From Aporrectodea caliginosa (Eukaryota; Annelida; Clitellata; Crassiclitellata; Lumbricidae), in assembly GCA_020284085.1 (NCBI GenBank), contig JACEVL010001161.1, positions 4,090,930 through 4,154,929 on the forward strand: a stretch of 64,000 nucleotides of DNA. The letters run 5' to 3'. The notes beneath the pieces were generated by a model. The model did no database searches. It saw only the letters and a list, made by a program, of their open reading frames with translations, and was not told where the DNA came from. The first letter of the stretch is position 1; each line of letters opens with the position of its first letter. The translations under genes were made by a program, and so were the position numbers. Below, one piece after another: positions 1-64,000 of the stretch.

Positions 1-397
1 AGATCAATTTTTTTATGTTTAGGCGTTGAACCAGTAGTGGATTTCAGTATGTGCAGAACGCTGCTTTTCTGAAGGTAATTAGGTAAATGGTGATACCATC
101 AACAACTCAAACAATTTTACACAGGCATTTTGATCCACGGAAAAGGAATATGTTATCTTGTACAATTTTGGCATCAATCTGGCTGTAGTAGATCTGAATT
201 GTAGATCAGCAGTTTATAGGTGATGAACTCTGTCAACCAAATGTCAGGAACACAGAATTACACTTTCAGCAAGTCACAGCCTCTAGAAAACTGCTCAAGC
301 ACACCCCAACTCATGTTCACTCTCCACCAAGAGAAACTCTGGTACACGTCTTCATATTTGTAATGAAATGCAACCATTAATATTCCTTAAACTTAAA

Positions 398-1264
398 TGA
401 CTTGCATTTGTGGATGTCTTCCAATCGCCTTTCGCTAAACTCTTCCAAAACTCAACTTATTTGGCTTGGCACACCCCAACAACTTCTGAAAATTGACTTT
501 TCGCTTCTCTCTGAAAACTTTCCCAATTTTACGTTCTCTACTTGTGTGCGTGACCTAGGTGTCACTTTGGACAGCGCTCTCACTTTTTCTGCTCATGTAA
601 CCAACCTTACACGATCCTCTTACTTTCACCTACGGCGTCTCAGGGTTATTCGCAGATCTGTTCCTCTCTCTACCATGGCATCCATTGTCCATGCATTTGT
701 CTGTTCCAGAATTGATTATTGCAACTCCCTACTTATTGGTCTTCCCAAGGTCCGTCTATACCCTATTCAATCTGTTCTCAATACTGCTGCTCGATTGATT
801 GCTCACCTTCCTAAATACTCCCATATATCATCATTCATGGTTAACCAACTGCATTGGCTTCCTCTCTCTGACCGCATTCAGTTTAAAGTCCTTGCTTTGG
901 TCCTCAAATCCAAACTGGGACTTGCTCCAAAATACCTCAGAGATGTCATTCGTCCTCCTCTTTCTGCATCTTCTCATCGGCCTTTACGATCTCTGGACCG
1001 ATCTGACTTCTTTGTCCCACGAGCTAGGACTACGATTGCTCAAACTCGATCCTTTGCCATCATTGGGCCCTCTTTATGGAATGCCCTTCACTTCACTTTG
1101 CGTGAGACTTTCCTTTCTGGATCATTGTCTTCATCTCTCTCTCCTTAAAACATACTTCTTCTCTCGGGGTTCTCGCACTGGGAGCGCTACTGAATGGCCT
1201 CGGCTGTGAGCGGCGCTATATAAATTACTAATTACATTACATTACATTACATTACATTACATTA
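398..1264 (+). mobile_element. L2/CR1-like LINE, 5'-truncated 3' end
   Basis: The frame at 402-1148 encodes the C-terminal part of a non-LTR reverse transcriptase: W-M-S-S-N-R-L after the palm, then D-L-G-V-T-L-D, D-Y-C-N-S-L-L and L-H-W-L-P. It ends in the family signature GGCGCTATATAAAT at about 1212-1225 and an (ATTAC)n tail at 1231-1264. TTAAAC flanks both ends as a likely target duplication, and the right duplicate lacks the element. The palm catalytic region is missing, so this is a dead copy. Confidence 0.85.
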
Positions 1265-2384
1265 AACACTCTTGTGCAGGACTGGACAGCGTTTGTTTAT
1301 GAAGGATGTACGTGCACTCTAGGGCGTCCCAAAAAACAAAGTTCTCAAATATCAATGACCAGAAAGTTTCTCTTAGCTATACCGATAGAAAATACAAAGT
1401 TACAGAAAAATTGAGCTTGATTTAGACGTAGGTCAAAGCATTTTCAATTTTCGTATACCCATGTAATAGCCTGTGTGGAAATTTTACCAATATACCGGTT
1501 TTCAATGCATAACTGTCAAACGGGAAGAGATATAAAAAATTCCTTTGGCGAGGATTCCTGAAAGTGTTTGGCAACTGTTTGCCTACAACATGGTTTTTGC
1601 TTCATAAGGTTAGGCCTACTCTTGCATGACGCCATGTGACTGATGTCAAACCTTCACGTCACAGTTGACATTGCGTTGAATAAATGGTTTCTCTTAAAGT
1701 GTCGTTCTTAAAAAGATTATAATTATAAGTATCAAGTTATGGTTTTGGGAAGGAGAGATTCACATGAAATATTTTTGAAACCCCTTGTCAGTTACTTCTT
1801 CCACAACACGTGACATGAGTCATGTCACATGACGTCATTCACCGTGACTTTTTAAGTAACCGCTCCTATCTCCTTAGCCAGAAGTCTTTGAAAGGAGATC
1901 TCGGTGTCTGCAGACTAGGGTTATCGACTACAATTTGAAAAGTCCACTTTTGACACTGTGTGGTAATCATATTTCATAGATCACGTGACTTCACTTCATG
2001 GCGTTCCCAGTGACCGTTTATATATCCATAGCAAAACACTAGTCTTAGAAAGGTGACCTTGGTGACTAGTATAAGATGATTTTTTACTACAAGAAATCCT
2101 GAAGACACATGCTTGCCACTCTGCAGTAATTACATTCCATGATCTATAATATCAAGTAATGCATTGATTGGTTTGTAACAATTGACATGACCTTGGTTGT
2201 AAGGTCGTAGAAGTTTTCCTGTAACTATTTTACTCTGAATCACAATGTATAATGACGAATCTTATGTTTTGGAAAGTGCTTTCAGGCCTTCACTAAAGAA
2301 AAACCATAATCAGAATTCTATTCTTGCAGTTCCCGAGAAACGAGAGGCAACCACGCCGGGTCGTCAAGTGACCTTGAACCTCAA

Positions 2385-2810
2385 ATGTAATGTAATGTAA
2401 TTACTAATTCATATAGCGCTGTTCACAGCAGTAGCCATTAAGTAGTACTCCCAGTGCGAGTACACAGAGAGAAGAAATAGGTTTTGAAGAAAGAGAGATG
2501 TATTAACAGATCCAAAAAGAATGGAAACTAATAAAGAGGAGGGGAGGGAATTCCACAGGGCAGGCCCAATGGTGACAAATTATCTAATTTGTGCCAAAGT
2601 GGTCCTAGTTCACGGGACAAAGTGTTCACGCCGGTCCAAAGAGAGGAAAGGTTGGAGAGAGGCTGCAGAACGAGGAAAGCGAATGATCGTATAATGTTGA
2701 GTGCACAGTTTTTTATATGGCGGCCCCTAAAACCGTAAAAATTAATATACATCAAGAAAACCATTATCAGTTGTAGTTCCGGAGAACCAAAGGTTAAACA
2801 TTGCATTCAA
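2385..2810 (-). mobile_element. LINE 3' fragment, minus strand
   Basis: The (TGTAA)n tail at 2387-2402 and the reverse complement of the ATATAGCGCTG..CCCAGTGCGAG 3' end mark a minus-strand insertion. Upstream reading gives degenerate C-terminal reverse transcriptase sequence (L-x-R-E-L-G-P, C-G-I-P). It sits inside the TGACCTTG-repeat element. Confidence 0.7.
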
Positions 2811-3159
2811 TGGACCTTGAGCTATAGGGCCTAGTCATGCACTGAGCATAGGATGTTCATTATAACGCTGTTGAGTATACTTCTTTGGAATCCAAGAATC
2901 TGAAATACATCATATAGATGCCAGGAATTTTTTACATCACTTATTTTTCCCGTAAGGCCAAAGGTTAACAATTACAGGTCGAGTGATCTTGAACTACAAA
3001 GTCATGAGATGGTCATACGATGGTCATACCAGGTTGTTTATAACTATTGGATTTCCTTGACCACGATGAGTCTATCCTGGACTGACACCTTTTTATCCTT
3101 CACCGATAACAAAATATTATGACAATGGATGTCAAATGACCTTGAAAATGAAGGTCGTC

Positions 3160-3583
3160 CGATTGTGGTACAATGTTAGAAATAGCTTATTTGACTTCTC
3201 CCTGAAAACTATCATAGACACGCTGGTTTGGAAGGCTACGACTGGCACTGCTCCGGACTACATTGCTGAACTGTGCCTTCCAGTTGGCACTCAAACTGGT
3301 CGGCGGGCTCTCCGGTCTGCCTCGCGAAACAACTTGATTGTATCTTCGTTTCGAACCACCACCCATGCTCATCGGGACTTCTCGATTGCGGCGCCACGAA
3401 TCTGGAATACTCTTCCGCCATCTGTGCGTGCCACTAATGCTGCATGTGGTTACATGGCTTTCTCTCAACTCTTAAAGACGCACTTTTTCAGCTGTTTGAT
3501 GGCCACGTGTTGAGCGCTTCTGTGAGACTCTTTAAGTGGAGCTATATAAATGTCTTGTTACGTTACATTACATTACATTACAA
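3160..3583 (+). mobile_element. LINE 3' fragment, plus strand
   Basis: Residues such as L-V-W-K-A-T-T-G-T-A-P-D-Y and A-A-P-R-I-W-N-T-L-P-P-S-V-R are the usual C-terminal end of an L2/CR1-like LINE protein. GAGCTATATAAATG and an (ATTAC)n tail (about 3555-3581) follow. The plus frame 3136-3513 is open but headless, so it is not a host gene. Confidence 0.75.
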
Positions 3584-3891
3584 ACTCACTTGTCGACTGC
3601 TTTTAGTTTCTGAGATACTCTGGGATAAAATGGTAAATTAATGTGTATGATTCAGCTATACTTCGAGTCGCTTGAGCGCCGCCTAAATGTTAACCTAATT
3701 ATCTGTTACTTCGTACAATATAACAACTAGTCCTATAGAAACTTTCTAGAGGTTGGCCATCAAGATATATAAACTTCTGAAAGTCTATGTAATTTTGGGA
3801 CACCCTAGTGCACACTAACAAGAACGTTGAGAGTATTCGGTGCTTGGTGGTGACGGAAAGTGGAGAGAGGTGCACAACTGTGCATTATTAT

Positions 3892-4731
3892 CAGACTTGT
3901 ATTCGAGACATCAAACTTCAAGACCGAGACTGTGGGGTCCGAGACCGAGACACAAGGTCCGAGATTGTTCAAGACAGTTCAAAACGAGTGAAATGCACAT
4001 TGGACCGGAATCCCGAAACAATTTTTGTCTCACTTTTGAAGTCTAATACCAGGTCCAATTCACTGAAATCAGTCGATCACCTGAATAGTATAAAGTTATA
4101 AACTATAAAGAAATTAAATATTTCAGCCATTCTGAAATCGTCTCAATGATTCTAAAATTTCAACCAACAACATTCCATTTATTAGCAACATAAGTCACAT
4201 CACTCATCTTGAGAAACTAGATTTTGTTTCAAGCGTTTATCTTATATTGGCCCTACACCAGCAACAAACGGCATGCTATTTATTTTGTTTTTTATTGAGT
4301 TCAAATTGCGCGAATGCAATTTTCACTGTTTCAGGTTCTTTATGAGACATTTTAAGATATTTGCCCTGATGGAAACTAGAATACCGAAATAAAGTAATAA
4401 TGCACAAACTTAAAACTGCTCTTTCCCTATCTGTTAATACCAGAAATACCGCTTTTCTAAACTTGCTGTTTGTTTAGCACTTCCGATTAACTAGTTATCC
4501 GTTCGGCACAGGACAATTTTACAGCGCGATACTGTCAGAAGTTCAGAACTAAAGACAGTTTGCGTGAGAACTATGGAGACTGCTTCTACAAGAGAACAAG
4601 ACTTTAGCTTCGTGAAAGTTTTAAAAAAGTCAAGATATGACCTCGAGACCGAGACAGTGGGGTCCGACCGTCCGAGACATCAATAAACCTGTCTCGAGAC
4701 GAAGACATTGTCTCGAGACAATCCAAGTCTG
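3892..4731. mobile_element. hAT-type non-autonomous element with GAGACCGAGAC arrays
   Basis: TIR CAGACTTG..ATT..CGAGAC at the left is matched by GTCTCGAGACAATCCAAGTCTG at the right (read as two adjacent short blocks). The flanks are ATTATTAT (3884-3891) and ATTATTAC (4732-4739), an 8-bp target duplication with one mismatch. The right duplicate keeps a single ATTATTAC at the same place (about 41200). Subterminal GTCCGAGACCGAGAC-like repeats lie near both ends. No transposase frame is seen. Confidence 0.8.
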
Positions 4732-4739
4732 ATTATTAC

Positions 4740-5899
4740 ATCAATTGAATTGAAATGCAACAACCAATATTCCACCATACGTTACGTTAATGCGATACGT
4801 TAAGTCAGTGTGACAAGAGCATTGTGTAGACATCGTTCATCACATCAGTTAGCAAGCATTTGCTAGATTCGGCATTTAAATGTTTAGCTCAATGACTTTC
4901 AAACTGTTTCATAGACATAATAAGAACTTATGGACGATGCGTCTTCTTTTCAGTTGCACTATGCTAATGATTGGACAAATCGACGAGGCCTGATCGTTTG
5001 AGACCTTCAAAAAGAAAGAGCACTAGTGGGCGCAAAACAGTTGTAAGAATTTGTTAAAGAGAATTTCTCTCATTTGAAAAAGCTTCTTACAAGCTGATTA
5101 TTTTGCTGAATGAATAACTGAGCACATTGGAAAAGCAAATTAAAATTGTAAGATGTGCAGGTTCTTACAAGCTCATTATTTTTGCTCAATTAATAACTGA
5201 GAAACGCAAGTCAAACCAGTCTTAAACTGAAATAAAATGCTTACATACATGTATAAAATAAGACTCCGCACATTTGGAAAAAATCAGCTAGCACTAATAG
5301 TCAAATAATCTCTAATTAAATATGAAGGAGCCGATGCAGATGAATGTGAACAGACGACGGAAAGAAAATGAATAGACCTATGATACAATACAGCTGTTAA
5401 CCCAAGAATGTGGCAGTAAACTGTGTCAATCAAAATGTAATCAGAGGGTAATATCATATTCAAGAAACTGCTAATCCTTATTGAAGCCCATAGTCTCAAT
5501 GAAGCTCAAATGACTCAACACTTCAAAGGTATTTTGTTTCATAAAAATAAATTTGCAGTTGACAAAAATGTTTTCACACTTTACGAACAACATTGTACTG
5601 AAAGTCAATGAGGCTCGTCGTTAAAGTGTTAAAAGACATTTTGTTCTAGCTCTTTGATGAAAACGTGGCAGGAATCAGTCAATGACTGTTGATAGGATAG
5701 CTTTATGAAAATAAAATCACTGCATTCAATTTTCAGTGTATGGAAGTCTTGCTGACTAAGTACATTAATTTTGCTGTTAGACCTAATTCGATCTTTATAC
5801 CATCTATGGCATTAACCTACTACACCAAATACCACATCAACAACCATCAAATAATTATAGATTGTCAATTTAAAAACCAGTTTAGATCAGTTACTGAAC
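4740..5899. other. Ly6 paralogue intron / duplicated non-coding DNA
   Basis: No gene is seen. This AT-rich stretch matches 41215-42280 of the right duplicate base by base apart from small changes. It lies downstream of exon 2 of the left Ly6 gene, so it is presumably the start of that gene's second intron. Confidence 0.6.
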
Positions 5900-6267
5900 C
5901 TGGACAGAAACGTGTTATTCATGGACAGAAGCGTTGTTCCTTCATAGTCACAAGCAGGAGCATTAGGACTTGAGCAGATGTAGCATTTCAGGTAATCTGA
6001 GTCAGACTCGTAGTCACCGTTGCACAAAGACACATTGCAAGTGGAGTAAGTAACTTGAACCAGCTGGAAGAAACGAGTTTTGCTATCTTTCTCTTTCTTT
6101 CGAACACTCCGGTCAGGGCCATATTTACTGATTTCTCGCTGTTCCTCAGAGGTCATGCAGCTGCGATTGAAACCAATCTTTTCTAAAGTTTCAATGCTTG
6201 ATGTATAGGACATTCCACATACATCATCTGGATTAGAACAGTTCTGTACAAACATCTTCCCCTTCAG
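5900..6267 (-). CDS. Ly6/uPAR multi-domain protein, left paralogue, exon 2
   Basis: This exon encodes the second half of Ly6 domain 1 and the first half of domain 2 of a GPI-anchored-type surface protein. It opens after the acceptor TTTTACAG at 6268-6275 and closes at 5900 before GT. Domain 1 supplies the C-x(6)-C, N-R-S-C and C-N-V-S-L-C-N cysteines; domain 2 begins L-K-C-Y-I-C. Length is 368 nt (122 codons plus 2 nt), identical to the right paralogue. The two differ at 5 exonic positions (3 amino-acid changing). The donor is GTTCAG, where the right copy has the better GTACAG. The open frame continues past both splice sites by chance. The final exon would lie left of position 1, so whether the gene is complete is unknown. 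Confidence 0.85.
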
Positions 6268-6811
6268 CTGTAAAATGAAAAAGTTTGCATCAGTAGGCCT
6301 ATACATGTATGTTATAGAACACAGGCTGGAATTTATATGAATCTACTTGTACATTTTATAGTAGAAACTGGAATCACAAAATTCATTTAGGTTATTTAAT
6401 CTATGCCAAATGTAAACAACATGACATTAGACATCCTTTCAGAGAAATCTAAGTGATTGTACCTTCATAATGTCAGCCTGTCAGCCTGAGCATATGATTA
6501 GTTGATTGCCCGTACTAGTGGGCAGTTCTCTTAATACTCATTGTTTGATCCTCCATTGACAAATTTATGAACAGTCTAAGAACACATTTCTTGGCCAAGT
6601 TTACTAAAGGGATCAAGGTGGACAAAATCGTAAGAGTTCAAATACCAGCCAGGATAGAATGGTTTTTAAAATTCCTACTTCTACTTAATCCAGCACGCTA
6701 ACCATCGAAGTATATGACGCTAACCAACTATCACAGTTCTATCTATAATCTGCTAGCTAATAATGAATGGTCAGATTGATTGGACTAAACTTGATCGCTT
6801 ATGTAGGCCTA

Positions 6812-7152
6812 CTACAGGCGTCAGAGGAGTAAATGCGAAATTTTGCGCCCGGAGACAAACTATGAAATTGGCACATCTGCTTTATTTATTTCACATTTTC
6901 CTTTAGAGCTCAATGGGGCGCCAAAATCATGTCCGACAAACTGCATGGTTTGTAAGTAGACCTAATGAAGATATAACTGGATATTTTGGGGTGCCAAAAT
7001 TATATCTTACTAATTTATTTGAGATAAATTAGCTAAACTGCAGCAAAATCAAAAGTAAAATTTTTAATTAGAAATTTCATTTTGGCGCCCCCTTCCTTTG
7101 GCGCCGGAGGACTCACTCTGTAGGGCGTAGGCCTATCCCAAGCTACGCCTGT
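6812..7152. mobile_element. hAT-like MITE fragment related to 13103-14276
   Basis: The ends read CAGGCGTCAGAGG and CCAAGCTACGCCTG. The interior has GGCGCCAAAAT and ATTTTGGCGCCCCC blocks also found in the 13103-14276 element, here inverted. No clean target duplication is visible. Confidence 0.55.
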
Positions 7153-7488
7153 CAGGCAGCTTATTACCATAAACCTTTTTGCCTGCGGAATTTATCTGTA
7201 AAGTCTTTCTTTGATGAATATAATTATATACATCGTCCACAGGAAAGGGGTTAATGCATACTTTTTAAAAGGCATTAGTTTTAACGAATGTAAACAACCA
7301 TTGGTTTAAACTTTGTTTTCAATGTCGAACACTGTATAGGCTACCTATCATTATGGGACATTTAGGTATCTTGCCTTTTTACTAGCCTTTTCAGATGATT
7401 GTATGGTGACATGATTAGGCTACAACTTGGCTTAGCGCTTAATCGTCTAAATTTTGTGCATTTGACAGCGGCATCATTGAGAACACTA

Positions 7489-7490
<2 letters not shown>

Positions 7491-7571
<81 letters not shown>
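7491..7571. repeat. (AAT)n microsatellite
   Basis: About 27 AAT units. The right duplicate has only four or five at the same site (43495-43510), so the array expanded after duplication, next to a transposon insertion. Confidence 0.95.
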
Positions 7572-7574
<3 letters not shown>

Positions 7575-7884
7575 TAATAACACTGGGCAACAAAATAATA
7601 TTTTTTTGTTTGCTACTCAGAACTTTAGAACTGTTCTTAGCTAAATTTGGGGCGCTGATTTCAAATATGAGATCGAAATTTGGCTAGCACGTTAGGTTTT
7701 TCAGGTACGCATAAGTGAGGTTCTACACATTATTGCGAACTCTCAACTCATACTATCAGCGAAAACAAAGTATTAAAAATGTATCGGACATTTGCTTTAG
7801 CTAAATTGGATGCTGATTTCAAATATGAAATTGAAATTTGGCTAGCACGTCAGGTTTTTCAGGCACGCATGAGAGAGGTTCTAC

Positions 7885-9739
7885 CAAGGCCGTATTTAGG
7901 GGGGTGTTTTGGGTGTTTAAACACCCCCGAAATTAAATAATGTATTCATTCATTCATTCAAAAATTTATATAGCGCCCCTTCAAGGTAACTACTCAGAAG
8001 CGCGCCCAACTCCAGTCCGGCCAAAAAGGTAAGTTTTCAAGTGGCCATAAAAGTATCAGTACATGTTCTAGGGAACAAGCGTAGCTCCCGAGGGAGGCTA
8101 TTCCAAACCCTAGGGCCTACCACAGAGAATGCTCGGTTCTGCATGGTTGCTGTGCGGGCAAACGGGACCGCCACTACCCCCTCTCAGCAGAGCGGAGGGA
8201 GCGACTACCCTGAACCCCCGACACCGGCTTACAGAGGTCTATTAGGTAGGCTGGTGCAAGGCCAAGATGGCATCGCCAAACCAGAGAGACAACTCTATAT
8301 TCGATGCGCTGTCGGACAGGAAGCCAATGCAGAACTTCCAACATATACCTGGTGACATGATCAAATTTTGGTATTTGGCCGATGAGTCGCGCTGCAGCTC
8401 GCAGTACACGATCAAGGCAAGACAACCGGCTAGACGGCAGACCAGAATAGAGAGTTAAGCAGTGATCAAGACGCGCCGTAATGAAGGCATGAACAAGAGT
8501 GGTTGCAGCGCTCGCTGTAAGCGAACGTGCAACAGTACGGAGCTGACGCAGCTGGTAATAGCAATCACGACTAAGGCGATGCAGATGTGGCGCAAAGGTA
8601 AGCTCCTGATCCAACAGGATACCGAGGTCACGGGCTGTAGCTGAAAAGTTGTAGGTAGGAAATTTCAAAGCCAGGTCTTCCAAGTTAAGCTTGGCTAGCT
8701 GCTGCCTAGTTCCCAGCCACATGAATTTAGTCTTAGCAGCATTCAGACGTAAGCGATTAGATGACATCCATGTTTCTAATCTGACCAGGACACGACCCAT
8801 TTCCCCGACAGCCAAAGCAGCATCGGCAGGTCGGCAGTGAATATATGACTGTATATCATCTGCGTAAAGCTGGCCCTGGGCCCGACTCTCTGCCAGAAGT
8901 GTGGAAAGCCCAGAGGTATAGATGATATACAAGAGCGGACCAAGGACAGAGCCCTGGGGGAGACCATAAGGGGCAGGGACCCATCCAGACCTTGTAGGAC
9001 CATAGACCACACTAAGCGTACGCCCACTCAAGAAGGAGCTAAGCCAATCCAGGAACCCCCACACAGCCCAAATGTAGCATGCAAACGCTTAAGTAAGATG
9101 TCGTGGTCAACAGTATCGAAAGCGGCGCTGACATCAAAAAGTGCCAACAAGGTGAGCTCTGAACGATCGATAGCCCCGTAGATGTCAGATAAGAGGCGAA
9201 GCAGCAGTGTTTCCGTTGAATGAAACCTCCGGAATCCTGACTGGCATGATGGAAGGAGGTTGTTCTTTTCCAGGTGGCCAGTTAGTTGACACGCCACTAT
9301 CTTTTCGATGATCTTTGATAGAAAAGAAACATTGGCTATTGGTCTGTAGTTAGTCGGGTCCGCCTGATCCAGGTCATCGTTTTTTAAAGTCGGGATCAGT
9401 ATGGATCTCTTCTGCGACGGTGGTAGGACACCCTCCCGGATGGATCGGTTACATAACTCTGTAAGGAGCGGAAGTAACAAATCCAGATGTTCTTGAAGCA
9501 GGAAGGTCGGGAGGGGGTCGAGTATATATATAATGTATAATATAAATATTGCATTTATTAACATGTATACGGTGTAAGAACTAAGAGCACTCAAGTGAAG
9601 TTAGATGATGCAGCTCTACAGTGCTTTGAGAGCTCACAGCGCTCCTCCAAACCCCTTATAGACGGTTAACTTGGTTGCTTGTCGGCTTGTTCAAGAACGA
9701 GTAAACACCCTCCGAAACAAAATCCTGGCTACGGCCTTG
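7885..9739. mobile_element. hAT-type element inserted in the satellite
   Basis: The ends are CAAGGCCGTATTTAGG and CCTGGCTACGGCCTTG. They are flanked by GGTTCTAC (7877-7884) and GATTCTAC (9740-9747), an 8-bp duplication with one mismatch. Subterminal GTGTTTAAACACCC and GTAAACACCCTCC blocks are mirrored. Nearly all of the interior is a minus-strand LINE that inserted later. Confidence 0.75.
7938..9525 (-). mobile_element. L2/CR1-like LINE with reverse transcriptase, 5'-truncated
   Basis: Read on the minus strand, the frames 9594-9028 and 9064-8174 (joined by a frameshift near 9060) encode a reverse transcriptase: N-Y-R-P-I-A-N, S-G-F-R-R, F-D-V-S-A-A-F-D-T-V-D-H, G-L-P-Q-G-S-V-L-G-P, then the catalytic Y-A-D-D at about 8865 and L-H-W-L-P near 8330. 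The 3' end has the GCGCTATATAAAT signature and an (ATGA)-type tail at 7943-7962. The endonuclease domain is missing. The ATG near 9594 lies upstream of the LINE and is incidental. Confidence 0.9.
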
Positions 9740-10416
9740 GATTCTACACAATTGCGAACTCTCAACTCATACTATCAGCGAAAGCAAAGTAGGTCTATTA
9801 AAAATGTATCGGACATTTGCTTTTGCGCTGGTTCTTAGCTAAATTTTGGACGCTGATTTCAAATATGAAATCGAAATTTGGCTAGCTCGTCTAGTTTCTC
9901 AGATAACCATCGCTGAGGTTCCACAAAAATTGAGAATTCTGAACTCATATTATCAGCAAAAGGAAAGTATATTAATAAAAATGTATGAGGAATTTGATTT
10001 TGTGCTTGTTCTTACAATGTAGTTAAAATTTGGACGCTGATTTCAAATATGAAATCGAAATTTGGCTATCACGTCTAGTTTTTCAGGTTGGCTTCAGTGA
10101 AGTTCTACGTAATTACGAATTCTCAGCTCATACTGTAAGCGAAAGGAAAGTACTAAAACTGTATCAGCCTATCAGGCATTTGATTTTGCCGTTATTCTTA
10201 GCTAAATTTTGGACGCTGATTTCATATATGAAATCGAAATTTGGCGTGCACGTCAGGTTTTTTAGGTATGCATCAGTGAGGTTCTAAAAAATTGCGAATT
10301 AATGCGGGACATTTGCAGTATGAAATATGCCACCATAAAATGATGTTAATGCCTTTACTGTTAAAACAAGCAAGAAAAAACATATAACAAACACGCTGAA
10401 GAACAATTAAAAAAAC

Positions 10417-11431
10417 AGGTCACTGTGCCGAATAAGGCCCGGGGTGGCAATAAGGCCCACGCACTTAAAATTCAAATATCTCCGAATGTATTCATCAGAT
10501 GTCGCCACAAGTTTATATTGTTGACGGGCCTTCATCTGTGAATTACTGTAGTTGATCACGGGTTTTCTTTTCGGCGACATCTTTGAATTAAAAAATATTG
10601 CAAGATTTTTGCGATAATTTATTTTGCAATTTTCTTATTTTCGGTTGTGTTAATATCGTAATTAATCCTCAGTCTGCGTATTGCATGCATGTTGCTATGA
10701 AAATATATGTAAACAGCGGATATTGGCAAGACTATGTAGACTGAAAAACTTAATTATGCACTTTAGAATTACCCGGATATTGGTCGAAGTGTACATGGCG
10801 TGCTGGTGAGGGTAACAAGGCCCACCTTGCTGTAGGTAATAAGGCCCTATGCTTTGTGTGCAGACAGTATGCACAGTTGAGCATGACGAAATATGGACAG
10901 TGCGGACAGTGGTTACATGATGAATGTATTGGTTTAGATTCAGTATAAGCTTAGTAGAAGCAGAAACATTCGTTTGCCCATATTGTGACAAATAATAAAA
11001 TAATAAGTTGGGCCTTATTGCATGCGGTGCTCGGTAATAAGGCCCACATGATGCCTTCTAATATAATGACCACATTTTCATCACATTTATTTTATTCCGG
11101 ACGGCTATAATCAATCAATAGCTGTCCATTTCATAAGAAACAGTGTCAATTTCATGTTTGACACTATAAAGCGGACATTTAAACGACGACAAAAGACACC
11201 TTTTAAGTTGGGCCTTATTACATGCGGTGCTCGGTAATAAGGCCCACATGATGCCTTCTACAAAAAAATTATTTCTTACTATGTGGAATTTTATTTCATG
11301 AAAATAATTAATCCACTATGTAACTACTTCCATACACTCATCATATGACTATTTTGCATAGTTACAGTTCCATACCAGTAGCCGTTTTTTGGCAAAGTTC
11401 CTTAGGTGGGCCTTATTCGGCACAGTGACCT
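10417..11431. mobile_element. TIR element with AATAAGGCCC repeats
   Basis: The ends are 24-bp perfect inverted repeats beginning AGGTCACTGTGCCGAATAAG and ending in the reverse complement at 11408-11431. Further AATAAGGCCC / GGGCCTTATT copies lie at 10447, 10835, 11012, 11033, 11203 and 11236. A ~55-bp block is repeated directly at 11007-11062 and 11206-11262. No transposase frame is seen and I could not find a convincing target duplication. Confidence 0.75.
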
Positions 11432-11482
11432 TACATCTTTCTCAACTCACACTATAAGTGAAAGCAAAGTGTTCAAAACTGA

Positions 11483-11977
11483 TTAAGGCCTTTGCTTTTG
11501 CTTTTGTAAGGCACATCCATCTCTCGTTGCCAGAATCGGCAATAGTCTCTCATCATGCAACTTCCTCTGATATCCTCTTTCCATCATCTTTATATTCTGA
11601 TGGAACCTTTCCCCATGCTCATCGCTGACATCGCCCAGATTGGGTGGAAAGTGCAGAAATGCCACATCAGTGACATTCTAGCACCCAGCAACTCATTATG
11701 CCCTCAGAATTTTCTCTAGCTCAGCATAATTCACTGCTCCTTCAATTCCTAGAAAGTTCTGGACAACCATACAAATGCTTCCCATGTTTTGCAGCTCATG
11801 CATGAGACCATCAACATAAGCACAGAAACAAATCCCACCTTCCATTTGGTAAAAGGAAGCCAGGTTGGTATGAATATTACGAAAAACACAATTGTGTTTA
11901 TCTTTTTGTAGCAGATTCCATTGCTTGAGTCTTGCACCTAACACTTCTGCTTTCCAGTTTGACTCTTCTTCAGCCAT
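11483..11977 (-). pseudogene. Decayed transposon-associated protein (DEHGERFHQ family)
   Basis: One minus-strand frame, broken by three stops near 11680-11700, reads Q-N-F-L-G-I..N-Y-A-E-L, then P-P-N-L-G-D-V-S-D-E-H-G-E-R-F-H-Q-N-I-K-M-M-E-R-G-Y-Q. From memory, an S-D-E-H-G-E-R-F-H-Q-D-I motif followed by M-E-x-R-Y-Q is a conserved block of an uncharacterised protein often found in many copies in invertebrate genomes and probably transposon-encoded; I have no database result. It lies inside the 7581-12255 element, so it may be a remnant of that element's own coding region. Its enzymatic role is not known to me. Confidence 0.5.
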
Positions 11978-12255
11978 GTTAGGCTTATATAATATGACTC
12001 ATCCAGTTCAGCTGCAGAACGCAATTATAATTTTTTTAACTGGACGTGATAAACAAAAACGGTTTCCGGATTTGGATTCAGCATACCGAATTTATTATGG
12101 TAGGCATATAGCCTACAACTTAAAGAATCCCAGAAACCCTATAACTTACAAACTGGACGTGATAGAAAAAACGGCTTTCGGATTTGGAATCAGCATGTTC
12201 AATTTAGTTAGGAACAGGTGTTGAATCCCAGTAGCAAAATGCTTGTTGCCCAGTG

Positions 12256-13094
12256 TAATAATACTTAAGAACAACTTCTCCAGACACTCCCTACAGAGAT
12301 AAGTTGTGCTTGCTTGGCTCTATTTAATTTATACACAAGCTGTTCATCCAGGAGAACTACTGTGAAGCCTTAAACTCCTGTGTCCAAAATAGAGAATAGA
12401 CACTTTCCAAAATGGTTCCCAAACAGGGAAATGACAATCATTGTGTGTACTGTTCGGCTACCTCTGTCTTAGTGGGCCGAGCAGCTATGAATGTATGACA
12501 ATTGAAAATGACCAACAATTGGTGCAGCGGATAAAACAAGATCAACCTACAAGGTTTGTGTTCAGCCACAGGCAATTCCACACATTAACGGGGTCGCCAC
12601 CCACATCCAGGGATTGAATTGTCGGGGGTTTCAACCCCAATTCATTCTTCAACCCTCCAGTTAATTCGCAAAAATTACCTTGAGGTTAATTTAAACAACA
12701 CAGCACAGCTTTCATTGGTTTTTAATGTATCTTCCTTTTCGCATGCACCCACATAGTTTCAACATGTGTGAGCCTCAGGATCTTCCGGTGAAAATAGCAT
12801 CTTCCCAGTACTTACTTATAAACATTATAAGCAATGAACATCTGCTGCTCCTGTTCTATTTCCACTCATGTCTATGCTATAGGCTACTCTTCATTGCTCA
12901 CTATTTTGACACGGCTAAAGATCTGGTCCACGTACACCCACACCAACTACACTTTAGCACGTTTACGTATGTATGTTTTAGGTACACGTAACAATTCTGG
13001 TAGAAACATCCGGACATAATAATTATGAGAATTTTCAACCCCCTCAGTTCAAATTGGACAATTGAAACCCTATCGACATCCCTTCCCAAATCGA
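12256..13094. other. No gene seen
   Basis: AT-rich non-coding DNA in the left Ly6 gene's first intron. The first ~120 bp match the right duplicate (43515-43635). Short open frames here lack codon bias or recognisable motifs. Confidence 0.6.
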
Positions 13095-13102
13095 GCCCGA
13101 GA

Positions 13103-14276
13103 CAGAGGCGTAGCTAGGGGGGGTACATATGTCCCCGTGCGCCAGAGGAAGGGGGCGCCAAAATGAGGGTTTGAATTAAAAATTTTAGTCTTGATTTTTT
13201 TGCTATTTTAACTCATTTATCCCAAATAAATTTATAAGACTTTATTTTGGCGCCCCCAAAATATCCAGTTATATAATCGAGTTACAAACTAGTTGTCAGA
13301 CATTATTTTTGCGCCCCATTGAGCACTAAGGCCTAAGGTGCACCATATTATACTCATTACAAATGATATACCTATATATATACAATGCAAAATTGTTAGG
13401 ATAGTCAGAATCAGAAAAGTCGTTTTCTTATAAAATCAAGAATCGGTTTTCAGTTCAAGTATATTCTTAATGTAGCCTACTAAAAGTGGCATCAGGTTTT
13501 AATATAATAAAGAAATTAGGCATAGTAATTTTCAACTTTCTTGGACGGGAAACTTTTAACCGGCTGGAATGAATAGCTGCATTCATAGCCAATGAGAAGG
13601 AGGGTGGGTTATGCAGTATGCCAACCCTGGTAGGAGAAGCATCTATCTGTCTGAGGGTTAAGCTACCTGGGTCCGCCTAGACTCTTGACGCCCATGGCTG
13701 CATCCATGATCCCCCGTAAGAAATACTAGGCATCACGGACACGTAGGGCGACCGCTGGATCGGGCTACGTAGCATCGCAGTGATTTGTATATTTATTGGG
13801 CCAAGAGGTCAAAATTACAAGCTGGCTTTCAATAAGAGGCAGACTGACAGTATCAGTCAAAACTCAGCAGTTCAGCTATCTTGGATTTCAATTCTGCTGC
13901 TGTAATTTTGTTTGAATGCAAATACTTAATCGCTATTTCATTAAAAAACAAGTCTGTTAGTTTAACGATAAGTAGCCTAACATAGTACAAATCAACAACG
14001 TAGGGTTTATATATTTTATTTTGTCGACAACAGATAGGCCTATGTGTTATGATATTTGTTTGATAAATAAATTCAAAAATTATTTGAATTATTGACTTTC
14101 AAAAACACAATGAACAGTCTGTATTTTTAATATTTTATTTCACTAAAATTTAAATTGCAACTCAGTGTAATTGGAAAATGTGAAATAAATAAAACAGAGA
14201 GGAACGAGGAGGGGCGGGGAGGGGCGCCAATTTCATAGTTTGTCCTCTGGCGCAAAATATCCTAGCTACGCCTCTG
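13103..14276. mobile_element. hAT-type non-autonomous element (GGCGCC-rich)
   Basis: TIR CAGAGGCGTAGCTAGG at the left is matched by CCTAGCTACGCCTCTG at the right. It is flanked by a perfect 8-bp duplication GCCCGAGA (13095-13102 and 14277-14284), diagnostic of the hAT superfamily. Subterminal GCGCCAGAGGA and TCCTCTGGCGC blocks are mirrored. No transposase frame is seen. Confidence 0.9.
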
Positions 14277-14311
14277 GCCCGAGACATTCAGCTAATAGTC
14301 CGAAAAGACAC

Positions 14312-14415
<104 letters not shown>

Positions 14416-14584
14416 GCTATTAATAAATTATTAGTAACTTCTATCGTAACAGTGCATGTCTAATGCACAAGGCATCAAACGATGGTCCCACTAAACCAAA
14501 CCGTAATAGCGTCAATATCTAGAAGATCGAAGACACAGAGGTAGCCTACGATGGATAAGGAATTTTAAACAGATCTAGACCAAG

Positions 14585-15067
14585 AGGTGTCACGACAACT
14601 CATCGAACGACATTTCGTCTACGACACTTCGTCGAGCGACAATTCGTCGAACGACATTTCGTCTACTAAGTTATTTGATATTGTCACTTTAAAATGGAAG
14701 CTGGATTGATGAAAAACTGTTTCCCGAAATGGAAGTGGGATTGATGAAAACATTCCTGTGTTGAAATAGAAGCTGAATTGATCGAAATAATTTTTCACGT
14801 AAATATAAGCTGGAAATCAACCTGGATGCATGGATGAAAATAGGTTTCCATTCAACCGAAGCTGGATTGAGGAAAATGATCTTGTCAGTAATTAGAAGCT
14901 GGATTCCAGAGAATATATAGCACGTTTTAGCGAAACTATAAGAAAGCGGCCTCTGTTGATTAGCCGTAATGGATACAGATACACTAGTAGACGAAATGTC
15001 GTTATACGAATTGTCCTAGACGAAGTGTCGTTATACGAAATGTCGTTCGACGAGTTGTCGCGGAACC
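14585..15067. mobile_element. 483-bp MITE with compound CGACATTTCGT ends
   Basis: A perfect 8-bp duplication AGACCAAG flanks it (14577-14584 and 15068-15075). Each end is an array of alternating sub-repeats (CGACAACTC, CGAACGACATTTCGT, CGACACTTCGT), inverted at the far end (14988-15060). The middle (14690-14905) is about five degenerate copies of a 37-42 bp unit containing GAAGCTGGATTGATGAAAA. It is non-coding; the duplication size fits hAT. Confidence 0.85.
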
Positions 15068-15075
15068 AGACCAAG

Positions 15076-16050
15076 GTATCAGAGACAACAGTGACATAAG
15101 ACCAAGTCCAAGACACCTCTGAAGGTGTGATTTATAATCATTATTCAACAGTTTTAAACTGTTTTACTGTAAGGCTACAGTTGAAGGTTAGGCCTACTTT
15201 TAATTACTTTGCAATGTTTAAACGGAAAAACAAAAATTACCTTTTCTTCTATCTAATTCTAACAGAAATATTTATGGTCTACTATAGCCCTGACCATACT
15301 TAGATAGGGCTACATTAGACCATAAAAATTTATACACTTTTGGTCTACTCGGTCATTTGAATATGAATGTATGTCGTTTTAAATGTCCACTTCCAATTAC
15401 TCAATAATTTGATCATTGTATATGCTTATAATTAGTGTATATATATATATGCAGTTGTAGTTATGTTGCGTTATTTAATTTTTTATATTTCTAGAGTTGA
15501 AAATTAGTTAGCAACTTAGCATATAGTAGAATACATTATGACAGACAGACAGAAACACTGCCTCGTATTGTATCGTACCGTATCTAAACATTTATAAAGT
15601 GACTCACGCAGAAAAACTATTCAGAGGTGCATACTGCACAGAGTTGTAGGTGTTCAGCTGCCATTTGCCTCCGGAATAAAATCATTTAGCGATTAAATCA
15701 AATGAATGAGGCACACTGAATTAAACCACATGAAATGAACTAGTATTGGACAGATGGATGTCAATGTCACTGATTTCTGCTGGTGTCCTAGGTCGACATG
15801 TATGTAGACTTGTCGTCTACTAGAAGGCATTAATTAGTAGGCCTGCTGTCAAAATCAATTATTACATTTGTACTCAAGCTCCACAGGTCTAGCAAACAAA
15901 TTTTGTATACCTGGTACTGACACAATGGTAAGATATAGTCTAATAAATCTTTTAAAAATTAGTCGTTAGGAATGATAATGTTGCTTCCAACGTGCTGAAG
16001 ATTGTTACCGTACTTTGGGCGAAAGGTGCCTGTCACGAACAAAAAGCCAT
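15076..16050. other. No gene seen; duplicated intron sequence
   Basis: AT-rich non-coding DNA with a short (AT)n run near 15440. From about 15735 it matches 44340-44690 of the right duplicate. Confidence 0.6.
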
Positions 16051-16051
16051 G

Positions 16052-16545
16052 ATGTATTGTATTGTATCTTAGCATTTCTAAAGCGCCTCTAGTAGGGTGA
16101 TCCGTTCAGATGCGTTCCCAGTGCGCAAGGCCCCGCGAAAAGATGCAGGCTTTAAGAAAAGCGAAAGAAGAGACTGCTAGATAGAATAGTTGAAGGAGAA
16201 GCGCATTCCAAAGAGAGGGGTCAACTGAAGCAAAGGGACGAGACTGAGCCATAGCATTTCTAGTATGGGGAACCAAGAGGTCAAGTCTGTTGGAGGAACT
16301 AAGTGGACGGTAGGAGGAAGCTGAATGAGGCCGAAGGATTACGTCAATCAGATATTTCGGGGCAAGATCTGTCTGAGCCTTGAAGATCAGAGTGAGGATT
16401 TTAAATTGTATGCGAACAGCGAGCCATTGAAGTTCATCAAAAGGTCGAGATGCGTGAGTAGCGGGGAAATCGGGCTATAAGCTGCGTTGAGCACCGACTG
16501 AAGAAGAGAGAGACGAACCTTAGGATTTACAATTTACCTTAAGAT
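16052..16545 (-). mobile_element. LINE 3' fragment, minus strand, TATTG tail
   Basis: The tail (TATTG)n lies at 16054-16066 next to AAAGCGCCTCTAGTAGG. The minus strand reads L-Q-W-L..R-I-Q-F-K-I-L-T-L, A-P-K-Y-L-I-D-V, and F-A-S-V-D-P-S-L-W-N-A-L, the C-terminal end of an L2/CR1-like reverse transcriptase protein. The right duplicate lacks it. Confidence 0.8.
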
Positions 16546-17026
16546 TACAAGAAGATGTGTTAATTATAAGAAGCTAATTTGAAAACACAACAGCGAAAGC
16601 ACTGGTGAAAACAATTATTATGGCAACGTGTTGTACTTATTTCCTGATGCATGGCCAATTCTGGTAGTACTAATGGCAGCAGTGCAATTTTTTTCAACTT
16701 GTCACAAACATTGATTCTCGGGAATTGGCGACGAGACCTCAACAGGCGAGACGGAGACTCGACTCGAGACGTCGAACAATGAGACCGATACGCGGCATCA
16801 TACGCCATTCTGTCCGAGACGAAAACGTTAGCCTACGTCTTGAGACCCTGGTTATACACTAATAACACTACTCAACGATTTCTAACGGAAGTGAAAACGC
16901 TAAACTTGTGGAAGTGAATGGATAGAGTTTACAGTACAGAATGCACACAATTCCAATTAAAATGCAAAGGGAATCTTTCAAAGTTTCAAATTTCCAATTT
17001 GCTTAGACGGAAAAAAACTGTCATAC

Positions 17027-17140
17027 CGGGTTTCCAACACATTTCTCGCTAGTTTGTGAATCACAGACATAACAGTCGAGGCTGTTGACCTGACGCAGTA
17101 TTCCCAGTAGTAAAAAGCAAACTGCGAAGCAGGAATGCAT
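17027..17140 (-). CDS. Ly6/uPAR multi-domain protein, left paralogue, exon 1 (signal peptide)
   Basis: The exon starts at the ATG read from 17140 and encodes 38 residues: a signal peptide (about residues 1-20: Cys/Phe/Leu-rich core, then R-Q-V-N-S) followed by L-D-C-Y-V-C, the opening of a Ly6/uPAR domain. It ends CCG before the donor GTATGA (phase 0), which joins in frame to exon 2 at 6267. Homology with 46708-46589 fixes start and donor. Against that copy it has 11 amino-acid replacements and only one silent difference in 38 codons. It was not visible as a simple long frame because the exon is short. The intron to exon 2 is about 10.8 kb and full of transposons. Confidence 0.8.
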
Positions 17141-17171
17141 CTTGATCAATTTCAAACTTGTAATAACGGAC

Positions 17172-17272
17172 TGATTTTATATACTTTCGTCTAGTAGCGT
17201 TTCTCTTAGGAAGATGGCGCATTTGCTTCCTCGCGAAGATATGTGACGTTTCAGTGACGTAACAGTGACGTA
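17172..17272 (-). promoter_or_regulatory. Putative promoter of the left Ly6 paralogue: TATA-like box and three TGACGT sites
   Basis: Reading upstream of the exon 1 ATG on the minus strand there is GTATATAAAATCAG (about 17173-17186), then three CRE/ATF half-site motifs TGACGT/ACGTCA at 17244-17249, 17255-17260 and 17266-17271, spaced 11 bp apart. The right paralogue keeps the three sites, but its TATA-like box reads CATAAAAT. Function is inferred from position and conservation. Confidence 0.5.
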
Positions 17273-17594
17273 ATCAAATAGACTTGCAGCCAAGTAAGTA
17301 AGTATCGACTTTAGTTCACATCGACGATGGTTGCAGACCATTCTAACAAGATGTTAGAGCCGTAGGCTAAGATATGACACTTCCTATCTCCTCTGTGTAT
17401 TCGGTTTGGGTGGTGGTCAAAAGTACACAAACCCGTATATAGTAATGTGTTTTATTATAAGTTTTATGCGTATAATGCGTGCTGCTTTTACAGGCACTTC
17501 GACAGTGCAAACGCTACGTCGTGCCTTTAGTGGTTGCACCACGATTCACCATCCATCTCGAACGGCATACCAATAGATCTGCGCATCCTTGCAA

Positions 17595-17795
17595 TCCATT
17601 CATTCATTACTTGAATTTGTATAGCGCCTCTTCAAGGGAGCTACTCATAGGCGCTCCCAACCCCAGCACGGCCGAATAGGACCATTTAAAGTTGACAGAG
17701 GAATGCCTGCGAATGGGTTATAGGAAGGAAGCGGAGTGCCAGAGGGAGGCCATTCCAGGTCAAAGGACCAGCCACAGAGAACGTACGGAATAAAC
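17595..17795 (-). mobile_element. LINE 3' end, minus strand, ATTC tail
   Basis: The ATTCATTCATTAC tail is followed by ATAGCGCCTCTTCAAGGGAGC and GGCGCTCCCAACCCC, the mirrored 3' end shared by LINEs here. About 150 bp of degenerate C-terminal coding sequence follows. Confidence 0.75.
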
Positions 17796-18024
17796 TTAAA
17801 TACATTAATATATAATTTGTTCAATCACGGACTTTGCAGGACCCTTCACAAGCACTTGAAAACTGTTCTTTTGCTGAGGCTGGACTTGAAGCGCCTCTGA
17901 TTAGATAGCTTTGAGGGGTGCAGTATTAATGCAGTATTAATGCTCCAAATGAACCCATAGTGTAGCCGATTGGTTAGAATTTCTTGAAATAAAGATAATA
18001 TATTTTTATTGCAAATAAAGATCA

Positions 18025-18125
18025 TTCAGTTTATATACACTATGGCTAAGAACACAGCGCAACACGCTCTCGTGCAGACTTGTTTTGTTAAAGCGCGTTA
18101 TAAATTTCTATTGTATTGTATTACA
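18025..18125 (+). repeat. Short LINE-tailed repeat (GCGCGTTATAAAT, TATTG tail)
   Basis: CTAAGAACACAGCGCAACACGC through GCGCGTTATAAAT and a TATTG tail (split here only for length) match, inverted, 46982-47075. This is the 3' end of a second LINE or SINE family. Confidence 0.7.
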
Positions 18126-18784
18126 TAATTCAAATATACATATTTGCATATTAACATTGAACTACATGCATGCAGTTGACCAGTATTACACAGTTTCACA
18201 TAATATTTATTACCTTAATCATTAGTAAAGAAACATTGTCAACAATTGCGACTCAGAAGTCCATTTCCATGACCAAAGGTTCATTCAGTTTATATAATTC
18301 AAAAACATAGTTACATAATTATAATATTTGGAAACATTAGAACCGTTTCTTTTCCATGGTTGCAAAAAGTATATGTGATTTATGATCCCCCACATTTGCT
18401 TAAAATCATGCATAGAGAATTTTTTCAATGATCCGTGGTTGTGGAGGACACAGGGACAATCCTGATGTCACAAAATTTCGTTCCAGTTTTAGATATATCG
18501 CTGTCACTAAGCTGTTTGTTGATAATTCTGGACGTAATTGTGCAAATGATTTAGATAATGTGCTTCTGGATATATCATCATTGTCAAATCTGTTGAAATC
18601 CACGTCACATGAAGATAAAAGTTGTGTGTCCACTTCAACGCTTGTGCAGTCCAGATCTGAACGCCGTTTGTTAACTCTCCACTTCTTACACCTGTTCTCA
18701 CATAATAAAACAATAACAGCATATAACTAAGCAATTCGTATCATAGAATTTTGCAGTGCATGTTATAAGCAAATTTATTTATGT

Positions 18785-18940
18785 ATAGCCAGGTTTAGCA
18801 GACGATGAAGCAGAGCAATTGTGCGCGAAGGACTTGCTCATGGTCCATATGTATACACAATAACCGCCTGGATGAGGATCGAACCCGTATTCTCCACGTT
18901 ACAGGTTAACCACTCTAACCAGTCGGCCACCGTGCCACAT
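18785..18940 (-). mobile_element. tRNA-derived SINE, minus strand (family 1)
   Basis: Read on the minus strand, GTGGCCGACTGGTTAGAGTGG is a box A-like block and GGGTTCGATCC a box B, in tRNA-like spacing. A conserved SINE body follows (AGCAAGTCCTTCGCGCACAATTGC). Related copies are at 34425-34580 and, more distantly, 52930-53015. No tRNA folds cleanly. Confidence 0.7.
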
Positions 18941-19282
18941 TAGCAGCTCTGACTGAATTTAGCGTGGTGTGACAACCCACACCTCAAAATTATGATTATT
19001 TAGTACAATGCTCAAAATTGGTCATTCAGAATCAGAAGCCTACCACTCAGAAGTTACTAGTCAATCTTAGAATCTCTTTGCTAGTCCTGATAATCAGGCA
19101 TAACAATATACAGCCAACAACGATGCGGTGTCCAAAAAATTGGAACATAAAGTTACATTTTAAGCTTGCATCAGAATTAGGCCTAAGCATTTGATCACTG
19201 CACAGTGCACAAACATCACTCGGCAAGCATTTAGGGTAAACGTGTAGTTTAGCGTCCTAAATTATTCGCCCGTTGTAGCACT

Positions 19283-19556
19283 GTTGTTTTTCATCAGTCC
19301 AACTTCTACTTTGGCGAGAATCATTTTCATCGATCCAGCTTCCATTACGCAAAAATTCGTTTCATCAGTCCAGCTTCTATTTAAGCAGGAATTATTTTTC
19401 ATCAATACAACTTTTATTTCATTAATAATTATTTTCCATCAATCCAGCTTCTATTTAAGCAAGATTCTTTTCATCAGCCCCACTTCGATTTAAGGAAAAA
19501 TTATTTTCATCTATCCGACTTCTATTTAGCAAGAATTCGTTTCATCAATGCAACTT
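19283..19556 (-). repeat. Degenerate ~37-bp tandem array, same unit as inside the 14.6-kb MITE
   Basis: About seven units of TTTCATCAATCCAGCTTCTATTTA. Its reverse complement contains GAAGCTGGATTGATGAAAA, the core of the array at 14690-14905. The orientation is opposite to that MITE and the MITE's ends are absent here. Confidence 0.8.
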
Positions 19557-19989
19557 GTTTACGACCAACGCTAAAACCCACGCCATTCGGTTGGTGGCGC
19601 CACACATCCCAAGGTAGGTGAGGTGTACATTCAGATGCATGGAGTGTCATATCTTAGCCTACGGCTCTAACATCTTTGATTCTAAGTTACAAACGACATA
19701 TTTTAATTAAATGTGTGCATTCAAAGACAAGAATGATCAGAATATAACATACGAATATGAAAGGTTCTTTCATATATGCCTCCGGGAGAACGCTATCGTG
19801 CATCCTTGGTCGAAGATTGATTCTACTCACAAATCCACGGAAAACTCCCCTCTACTTTAGGCTGACCAGATATTGGAAACTAAAAACCGGGACACTTCAA
19901 TCACAAAATAAATTTGTGATGTTGTCAATAATTAATATTAATATAACTTGGGAGGAGTGGCGCCTCGCGCGTGTGAACTCTAGTCAGCC

Positions 19990-21802
19990 GCGGCTTGCGT
20001 ATTTTCGAAATTTTTCGGTTCTTGTTTATCTTTTTAACTGAGTGACTGGATTAATAACACTATTTATACCTTTGGACACCGCGATAGTTGTTCAACTGAA
20101 ACTACGACTCATTTCTGGTGGATTATTTTTGATTTTTCTGAGACATGTCTACGCCTTCTACGTTTGTTTACACCGTTGACCTAATTAGGTCTCTTAACAC
20201 GTGCTCGCTAGCACTTCGTCGGCCAATACGAAAGACATTGTTTCGTCTCGGTCTATGGCGCCCGACCCGCTCGCCGGTCTGGACGACAACCTCTTCTACG
20301 CCTACGTACGTCTACACCGGTCCTACGCTAGGCCGGCCGTCAGCTCGGTCCTCGTCGACCATCCGCCTCGCTACACTGAATGTTCGCTCACTGACGAACA
20401 AATAATGTCTCTGTTGCCGATCTCATCTCGGCTCAGAGTCTGGACATTCTCGTGGTCACGGAGTCGTCGCATCTCTCCTCTGTGGACGTCGCTGTTCGTC
20501 GTGCTGCCCCACCTGGATTCTCGTTCATCGACCGACCAAGATCAGAGGCGCAGGATCCGGAGTCACGGGGTGGTGGCCTGATCATCTACCACGGCGCCAG
20601 CTTTGGAGCTCGGAGGATCGAGCTGCAACAAACTCCGACGACCTTCGAGGCTCTCGCGACTTCGATTTCATCTAAGCGTGGACCTGCCATCCTCCTGGCC
20701 ATCTACCGTCCAGGCTCATCTCCTCCATCTTCCTTGTTCTTCAGCGAGTTCTCAGCCCTACTGGAGCAATTCGCCTTATACAATGCGCAGTTGATCCTCA
20801 CTGGAGATCTTAACCTGCACCTGGAAGATCCGGCGCGTCCAGAGTCCTCTGAATTCGCCGTGATCATGGAACAATTTGGATTGGCTCAGCATGTTGCTGA
20901 GCCTACCCACAGCTTTGGTGGATGGCTAGACGTCATAGTCACCAGGGATGACTGCCAGGTGACGGACGTCAACGTTCATCCTCCCATCATATCTGACCAT
21001 GGTCTCGTGATCGCCTCCATTCCATTCATCTGCGAACCTTCGCTTCTCATCACTAGACGGATTCGTCTATGGAAAAAATTGGATCATGATGCCTTTCGTT
21101 CGGCGCTTCAGGCTCAACCTCTCTTCAATAACGTCGAAGCTTCATCCTCTTCGACTGCGGCAGAGATGTTCTCTTCCTATGAGGCAGTGATGTCAGAGCT
21201 CTTGGATTCGTTCCTTCCTTTACGAACAGTTCGATCTCGACATCGTCCTCTGTCCCCGTGGTTCAATGCGGATTGCAGAGCGCTTCGACGTCAGGCTCGG
21301 CGCCTCGAACGAGTCTACAGGAGAACGCGCTCTCCTTCAGACCGGACAGCCTGGATTCGTTTCGTCCGGAAAATGCACACCACCTACCGGGACAGAGAAC
21401 GGGACTACTGGGAGTCTCTCATCATCCGCCAGTCAAAGGAACCCAAGAAACTTTGGACTACGTTCAATGGTCTTCTTGGTTGCCATTCATCAAGCCACCA
21501 GCCGCAGTCTTCTCCGCCTTTCACCGCGGATGCGTTCTTGGAGCGTCTTACTGCCAAGATCGCATCCATCCGCGCTACTACTTCTACAGCTCCTCCACCA
21601 GAGTTCACTACTACTGACGCTCGTCTCTCCATCCTTAATGAGGTCACAAGCCTGGAGTTACGTCAACTCATTCTGGCCTCTGCACCGAAGACGTGTGAAT
21701 TGGACCCTGTGCCCACATTCCTCGTCCAAGAGCTCGTTGACGACCTCCTTCCCTTCCTCACCGAGCTCTGTAACCGGTCGATTCAGGAAGCTGAACTGCC
21801 TG
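19990..21802 (+). mobile_element. L2/CR1-like LINE, 5' half with endonuclease domain
   Basis: The frame from 20145, with a frameshift near 20400, gives L-A-T-L-N-V-R-S-L-T-N-K, then an apurinic-endonuclease-like domain: V-T-E-S, Y-R-P-G-S, L-T-G-D-L-N-L-H, and S-D-H-G-L-V (20452-21030). The linker to the reverse transcriptase follows (C-E-L-D-P-V-P-T-F-L-V, L-C-N-R-S-I-Q-E-A). The reading is cut inside the codons for L-P at 21798-21802 by a TIR transposon and resumes at 23925. Codon use is GC-rich compared with its surroundings. Apart from the insertion and frameshifts it is close to full length, about 3 kb. The exact 5' end is uncertain. Confidence 0.9.
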
Positions 21803-22689
21803 TCACGAAATAGAGTATCCCCCATTAGAATTATATCCCCTTAGCGAAATGAAGTATCCGGCCGGATGAATCTGAACGTGAAGGACTATCCCCCTCGTGC
21901 GAAAGTATCCCCCATGAGTCGTACGAAATCATCCCCCATTCAAAAAGTATCCCCCTGCAAATTAATTGCAAATTGGGCTATTTAAATAAATTTATAACCA
22001 TAGTTGGTAAAAACGGTTAAAACTTAAAACTGAATCATAAACGAAAAATGTAGTCTTTTCAACAACAACAAATAAAAAACGAAAAAACGGGACAAAAGAA
22101 CCTAGAAAATAATTTCACTCTATTACATCTTGTACTGCATTTTGAAAGTTAAAACTGTATTTAAACAATTATTTAATTTTAATCAGCAAACAACCCAATT
22201 AAGTAACATTAATCTACAACAATTATTTTATTTTTATATGTTTTGTTTAATAAGAAATTGAGAAATTAAAAATATTGAAATCTTTCCTAATTTAAATTGT
22301 AAGCATAAGTCCACATAGGCTAAGTCCATGCTGACTAACATAAACTAACATAATTATTAAAAACTAAACTTTGTGAGTATAGAGTGTAGTCTAACTTACT
22401 TTATTAAAACGTGTAGGCCTACTTACAATTTTTACTTATATAAAACTTGATAAAAATTATGGAGAAATATAAGTCAGTTTATCAGTCAGTCGGAGATTAC
22501 TGTATATAAAGACAACATTTCGCATATTTGGATAACTTAGAAATTCAAATAACTTTTATAAATTTTATTTCTGGTACTGTGCTATTTATTTATGAAATGA
22601 TGACATTAAATAGTGACGGAATTATCTGAATCCTTGAAAGTACGGAGACAACGTAGGGGATTTAAGACAAAATGCAATTAAGACACAGT

Positions 22690-23215
22690 CATGAAAAGGG
22701 ACTAAAGTGCTAATTAGGTGACTTGGTAGCGCGCGCTTGATATCGGTCGTTTCGTATCTATGGGTACACCAGCCAAGTCATTGAAGCCATTTGAGGCAAC
22801 GAGCCAACTTCAAGGGTTCTTGTGTTTTGTGTGCTCTTGTAATCTCACGTTAATTAAGCCATGCCTCAAAGTTAATCCATTCGCATAATAAGTTCTTGAT
22901 GCGATGGAAGACTTAGTGTCTAAAAGAAGGAAGACAAATATCAGCAGTCACAAACGACAGTGTACTTATTTATAGGGAATAAGTTGCTAATTAGGTGACT
23001 TGCAATTGGTAGCGCGCGCTGGATATCGGTCGCTTCGTACCAGCAATGTCATTGAAGCCATTTCAGGCAACGAACCAACTTCAAGGGCTCTTGTGTTCTG
23101 TGTGCTCTTGTAATTTCACGTTAATTAAGCAATGCCTCAGAGTTAGTCCATTCGCATAATTAGTTGCGTGAAGGTCTTGATGCGATGGAAATATCAGCAG
23201 TCATTCTTCCTTCTT
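22690..23215 (+). repeat. Tandem duplication of a ~240-bp block
   Basis: GCTAATTAGGTGACTTG ... GGTAGCGCGCGCT ... CACGTTAATTAAGC ... GATGCGATGG at 22708-22911 is repeated with about 10% differences at 22987-23187. An AAGAAGGAAGA block follows the first copy and its complement follows the second. Confidence 0.8.
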
Positions 23216-23327
23216 TTAAACGACACGAACTTCGGAGATGGAAGAGTCCAGACCAGAAGAAAATTTGCTCGGACCTCTGGAAGCAATGCCATCTAGCCAC
23301 TGGAAGAGTGGCTCAGGTATTATATTG

Positions 23328-23430
23328 TATCTATCAATTTATATAGTGCCTCTCGCAGTGCACATCGATCAGTGGCGCTCAAGTGGGAATGGTCCGCAGT
23401 GCAATGCCATAGTGAACAGATTTATACGCA
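23328..23430 (-). mobile_element. LINE tail fragment
   Basis: TATTGTATCTATCAATTTAT then ATAGTGCCTCTCGCAGTGC is the mirrored 3' end of the TATTG-tailed LINE family. It sits inside the 2.1-kb TIR transposon. Confidence 0.6.
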
Positions 23431-23924
23431 AAAGGGAAACAAGCTGACTTGAACAACTTTTGCACAAACGTACAGTCAAAGCAGCAAACATTAAGAATGA
23501 ATTTAACTAAATGAAATGTGGTGTGCACAGTTCTATAATCAATACGTAAAAAATTATTCGCCCTCATAGAGCCGTGAAGCAGTTGAACTGAATTTATGAT
23601 CTGAAAGAGCGCATTCACTTTAGTGGAAAAGTGCTTCAAAGTGAACATTTAAATGGACTTTTGAACTTCAAGGCTCACTTAGAGTCACTTGCTTTAAATA
23701 TTCTGGCTTTGGATTTTGATTAAAGTATATATTTATAAATTATACGCATTAAAAAAAATAATACCTTATACCTGTGCATTATTATCCCCCGGGGGATAAT
23801 TTCACACGATGGGAGATAGAAATGGTTTATCTCCCCGGATACTCTATACCGGTATAGTCTATCCGGGGGGATAAATTCATACACCCCCCGGATAGTCCTA
23901 GGACGGATACTCTATTTCGTGATA

Positions 23925-25113
23925 CCGGCGTCACAGAAGCGATCTGTTCTTCTTCCTGTCTTGAAGCGAGATGGACTGGACGCAAGTGATCCTGCGAATT
24001 ACCGTCCTATCGCTAATGTGACATTCCTCTCTAAAACTTTGGAGCGTATTGTAGCTAACCAACTGTTTGTTTATTTAGACATGCATGGGTTGCTACCTCC
24101 CTTACAGTCGGGTTTTCGGAGGAATCATTCCACCGAGACTTTGTTGGTTCGCCTTCTTTCGGACTTCTATGGCGCCATGGACAATGGTCAGATAACTCTT
24201 TTGGCCCTATTTGATGTCAGTTCCGCTTTTGATTCTGTCGACCACTCAATCCTCCTTCAGCGTCTTTCTGTCTCCTTTGGGCTGACTGGCAAACCCTTAG
24301 ATTGGCTTTCTTCCTTCCTCACTGGGCGCACTAACTGTGCTGTTGTTGGGTCCTCTAGGTCCCGCTGGGTCCCTGCCCCTTTTGGAGTACCCCAAGGGTC
24401 GGTTTTGGGCCCTTTGCTATACATCTTGTATACGTCTGATATTAGTTCCCTGCTGCGGTCTAGTGGGCTACTACATCAGCTTTATGCTGATGATATACAA
24501 GCGTATGTCCACTGCCGTGCGGCTGATGCGGTGGCCTCTGTTGGGCTGATGTGCCATTGATGCCCTCTCTGGTTGGATGGCCTCAAACCGTCTGCTCCTT
24601 AACCCATCCAAAACTCAGTTTATTTGGCTTGGTAGTCGCCGACAGCTGGCCGGTGTAGACATGCAACTGTTGGCTGAAACTTACCCTCATGTCACTTTTT
24701 CACTTACTGTACGTGACCTTGGAGCGACGCTCGACCAAGAGCTTAGTTTTTCTCAACATGTTAACTTGCTTACACGAAGCTGTTACTACCAGCTCCGCCA
24801 GCTGCGTGTTGTGCTCCGATCTCTCTCTCATGATGCTGCCGTCGGGCTCTGCGTTCCTCGGCCAAAGGAGAGCTCCTTGTCCCCCGGGCCCGTTTATGTC
24901 TCAAGCAGCGCCGAGCCTTTTCGGTTGTTGGGCCCTCAACCTGGAATGGGCTCCCACTTGAGCTGCGCTTGATGCCTCGCAGCAATTTGCCTGCTTACTG
25001 CCGCCTTCTCAAGTCTTCTCTGTTTAGCCGTGGCTGGGCTGGGAGCGCCTCTGAGTAGGTTCCTTGAAGGGGCGCTATATAAATGCTCGGAATGAATGAA
25101 TGAATGAATGAAT
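23925..25113 (+). mobile_element. Same LINE, 3' half with reverse transcriptase and GAAT tail
   Basis: The frame resumes with P-A-S-Q-K-R-S-V-L-L-P and runs through N-Y-R-P-I-A-N, S-G-F-R-R-N-H-S-T-E-T, F-D-V-S-S-A-F-D-S-V-D-H, G-V-P-Q-G-S-V-L-G-P and the catalytic Y-A-D-D at about 24486. A frameshift near 24555 leads into the thumb (24577-24835). About 200 codons are then deleted before P-R-A-R-L-C (near 24880). The 3' end is GGGAGCGCCTCTGAGTAGG, GGGGCGCTATATAAATG and (GAAT)n to 25113. Confidence 0.92.
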
Positions 25114-25236
25114 AACTTGCACAAATATCTATTTTATGCTTATTATATTGGTATAAGACTATACTAAGTGAAAGGTTTTATTCAAATCATGCTTTTAAAT
25201 TTAAAATTAAATTCTAAATTTCTCAAATCAGTTAGC

Positions 25237-25725
25237 CTACTCAAATTTGGCACCTGAACGTATGCTTCTTAAAAGTTTTTTGTCTGCTAATATTCTGTCA
25301 TAAAATTCAACACATGTTTCTTCCATATTCACTTTCACTATCATAACAGCTTCAAGAGTTTCTTCTGATAATCGACTTTTTTGATCTGACCAATAAGAGT
25401 TCATCAGTGAGAAAACTCGCTCAACTGGAGCATTAGTTCCAGGAATTGCTAACAAGAATTGTAGAATCATTTTCAAATTTGGAATAATTATCTCTCTTTC
25501 TTGTAGATCATTGAAAATCTGCACCCATCTGCTATCCACCGCAACATTGTTTTCATTCCATTGTTCCACTTTTTCTCGACTAACAAAATTACAAACGCAT
25601 GTCATTTCATCAAACAGTGCATTGTCATCAATGTCATACCCAGCTGGCTTGCAAATTTTGATAAGATCCTCAAGGCTTCTTTCAAACATATCCCAAGTAA
25701 TTGTTCCTCTCGAATTCATCCAACT
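25237..25725 (-). pseudogene. hAT transposase C-terminal fragment
   Basis: 160 codons read on the minus strand include L-L-A-I-P-G-T-N-A-P-V-E-R-V-F-S-L-M-N and K-S-R-L-S-E-E-T-L-E-A-V, the hAT C-terminal dimerisation region (A-x-x-E-R-x-F-S motif followed by R-x-x-L/M-x-x-x-x-L). The upstream zinc-finger and DDE catalytic parts are absent from the flanking DNA, and no TIR is seen here. The ATG at 25719 is probably internal to the original protein. The fragment is free of stops, so it may be a young deletion derivative or, less likely, an exon of a domesticated gene. Confidence 0.8.
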
Positions 25726-26059
25726 GAACAGCTTGAATGGTGCATAGGCTAACTATAACTTCCCACATGTCAAAATATTCCAACGAAGTTGCATAAAAAG
25801 ATTGAACTGTTTTATGAAAATGTGTTTTATCATAATATTATCACTACGACAATATGACGTTTAGAACCGGAAGAGGTATTATGCATGGTAATAAATAAAT
25901 AAACGTGAGATTAAAAATGAATTTACTCGCCAGATGCCAGTAGTAAAATCAAGGAGACGTTGATAAAGTAAGTAAGTAAGTATATCCTTTATTTGATCAC
26001 ATGACAAACGCACATGAAATACATCATATATAAGATCGGAAAGTCAGGTCAGTTTAATA

Positions 26060-27507
26060 ACTCCTCCTGTCTTCTCCTCCACTGCAGCTGTTCTCTCTTC
26101 GTGGAAGCCTCTTCAACCTGATGTCATCCGTCAACTCATAATGGACTCTTCTTCGAAGTCTTGCGAACTTGACTTACTTCCTCCATTCTTAGTTAAGGAA
26201 TTTTTAGATGAACTTGTTCCGTTTTTGGTAATTCTATGTAACTCTTCGCTGGCCCAGGGCTACGTACCTGCATTGCATAAAGGGCTGTGGTTTTCCCTTC
26301 CATCAAGCGACAAGGTCTTGACCCTGGCTCCCCTTCAAATTACCGCCCTATCTCAAACTTGTCTTTCCTCTCGAAGCTTCTTGAGAAATGTGTGTCTGTA
26401 CAACTGGTTCACTACCTTGACCTACACTCACTAATGCCTCCTCTTCAGTCTGGATTTAGGAAATTTCACTCGACAGAATCTCTTATGGTGAGTCTTCTGG
26501 CTGATGTATTTCATGCCGTTGATCGTGGCCATGTCACTCTACTTTCCCTCTATGACATTAGTGCCGCTTTCGACACTGTTGATCACACCATCCTTCTTGA
26601 CCAGCTCTCTAACTCATTTGGGATTACTGATTCTGCTCTTCTCTGGTTCCGCTCATTTCTTTCTGATCGCTCCGTCTCGGTAGTTTTTGGTCCCACCCGC
26701 TCTGCTTGGGTCCCCCTCTCTTACGGGTTACCTCAGGGCTCGGTTCTTGCTCCCCTTCTGTTTGTCCTGTATACTTCGGATCTGGCTGTTATGGTCGAGC
26801 GTATTCTAGAGGCTTCAGCTGCTCTTGACCGATGGTTATCCTCAAATCGCCTCCGTCTTAACCAAGACAAGACTCAGTACATATGGCTCGGTAGCCGTGC
26901 CCAGCTTACCAAGATTAATGCTGACTCCCTTCGTCTTCGGTTTCCAAATATGCACTTCTCTTCCTCTGTCCGTGATCTTGGATTCATTCTTGATCCTGGC
27001 CTCTCTCTGTCTGATCACGTAAATAGTGTCTCTCGTTCCTGTTTCTACTACCTACGCCAACTCCGTGCCATCCGCCAATCACTACCACTGCACACTATCA
27101 CGACTGTTTTGCTGGGTCTGCTCCTCACTATCTTAGGGCCTTTTGTACCCCAGTATCTTCTCTGCACAGTCGTTCCTTCCTTCGGTCCTCGGCCCGTGGT
27201 TACTTGGTTGTCCCGCGGGTGCGTACTTCTACGGCCCAGTCTAGGAGTTTCGCTATTGTTGGTCCCAATAGCTGGAACCTGTTACCTCAGTTCCTCAGGA
27301 CTGACCTTTTTCTATTTCTTTTGACGAGTTCCGCAAGCGCCTGAAAACCTCCCTTTACCAGTGATCCTGTCCTCTCTCTGTCTGATCACGTAAATAGTGT
27401 CACTCGTTCCTGCTTCGACTACCTACGCCAACTCCGTCGGGTCGGGAGCGCCTCTGTTTTGAGTGGCGCTATATAAATGCTTGATTACGATTATGATTAC
27501 GATTACG
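26060..27507 (+). mobile_element. L2/CR1-like LINE, 5'-truncated, catalytic box deleted, GATTAC tail
   Basis: 26141-26290 and 26287-27095 (frameshifted) encode D-L-L-P-P-F-L-V, N-Y-R-P-I-S-N, S-G-F-R-K-F-H-S-T-E-S, Y-D-I-S-A-A-F-D-T-V-D-H and G-L-P-Q-G-S-V-L-A-P. The sequence then jumps from Y-T-S-D-L-A to the post-palm V-E-R-I-L, so the expected Y-A-D-D segment is missing. The 3' end is GGGAGCGCCTCTG..GAGTGGCGCTATATAAATG and a GATTAC-type tail to 27507. Confidence 0.88.
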
Positions 27508-27509
27508 AC

Positions 27510-27870
27510 GGGAGTTCTGTTTCATCTGTCTTTAACTAAACCATACTCTGCATTTAATATGTTAGCATTACTTTACAAATCTTCTAATTTTTATTAATTT
27601 TATTATTAAGCCATTATTGATATTGGTAGTATTGTGGTGCTGTACGGCTGTATTGTTATTATTATTATTATTGTTGTTGCTACTTTTACTATTATTTGAG
27701 TCCTATTTATGTCCTAATTAAGTATAAAATACATTTATGAATAATAATCAAGAAAGAGGGGTCAACCTTGGTATAAGCTATTAGCTTCTCTTGGCTCTTG
27801 TTGCATTGTACTTGCTGTTTCATGATTGTAACCTAAAACCTGTTCTGTGCAATAAACAAATTCAAATTCA
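27510..27870. other. No gene seen; short TTA-rich microsatellite
   Basis: AT-rich DNA with a small (TTA)n run near 27655-27672. It probably includes the 3' end of the adjacent minus-strand LINE (AATAAACAAATTCAAATTC near 27850). Confidence 0.5.
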
Positions 27871-27879
27871 ATCTCATTC

Positions 27880-28400
27880 CGACTGTTTTATTGGGAGCTA
27901 GTAATGGAACAAAACGTGCTCATTGTTGCGCACAATCGAAGCATAAAGGGCCTTGTCTGCCCTTGAGCAAAGCTGCTCAAAAGATGGGGCATCCTCAGGA
28001 ACATTATCCCAGCCGACAAAGTCGGTTTAATACAAAACTGAAGCCTTCTTCGACTACCAGCGCCAACAAATCCCCACCATGAGGCCGACGAGTAAACATA
28101 GGCCGACCAGCCACGAGTGTGGATCTCACAACATCATGCAATCTTTGTCCATGCAGTCCATGAGACGATACCCTAATACTAGCATACTGAGCCTGCGCGC
28201 TCGCGAGCAGATAATATCAATGTTTTTTCTGCTTTTGTGGTTGTTTCGGTTGGACCGCATAATTATTATCTCTGGTGTTTTCTCCAAGTTTATTTTAAGG
28301 TTTGCTTCAGCCTTCCATGACGAGTCTTGTACCATCTCCGTCTCTATAGAGGAGGCATTTGAAGCAGGTGAAATCAATTATCCATCCTTGGCATATTTAA
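27880..28400 (-). mobile_element. Second LINE type, C-terminal fragment, minus strand
   Basis: The minus strand reads D-A-P-S-F-E-Q-L-C-S-R-A-D-K-A-L-Y-A, then N-N-E-H-V-L-F-H-Y near 27900-28010, a usual LINE protein C-terminus. Upstream, A-N-L-K-I-N-L-E-K-T near 28290 resembles a post-palm segment. It is broken by stops and frameshifts. Confidence 0.55.
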
Positions 28401-28549
28401 ATAGCCTGTTGGCAACATGCCTTCTTTCAAGCTTTGAAATGGTGGCCATGAAACTGACTGGTCCAAGCCCGGACCCTGCACAATACTGGAGTTAATATAC
28501 TCCTCTGTTGATACTATTCCATCGAATTGTGTTCTGTGGCTCCTTCCCT

Positions 28550-28728
28550 CAAGGATCCTAAGTGGCCGAGTGGGTTGGTGCCTGCTCGCCGCGCCGGCGC
28601 CCCGGGTTCGCTTCCCGGTCGGGTCGGTTTATCAGAGATTAATTTCTCGGATCTTTACTGCGGGTGGCTCGGTCGCATTATAAACGTGGAGTACAATACA
28701 ACACACAATACAACACATCACAATACAA
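28550..28728 (+). mobile_element. tRNA-derived SINE (family 2) with ACAAT tail
   Basis: Box A-like AGTGGCCGAGTGGGTTGGTG (28561-28580) and box B-like GGGTTCGCTTCCC (28604-28616) are followed by a short body and an ACAAT-type tail. The spacing resembles a class II tRNA head. The tail changes and no 3' CCA or acceptor pairing is seen, so it is a SINE rather than a tRNA gene. Confidence 0.75.
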
Positions 28729-28730
28729 CT

Positions 28731-28975
28731 GGGGCGCGGTGGTGTAGGGGTATGTTCGGTGCCTTGCAGCTGGAGGGTTGCGGGTTCGAATCCACCTCAA
28801 AGTCGCCTCGTAGGGACCCTGGGCAAGTCCTTCACACTCGCAATTGCTCATGCGCTTCGGCGTGAAACTCCGATTCAGCGTTCGCGCAGTAGTCGGGAGC
28901 GCCTCTGAATAGGAAATCTGGTAGGGGCGCTATAACAAGTGTTCAAATACAATACAATACAATACAAAAGGTAGT
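28731..28975 (+). mobile_element. tRNA-derived SINE (family 3) with LINE-derived 3' end
   Basis: The head has GGTGGTGTAGGGGTATG (box A, 28739-28755) and GGGTTCGAATCC (box B, 28782-28793). The 3' half reads TCGGGAGCGCCTCTGAATAGG..GTAGGGGCGCTATA, nearly the same as LINE 3' ends here (for example 25040-25080), then (ACAAT)n. A second copy is inverted at 56555-56768. Confidence 0.85.
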
Positions 28976-28989
28976 CTACAACCTAATTA

Positions 28990-29505
28990 TAGCCTATACT
29001 GTATCAGGAGGAAGGAGCTCAATCACTTGTTCCGCCAGATATTCGTGTCGAACCAAATCGAATGCCTTTGACAGATCAATTGCAGAAAGATGAACATAGG
29101 GTTCCTTAATGATCTCTTGTTGAGTCTGAGTAATTGCAATAAGAGTCGCCTTTGTCGAACCAGACGGTCGAAAGGCAAATTAGTCCAACAATTGTTAATG
29201 ATATTGAGGGTGATTCAGCATTGGATAGTAAAGAATGCCTAGCCGTCTATTTCTCCATCATTCGGCTCAGAATCTACGTGACTTAGATGGGCCGAAAGTC
29301 GCCTCCCTTGGAGGGGCGAGCTACCTTTGCAACCGGGCTGAAGACGGTCCTCTTCCACTGCAGCGGAACCACCGAATGAACAAAAAGCGACCGAATTAGC
29401 CATGAATGGAGATACGAGGCGCAAGAGCCAGGCCAGAACTTCGTCTGGTCCAGTCTGAGCTAAAGATTTAGAATTCTGATCTGACCCCTTTGACATAGCA
29501 GACCA
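28990..29505 (-). mobile_element. Decayed LINE reverse transcriptase fragment, minus strand
   Basis: Minus-strand reading gives G-P-D-E-V-L-A-W-L-L-R-L-V-S-P-F, then after a frameshift V-A-K-V..G-G-D-F-R-P-I near 29290-29330, and S-K-A-F-D-L-V..Y-L-A-E near 29060. These are the N-terminal finger and palm motifs of a LINE family different from the L2/CR1-like ones. Confidence 0.6.
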
Positions 29506-29564
29506 TGGACATCTTCTAATAATATATGATGTCTATGTAACAGGCATAGCAGTCTTCCCTGACA

Positions 29565-29690
29565 CATTCTATAAGCGCTGGAAAACTGTTCTTCTTGACC
29601 GTGCTGGAGTCGGGAGCACGTCTGAGTAGTTTGCTTGAAAGGTGCCATATAAATACTTGAATGAATGAATGAATGAATGAATGAATGAAT
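29565..29690 (+). mobile_element. LINE 3' end with GAAT tail
   Basis: GTCGGGAGCACGTCTGAGTAG, then AGGTGCCATATAAATACTTG and (GAAT)n at 29659-29690. Only the last ~125 bp is present. Confidence 0.8.
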
Positions 29691-29815
29691 CCCTGAGATA
29701 TTTTGAAGCAAGATCCAGTTTGGATTTGAGGAGCAAAGTAAAAACTTTAGATTGAATGCGGTCAGAAAGAGGAAGCTAGTGCAGTTGGTCAAACGCGGAT
29801 TTTGCTAGACAATTT
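29691..29815 (-). mobile_element. LINE coding fragment, minus strand
   Basis: Minus strand reads L-x-F-L-T-A-F-N-L-K-F-L-L-C-S-S-N-P-N-W, an out-of-frame shadow of the D-R-I-Q-F-K-V-L segment seen at 860-920. It abuts the tail of the plus-strand fragment head to tail. Confidence 0.6.
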
Positions 29816-29929
29816 CGTTCGTCCGGGCTTTTAATGTGGCCTAGTATGCGTTTTAGAGTTATTTATTTCTTTCACCATTGTAGCCGAGTGTCTTGGACGG
29901 CCTTTGGAGGTTTGTCGTCGAGTCTCACC

Positions 29930-30185
29930 TAGAGGTCTGCGGGTAGAGCATTTTTGCTACCCGACCCGTACCCGTAACACAGGACCGTTACCCGTACCCG
30001 TACCCGACCCGTACTCGAAATTACTACCCAACCCGACCCGTACCCGCGGGTATACCCGTACCCGTACCGTACCCGCCACGTAATTAATAGGATTTCCTAT
30101 GATCCCAGTCCCTACCAGTCCAATGGTCTTACAAAGCATGTGGTAGTAATAATAATGGTCTGATGATCACAGTGATGATCACAGC

Positions 30186-30278
<93 letters not shown>

Positions 30279-31056
30279 TTGTTTTGGGGACTACCCGCAG
30301 GAGACAGCAGAGCACGCCTCTTTCAGCGTCTTTCAATGTGCACACAACGGTTCAATGCTGTTGCTTTTCATTGCACGTTTGCACATTTGACTTGTGAAGA
30401 TGACCTTTAACTCCAGAACGACAAAACTCTTCAGATAGTTTCTTAGAACCTCGGGCGATTTAAAAATATAATAACTTTTATGCAGCCAGCCATAACACGG
30501 CAGTTTTTAACAAAATACCACTATTTGAATAGTTTAAGCATTTGTGAGAGGGAAAGGGGTTACAGACTTCGTGTTTCAACTATGCCTAGACTGCATCAAC
30601 CTGTTTTAAAAGAAAACATGGCTGCTGGACTGCCACGCTCGGCGGCAGCAACCTCCGACACAGGCTGTCGGGACTGAAACTCAGATGAGACATATGTAAA
30701 AACTCTACGATCGGATTGTGCTAATGGAAACAAGCTATTTTGTAACTGTAAATTGGGCATCTGTAAATGAATGTCAAACTCACTAAGGCGCACGGACATA
30801 AGTCAACACAAGGATATGGTACTTGAACAGAATACCGCCAGTTATAGTAGCCTAAGTCTCTGAAGGTGCAAGACACAATTACAAGTAACCCAAAAACTTC
30901 AGTTCGTAACGGGTAAAACCGGGTATACCCGTACCCGTAATGCTCCTACCCGTACCCGACCCGACCCGTAAAATGTCTACCCGACCCGTACCCGACCCGC
31001 GGGTACGGGTCGGGTACGGGTAAACCCGCGGGTACGGGTATACCCGCAGACCCCTA
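29930..31056. mobile_element. hAT-like non-autonomous element with TACCCG subterminal arrays
   Basis: The left end TAGAGGTCTGCGGGTA is matched by TACCCGCAGACCCCTA at the right. TCTCACC occurs at both flanks, slightly offset, so the duplication is imperfect. TACCCG / CGGGTA and CCGACCCG repeats occupy 29955-30075 and 30905-31045. The interior is non-coding apart from a nested (AAT)n array. Confidence 0.75.
30187..30276. repeat. (AAT)n microsatellite
   Basis: About 30 AAT units inside the TACCCG element. The poly-isoleucine and poly-tyrosine frames through it are artefacts. Confidence 0.97.
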
Positions 31057-31059
31057 GAC

Positions 31060-32450
31060 TCTCACCACCAGGCTGTAATATTCAGAGGATTTAGATTTCT
31101 AACTGAATCCTTAGACTTGTGCTGGTCGTTCTACTGCGATGGAGGGCAAATTAGGGTATGCCTCTTAATTAATATATATGAACTGATTATATGTAGGCCT
31201 ATATTGAGACTTGTATTCCTGGATAACTTATATGGCGCAACTAGATACAATGTCTTCACACCGAAGTAGGTCGTCTTTACGATCTTCCATGTCTAAATCT
31301 GATGTCCAGTTGCTGTTGAGTAAAATGGAGGAAAGTCAGGCTCAAATGCAGGTTCAAATTAGCACAGAAATGAGCGCCAAATTGTGTGCTATGCAGAGTG
31401 CTAATCTAAACCAATTGAGTGCTACTCAAAACCAACTGAGTGCTACTCAAGCCAAATCGCTGAAGCTCAGAAGCAAATGAGCACCATTCATATCTCTATG
31501 CTTGAAGTCTTGCACTGGCTATAGGCCTAGACTACTGTCTGGAAATGACGCCGGTAGTGAATTTGCTTATCCCTTGCTAAGGTGTGGATACGGCTTCCGC
31601 TGGTCGACTGGAGGACGGCTTATTGAATGGAATAAACGACAAGTCACAGTTCTTTCTTTCTACATTAATAACTAACTAATAGTTCTCTTTGACAGTGTTT
31701 TCTTAATTCTACATATAAAACCCTACGTTCTACTACTTCTCTTTTGGTCCGAGTCACTGTTCTTCACAGCAATTAGTCTGCCGTCGTTGCTGTCGACTGC
31801 CCGCTGTCGCCGAATCCCTCAAAGTCACTGAACTGCAGTCTTCTGGTAGTCAACAGAAGACGTCGATGATGGTAGATTTAAACCATACGAACGGTTAGAA
31901 CTGTTCAAAAGAATTTCTGCCGATGTGAAAATTGTGAACGGTCTTTGTTACCATTAGATGGCGTTAAACTCTGGTTCCATCAACTACCAATTATAATTAT
32001 TATTTCTCCGCTGCTTCACTCAAACAAGGCAGTGTAGAACTAGCTATAGGTCACCAAGCCATTGGAACTATGGGACGCTGTTTCCTAAATAAATTTTATT
32101 TAAGACAGAAGAATCTACGTTTGGCAACGCCTCTGTCATTAAAATTAGATCAGAGGAGAAAATCGTTCGTTTAAAACACGCCTCTCTCAACAGACTGAAA
32201 TGCTCCGATCACAACCTGCGTTAACTCACTGTGCAACACTGTGCGCGAGAAAAATCAGTTCGTACACCGATCGCGACTTCTAAAGAGATTTTATATGTTA
32301 ATATTATATTCGTTTATGATCAGTCAGGTTGACACACGGCAACCTGCAGGTAGAACTTTGGATCAGCAAACTCAATAAATCTACGAACTAGTTTTATGTC
32401 TGACTGAAAACCAAATTAACTTGTGCCGTCTGTTAGGGGCCTCATCCCCG
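31060..32450. other. No confident gene; short open frame of unknown origin
   Basis: A plus-strand frame at 31211-31480 gives an 89-residue Ser/Gln/Met-rich polypeptide with a repeated L-S-A-T-Q-N/A-Q motif and likely coiled-coil character (M-E-E-S-Q-A-Q-M-Q). It resembles the N-terminus of some retrotransposon gag-type proteins only in composition. No LTRs, protease or reverse transcriptase motifs are recognised nearby. Confidence 0.3.
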
Positions 32451-32456
32451 CTTCTA

Positions 32457-33230
<774 letters not shown>

Positions 33231-33234
33231 ACGG

Positions 33235-34400
33235 GAATATGAAGTGGTCTAGATCCCACTCAAACTGGTATCAGTGAATAAGGAACTCATCCAATAAATT
33301 CGCTGCCAAGTGATAATATACAGTGTCTACACTCTATTATAAGAGATTTAAATCTTACAGAGGGATGGCACTCATTGACATGGGCAGCGGTGGTAAAGGA
33401 TCGCGCCCCATCTCTTCCTTGAAAACTGAGCAGAGTCGAGGCTGTACGGTCGCTATATCAAAACTTGTATATTTACATTTGATATATAATCAAGAATTAT
33501 ACGACAGGAAGCAATTAATTAAGACATCTGAATCCTCGAGGGTGCACCTGGTGGCGTGATTGTAAGTAACCCATCCAATTTACTAGGCCTAATTAATCTG
33601 GCTCCATAATGCTTTAACTCACTGTACTTTACATATATAATATCAAGCGACCACTCAAAGTAGATGAAAGTCAGAAGACGTAAAATAAAGACCGAAATAT
33701 AGCACCGTGAAATAATATCAAGTACAAACTGAACACAGCCACGCACATGCACACATGTATTTAGTTACCTGTTTATACATTATTAAAAAAAATGAAGAGC
33801 CTAGTAAGAATAAAGTAAAAGAAAATGAAAATAGCGGTGATGATGGTGATGACGACGATGATAATTACGCAGGCCTAATTACTGTTCAAAGGATACGTTC
33901 TATGCCTAAAATGGCTTTCTGATATTTTCTGGCAGCCCAACCCGTCCATATTTCGCAATCGTGAAGCAAACAGCTCCCGCTTAAGAACCTACACAATAAG
34001 TTCCATAGGCATAGAGTCGCGCGTGCATGGTCCGTGTTTCATCTGGAACATTTTAGAAGATGCGACATATACAACGCCGGTACCAGATCGGACTTGGATC
34101 TTCCCTTGACCATCTCTTGACAACCCTTCAGACACGACGCAGCGCTCGTGAATAAGCGCTATGAGTTAATGGTTACGATTTCTGTGACATACGGCACCAT
34201 CTCGCGATTGGTGTGCTGACAAAAAAATTGTAGACCAGACTCCTGCAGAGATGTCACGCGAAGAGCAAGCTAGCTCCGATAGCCAGAGATAGAGACAGAG
34301 AAACGGCCACGGCAGAGTGTCTTTAGGTTGAGAGAAACCTTATACAATAATATTGAATACAACAAGGCCTAGGCCTACAACTGTAGTTTGCTATTGCCCT
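33235..34400. other. No gene seen
   Basis: Mixed AT-rich DNA. Short open frames (for example 33323-33559) show no motif, codon bias or splice context that I can support. Confidence 0.5.
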
Positions 34401-34424
34401 ACTCGCAAAGTTCAGAAGTGCACA

Positions 34425-34580
34425 CGACCATGCAATAGAACATCGAGCAATTGTGAGTGAAAGACTTACTTGCTCAAGGTCACTACACAGTAACTTCCTC
34501 TGGTGAGACTCGAACCCGTGCTCTCCCCCGGGTTACATTTTCAAGCGTTTCAACCAATCGGGCAACGTTCCACACCTTAT
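34425..34580 (-). mobile_element. tRNA-derived SINE, minus strand (family 1)
   Basis: On the minus strand GCCCGATTGGTTGAAACG is box A-like and GGGTTCGAGTCTCACC box B-like, followed by the AAGTAAGTCTTTCACTCACAATTGC body shared with 18785-18940. Confidence 0.7.
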
Positions 34581-34599
34581 CTACCGATCAGCGTTTTTG

Positions 34600-34860
34600 G
34601 TCAGTCCGCCACATGGCTTAAGAGGTTGGGAGCGGCCCACTGCAAAGAGAGGTTAACGGGGAGAACCTTGAAATGAATGCGTTCAGGGATTTTCAGCCAG
34701 TGAAGTGAATTACTGAGTGATATCGAAGATAAATACAGTCACGATACGATACACTTGAAAGCCGTGAATTCCGTGAGTTTCAGTATTTAATAATTATAAT
34801 AGTAACGACAATTTATATGGCGCCGTAACGCGGCAATACCGCTACAAGGGCGCCTGAATG
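34600..34860 (-). mobile_element. LINE coding and tail fragment
   Basis: Minus strand gives L-H-W-L-K-I-P-E-R-I-H-F-K-V-L near 34690-34740. TTTATATGGCGCCGTAACGCGG near 34812 resembles another LINE 3' end (given here as a single 20-base core plus two). Confidence 0.45.
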
Positions 34861-34864
34861 TCGT

Positions 34865-35980
34865 GAATTTCCCCATATGCCGTGCATTGTCGTGATTTTG
34901 GGCAAATTTTGTTAAAGTGTAACTATACATCGTCGTTTCTGTGTTATTTGCGTTATTATTTGATCGGATCTTAGCAAATAAAAGCGTAAATTTGCCATGA
35001 TTTTCGCCCAGTTTTTGTACAAAATCCTACCGTGACTTTTCAACTTTTTTGTCGTGAATTTCTACTGACCGTAGGCTATAATAGGGCTTAGTAACAAGCG
35101 ATTTGCGTACCAAACAGAGGCGCGGTGATCGCCTTCACTCCCACAGCAATGAGAAGTAAATTTAAATCTAAGAAATTTCTCACCGCCACACTAAAGCCGC
35201 GTCAGAGAGACTAGCTAACTAACCGGCGTTAGGCTATTTATATTATCAAATGAAGTCCCAAGAGCCAGAATTTTTCGGAGCCGGGTCAGCAGGACTTGAG
35301 CTGTCGTATCCCACTATGTTAGGCTATGTATCAGGAACGATACCTAATCTATGCTACCATGTCGTAAGCATTTTATCTGACCATTTAGTAAACTTTTTCA
35401 TGGCGCTGTTCCTACTGTATCTGATTGCACTGTGATCTACTGATTAACAGTGATTATACAGACAATTGGTTTGCCATAAAATCATACAGTGGCTGGTTGG
35501 GCGTGCTCGAGCAGCAGCCGTACCCTCTGCGACTCTGTCTCCTTTTGTCTGGCAGCTGGCTGGATTGTTCTACAGCCGTAAATATGGGGCTATCAATACA
35601 CTAGTGACATAAGTGAGATTCTAAAGCAGAAGTGACTTCACATTCACGTGGCCTACGCTGGGCCCTAATTTACATATTGTCTGCAGATCGTTCTTCTGCT
35701 TTACATAGGGAAGCATGTAGGATGGTGCCCTGTTCTACGCATAAGTGAACAGCATGCACGCTGTTCCTTGCTTTCCAGGAGCCTAGACGCTGGTGCCCTT
35801 ACTCCCGTACCGGTAAACTGGCCCACACAGAGGCCAACGTATGTGTCCACGTAAGCAACCGTATCGAATATAAAATGTTACTTGCTCGTATTTACTAAGA
35901 GTTGTAGGCGCAGCCTTTTGGATGAAGCTATGGACTTGTATTTAATCAATGACGGGTTATTGGGCCACGCATATGGGTCC
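34865..35980. other. No gene seen
   Basis: CGTGAATTTC / GAATTTCACG-like short repeats near 34765-35060 and unremarkable unique DNA after that. I see no supportable exon. Confidence 0.5.
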
Positions 35981-35984
35981 ACTT

Positions 35985-36045
35985 ACCGACCCACATAGAT
36001 GCCCACATATATGTCCACATAGATGCCCACATATATGGGTGCGTA
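35985..36045. repeat. Short minisatellite (CCCACATATATG)
   Basis: Alternating CCCACATAGATG and CCCACATATATG/TCCACAT units, about 4 copies, next to the candidate exon at 36051-36271. Confidence 0.8.
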
Positions 36046-36050
36046 CCCAT

Positions 36051-36271
36051 TAGGCTTCTGCTGACACAGTCATCAAGAATTCTCTTACATGTTCCTGCTA
36101 TATCAAACATTTGCCAAACTCCTCTGCATCCAGAGTTACAAAACCTGGTGTCTCCCCTCCCTGTGAAATCATCGATTTGACAAGACCTGTAACCATAGTG
36201 GAAGGTTAAATTGGTGCCTTGCTCAGTTGCTCTAACAACATTGAAAAAAGCAAAACTGATTTCAGTTACAT
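36051..36271 (-). CDS. Candidate Cys-rich exon of an unknown gene
   Basis: Read on the minus strand, an acceptor GGTTTTTAG precedes a stop-free frame of about 73 codons. It contains T-N-L-T-F-H-Y-G-Y-R-S-C-Q-I-D-D-F, then R-F-C-N-S-G-C-R-G-V-W-Q-M and G-T-C-K-R-I-L-D-D-C. It has six cysteines, one N-glycosylation sequon and coherent hydrophobic/polar spacing. The frame continues through the CCCACATATATG minisatellite to a possible donor GGTAAGTGG near 35985 or a stop near 35950. It is not a Ly6 domain, and I do not recognise the family. It lies downstream of the six-domain Ly6 gene on the same strand and is separate from it (that gene stops at 37013). Signal peptide and other exons are not visible. 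Confidence 0.35.
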
Positions 36272-36279
36272 CTAAAAAC

Positions 36280-37012
36280 CGGTTCGAACTGCATACTCAA
36301 GACGTTGTAGGCCTATTGCTGTGGCGATGCAACTGAAAGGTTGATTGGGTTAGCAAGGACAGACGTAAACATTTAATCAAGCGTGTGAATTTCTCTGGCC
36401 AACTGTGTCACCCAAGAAAGTCAGAACAAGATAATTCTTTCTGTGTGAGATCAGGATCTACGATAAGGAAACGAATAAGATTCTGAAAATAAAGACTACC
36501 ATACCATTTTAGATACGCTTTTAAAGCCAGTGTTAAAAATTAAGATGTTTTGGTGCATTTCAAATTCTCAAAGTTGTTAGGCATGTCACTGGTAATTTGA
36601 CTGAATAACTCAAAATTGAACACCATTTTACTAAGAAAATAGAAAACAGAAAGTTTTGCTTTTAGGTTTCAACATTTAATGCATCAAGAACGTTTGAAAG
36701 GAACAACAAATGTCATATTAATGTAAAACAGAAACTTGCAAGTTGTATGTTTGTAATATGATTTATTCAGCTACCTGTGAAGCTTTAAGGTGATGTTAAA
36801 ATAGGCTGTTGGTTTCAAATGTTTCGTTGCTACTTGCCAAGGATGTGCGAACATAAACTACAACAACTGGAATGTTTTAAAATGCTGGCATATGATGTAA
36901 ATGCAAACTTAGGTAAATGGAAAACTGTTAAAAGACAAAACTATTAGTCAATGATAGTGTTATATCATTACAAATTTATTGGCAATTTATCCAGGTTGCC
37001 GTTTGAAGATTT
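36280..37012. other. 3' flank / UTR of the six-domain Ly6 gene
   Basis: AT-rich DNA downstream of the stop at 37013 (minus strand). No further exons seen; it presumably contains the 3' UTR and polyadenylation site. Confidence 0.5.
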
Positions 37013-38879
37013 TCAGGGGTTTGTACCCATAGCTTTGATCGATGCTGAAATAACGATGCCGACAACAAAAGCTATCCAACTGCCACTGCAACGACTTGAA
37101 CCACCTTCCCCTGATTTGTCCATTGGATCATCATCAGCATTAAAAGGCTTTGTTATCCTGTCGGCTGGATCTACATAAGGCATTGTGGCATTACGAAATT
37201 CTAGATTAGCAAAGTCCGAGGGCATCACGTCCTCCTCCTCGAACTCGAACTGCGCAGCCGCTGCTCCAGGATCAACTGATTTTGTGCTTTTCACCAGATA
37301 TTTAGTAAATGTCTTAGCAAGTTCTTTGTTACATGCATCATCTGTGCAGAAGGCCATGTAAATTGTGACACTGGTATCTTTGTTATCCAAAAACATTGTT
37401 AGATTGCCATAAGTTGCCTTGTAGAAATCGGCCTGTACTGCAGGCATGCATTTTCTCACAATGGATTTAATTTCATTTATTTCTGAATTATGTCGAACAA
37501 CAATAGCACAGACATGAGGATCATGTGAGGGACATCTGGTCAGTAATGATGGATCAGACGCTTCCAGTTTATCTCCTTCTAAATCACAGTCTGAGTTTTC
37601 CATTGAACATTCATAGCAGCTGATTGATGTGCGATTTGAATCAGGAAAGTGTAGGTTACATAGCGGGTAATGGCAGTGAAACATGTGATGTTCAACCGTA
37701 CCATCATCAGGTTCTCCCTCAAGAGCAATCAGGCTCTTCCCATATCGTTCCTTCAGAGCCAATATTTCAGTTGCTGGTGCACAGGTGCGGTTAATGTTGT
37801 ACTGTTCATCCCCGGTTGACCTGACATGATATGACATGAAGCATCTGTAGTCTTCAGTATTTGGACAAACAACAATGAAGTTTCGCAAGTTTTCAGTCAT
37901 CTCATAAGCGCAGTGCTTATCATTTGACATATGACAGCTGTAACATCTCAGTGGAGGTCTGACCGACAGCACTGCCTCATGCTCGGCTGGAAATTTTTGG
38001 TTACACTGTGGAATGTAGCAGAAGTACATGTATATGTCCACACCTGGTGCTGAATCTTCCTCGAATACTGCAACATCATGTTCATCACCATAAAGCGCTA
38101 GGAACCTGTCCGCATTCTCTCTTGAGATGCAATTTCTAACAATGCTCAGTGGCTGACCAAAGATTTTTGCATCCACTTGGATACGGTAGGACATGCTGCA
38201 GATGTCATCTGGATTATCACAGGCTTTCAGGTGAATGGTGTTCAGCCTCTTTCCATCAAGTGTACATTCTGAATTGTGCTCTTGAGAGCAGTCATAGCAA
38301 GTCAGATCCGCTGGACTGTACTTTGGGAATTTGGCATTACAGCCTGATGAGCCACAAACAGTCATATGGTAGCTAGCCCTGCCAACATAATCCATTTTAG
38401 CATATATTCCTGAAAGGCTTTTTCCTCCGTAAGTGTTCTTATATCGCAGGGCTTCCTCTTTTGAAACACAAGATCTGACAACATTCTGGGTTTTCATTGA
38501 ACGAAGGTCCACTTTATACCACATTGTGCAGTACTGTGGCGATGTATCTGGACAAGGCTTCAGCAGATTAGAATCATCAGAAAGTCTTGAGCCTTCAAGA
38601 TCACAGTCTGGATCATTCACATCGTTGCAAACAATGCACGATATTGGCACATACTCATCTGGAAAAGCCAAGTTGCATCCAGTAGTGTTGCACACAAAAA
38701 GATGGGTCTCAAGGCTTGATGAGTTGTTTTCAGTACCTACAAGTTTATCTCCAAGTATGCGTCTCTTGTTGTGAAGATCAGCTTCAGAGATGCAAGTTCG
38801 TGACACTTCAACGTCATTAATTGTGCCACCAGGTTCCATCTTGTATGACGAGGCACATTGATATGAACCAGAAGGACAT
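37013..38879 (-). CDS. Six-domain Ly6/uPAR GPI-anchored protein, terminal exon
   Basis: Terminal exon of a predicted 784-residue cell-surface protein (residues 163-784). It starts after TTGGTTTTCAG (acceptor AG at 38880-38881), completing an Arg codon split 2+1 with exon 2. It finishes domain 2 and encodes domains 3-6, each with the Ly6/uPAR pattern C-x-x-C ... C-x(6-7)-C ... R/N-x-C ... Y-G ... C-x(4)-C-N: about residues 244-344, 357-456, 475-571 and 584-680. A Glu/Asp-rich linker follows, then S-G-E-G-G-S-S and a 14-residue hydrophobic tail (about 764-777), typical of a GPI-anchor signal. Ly6 proteins act at the membrane as receptors, ligands or modulators; the partner here is unknown. The open frame extends upstream to an ATG at 38917, but that lies in the intron. 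Expression is probably driven by the promoter near 46735-46845. Confidence 0.9.
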
Positions 38880-39069
38880 CTGAAAACCAAAGGTATATTA
38901 GCATTAACTACTCTCAAAAATAATGTCCGCTTATAAGAGACACTGGTGGAACAGCAATGCTGAAAGACAAGTTGTTTAGTGATAGGTACAAAACTGCTGT
39001 GGCCTATACCAAAATAGTGTGGCCTTTATTGATAAATCATATAATCATTTAGCCAAGGAATAAAAACTT

Positions 39070-39718
39070 GTCTTTTCCAGCCACTTATGTAAAAGCATTT
39101 GAAATGAAATGCATACGAAAAATACTGGGTATATCATGGATAGAGAAATAAACAAATGAATGGGTGTTAGAGACGGCGGGAGTGGAAAGGAATTTACTGG
39201 AATCAGTCATTTTACAAGTACCACGATCTTCTACGAGGTTTGGTGACTGTTCCTTGTCTGTTTCAGGTCCAACTGCATGGAACAGTCTTCCCAACCATGT
39301 GAAGAACGCGCCATCTCTGGAGACATTTAAAGCCCAGCTCAAGACTTATCTTTTTAAACAATCATATGACTGCCAGTAACTTTGAACTCATGTACAGCGC
39401 CCTTTCCTTCGGCCTCAGCTGAGCTACGGCGCTATACAAATCGTCTTATTATTATTATATTATTATTAATTAAAAGAAGAAAGATGTCTTACTTTGGGCA
39501 TATAATGAGGAAACAAGGTGAATGTTTAGAGAAAGAATTTATGCAAGGAACGGTACCGGGAGCAAGAGCAAGAGGGAAACCAAAGAAGAGGTGGATGGAC
39601 AATGTGGGCGAATGGTTGGGATTATCAACGGAAAGGGTTGCTGCGATAAACCGAGGACAGGAGAGGATGGAGAAGAATCGTCTACAATGCGACCAACCCT
39701 CGTATCGAGGACGGTTGA

Positions 39719-39720
<2 letters not shown>
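39070..39720 (+). mobile_element. RTE-like LINE C-terminal fragment, split by another LINE
   Basis: 39080-39216 reads A-F-E-M-K-C-I-R-K-I-L-G-I-S-W, T-N-E-W-V-L-E, N-L-L-E-S-V. 39470-39715 continues K-R-R-K-M-S-Y-F-G-H-I-M-R-K, R-G-K-P-K-K-R-W-M-D-N-V, W-L-G-L-S, ending in a GA array. This is the usual C-terminus of RTE-type LINE proteins. It has a stop after W-I-E-K and lies in intron 2 of the Ly6 gene. Confidence 0.85.
39217..39468 (+). mobile_element. L2/CR1-like LINE 3' end nested in the RTE-like LINE
   Basis: Reads P-R-S-S-T-R-F-G-D, G-P-T-A-W-N-S-L-P-N-H-V and L-K-T-Y-L-F-K-Q, then ACGGCGCTATACAAATCG and a TTATTA tail. It interrupts the RTE frame exactly between E-S-V and K-R-R-K. Confidence 0.85.

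Positions 39721-39721
<1 letters not shown>

Positions 39722-39788
<67 letters not shown>
39722..39788. repeat. (GA)n microsatellite
   Basis: About 33 GA units at the 3' end of the RTE-like fragment. Confidence 0.97.
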
Positions 39789-39790
<2 letters not shown>

Positions 39791-40612
39791 TTTTTCAACT
39801 AAATTCATAAAATATTGTGGTATAAGCATCTCATATAAATAACAGATATGTAAGCACTATTTTCCAGACAGTTTGTCTGTGCAGTTAGGCTATGCTGTAT
39901 TTTCTACAAATACTTGTTGCTATATATAAGGTAGTAATGTAGGCTATACTGTAGGAGTACATCCCTTAGAGGACCTAAACAGCATATAACGTCACTGCTA
40001 ACTTTCCTCAACCATTTGTAAAGGCTTGCAGACAATTTGCAGTAACTAAGGTCAAAGAAGGAAAACTTCATCAAAAGAATTCTTCAGAGTGTACTAAGTT
40101 TTGACAGTATGCCTTATAGAAACTGTTGTGTTGGCTAATAGTCCCAGTAACAATTCAATATGACATAGTAATTGAAAGTGATAAGCCAATTACCTAATTG
40201 CAAGCAATGTTAACTAATCAAAAGGTAATGTTCATTAACGATTATTGGCCCTGTCGAAAGCTCCTTGTACTGCAGGAACACATTTTCTCACAATAGATTT
40301 AATTTAATTTAATAAATTTTCATAGGAAAATTAAAGATCAATTTTGTTGTGTTTAGAAATGAACCAGATTTCAGTATGTGCAGATGGCTGCTTTTCTGAA
40401 GGTAAATGGTGATACCGTCAACAACTCAAACCATTTTACATAGGCATTTTGATCCACGGGAATGGTAGGCTACATGCTATGTCGTACATCTTGGCATCAA
40501 TCTGCCATGGCTGTAGCAGATCTGAGTAGTAGATCAGCTAGATTATAGATGATGAACTCTGCTAACCAGCCATTAATATTCCTTAAACACCATCGGGCAG
40601 GAGGGTGACTGG

Positions 40613-41094
40613 TAGGGATAAGCCGGTAATCGGTTCGGGCCGGATTTTGCACTATTCGGTATTATCCGGAAACGGTGATCCCAGGCCTTAATATCCGAAT
40701 AACAAAAAAGTAATATTTTTGACCAAAACAATTTCTTCTTTCATTAATAAAGAAATAGGAACCTGTTTTGGCGACCTCCTGCGGTAATCTTTAATCTTTT
40801 AATTAATTGAAAGTCCGTGTAAGTAATAACATTTGTAACTCGACGTTTAAAAAAAAATGGCGGACAGTCGGGCTTTTTTCTTATGCCACGCGGTTTCAAA
40901 CTTTCATATGTTAATTCCTTTTAAATAGTTCAGTGCATAAACTCTCCTTGGAATTACATCTAGCGAGAATACACTAGATTTTTTTCATTTATGTTTTATC
41001 AACTATTTGGATCGAAATCGGAATCGGCGAAACTAGCAGGCCAACTATCCGGAATCGGAAATCGGTAAAAAAAATGCCAATCGGCTCATCCCTA
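40613..41094. mobile_element. 482-bp hAT MITE
   Basis: TIR TAGGGATAAGCCGGTAATCGG-type left end (first ten bases TAGGGATAAG) against CTCATCCCTA at the right. A perfect 8-bp duplication GTGACTGG flanks it (40605-40612 and 41095-41102). Subterminal ATCGG/CCGGA repeats are present. No coding capacity. Confidence 0.92.
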
Positions 41095-42280
41095 GTGACT
41101 GGCCATTGTTTGTCTAAGAAGGGGGGTTACGGTAGGCTATATGTACGCATTGACAAGAACGTTGAGAATATTCAGCGCTTGAGGGTTACGGGACGTGCGC
41201 ATTATTACTTCAGTGATACGTTAAGTCTATGTGACAAGAGCTTGTATAAACTTTGTTGATCATATCAGTTAGCAAGCATTTGTTTCATTGAATTTATCGT
41301 TTCATAAAATAAGAAATCAAAACTTAGAGACTTCTTTTGATTTGCATTATGCTAATGATTGGTCAAATCGACGAGGCCCGATCGTCTGAGACCTTCAAAA
41401 AGAAAGAGCACTCGTGTGCGCAAAACAGTTGTAAGAATTAGCTTCAGAGAATTTCTCTCATTTAAAAATGCAAGTTAAATTGCAAGAAGCACAGGTTCTT
41501 TCAAGCTGACTATTTTCCCGAATGAATTACTGATAAATACAAGCCACACCAGTCTGGACTGAAATAAATTGCTATGTGGTTAAGCAATAGGTTTAAAATT
41601 ATACATAAAGTAAAACTCTGCACATTCATTTGGAACGAAATCAGCTACCTGGTAACACTAATAGTCAAAAAACCTCTAAATTAAATATGAAGCAGGCTCA
41701 TGCATTCTGATGAATGTGAATAGACGACTGAAAGTTAATACATATGATACAAGACATCTGTTAACCCAAGAATGTGGCAGTAAACTTTGTCAATCAAAAG
41801 GTGATAAGAAGACAATATCATATTCAAGAAACTGTTAATCCTTATTGAAGCCCATAGCCTCAATGAAGCTGAAGTGACTTGAACACTTCAAAGGTGTTTT
41901 TTTAAATAAAATTACTTTCCTGTTGAAGAAAAAGTTTTCTTTAACACTTTAACAATGACAATGTACTAAAAGTGACAGGTAAACCAATGCTTCTCGTCGT
42001 TAAAGTGTTAAAGGGATCAAGAAAATTTCTTCTTCCTGTTTGATGAAAACTTTCAAGCAATCAGTCAATGCTTGTTGACAGAATAGCTTTATGAAAATAT
42101 AATCATTGCATTCAAATTTCAGCATATGGTAAGTCTTACTGAGTACATTGATTTTGCTGTTAGACCTAATTCGATCTTTATACCATCTATGGCATTAACC
42201 TACCAATAACACATCAACAACCACCAAATAATTATAGAAAGATTGTCAATTTAAAAACCAGTTTAGATCAGTTACTGTAC

Positions 42281-42648
42281 CTGGACAGAAACGTGTTATT
42301 CATGGACAGAAGCATTGTTCCTTCATAGTCACAAGCAGGAGCATTAGGACTTGAGCAGATGTAGCATTTCAGGTAATCTGAGTCAGTCTCGTAGTCACCG
42401 TTGCACAAAGACACATTGCAAGTGGAGTAAGTAACTTGAACCAGCTGGAAGAAACGAGTTTTGCTATCTTTCTCTTTCTTTCGAACACTCCGGTCAGGGC
42501 CATATTTACTGATTTCTCGCTGTTCCTCGGAGGTCATGCAGCTGCGATTGAAACCAATCTTTTCTAAAGTTTCAATGCTTGATGTATAGGACATTCCACA
42601 GACATCATCTGGCTTAGAACAGTTCTGTACAAACATCTTCCCCTTCAG
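42281..42648 (-). CDS. Six-domain Ly6/uPAR GPI-anchored protein, exon 2
   Basis: Encodes residues 41-162 and two bases of codon 163. Acceptor TTTTACAG precedes 42648; donor AG|GTACAGTAAC follows 42281. The exon covers the second half of domain 1 (C-x(6)-C-G-M-S-Y, N-R-S-C-M-T-S, S-T-C-N-V-S-L-C-N) and the first half of domain 2 (L-K-C-Y-I-C to N-N-T-F-L-S). Joining to the terminal exon reproduces the spacing seen in domains 3-6, which supports the model. Intron 1 is phase 0 and intron 2 phase 2, and both fall inside Ly6 domains. The ATG near 42720 is in the intron. Confidence 0.9.
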
Positions 42649-42999
42649 CTGTAAAATGAAGAAAGTTTGCATCAATATTTTATGGAACACAGACTGGAAT
42701 TTAAGTGAATCTACTTGCACATTTTATAGTAGAAACTCGAATCACAAAATTTATTTAGGTTATTTAATCTACGCCTAATGTAAACAACATGACATTAGAC
42801 ATCCTTTCAGAGAAATCTAAGTGAATGTCAGCCTGTCAACCTGAGCATATAATTACCCGTGGGCAGTTCTCTTAATACTCATTGTTTGATCCTCCCATTG
42901 ACAAATGAACAGCCCATGAACACATTTCTTAACCAAGTTTACTAAAGGGATCAAGGTGAACAGAATCTTATAAGTTTAAATAACAGCCAAGATATCTGT

Positions 43000-44335
43000 T
43001 AAGCCTTTTTTGATGTATATAATGCATCTTCCTCAGGCAAGGGGTTAATGCATACTTTAAAAGGCATTACTTTTTAACGCATGTATGCAAACAATCACTG
43101 GTTTAAAGTTTTGTTCAACGTCAAACACTGTATACCTCTTAATTTTTGGGACATTTAGGCCCTAAGTCTTTTGCCTTTTCTACTAGCCGTGTTCAACTGA
43201 TTGTATGTTGACATGATTAGGCTACTGCTTGGCTTAGCACAATCTTCGCCCCAGGCCGCACGATTTTAAGCTCCCAGCCAAAGACGATAAAAACTATATA
43301 CCAAGAGTTTTATATAGAAAGTAGCAAATAATCCTTTTTATGAGAACAATGATAGCAACGAACTTACTATCTAATTTCTAATTTAACTTGTACCTGGATG
43401 CGGTGTGATATCCCGAATAATCAATAAACGAAGATATATATATATCATCATCAAAATTTTTTGCATTAGACAACGGCATAGTTGAAAACACTAATTAATA
43501 ATAATAATAACACTTATGAATAGCTTCTCCAGACACTCCCTGCAGAGATAAGTTTGCATGCGCCAGGCTTTATTTAATTTATGCACAAAAGTTGTTCGTT
43601 CAGGAGAACTGTACTGTGAAGCCTTAATCTCCTGATATCCAGGGTGGTTCTAGGACGATTGGTCATAGCCTATAGGACGATTGGTCATAGGACATTTGGT
43701 CATAGGACGATCGGTCATGTGGACTATCGCTCATAAGGCCTATTGGTCACAGGACTATCGGTCATATGCCACTAATAAACCGACATAGGCTTATTATTTG
43801 CTGTAGGTTAATAGGTTAGGGACATTCTTAGTTTTAAGACAAATACACAGAACGCATAATAAGCAAACTTATTAAGATTATTAGTTGAAGGCATTAGTTA
43901 GGGATATTCGTCGTTTTTAGACAAATACCTTGAATGAATTAAAGACAGACACCAATTTTTATATACGAAAAATAATACTACATAAGATTTTTTAAATTTG
44001 TTTATGTCATAATTTCGCGGCAGCAGTGTACCGTAATGATTGTGTCCGTTATATAAAAGGCAAGACACAACGCCTCTGCGCTGCATTATTCAAAGGTTAT
44101 TAATAACCGTTTTTCCGCTGTACACTGACGGTGCAAACACGGCTTACTGTGAGCAGTAGAAGTTTCACTTTTAATAATATAAAATTATGCTTTGCATTTT
44201 ATTTACCGGATTAGGCCTAGTTGGATTATGGATAATAATAATATAATATGCTCATATTTAGTAAACATTACAAAGAAACTGCTTCCTTTTCTACAATTGT
44301 GTTTAGTCCTCCCCCTGCCCCTCTTCGATACGCCA
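43000..44335. other. Intron 1 of the right Ly6 gene; no other gene
   Basis: Partly duplicated intron DNA. It includes a short minisatellite at 43655-43775 and unique AT-rich sequence at 43780-44330. Confidence 0.55.
43655..43775. repeat. Minisatellite (GGACGATTGGTCATA)
   Basis: Seven or so diverged 14-18 bp units such as AGGACGATTGGTCATA, GGACATTTGGTCATA, GGACGATCGGTCATG and GGACTATCGGTCATA. There are no inverted partners nearby. Similar arrays can be ends of DNA transposons; here only the array is seen. Confidence 0.8.
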
Positions 44336-44749
44336 CTGGAACTATTGGACAGATGGATGTCATTGTCACTGATTTCTGCCGGTGTACTAGGTCGACACGT
44401 AGCCTAGAGTTGTAGTCTATTAGGAGCCAGCAATTAGTAGGGAAACTGCACTGCAGTCATCTACTCTTTCAAGTCAATCATTATAAATTATTTGTATTCA
44501 GGCTCCACTGGTCAAACAAAGAAATTTTTATACTGACACAGTAGTAAGATATGGTCTAATAAATCTTTTAAGAATGAATCGTTAGGAATGATTGAGCTGC
44601 TGCCAACGCGCAGAATATTGCTACTGCATGGCTATTACGTTACCTAAGGCGAAAGGTGTCTGGCACAAACAAAACAAGGCCATGATGATGATGATGATGT
44701 ATTAAAATAAGACTCTGCTTTGAAAAACACAACAGCGAAGGCGCTGGTA

Positions 44750-46369
44750 GGGGAGAGCGGGGCAAGACGCCCATGCTAACGAATATTTTAATTTTCAGGC
44801 ATGAAAAATTGATTGAATTGGAAATAAATGGGTGTGGTATACACTGTGTGACACCTAATTATTATCACCAAACGACAATACAATAGCTCTTCATTTATGA
44901 ATATTTAAACACAAAAAATACATGCCATGAAAGTGGGCATCTTGCCCCATGCATGGGGCAAGATGCCCATGGGGTGGGCCTTTTGCCCCAATGAAAAAAC
45001 ACATGTATACATCCAATGAAATTTCAATGCTTTAATGTTCACAACTAAAATAACCATGCTTACTGTTTTTGGTATAGACCTTTTTCGTGCTATGGACCTA
45101 GCAGTTTTGCTTTTGCTAAATCAGAACATGGTTTCCCAAGGTATGTGGTGCAGCAAAAATTCGTATTAATTTTGCTCTCTACTCCACACATTCACCACAG
45201 ATAAAGAAATCATCATCAAATCGTATCGTATATATGAGCCTAGCAGCGGCGTTTAAGACTGACTGGAGGGGGGGAGAGTTGCAACTTGGGGAGACCCATG
45301 AGGAGCGAGTTGCAGTAATCCATACGAGAGCAGATGAATGCATGCACAATGGTGGTAAAGACGGCGGGAGCGACTGATCGTCTGATGGCTCTCAGTCGCC
45401 TCAAATGAAAAAAGCAAGAGCGCCGTTTGCTTCAGCACAAACCTCGTGAAACCAGCTTTTACGCTTATTACAGGCTATCCACCCAGAGTTCAGTTCAATA
45501 TCTGCCACGCTCTGCTCAAGAATCCCACAACCTGGACACCTGGAGTGAATGAATGTCTGACTTGTGAAGACCATCAGCTTTCTTCTTTAGATGCTTGTCC
45601 TTCCTAAGTACCCTTCTTGCTTTAGGCCTGGGCAAACTTGCTTCAGCACACATATTCTCAGGACTTTGGTTTCTGTCTTCATGGCATACTCTCTTATTAT
45701 TAGCCTTGGGTCTACTTGTAGAATATTTCTTCCGTGATTTAGCCAATTCTTTAGAAGTTTCTCGTGCCACTCGCTTTTCAAGTTTCTTAGAGTTTTCTTC
45801 ATCTCACTGCGCAATATTTTCCACGATCGGTTTTTTTCTTGTACGACCTAACCATTTCTAATACAAAAACAACCACAATAGGCTGATAACACTCCACAAC
45901 ATGACTATTATTAACCTACACGGACCTTCCAAGTTTTATTAAATATAATGCTATGACGGGGGTAAGATGCCCAGGGGGGCAAGATGCCCAGGGCATTTTG
46001 CCCCCGAACAGGAGGTTGTAATGCAACATGATTCTAAATTATCGTCCACACGTAAACCGAAAATTTCTAACAGCATAAAGTTCGCAAGTGGTTACTAAAC
46101 ACACCAGATTTATGACACTATTGAAAAAAGATTCTACTAATCGGAAAAAGCTGTAGAACGTTAGCAGTTTCATAGAGCACAACCATTAAAAACAGAATTT
46201 TAGTTATACCGATGGCCCAACAGTTTCAATGTCGCATAAATTGATATCAATATGCATGAGGCTGTATCAGGAAATAGTCTACCTGCATAAAACTTCTTTG
46301 GAACGCTAAACTGTGAAAATACGGGGGATGGGCATCTGACCCCGCATGGGCGTCTTGCCCCGCTCTCCC
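44750..46369. mobile_element. 1.6-kb TIR element (GGGGCAAGATGCCC repeats), TA target site
   Basis: Ends GGGAGAGCGGGGCAAGACGC and its inverse GCGTCTTGCCCCGCTCTCCC. TA flanks each side (44748-44749 and 46370-46371). The left duplicate shows the uninterrupted site (near 16590), so removal of the element plus one TA restores the alignment. A 2-bp TA duplication fits Tc1/mariner-like elements. GGGGCAAGATGCCC-type palindromes recur at 44935-44995, 45960-46005 and 46325. A Lys/Arg-rich minus-strand frame near 45520-45815 may be a transposase remnant. Confidence 0.8.
45235..45455 (-). mobile_element. LINE fragment nested in the TIR element
   Basis: The minus strand at about 45285-45320 reads D/Y-C-N-S-L-L-M-G-L-P, a conserved L2/CR1-like segment (compare D-Y-C-N-S-L-L-I-G-L-P near 712-745). 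Flanking reading is degenerate. Confidence 0.55.
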
Positions 46370-46588
46370 TAAAGTACAATTATGATGACACTGTGGTAAA
46401 CATATTTTCCGATGCATGGTCTATTCTGGTAGTAGGTCCACTAGTGGCAGTACTTATAATAACTGAAACAAAAACTCCAGACAGAACTAAAGCAAACACT
46501 ACAGTACAGACTGCATACAATTCCCATTAAAATGCAAAGCGAATCTTTTAGGGTTCCAATTTGTTTAAGACGGATATAACTGCCATAC

Positions 46589-46708
46589 CTGGTTTCCGTC
46601 ACATATGTCGTTAGTTTGTGAATCACAGACATGACACTCGAGGCTGTTGACCTGACGCAGTATTCCTAGTAGTGAAACGCAAACTGCGAAGCAAAGATAC
46701 ATCTTCAT
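46589..46708 (-). CDS. Six-domain Ly6/uPAR GPI-anchored protein, exon 1 (signal peptide)
   Basis: Forty codons from the ATG at 46708 (a second ATG follows two codons later). Residues 1-22 form a signal peptide with a hydrophobic core and V-N-S before the likely cleavage site. L-E-C-H-V-C then opens Ly6 domain 1. The exon ends CAG at 46589 before donor GTATGG, phase 0, and joins exon 2 at 42648. The left paralogue supports every boundary. Start choice between the two ATGs is uncertain; the left copy has only the second. Cysteine residues in the signal core are unusual but shared by both copies. Confidence 0.85.
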
Positions 46709-46734
46709 CAATAATTATTTCAAACGTGTAATAG

Positions 46735-46845
46735 CGGACTGATTTTATGCTTTCGTCTACCATGAGCGCTACTCTTAGCAAGATGACGCTTCTGTCTCCT
46801 CGCGAAGATCTGTGACGTATCAGTGACGTACGTATCAATGACGTA
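46735..46845 (-). promoter_or_regulatory. Putative promoter of the right Ly6 gene with three TGACGT sites
   Basis: On the minus strand upstream of exon 1, a degenerate TATA-like GCATAAAATCAG lies near 46738-46750. CRE half-sites occur at 46813-46818, 46824-46829 and 46839-46844. The same trio precedes the left paralogue. Confidence 0.45.
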
Positions 46846-46977
46846 ACAAATAAACTTACAGCGGTCTGAGCTAAAGATTTAAAATCTTATCTGAGCCCGT
46901 TGACATAACAGACATAACAGTTTTTGATCTATAGTAATAATAAGTAAGTAAGTAAGTTTGTAAGTGTGTTCTTTATT

Positions 46978-47080
46978 AAACAATACAATACAATTTGATA
47001 TTTATAACGCGATTTAACTAGACATGTCTTGCACGAGAGCGAGTTGCGCTGTGTTCTTAGTCATAGTGTAATGAGAATAG
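46978..47080 (-). repeat. Short LINE-tailed repeat, minus strand
   Basis: ACAATACAATACAATTTGAT then TATTTATAACGCG and GAGCGAGTTGCGCTGTGTTC match 18025-18125 inverted. Confidence 0.7.
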
Positions 47081-47344
47081 ATGAGTTTTTAATTTTGATT
47101 TAAATTGAGTAGCAGATGAACATTGATGGATTGTAGCTGGGCGACTGTTCCAAATGCAAGCAAACGCTCAGCGCTTTACATACAAAGTCACAAATAATTT
47201 AGGTATAAAGAAAACGATAATTTGGATAAGAAAATTAAGTCAACTAGAAAACAGATGTCTAACTGCACAACATCCTAGCCAAGAAGCCGCGCATGGTAAG
47301 GGAATCAAATCTAGAGAGAACACGGTTATGTTAGCGTGGGCGCA

Positions 47345-47603
47345 GGTCCTGACCAGTAGGCTACAATTGACAGGCAGAGAAGGTAGTGGAGGGTGTGGCT
47401 AGTATTTGTTAAGATGTTCTTAAAGAGGTCTATGCCGGCTTGTTTTTTACAAAGCTCCTCAAAGGTGGGGAAAGATTTGGGTAGGAAACCAAGGCGTAGG
47501 CCCTACCAACGTGCCGACCAGCGCGCTCAAAGAGTCAAGTTCCTGCTTACTGGCGAAGCCCCACCATACTTGGAAACAGTAGCCTATTGCATGCTGTTAA
47601 CAA
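47345..47603 (-). mobile_element. LINE C-terminal fragment, minus strand
   Basis: Minus strand reads Y-G-G-A-S-P-V-S-R, L-P-K-S-F-P-T-F-E-E-L-C-K-K-Q-A, then L-F-K-N-I-L-T-N-T-S-H..L-H-Y-L-L, similar in plan to the C-terminus at 27900-28010. The 47612 MITE cuts it; the remainder is 48162-48250. Confidence 0.6.
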
Positions 47604-47611
47604 TGGTGGCC

Positions 47612-48153
47612 CAGTGTGATTTTAGTTAACGATAACGATAACGAAAATGTTCGTTAACGAAAATAAAATGATTTCGTTAACGATAACTATAACTATAACT
47701 AAAAATATCATTAACTATAACTATAACTATAACGAAAATAACACTAACGAAAATTCATCTTTATTTTCGTTAATACAAAAAATAAAAATAGGAAGTGCAA
47801 TATGGACGATTCGACATAAATGAGAACGAAAAATGCGAAATTTTTATTGTGAAATTTGTCAGTTACTTTGGAAACTCGTGTATTGATGAAGCTGAATGTA
47901 CCCATGCTTCAAAGGTTTTCATAGCTCTGAGTAAATTGTGAAACAGCGTATTAATACGCACAATTTTGCTAATAGACTTAATTATTGTAACTAAGTAGTA
48001 ACTAAAATTAACTAAAATAAAAATCCATTAACTATAACTATAACTATAACTAAAAATAATACTAACTATAACTATAACTATAACTAAAATAAAAAATCAT
48101 TAACTATAACTATAACTATAACTAAAATAAAATCTGTAAGGAAAATCACACTG
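47612..48153. mobile_element. 542-bp hAT MITE with TAACTATAAC arrays
   Basis: TIR CAGTGTGATTTT against AAAATCACACTG. A perfect 8-bp duplication TGGTGGCC flanks it (47604-47611 and 48154-48161). Most of its length is (TAACTATAAC)n and TTCGTTAACGA repeats. Non-coding. Confidence 0.95.
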
Positions 48154-48529
48154 TGGTGGCCTGGACCAAATCATGAAGCCTGACCCCCCGAAAGCCAATG
48201 TGAGATCAAAATACGATGAGCATGAAGAGATTGCTTGGCCCGAATGCAGAGTCTTTGAACATAGGGGGAAAATAGACATAATTGAGAGGGTGAGTGAGTG
48301 TGCGCTCTAGTGCGTGAGCGCGCGAGTGAGTGTCTGTCTGTCTTTCTGCCTACCTGTCTGTCTGTATGTCTCGGTCGTGACACTGTTTACTTAGCGTATT
48401 CAAACACCAACGTAGGAGTCCATTGTAACTTACAACGTAATCGTAATCTCTAAATTTCTACTGCGCCCAAATAAACGAAGTCGCGGGAACCAGCTTATTC
48501 ACAGGCGCTAAAAACCAACGACCATGTTG

Positions 48530-49602
48530 TAATAATATCAATGGACTTTTCTAAAGCTTTTGACTCTATCAGTCACTCTGCAATAACCCAATTACTAGCA
48601 TCTCTCTCCCTTCCGGACTACATCTACAACTGGCTAATCAACTACCTGAACGGAAGAAAGCATTAAACCATCTACAAAGGTCAAAAATCCAGAGTAATTT
48701 CAATCAACGCCAGTGTCATCCAAAGCTCAGTATTCGGCCCAACTGGTTTCATTGTTGGCATATCCGGCCTCCATCCTATTCATCCTCAAAATCGTCTCTC
48801 CAAATACGCTGACGATTCGTACCTCTTCATCGGATCAAACTCCCTTCACACCGCAGAAACAGAACTTCAACATATCCACAACTGGTCAGAGGAAAAGAAC
48901 CTAAAATTAAACTCCTCCAAAACCCGTGAAATGGCAGTCATCAAGCATAACCAATCCTCACTCTCGAACAAACCCTCAATCACCGGTATTCCTCGCTCTA
49001 CCTCAATAAAAGCCCTAGGCGTCACCATCGATGAAAAACTTTCAGTCACGGAACACATCAACAAAGTCGTCAAAAGTGGATCTGCTTCAATCTTCGCCCT
49101 CAAAACACTCAAAAACCATGGTGCTTCTGCAGATTCTCTACAACTGATCACCCGCGCAACCATCATAGCCAGAACAATGTATGCTTCCCCCGCCTGGTGG
49201 GGACTGGCGAGCGAAAAGGACAAATCCCGCATAGAACGTCTGAATAACAGATTAATACGCTCTGGTTTTATTCAGTCAGATTCCCCTTCTACAAATGTTC
49301 TTGCTAGTAAAGCAGACATTTCACTCTTTAAGGCCGTCCTCTTAAATGAGAATCATTCACTCAGATGCCTATTTCCTAACCAACATTTTACGCCCTATTT
49401 TCTTAGGGTCAGACCACATAACTTTAACCTTCCTGACAAGGACTCGCGAAATTTTATATCTCGCATGTTATTCCTGAACTCTTACTAAGCTATTATTAAT
49501 TCATACTATAATATCTAGATGTAGTTTTTTCTATGTACACGTACACCTACAGCGTTATGTCTGTTGTTAACACATTAAACGAATATATGATGATGATGAT
49601 GC
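48530..49602 (+). mobile_element. Jockey/I-type-like LINE, 5'-truncated, ATG tail
   Basis: 48535-48930 (broken by a stop and frameshift) reads F-S-K-A-F-D-S-I-S-H, Y-I-Y-N-W-L-I-N-Y-L, then L-S-K-Y-A-D-D-S-Y near 48800-48830. The frame 48931-49488 gives L-G-V-T-I-D-E-K-L-S, H-I-N-K-V-V, A-W-W-G-L and L-R-C-L-F-P. A (GAT)n tail lies at 49588-49600. It differs in sequence and tail from the L2/CR1-like LINEs. Confidence 0.85.
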
Positions 49603-50396
49603 TAGTCAAAACATCGCTAGGCGAGGGTGCAGTGTGATAACTGTAAGGGAAATGTTCGTAAAACGAAAATAAAATGATTTCGTTAACGATAACTATAACT
49701 TTTATAAAGAAATATCATTAACTATAATTATAACTATGACGAAAATAACACTAACGAAGATTCATCGTTGTTTTCGTTGAAAAAATAAAAAAGTGCAATA
49801 TTGACAACTAAAAGAACGTGAAATTCAACTAATAACTTACGTTCACCCAGAATTTTGGATTTGTGAATTAACCCAATAGTAATGGGCACATTACACAAAT
49901 TAAATTTAGTTATTTTTTAAGCGTTTCTATAGGCCTATCGATTGCGATCCAAGTTCGCAAACTCGTAGTCAAAATGTCTCTAAAGATCTTGAGAGGCCGC
50001 AGACGTGGGAATGCTGTTTTGGAGTAATTTCAAGTACGAATCAGAAAGGAATCTAGTTTATGTGAGGAGCTGTGTACTGTAGTAGAAACGTGACTTGGAT
50101 GTCGGTGAATTTGAAGAGTTATGTTCATGAAGCTGAATGCACCCATTCTTCAAAGCCTTTCGAAGCTGTAAACAAATTGTGTAATGCGTCTTAATATGCA
50201 CAGCTGCTGCGTCTGATGGCAATTTCGCTTAGCCTTATTGTAACTAAGAACTTAGGTTTCAAGCACAAGTACTTAGGTCTCAAGTACAAGTATTAGGTCT
50301 CAAGTCCAAGTATACATGGCTACTGAACCCACTCCTCCCTCTTGTAAAGACACTCCCCTATTCCCTGCAGTTCCAGACCGCATGACCGCATGTCCG

Positions 50397-50397
<1 letters not shown>

Positions 50398-50431
<34 letters not shown>

Positions 50432-50432
50432 C

Positions 50433-50464
<32 letters not shown>

Positions 50465-50515
50465 AACTAACTAACTAACTTACTAACTAACTTACTTACT
50501 TACTTACTTACTAAC

Positions 50516-50566
<51 letters not shown>

Positions 50567-50605
50567 GCTTGCTTGCTTGCTTGCTTACTTACTTACTCAC
50601 TTACT
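50398..50605. repeat. (TTAC)n microsatellite
   Basis: TTAC/TAAC/TTGC tetranucleotide array, mildly interrupted, inside the 1.77-kb hAT element. Confidence 0.95.
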
Positions 50606-50644
50606 ACGAGAACACGGCGATATTTACTTCTTTAGCAAAGCATT

Positions 50645-50805
50645 GGCGTATTGACACAGGCACTTATCAGAACTGCCTTTGAGAAATATAAGGGATGTGA
50701 GCACTGAACAGTTTGTCATTCAAATTCGATTGATGCGATTTTAGTATTAAACCGCCATGACTAAACACACGTTCAATAGGAGTTCTGGATCTAGGCGTCT
50801 AAGCG
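50645..50805 (-). pseudogene. hAT transposase dimerisation-domain remnant
   Basis: The minus strand reads R-T-P-I-E-R-V-F-S-H-G-G-L-I-L-K-S-H, then N-L-N-D-K-L-F near 50700-50790, the hAT C-terminal signature (x-x-E-R-x-F-S ... R/x-x-L-x-x-x-L). It is followed by stops and no catalytic region is seen. It sits between matching hAT ends, which supports the superfamily call for both this element and the smaller MITE. Confidence 0.7.
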
Positions 50806-51836
50806 CTGGTTCACAGAATTTGTCAAAAACAGTTTTAAAAAGTCCAAATAATCACTTTCCTCAAAGTCACCATGGCTTTTGATATTCAAATATATTGCCA
50901 CTTGTGGTGATGTGGTTGTTCGGCTTCACCGAAGATCCTGTACTGTAGACTGTTTGGTGCAGGAGGACTACACGTTGCAGTTTCGGTTGCTGTAGCCGTA
51001 TATTTCTATGTGATTCTCGTGCCAAACGTTTTGTGCATCTGTTCCACCACTGCCAAAGAAGCTTGATATGGTCCAGAACAAGGCGTGTTTCTCATTCACA
51101 TAATTATAATAAGACGGAATCATATCTGTACACTATCTGAGTGCATGTTAAAACTGTCAGTTGTTTCCAAGTACTTAGGTCTCAGGTACAAGTAATTTGG
51201 TCTTAAGTACAAGTACTCAATACTGTATTTGAGTTGTACTCTGCTAAGTAGTAGCTAAAAATAAACATCCAGTGACTATAACTATGACTAATACTGACTA
51301 TAACTAGTCTATAACTATAACTAAAATGAAAACCATTAGGCCTAATTATAACTGCAACTGCAACTAAAATGAAATATGCAAGGAGAATCACACTACGGGG
51401 GTTAAATCAGTTTCAGATCATGATCCAAAGGCGCCATGCAGGCAGACTGTAATTAAGGTTGATGGTGTTTGGAGTTGAAACGGCGAGGGAAGTGAGGGGA
51501 AGAGGAGAAATCTGGATAGAATTTTAAAAAAGCAGTGCGGTTTACACAACGTAACAGTACGGCTCATCTGCTACCGGTTTAATAAAGAATATACTTACTT
51601 ACTTACCTATAAAAGAACTAGCAATACAATAGAAAAGAATATTCTTTATTGTAAGACCCATAATATTGCAAACCGCATTTCGGCTAACAAGAAAGTTTAA
51701 AGGACGTAGAGTAGACCATGTCCAGTATGTCTGTATTTATTTAAATCGAGTCTACTCTCTGCTCTGTATAAAACACTGAGCTATCGAACTACTTGGACAG
51801 AACTTCGAAGCTAATAAACAGATAAAAGGAGGATAC

Positions 51837-53425
51837 TAGGGAATGCAAACCCGGAGTCTTTTTTCGAAACCCGGGTTTCGGGTTTGACCGCCGTGAAAAC
51901 CCGGGTAACCCGGGTAACCCGGGTTTGAACGGGTTAACAAATTTGACATGATAAATATTATTAATGCACTATTTCTTGCCTAAGAACAACGTCGTCGTAT
52001 GCAGCTACAAGTCCAACGTTCTCCAACAGTCAAGAATTTTGCATAAAAAGAAAACTTTAGGATAATCGCGATATTTTTTTATATAAGCAGTGTTTTTCAA
52101 TAAAAAATGTTCCGGAACTGAACAATTCCAGAACAGTTATGGAAGACATTGCAAGGGTTCCAAAGGCCTATACCTGAGCCTCTAATTTTATAGCATCTTG
52201 AATACCAATAAACACTGAAAACGCTGAAATTAAATTAAATTAACTAAATAATTTTTTATTAAAAATGTAAGTAAATAAAATAATTTTTAGCAGCTTGAAA
52301 AAATTCACGGAATGCCGTTCCGGAGCGTTCTGTCTAAAAGAAACATTGCATAGGCCTATAAAAATAATTGTCAAATGACACCTTAAGCGTCTACATCTCA
52401 GCTTTAGGCCATTCCAGTGCCTGCCCATTTGCTTTCAGAAGATAATTTAGTCATCGTTACTCTGCAACCAAATTTGGCAGAGAACTTACTAAAGAAGATG
52501 CTGCTTTGGAGACATATCGCTGCCTGTGATTGTGCTTGGACTAAGAGGCCTACCGTCATTGGCTTCGTCAGAACGACAAGGGTCACCAACGTCCTTGTGT
52601 TTCAGCAGGTTTATCTTAGGCTTGGACCCGAGATGAATAGCCTATGCATATTTCTTGTTGCACCGCTGGCAATTTTTGCTGCGAGTTACATAACTGATAT
52701 TGAGCCGTCTGGCCCTCAGAATCGTGAACGAAATGATCCCAACACCACCCTTTACATTTGCTGATTTAGACATAATAATAATAATAATAATATCTTTTCT
52801 TTAATTTTAGCGCCTGACAAACGCACTGCGCTGTACATTTACGTGTTATGCAATTGAAACAATCTTAACTAGTTAACTACTAACAGAACAGACAGCCTGT
52901 AATAGCCTACACGGCGCTAATAGCAGCCTACAAAGCAAATCCGCCCTAACGGGGCTCGAACTCGGTACCTCTCGCACTCTTCGCCAGATGTTATCCAACG
53001 CGCCACCGGACCCCCCACATTGTTTGGGTTTCTGTCTGAAATCACTAAATTCAAATAAAAACAGTTTACTGCTATTATTTACGAATTCGAATCAGGACGC
53101 TGACGTGTCAAAACACTCAACATTAGTCACTGGTCGTGTGAAATGGGAAGCAACACTCATACGAAGTCACCAATAAAGATATAGAATGAGCCGATAAATA
53201 AGTAGTTAGAAGTTGTATTACGTAAACCCGTTATCAACCACTATTATCGTTATATTTCCATTACTCTGCATTTGTGAGTTTCACACCGTGAAGGACGGTG
53301 AAAGTTACGCTTTTCAAACCCGTCGAACCCGGGTTTCAATCGCGTTCAAACCCGGGTTTCGGGTTTGAAAAAAGCCGGGTAACCCGGGTTACCCGGGTTC
53401 GGGTAACCCGGGTTTGCATTCCCTA
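51837..53425. mobile_element. 1.6-kb hAT-type element with AACCCGGGT subterminal arrays
   Basis: TIR TAGGGAATGCAAACCCGG and its inverse at 53408-53425. A perfect 8-bp duplication GAGGATAC flanks it (51829-51836 and 53426-53433). AACCCGGGT repeats occupy 51875-51930 and 53315-53415. The interior is non-coding, with a SINE-like segment at 52930-53015. A plus-strand frame at 52417-52764 (115 aa) has no recognisable motif. Confidence 0.93.
52930..53015 (-). mobile_element. tRNA-derived SINE fragment, minus strand
   Basis: Box B complement GGGCTCGAACTCGG and box A complement (GTTATCCAACGCGCCACCGG) lie in tRNA-like spacing. An AATAATAAT-type tail at 52770-52790 and TTTTAGCGCCTGAC upstream suggest a LINE-like 3' end. 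Confidence 0.55.
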
Positions 53426-53689
53426 GAGGATACACATCGACGGCATTGGCGCTTCGAAACCACTGCTACTGCTGCCGGTTGTATGCTAGTGCTATCGATG
53501 TGGAAGCTACGTTAGGTGTTCTCAATGATCGCATGTGTGTCGCAGGCCTATTTAGGACGATAGGATAAGCCTAAATCGATAGACTCTGTAATGTTATCAA
53601 ACTCATTTTCAGGACTATAGACGACCATTCATAAGCTCTTATAAAGAAAGAAGAAACATAATATAGAAATAGCCAGAATCTAATCTAAG

Positions 53690-54500
53690 AATTTATATAG
53701 CGCGGAAATCTAATAATGCTCGAGTCTTCAATCGACGGACGTTATTGGTAAAATCGTTGTAGAAGGCAAATTCCAGAGTGAGACCAGTCTGGAGCAAGAA
53801 AGGTTATCAGAGAAGACAGGGAAACAGCGTATACGGAGGAAATGAGTCCCGGAGAGATGCGTTTTGGGGGTTTTGTAGAGATTTGAAGACCAGACCAGTC
53901 TTAGCAGAGCAAACTTTGGCCGGAAGAGAGGGCCAGAGGGCTAGCAACAGAAAAGGCGCGCCTGCCGACAGCTGTTCTTGTTCATGAAATAGTCAAACCG
54001 AGGAATCATGAGACTTCGCCGTGTAGAAAGAAGTGTTTAGAGTTGAAGATTGACATAATTATGTAAAGCCTTGCATGCAATTAGCCCAGTCTAGACAATT
54101 ATTGGCTTTATATGGGCGCCCAAAGAAGCCAATGCAACGATTCTAGGATCGATGATAATGTTCATATTTTTGAGTCTTAGTGATGTCTTGCGGCTTCTGG
54201 CAAACGTATTTTAAAGCTTCATCAAGTTAACTTTGAAATGCCAAGAAGCAAAAGTCAGAAGGCATGACGCAAGAGGCAAGAGTCAGACGGAAGTGAGTTG
54301 TAGTAGTCGAGACAGCTATAGACCAGGGTATAAGATATGCAGATCAAGGCAGAAAAGATAATGCGGCATCTAATCCTACGGATATCACTGATGTGGTAGT
54401 GGGCGGCCTGCATCCAAAGTTAATGCGTTCGCTGAATTATGTAGGTTTGAGTCAACCGAAATACCCAAGTTGCGGTCTGAACAGCTCCGTTGTAGGCTAT
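53690..54500 (-). mobile_element. Decayed LINE, minus strand
   Basis: AATTTATATAGCGCGG near 53690 is the mirrored 3' end. About 600 bp of C-terminal coding decay follows (R-L-L-Q-L-T near 54290-54310 aligns with the D-Y-C-N-S-L segment of other copies). No intact frame. Confidence 0.5.
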
Positions 54501-54910
54501 GGCAGAATTAGAACTTAGAAAGAGAGGACAGTCAGGACACTAGAACAGAAGGAAAAGACACCGATTAGTGGAGTCGACTCACTGGGAAACAGATAAAATT
54601 CTCCCTTTGTCCGACGCTGTCTGAGCCTGTCTCACACAAAATACTAAGATAATTATGGGAAGAGCAAAAGGAAGATCAGGAGCACCAGCACATGAATTCC
54701 CTTCAGTTCAGTCCTAACATCATTATTTCAAAGGTAGGTGATTGATTGCGTGCAGGCCTAATGCTGTTATGCTCTTCTTTTTACTTGTAAACGGCCACAA
54801 GAAAGAGAGGCTCTGTTAAGGAATAATCGGCTAGAAATAACCTGACAGTTCCACACATACACACACCCTCACACATGCACACTGTATGCTTCTTAATTTC
54901 GTTCAGACAG

Positions 54911-54962
54911 TGACGTCATTAGTTTAAATAGATCTTCCGTTTAGAATAACTTATTGACGTCG
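54911..54962 (+). promoter_or_regulatory. CRE-type sites upstream of the intronless Ly6 gene
   Basis: A full palindromic TGACGTCA at 54911-54918 and a second TGACGTCG at 54955-54962, 75 and 31 bp before the first ATG. Sites of the same core precede both other Ly6 genes. No TATA box is obvious. Confidence 0.45.
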
Positions 54963-54992
54963 TGAATATTAACGTCTGATACAGGCATAAAC

Positions 54993-56276
54993 ATGATTAC
55001 GCAAGAAAAATTTAGCGACTGGAGCGCAATGTCCGGTCTGCTTCTTGGCTTCTGCATCCTATGCACGGTTTCGATCGTTTACGGTTCGGAAATCCGTTGC
55101 TATATCTGCAATTCTGTTGACCATTCTGACTGTGGGATCGACGGTAGTCGGCTAATAGCTGAACTGAATTCGACTTTCCTAAGGCCGTGCATCCGGACGA
55201 ACTCCGTCTGCTCTCTGTCCTACAAGATGACGACAGCGGAGCCTCGGGGAGACTCGACGAGGAGACACTCATACGCGAGGAACTGCATCGCCAGGGACGA
55301 GAAGGCGCATCTACAGTCATCCGCGGCCGAGGAGATGATCGCTTCGGAGGCGGGCAACGCAGATACCCTCCTAGTTAGAGATCTCACCGCAAGTAACACT
55401 AAGCTACGAATGTACTTTTGCGAGTTTTCCGGATGTAACTACAAGTATCCAGAGAGTGACCTGGAGCAGCAGCAGCAGCAGTTTTCCATCAGCTGCTATA
55501 GCTGTTCATCGACAGCCAGCGGCGACAGCTGTGGCTTCATTCTGTCGGTTCAGGAAGCGGAGCAGGTCCTGACTGCCTGTCCGGCCAGCCACCTCTGTCT
55601 CAGTTCCTACAGACAGGACACGAACAGCCGGACGAGATTCGACTTCAACCGGAGCTGCGTGTCCGTGACAGAGGTGACACTGCTGAGGCGCATCTACGGC
55701 AACGAACTGGTCGGCATCGCGTCTGATTCCTCCGACCAGATCCGCTACTTCGCCTGCGACAGCCCCGGATGCAACGACGTCTTTCCAGGGTCCAACATCA
55801 CTTCCATCTCATGCTTCGTCTGCAACGAATCGACGACCATCTGCAACGATATCGACGGACGGAGTCTTGGTACTGCGGCTGGCAAGGACTTCCTTCGTCC
55901 CTGCCCCACAGGGGAACCGCATCGTTGCTCCGTTATGATCTTCTACGACTCGAAGAAGGAACTCGCCACGAAGATAGATCGCCAATGTATGATGGAAAGA
56001 TTGGTTCAGGTCTACCAGCAGAGCGGTGGAGACGCTCCGATCATTAAGACGAGCGATCCGAGCGAGACATTCTACATGAGCTTCTGTCGTACCACTGGGT
56101 GCAATCGGGCATACGGTCGGCCAGACCTCTTGCCAGGACCCACGACCCAGCAGCCATTCAGTCCATCAACATTTGGACGGGAGCTGGACATGCAGAAAGA
56201 AGCCAGCGCAGAAAATATAGGCAACATATCACTTATCGCTTTACTCATACTAATCGGCACCTTCTGCACTTCATAG
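54993..56276 (+). CDS. Intronless three-domain Ly6/uPAR GPI-anchored protein
   Basis: Encodes 427 residues. A signal peptide (hydrophobic core about residues 14-30, cleavage near Y-G-S) leads into three Ly6/uPAR domains: about 36-149 (C-Y-I-C ... C-E-F-S-G-C-N), 168-261 (C-Y-S-C ... C-D-S-P-G-C-N) and 274-371 (C-F-V-C ... C-R-T-T-G-C-N). A Pro/Thr linker follows, then a hydrophobic tail (about 411-425), fitting a GPI signal. Domain order and motifs (N/R-x-C-x(6+), Y-G, C-x(4)-C-N) match the six-domain gene. There is no intron, although the six-domain gene is split inside two domains. A glutamine run (159-163) separates domains 1 and 2. A second in-frame ATG at codon 13 is an alternative start and would also give a signal peptide. 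Codon use is GC-rich. Likely membrane-surface or shed; ligand unknown. Confidence 0.9.
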   Translation: MITQEKFSDWSAMSGLLLGFCILCTVSIVYGSEIRCYICNSVDHSDCGIDGSRLIAELNSTFLRPCIRTNSVCSLSYKMTTAEPRGDSTRRHSYARNCIARDEKAHLQSSAAEEMIASEAGNADTLLVRDLTASNTKLRMYFCEFSGCNYKYPESDLEQQQQQFSISCYSCSSTASGDSCGFILSVQEAEQVLTACPASHLCLSSYRQDTNSRTRFDFNRSCVSVTEVTLLRRIYGNELVGIASDSSDQIRYFACDSPGCNDVFPGSNITSISCFVCNESTTICNDIDGRSLGTAAGKDFLRPCPTGEPHRCSVMIFYDSKKELATKIDRQCMMERLVQVYQQSGGDAPIIKTSDPSETFYMSFCRTTGCNRAYGRPDLLPGPTTQQPFSPSTFGRELDMQKEASAENIGNISLIALLILIGTFCTS

Positions 56277-56490
56277 GATCTGTACAGTGTCATTCTCTAA
56301 GTTTATCTGACTCTACTTTAGTCAAGCGAGATTACGACAATCCGCTTGCGTTGCACTTTCTTTCAACAACTACATTGATTATATTTGACCAATTGACTCC
56401 ATAATTAAATTATTTATAGCGCTACTTCGATATTCAGTTAAATATTGAAGTAATCTTCCAATTTGAAGAAAAGACTTTTAGCTGATTCTG

Positions 56491-56491
<1 letters not shown>

Positions 56492-56521
<30 letters not shown>

Positions 56522-56558
56522 TGTATGTATGTATGTCTGTATGTATGTATGTATGTAT
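56492..56558. repeat. (ATGT)n microsatellite, tail of the adjacent SINE
   Basis: About 16 ATGT units with one ATGTCTGT variant, directly beside the 3' end of the minus-strand SINE. Confidence 0.95.
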
Positions 56559-56768
56559 GAGCACTTGTTATAGCGCCCCTTCAAGATTTCTACTCAGAGG
56601 CGCTCCCGACTACAGCGCGGACACTGAATCGGAGTTTCACGCCGAAGCGCATGTGCAATTGCGAGTGAAGGACTTGCCCAGGGTCCCTACGCGACGGCTT
56701 GAGGTGGATTCGAACCCGCAACCCTCCGGCTGCAAGGCACCGAACATACCCCTACACCACCACGCCCC
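56559..56768 (-). mobile_element. tRNA-derived SINE (family 3), minus strand
   Basis: Inverted copy of 28731-28950: box A complement CATACCCCTACACCACC near 56747, box B complement GGATTCGAACCCG near 56707, and the LINE-type 3' end TATAGCGCCCCTTCAAG, GAGGCGCTCCCGACTAC near 56570-56615. Confidence 0.88.
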
Positions 56769-56769
56769 A

Positions 56770-59180
56770 CAAATGTGAATCGACATATGTGTGTATATAA
56801 CGTAAATATTTATATATATAGTTATGTTTTGGAAGCGAGGTCCAGCATAGCGGATGCTTTCATGTTTTCGCTGCCTTGACGGAGCACATACGGGAGCAGA
56901 CGACGCACATAATGTCTAGCAGCCCATCCACAGCAGTTACGCCCTCGAGGCCGAGGCCGTGAAGTAACTCGACCTCATGGCCAGTGGGGCGACACCCCCA
57001 CGCCCATGCATCGGCTGACCCCGCAGGACCGGTGTGACGACAGAAGAGAACTGCATTAGATTTTTTAAATAATTTTTATGGTTTTGAGATCTGCACGCAC
57101 CTTTCCTTGTGCGAAGTCATTACTGATAATTATAAGGAGAATGTCACTATTTTACCATAGATGCCTAATGCCTATGACTATGTTTTGCTCTGTGATAATT
57201 TGCAAAAATGTAATAAACATTCGACAGTAAAGAAACGAAGTCTAGCGCGGTCTCTGCCAAGTGCTTGTAGGCCTACATATGTTTATACTAGAATATAAAG
57301 ATACTGGCTTCCTGGTACGAACTTCAAAAAGAGAAAAAAATTATTTATAGCGCTACTTCGATATTCAGGTAAATATTGAAGTAGCCTAATCTTCCAATTT
57401 GAAGAAAAGACTTGGTTGATTCTTTAATATTAAAGAAAAGTAAGTATGGAAATGACGTGGAATCGACATTTCTTAAACTTTCGGGCGATGCTGTTTAAAA
57501 GTAGGCTTTCGCGAATTCATAGTATGAACGGATGATCACAAGTTATTACAGGAGTCAAATTTAGCTGTTTGGCAGCCACGCAAGGCGCCCAACACGTCCT
57601 AATACTCATTTTACCAATACCATCTGACGAATGAAAGTCTGATACGACCCCTGGGAGGGTAGCGGGAAGCGATTCTGCGTCCGTGCTGATCTTCTGCTCT
57701 TCGTGTCAGTGTCACCATTACCCTAAACCCCTTCTCTGCCAGTATTTCCGTGGGCATTAGATGAGACCCATACGGACTCTATACGGGTCCCGTACGGAGA
57801 CATGGATCCGATATGAGTTCCATGTGGGCTGCTGTGTGGGTTCGTACTTTCGTAGCTGCCTCAAGCCATCGTTTCAACAAAACTTTATTTCTTGTGATTA
57901 TCAATTTTCAATTAATACAGGCGACGTCGCCTGCAGTCAACAAGTCGATAAGCTATTGATTTTGGCGAGCGACGACGAAAATGCAAAATTAATGACAAAG
58001 AGCATGTGACAAAGGAGCGCGTAAGACCGAGGATCGTGTGATAAAAAGCACGTGACAAATGCATGTGCAATAAAGGTCATGTAACAGTTAACAAGAGCAA
58101 TATAGAAGCAAATAAAACATGTTTATTGATTGCAAGTATATTTATATCACCCATAGTGATTCTCAGGAAAATATTCAGGGTACGCGTTTCCCGGTCGGAT
58201 CAGTGATTACCAAGGTTCACCAACTAAGCGTTCACTCTTTACTGTTTCTTAAACATCTCACTGCGTGACTGGCTGCCAACACACACTTTATACACAGTGC
58301 GTACTGAACACAGTGCGTGTTCTCATGTTGTATAGTCTTCAGAAATGTAAGCTTCGACGGGTGACAGATGTTTAGTGGGGCTTCAAATGTCCTGTGCTAA
58401 CCCTCTAAATGATAATTTGTTCTTGGCATCCCTTCCATTGCGCTTGCGTGTAGCTGGAGGGAAACGTGATCTGCGGTCTACATAACGACCATATAATATA
58501 TGTCATTGAAATGATTGAGGTCATGCATAAGTTATTCGATTCAGCCGCTACTAAAAATGTTCGTAGCTTCGCTTGTATCGACAAGAAATGAAGGCGTATG
58601 TATGATGACTTTGTGATGCGTCGGACATCGTCACTTTCAGCACTTGCAGAGGCCAGTCCATTGTCTTGCACGTCAACATTTATCCAAAGTGAATGAGTGA
58701 AATCGAAGGAGAACCCTTGAACTGAGACATCGGTAAAGTCATGTAGAAAATCTCATTTTACTGCAATCTCAGCATATTATATGGAAGCAGTCTGTGACAC
58801 AGTTTTTAAAATGTGAAGCAGTCACTGATATGTGGCCTACGAATCGAGTTGTCGGTCCACGTGGTCTCTTTTCTTCTTAAAAAGTAAAGTAACACAGAAA
58901 TATGGTCAAGACGGTAACTAGAATTCCGTTACTGTCCGTAATCTGTGCCAGGCCCAAGCCTGCATAAAGGAGGACGTCAACCGGCGATGAAGTTCATCGT
59001 TCAACGCCTGACGTGTTTCGCCTCATTTGAAGATGTTGTCAGTGACTAAATTCTGGAAGCAGTGAATCGTGTTTTCATTCTACAGTTTCTGGGCCATTAT
59101 TAAAATTGTACAGCATACCCTGTCGTATAAAGCATATGTTGAAGCTCCATAAACAAGAAGGACTGTTTAAATCATAACAC
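56770..59180. other. No gene seen
   Basis: Mixed-composition DNA with one 75-bp member of the direct repeat. Open frames at 57761-58009 and 58405-58671 have no recognisable domain, signal or splice context. Regulatory DNA cannot be excluded. Confidence 0.5.
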
Positions 59181-59204
59181 TAAAACACATGTATACGTAC
59201 GTAC

Positions 59205-59432
59205 TACGTATGTATGTACGTATGTATGTATGTATGTATGTATGTATGTATGTATGTATGTATGTATCATGCATGTATGTATCATTTATGTATGTATCAT
59301 ACATGTATGTATATATGTAATACATATATACATACATGTATGATACATACATACATACATTGTATGTATGTATGTATCACGTATGTATATATCATGCATG
59401 TATGTTTCAAGTATGCATGTATCATGTATAAA
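59205..59432. repeat. (ATGT)n array forming an inverted repeat
   Basis: ATGTATGT runs at 59217-59320 switch to ACATACAT at 59315-59362 and back again. The two orientations can pair into a long hairpin, with TATATATG in the turn. Confidence 0.9.
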
Positions 59433-59867
59433 ATATTGAGTGTGAATGGGCGTGTTCTTATGTATACTTAGATCGTCATCTGGTGACCTAGTTGTCGCAT
59501 GTTTTCTGCGCATGTCTTCGGTTGGTGCGACAGATTCTGATTCATGGTCTGGGTTTCTTCTGTTTCTATGGCAGCGGCACGTGTATGACGCGATTTGCGT
59601 CAGCCAGAGACATCTAATGGGATGTGTGCAGCTGAAGCACACCTATACATACACACGCATACATGTATAGCATTATGTATGCACACATATGTACTATATA
59701 TGTGTATGTGCGTCTGTATATGGCACTGAGTCTGTGGATGTCTGGGGTGGCCAGTGGGCTGGACGTGCAGAGGTGCAGGTGCATTGAAGAAGCGGTGAAC
59801 ACACGACATGCGATAAATTGGTTGCGTCTATATAGGCCGAAGTCGATTGTGTTGGTCGATTGATAAA

Positions 59868-60210
59868 AAGAAGAAGAAAAGAAAGAGGGGAAGAAGAGTA
59901 AGAGGAAGAGGAGGAGGAGGAGGAGGAGGATGGGGAGGGGTAGCAGAAAGGGACTAGGCAGCGCCCGCAAAATAAGAGCAGCAGGAAGCAAAGAAGGAGC
60001 AGGAGACAAAGAAAAAAGGACACTGGATAAGGAGGAGCAGAAACAAGAAGAGGGAAGATATACGGTAGGTGGAGGATGTAAAAAAGATAAATGAAGAAAG
60101 GAGAAGAAGACAAGAATGTAAGGAGAGAATAGAAAATAAGATGAAGAGGAACTGGGCAAGACGGAGGAGAAGAGGAGGAGAAGGAGGAGAAGTAGGAGGA
60201 GGATGAAGAC
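59868..60210 (+). repeat. ~340-bp purine-rich tract
   Basis: Almost entirely A and G on the plus strand, dominated by AGGAGG and GAAGAA. The long Ser/Leu-rich minus-strand frames here reflect composition and are not genes. Confidence 0.9.
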
Positions 60211-60341
60211 CTAGCCAGCGCAGATGTCACGGAAGAGTTTTTCGAGGGCCTTAGATAATTGCCGGTGTATTATTATTATTATTATTGCAAGCATCGATGA
60301 TGCCGTTCACCAGCTGCTGAATCCGCCGCCTCAGCCGCAGC

Positions 60342-60343
<2 letters not shown>

Positions 60344-60375
<32 letters not shown>
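60344..60375. repeat. (CTG)n run in GC-rich upstream DNA
   Basis: About ten CTG units. Further CTG/CAG clusters lie at 60670-60690 and 61030-61095. All are upstream of the gene at 62540. Confidence 0.95.
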
Positions 60376-60380
<5 letters not shown>

Positions 60381-62539
60381 CAGGATGCAGCTGCATCCGT
60401 TTCCACCAGCAGAAGAGCATCTCTCCTGCGTCCGTACAGACGCCTGTGCTGGCTGCTGAGCCGGAGAAGCTTGCTGGCTGGCTCGGTGGCTGGCAGTGCA
60501 GGCGTCTCTTTGGCAGCATCGCCGCTGATGCATGCCTCCTGCTTCATCGTCGTCGTCGTTCGGTCTGTGTGTATGCAGCTGGTCTCGAGACGGCGCCGCA
60601 GTCGACCGGATTGATCTGAAAAGTAGGCGCCCATCCTTCTTGCCACCATAGCCAGACCAGCAGTTCCTTCAGCTGCTGCTGCTGGTCGACGTTGTCGTAG
60701 TGGTGGTGGTGGTGATGGTATTGGTGGTGGTGATGGAGGTGGAGGTGGAATAGCCGCCGCTGCAGCATGGCATGGCTCTGCAGCTGTCGATTCCTCATGA
60801 CGATGATGCTTTATTGATGATAAATCTGCTTAACGATTCTTCATTAGGCATGTATCAAAAGCAGTCGACCTTTCGCCATCCACCGCAGCCTCCGACTCTT
60901 CTTTCTCCATCCCACTTTCCCTTCTCCTCTTCCCCGTCGTCGTCGTCTGGGATGTATCTCTGCTGATCGGCCAAGCATCCTAGGACGACGCCGCTCCACC
61001 CAGCTCCACCTCCATCGACGGACGCAACGGACAGCCAGCTGCAGCAGCTGCAACTGCCTCAGCATCAGCAGCTCCAGCAGCAGTGGGAGATGGTCGGCTG
61101 GCCGTGGCGGTGACAGAGAGAGCTTCTTATGAATAGCAGAGACATTAGCATCCAATATGTCGTCGTCGTCGTTCAAGTGGCCTCAGCTGCAGCAGCAGCA
61201 GAAGCAGTTGCTGGCGGCGGCTCCTCTCTCCTTCACAGACCAAGAAGAGATCCTTCGGCCGAGTGCAAGACGCACTTAACAACAGCACGAGTGGCTTACT
61301 TCCCAGTGAATTCTGTAAACAACAGATGGATCTATTTTAAGACGACGACGTCCCAGCCATTCCACTTCCGTTTCCACCTCATCCGGACGCTTCCATCGAC
61401 ATCGGAACTGGATTCTGCGTCCTGTCCGATCGACAATGGCCGCTGCGCTATTGATTGATCGTTGATTGATTGATTATTCTGGGAGGTCATCGATCTGCAG
61501 CGACTGGGTCAGCCAGGTGGACGTTGATCAGAGATAGGACGACGGACGATGATGATGATGATGATGATCTGTCGATTGTTCACCGTTGGAGATTATGACG
61601 AAGAGCGAAGGACTATGCGACGATCCGTTTGGCCCGGATGACAGATTAAGAGAGGCTGAGGAGGAGGAGGAGGAGGAGGAGGCGGCGATGCATCGAGAAT
61701 TAGGACACATCGATTCACTAAGAAACGAATGACGACAATCCTCGTCGTCCACTGCGAAAAACGATCGATAAATCGGTCTACGACGAGAAAGCAGGTTGTA
61801 CGAGCTCAAGGCTGTTCGATTAATCGATCTCTTCACAGCTACATACATGCCTAATAAAATTACTTAGAGATTTTGAGACGCTGCTTCTGGAAGAAAGCGC
61901 TACGTAAATTTCCAGTAAAGTTACTTCGTTGCTTAATTAGGTGGAAATCTTTAAAAACATTCGGTTCAACTGTTCTGAGAGGAATTCTGACGAATCCGTG
62001 TAAATTGTTAACAATCAATTGCATTGAATGTTAACTTGCGAATCGAGCAGAGAAGCTAGTCAACATTATTGGGAAACACGTGAAATGGCAACATCGGTTG
62101 TCAGCCTGTCTCTCAGTTTCAGCCAATGGCTGATGTTTCTGCGGGAGTTATTTTGTGCAGCGGCAAGAAGACTGATTATAATTATTGATCGAGTTTAATA
62201 TCACTGCGGGCGAGAGTTTCTACATAGACTGTAGGATTTGTATGCGTGTCGGAGTGTCAAGCAGAGCTGTGCATATGCCACGTGAATTCAACATAAATTG
62301 CGTTGGATTCGATTGACCCTTGCAAAGAACGTTCTGAAGAAATACGGAAGCGAGAATACATGCATTTAGTGACGCGTCTGATAGACATATCATCACAAAC
62401 ATGGAACTTGAGGACACATGTTTCTGAGATTTTAGGAACTTGCGGGATGTTTCTGGCGGTCGATTTTCTGCCCTGCGCCTCTGTCAAGAGTCGAGGCAAG
62501 TTTTCTGTTCGTCGAGAATGCTAATAGGATCCTCCTTCG
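60376..62539. other. GC-rich upstream region of the repeat-motif gene
   Basis: Enriched in CGTCGTCGT, CAGCAG and GATGATGAT runs. No frame shows convincing coding character; candidate frames on both strands are compositional. It may contain a 5' UTR exon or promoter. A stop codon (TAG, 62525-62527) lies in frame before the ATG at 62540. Confidence 0.45.
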
Positions 62540-64000
62540 ATGCCCTTCGACGGTCGATCAGTGGTTGTTGAGACACGCGCAGAGTTCTGTACGAACCAAC
62601 GCGGTGGTAGCGGTGGTAGCGGCGAGATGGATCGCAGTTCGACGGATCGGACTTCGACGGCTGAGTCAGAGGCTGGAACATCGTCCATCGACGTCTCTTC
62701 TGATCCCGTCCAGCTGAACAACATCCTCTCCGTCAATGACTCCGATCAGCCGGCAGCAGCTGAGGCCGAACTGGAGTCACCGTCATGCAATAAAGCGCTG
62801 AATCGTGACCAGGGAGTCCTGAGCGGTAGGGTGGATGATGATGTCCCGATGGCGTCGACTTCGAAGGGAGTAGGAGGGGTCTGTGCGCTGTCTGAATCCC
62901 TGAAGCACCCGCGGAAGTCCCTTCCTCTGCTGCCGCGTATGAGTCAGTACGAGCGACACCCGCTGCTTCAGGTCCGACCTGGAACCGGTCTGTCTGAGTT
63001 CGAGCTGTTTCTGCTCGAGAAGGACCTCTTCAAGAAACGATGCTCCGTCGACGACCATCCGTCGGACCCTGCTGCTGAGACAGGCGGAGCCTCTTCTGCC
63101 TCATCCCACTGCCATTCCTCATCCGCTCGTGGTAGCATCGTTCGAGAGGAGGAGCGCAAGCTGATCCCACGCAGCGCTCACTACGAGCCGCACCCGCTGC
63201 TGAGGAAATCCGTGTCCGGGGTCTGCGAACTGGAGCTGTACCTGATGGAGAAGAACGAGGAAGTGACGAGGAGACAACGAGCCATCGACAGGGACCATGA
63301 CGATGACGATGACGATGACGACGACGGCGATGGTCTGAGGACGACCAGCATTAAGAAGGGTCAAGGTCGGTCAAAGCTGGAGCCTCGAATGAACCAGTGG
63401 GAGAAGCACGCCCTTCTGGAGGTCAAGGACAAGGCCGGACTGTCGGAAGTCGATCGCCTCTTCCTCGACACTGAGCAGCAGCAGCAGCAACAGCAACAGG
63501 AAGAGCGAGGTAAGTGTGGCGCCGAATGTGTCTGCAAGAGTGCCACGTGCAAGAGATGCAAGAAGCAGCAGCAGAGGCAACAGAATCAAGCGCTCCAGTC
63601 GCCCACTTCCAACCTCCAGCAGAACTTAGAGGCCTCCATATGGAAGGGTGACTCGTCCAAGACTTCTGAAGATTCGTCCTCTGCCACCAGTGCCGCTCCC
63701 TTGCTCTGTCAGAAGCCGCATGGTCATCAGCAGAAGCGCGTCCACTTCGAGAGACAGAAGAACGAAGCGGACGACTCTGGCATCGCATCGTCTGACGCCA
63801 GTTGCCCAGCAACCAGACAGGATGACGTCAGCGCACCGGAAGTGAGCGCGCGAAACAGCAACGCCACCTATGGTAAGCAGCTGAAAAACGACGGAGATGA
63901 TCGAAAAGAGATCGGAACAGACGAAACAGCAGCTGGAACAGACGATAGAAAGAACAGACGAGCGTTTAGGACGGATAAACAAGGAAACAAGTCATGCTGT
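62540..64000 (+). CDS. Unrecognised protein with three YE-x-H-x-LL repeats (partial, runs off the window)
   Basis: The frame is open from ATG 62540 (in-frame stop at 62525) to the window end, 487 codons. A strong G/C bias at third positions up to about 63870 argues it is coding. Three motif copies occur: residues 132-162, 210-239 and 282-312, each P-R-x-x-[QH]-[YW]-E-x-H-[PA]-L-L followed 7-8 residues later by G-[LV]-[SC]-E-[FLV]-[ED] and an acidic end. Between them are Ser-rich spacers, nine consecutive Asp (254-262) and Gln x8 (313-320). A Cys cluster (326-340), K-R-V-H-F (399-403, PP1-docking type) and D-S-G-I-A-S (412-417, phosphodegron type) follow. No signal peptide or membrane segment; probably an intracellular, largely disordered regulator. 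Consensus donors GTAAGT at 63510 and GTAAGC at 63873 (both phase 1) mean the exon may end at either; after 63872 the coding bias fades. ATG 62627 is an alternative start. I do not recognise the family. Confidence 0.75.
   Translation, partial: MPFDGRSVVVETRAEFCTNQRGGSGGSGEMDRSSTDRTSTAESEAGTSSIDVSSDPVQLNNILSVNDSDQPAAAEAELESPSCNKALNRDQGVLSGRVDDDVPMASTSKGVGGVCALSESLKHPRKSLPLLPRMSQYERHPLLQVRPGTGLSEFELFLLEKDLFKKRCSVDDHPSDPAAETGGASSASSHCHSSSARGSIVREEERKLIPRSAHYEPHPLLRKSVSGVCELELYLMEKNEEVTRRQRAIDRDHDDDDDDDDDGDGLRTTSIKKGQGRSKLEPRMNQWEKHALLEVKDKAGLSEVDRLFLDTEQQQQQQQQEERGKCGAECVCKSATCKRCKKQQQRQQNQALQSPTSNLQQNLEASIWKGDSSKTSEDSSSATSAAPLLCQKPHGHQQKRVHFERQKNEADDSGIASSDASCPATRQDDVSAPEVSARNSNATYGKQLKNDGDDRKEIGTDETAAGTDDRKNRRAFRTDKQGNKSCC

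Follow-up and report, generated by a model that had tools for sequence, protein, structure and literature searches.

What is encoded by the long open reading frame at the end of the analysed window, a stretch of 64,000 nucleotides from the annelid Aporrectodea caliginosa? A first-pass annotation had noticed in this frame a three-copy motif of about 31 residues, and had read it as a functional unit of an unrecognised protein. The questions raised by the locus are whether the frame is a gene, how far the repeated unit is conserved and what a protein built in this way may do in the cell.

A protein-coding gene at the end of the window

The frame that starts at 62540 represents a real gene, apparently with a single coding exon (Table 1). 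Within 62540-63998 it is free of stops for 486 codons, base shuffles of this stretch (n = 500) reached at most 288 in any of the six frames, and the GC content differs between the codon positions (0.61/0.46/0.65). The protein has the C-terminal end KSCCMS; its final two residues and the stop codon fall in the 9 bases past the window and were read in the assembly. Two splice-donor-like sequences inside the frame, GTAAGT at ~63510 and GTAAGC at ~63873, were considered as exon ends and rejected: the close relatives P0002-P0004 are in frame across both, and the conserved CaaX box lies downstream of both sites, as does KRVHF for the one at ~63510. When the 1.098-Gb genome of the animal was searched with the window protein, 24 candidates were scored, and the sole match at E ≤ 0.001 was the gene itself. 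The genome also has seven matches to PF16915, the annelid family of haemoglobin linkers (best E 1.7e-30), which occurred in none of 14 control genomes. The best linker exon is closest to linker L1 of PDB 2gtl, from Lumbricus terrestris (E 5e-66, 223.6 bits), without being identical to it, and scores much lower against 4u8u, from Glossoscolex (137.4 bits); judged by these linkers, the animal is very probably an earthworm, perhaps a lumbricid.

Table 1. Features of the gene and its protein (window numbering)
Feature	Position	Strand	Residues	Remarks
Protein-coding frame	62540..64000	+		489 aa; stop codon ends at 64009; relatives P0002-P0042
Repeat 1	62924..63034	+	129-165	LLPRMSQYERHPLLQ..GLSEFELFLLEK; repeat HMM E 4e-18 (own copy among seeds)
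Repeat 2	63158..63265	+	207-242	LIPRSAHYEPHPLLR..GVCELELYLMEK; repeat HMM E 5e-18 (own copy among seeds)
Repeat 3	63374..63487	+	279-316	LEPRMNQWEKHALLE..GLSEVDRLFLD; repeat HMM E 1e-17 (own copy among seeds)
Cys-rich block	63515..63559	+	326-340	CGAECVCKSATCKRC; possible metal site
KRVHF, putative PP1 docking motif of RVxF type	63734..63748	+	399-403	[KR][RH]V[HR]F in 40/42 members
DSGIAS	63773..63790	+	412-417	resembles beta-TrCP phosphodegron DSGxxS
CaaX box, start	63995..64000	+	C486-C487	M488-S489-stop outside the window; Cxx[SL] ends 40/42 members

Elsewhere in the window, long open frames at 37013-39025 (-) and 54966-56276 (+) carry several Quiver-type u-PAR/Ly-6 domains (PF17064, E 1.3e-20 and 2.2e-13). 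Two frames of 151 amino acids about 36 kb apart, 5887-6342 (-) and 42268-42723 (-), are near-identical by eye and probably reflect a local duplication; the former has a sub-threshold match to PF17064 (E 7.3e-5). Frames resembling parts of non-LTR retrotransposons were recognised by eye at 381-1148, 8174-9600, 20395-21813, 23820-24560, 26281-27324 and 48667-49488, and a domain scan of three of them found RVT_1 in 48667-49488, an endonuclease domain in 20395-21813 and no match in 381-1148. A hAT dimerisation domain matched at 25237-25752 (-), and a long run of GA dinucleotide type at 32514-32999 reads as (RE)n or (LS)n depending on the strand.

Relatives of the protein

Three protein searches revealed 41 relatives. 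The window sequence itself found 11, a profile added 12, and a profile with its variable parts masked added a further 18; the total is a lower bound, since the two profile searches scored only about 7990 candidates sharing most words. Homologous frames in related species, to which the first-pass annotation had pointed as a check, are thus present. Together with the window protein (P0001) the family has 42 members. A source name accompanied two of the relatives, P0021 and P0025, both as 'hypothetical protein', and a species name only one of the 41 (P0025). P0025 is LSH36_57g06009 of the annelid Paralvinella palmiformis, a protein of 620 amino acids with no function given in its record. It shares with the window protein the three modules, the Cys block, KRVHF and a C-terminal CaaX-like end, CTMS, but is longer and has longer spacers. 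A viral contig collection contained no relatives, and the one locus found in contigs of prokaryote genomes (L001) was taken as a chance match, the frame around it being broken by stops.

No known domain was recognised, as had been supposed from the letters of the frame. Pfam gave no convincing match for 41 of the 42 members (P0042 left out): the strongest value, Phage_zn_bind_8 with E 0.0019 in 2 of 24 members, plausibly concerns the Cys block and was set aside, and no other value, each seen in one or two members, was better than 0.014. NCBIfam reached a best E of 0.041 for 24 members, and the PDB, searched by sequence and by profile, returned nothing useful; its sole profile match, ribosomal L25 (E 0.66), was short and taken as chance. 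Among the open-licence papers of PubMed Central that were searched, none could be connected with the family. A search there for the motif letters found only YEPHPLL in a paper on a Toxoplasma kinase, judged to be a coincidence.

A repeated module of about 36 residues

The motif P-R-x-x-[QH]-[YW]-E-x-H-[PA]-L-L was found where it had been described, at residues 132-143, 210-221 and 282-293 (nucleotides 62933, 63167 and 63383), and each copy is followed by G-[LV]-[SC]-E, at a distance from His to Glu of 13, 12 and 13 residues in a hand count. Aligned locally in pairs, the three segments scored 80, 81 and 47. Shuffling the segments 2000 times never reproduced the modules, the highest 'lowest of three' being 27; 1000 whole-protein shuffles gave at best 33 versus 52 observed.

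A repeat HMM detected 119 copies in the 42 proteins, while 1050 shuffled proteins contained no copy; it was built from 63 strict matches of the same family, and the 119 copies are a description rather than an independent test. The module comprises about 36 residues with a consensus of about [KR]LxPRTxQYE[KR]H[PA]LLxx[KR]DESGLSELExfLxEKE. Thirty-three proteins have three copies, two have four, five have two and two have one. In the four-copy proteins P0036 and P0039 the extra copy apparently lies ahead of the usual three. Four of the seven proteins with fewer than three copies look cut short (P0023, P0024, P0040 and P0042), and P0008, P0010 and P0028 look complete with two, repeat 3 being absent. 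The earlier reading of a repeated functional unit is supported.

When each repeat of the 33 three-copy proteins, 19 of which sit in one cluster, was compared with those of other 50%-identity clusters, the nearest repeat had the same position for 33/33 first, 33/33 second and 23/33 third copies; nine of the remaining third repeats were nearer to a second and one to a first. This agreement means that the first two copies had become distinct by the time the family diverged; the same is likely, though less clear, for the third. The spacers of these proteins range from 7 to 91 residues between the first and second module and from 15 to 368 between the second and third, and each module therefore seems independent of the next.

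AlphaFold2 models of the window protein (24 sequences) and of P0033 (34 sequences) had low overall confidence, with mean pLDDT values of 52.6 and 57.9. In both, the GLSELE..EK half was helical in all six module copies and was the best-predicted stretch, with means of 10-residue blocks reaching 81-91 in the window protein and 89-92 in P0033. A short helical turn at HPLL was modelled in four of the six copies, and bridges flanking the following turn in three. The PRxxQYE half had no secondary structure, with block means of ~53-70 in the window-protein model. Because the models are of low confidence and this half is poorly predicted in the window protein, the fold of the module is tentative. In the window protein a further helix was modelled at 338-352, where the Cys block ends. 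A Foldseek search with the P0033 model yielded no match at E ≤ 10.

Conserved elements outside the modules

The repeats had been described as the only ordered-looking parts of the protein. This does not quite hold, as the Cys-rich block, KRVHF and the CaaX end are conserved as well. In the Cys block the pattern C-x3-[CF]-x-C-x4-C-x2-C is found in 12 of 42 members, the Paralvinella protein among them, a different spacing, C-x2-C...C-x-C, in 15, and neither in the other 15; P0005 is without the block (0/21). Two spacings in different members suggest a small metal-binding knuckle that rearranged. Substrates of beta-TrCP have the consensus DSG-hydrophobic-x-S. The corresponding DSGIAS occurs in five of 42 members, the window gene and its nearest relatives P0002-P0005, and this putative degron is lineage-specific.

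Downstream of the repeats, and amid divergent surroundings, 40 of 42 members keep the RVxF-type pentapeptide; the same number of proteins end with Cxx[SL]. Both exceptions are the same two proteins, P0022 (251 aa) and P0042 (184 aa), which look cut short; the end of P0022, CSAG, fits a looser CaaX pattern, which would give 41, and was left out of the count. As given in PMC4794898, the short RVxF consensus is [RK]x0-1[VI]{P}[FW] and occurs by chance in about 25% of proteins, and a stricter form also needs a basic residue at the first position. KRVHF agrees with the short form; the residue ahead of it is Gln, so the first position of the extended form is not basic. What speaks for PP1 is the constancy of the motif. 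The CCMS of the window protein fits the CaaX rule, with Cys at -4, a hydrophobic a2, a prenyl-selecting X and a place at the very C-terminus. X is Ser in 35 and Leu in 5 of the 40 ends; according to PMC9141697, Ser at this position predicts farnesylation and Leu geranylgeranylation. Judged from the sequences, the RVxF-type motif and the CaaX box, both absent from the first-pass annotation, are the best clue to function.

Site rates were estimated from 34 protein sequences over 486 window columns, the final three residues lying outside the alignment. Mean relative rates were 0.41, 0.46 and 0.67 for repeats 1, 2 and 3, so repeat 3 diverges faster than the others, and 0.38 for residues 396-405 around KRVHF. 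PRKSLP (0.79), the Cys region (0.88) and the last 11 columns (0.93) followed, the latter evolving at about average speed except for Cys486. The spacers, the N-terminus and residues 406-475 had rates of 1.2-1.4, in part an artificial contrast, since misalignment inflates the rates of spacers. Among the 40 slowest sites, 33 were in the repeats, five were K399-F403, one was Cys486 and one Met30, which belongs to a poorly covered region of the alignment. Close relatives are less affected by misalignment. In aligned columns after residue 30 and outside eight named blocks, identity was 175/267 to P0003, 175/275 to P0004 and 46/206 to P0005, and in repeats 1, 2 and 3 it was 30/37, 36/36 and 34/38 (P0003), 35/37, 33/36 and 28/38 (P0004) and 34/37, 32/36 and 22/38 (P0005).

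Proposed function and alternatives

On the basis of the conserved CaaX box and RVxF-type motif, and with the precedent of TIMAP (see below), we propose that the protein is a PP1 scaffold anchored to a membrane, whose three modules bind a partner. A prenylated scaffold of this kind, recruiting PP1 and binding its partner through the modules, has in our estimate a probability of roughly 55 %. The protein would be largely disordered and cytosolic, a scaffold present in annelids and perhaps in a wider range of lophotrochozoans. Its C-terminal CaaX box would be farnesylated (X = Ser), or geranylgeranylated in the few relatives with X = Leu, and would hold it at a membrane, while KRVHF would dock the catalytic subunit of PP1. 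In each module, PRxxQYE would form an extended segment that leads into HPLL, a turn and the predicted helix GLSELExfLxEKE, and the three modules could serve as independent binding units for one partner or one class of partners. Such partners may thereby be collected at the membrane and exposed to PP1. We infer prenylation, PP1 binding and multivalent partner binding from the conserved motifs; for the modules, docking onto a partner would be likelier than the binding of peptides that had first been considered. At somewhat less than even odds, this may be widened to a whole family of lipid-anchored scaffolds for PP1 holoenzymes, annelid or perhaps lophotrochozoan in extent, with an undescribed hook-and-helix module of ~36 residues, whose copies were distinct in the ancestor of the family and which would bind a membrane-signalling partner.

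In one alternative reading the protein is likewise a membrane-anchored scaffold, its function lies in the modules alone and KRVHF has a role unrelated to PP1. It draws on the frequency of RVxF-like pentapeptides by chance (PMC4794898) and on the incomplete agreement with the extended consensus, but a pentapeptide that is kept after the repeats in nearly all members, and that evolves as slowly as the slowest repeat sites in otherwise divergent surroundings, makes it rather doubtful. The modules themselves might be sorting signals, three AP sites on a lipid-anchored protein that recruit coat adaptors. Acidic dileucine motifs, [DE]xxxL[LIM], are bound by AP adaptor complexes, and the module core does read E-x-[HN]-x-L-[LF]. 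The motif occurs in 92 of the 119 copies, an upper bound as the module plus 2-3 flanking residues was searched, and in 32/33 first and 29/33 third repeats of the three-copy proteins. Only 14/33 second repeats contain it, however, many having LF instead, and the constant P-R, Q-Y, H/N, G and E-[LF]-E positions would be superfluous for a dileucine signal, which leaves this explanation improbable.

Three repeats next to a PP1 motif also recall a Phactr-like regulator of PP1 and actin, with the modules as diverged actin-binding RPEL repeats, and PRxxQYExHPLL is loosely like the RPEL core. Pfam RPEL did not match any of the 41 members scanned (of 42) even at E ≤ 1, the HPLL contains a Pro, and the predicted helix comes after the motif and does not contain it; we regard such an origin as very improbable. 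The low-complexity spacers with their Asp and Gln runs could finally suggest a chance open frame, a pseudogene or a repeat expansion devoid of function. The shuffle results, the open frames of 41 relatives and the strongly uneven site rates contradict all of these, and we give this explanation practically no weight.

Comparison with known systems

A lipid-anchored PP1 targeting protein is of a known kind; for the module and the family, the libraries searched gave no convincing match. If the proposed scaffold is correct, annelids, and perhaps other lophotrochozoans, have a PP1 targeting protein with a module absent from these libraries. The constant sites Val401/Phe403, Cys486 and the Glu and Leu of the modules define exact point mutants, by which the function is directly testable.

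Repeats and PP1 binding are combined in one protein in the Phactr family, PP1 regulators with RPEL repeats. The window protein resembles them in having repeats and a PP1-type motif, through which it may bind PP1, and differs by the missing Pfam RPEL match, another motif and another predicted secondary structure. Closer is TIMAP (PPP1R16B), a PP1 regulatory subunit of the MYPT family, for which PMC10296329 describes an RVxF motif together with a CAAX box at the C-terminus that allows localisation at the plasma membrane. Both elements are likewise found in one protein here, in the form of sequence motifs. TIMAP also carries ankyrin repeats at its N-terminus and a MyPhoNE motif, whereas the window family is without a Pfam ankyrin match in the 41 of 42 members scanned. 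The MyPhoNE pattern, R-x-x-Q-[VIL]-[KR]-x-[YW], was found in none of the 119 repeats, to which the scan was confined. In the window protein, moreover, the RVxF-type motif lies near the C-terminus and is accompanied by three modules of a new type. The protein may thus work like TIMAP, but without ankyrin repeats, and without MyPhoNE in its repeats, it is not a member of the MYPT/TIMAP family.
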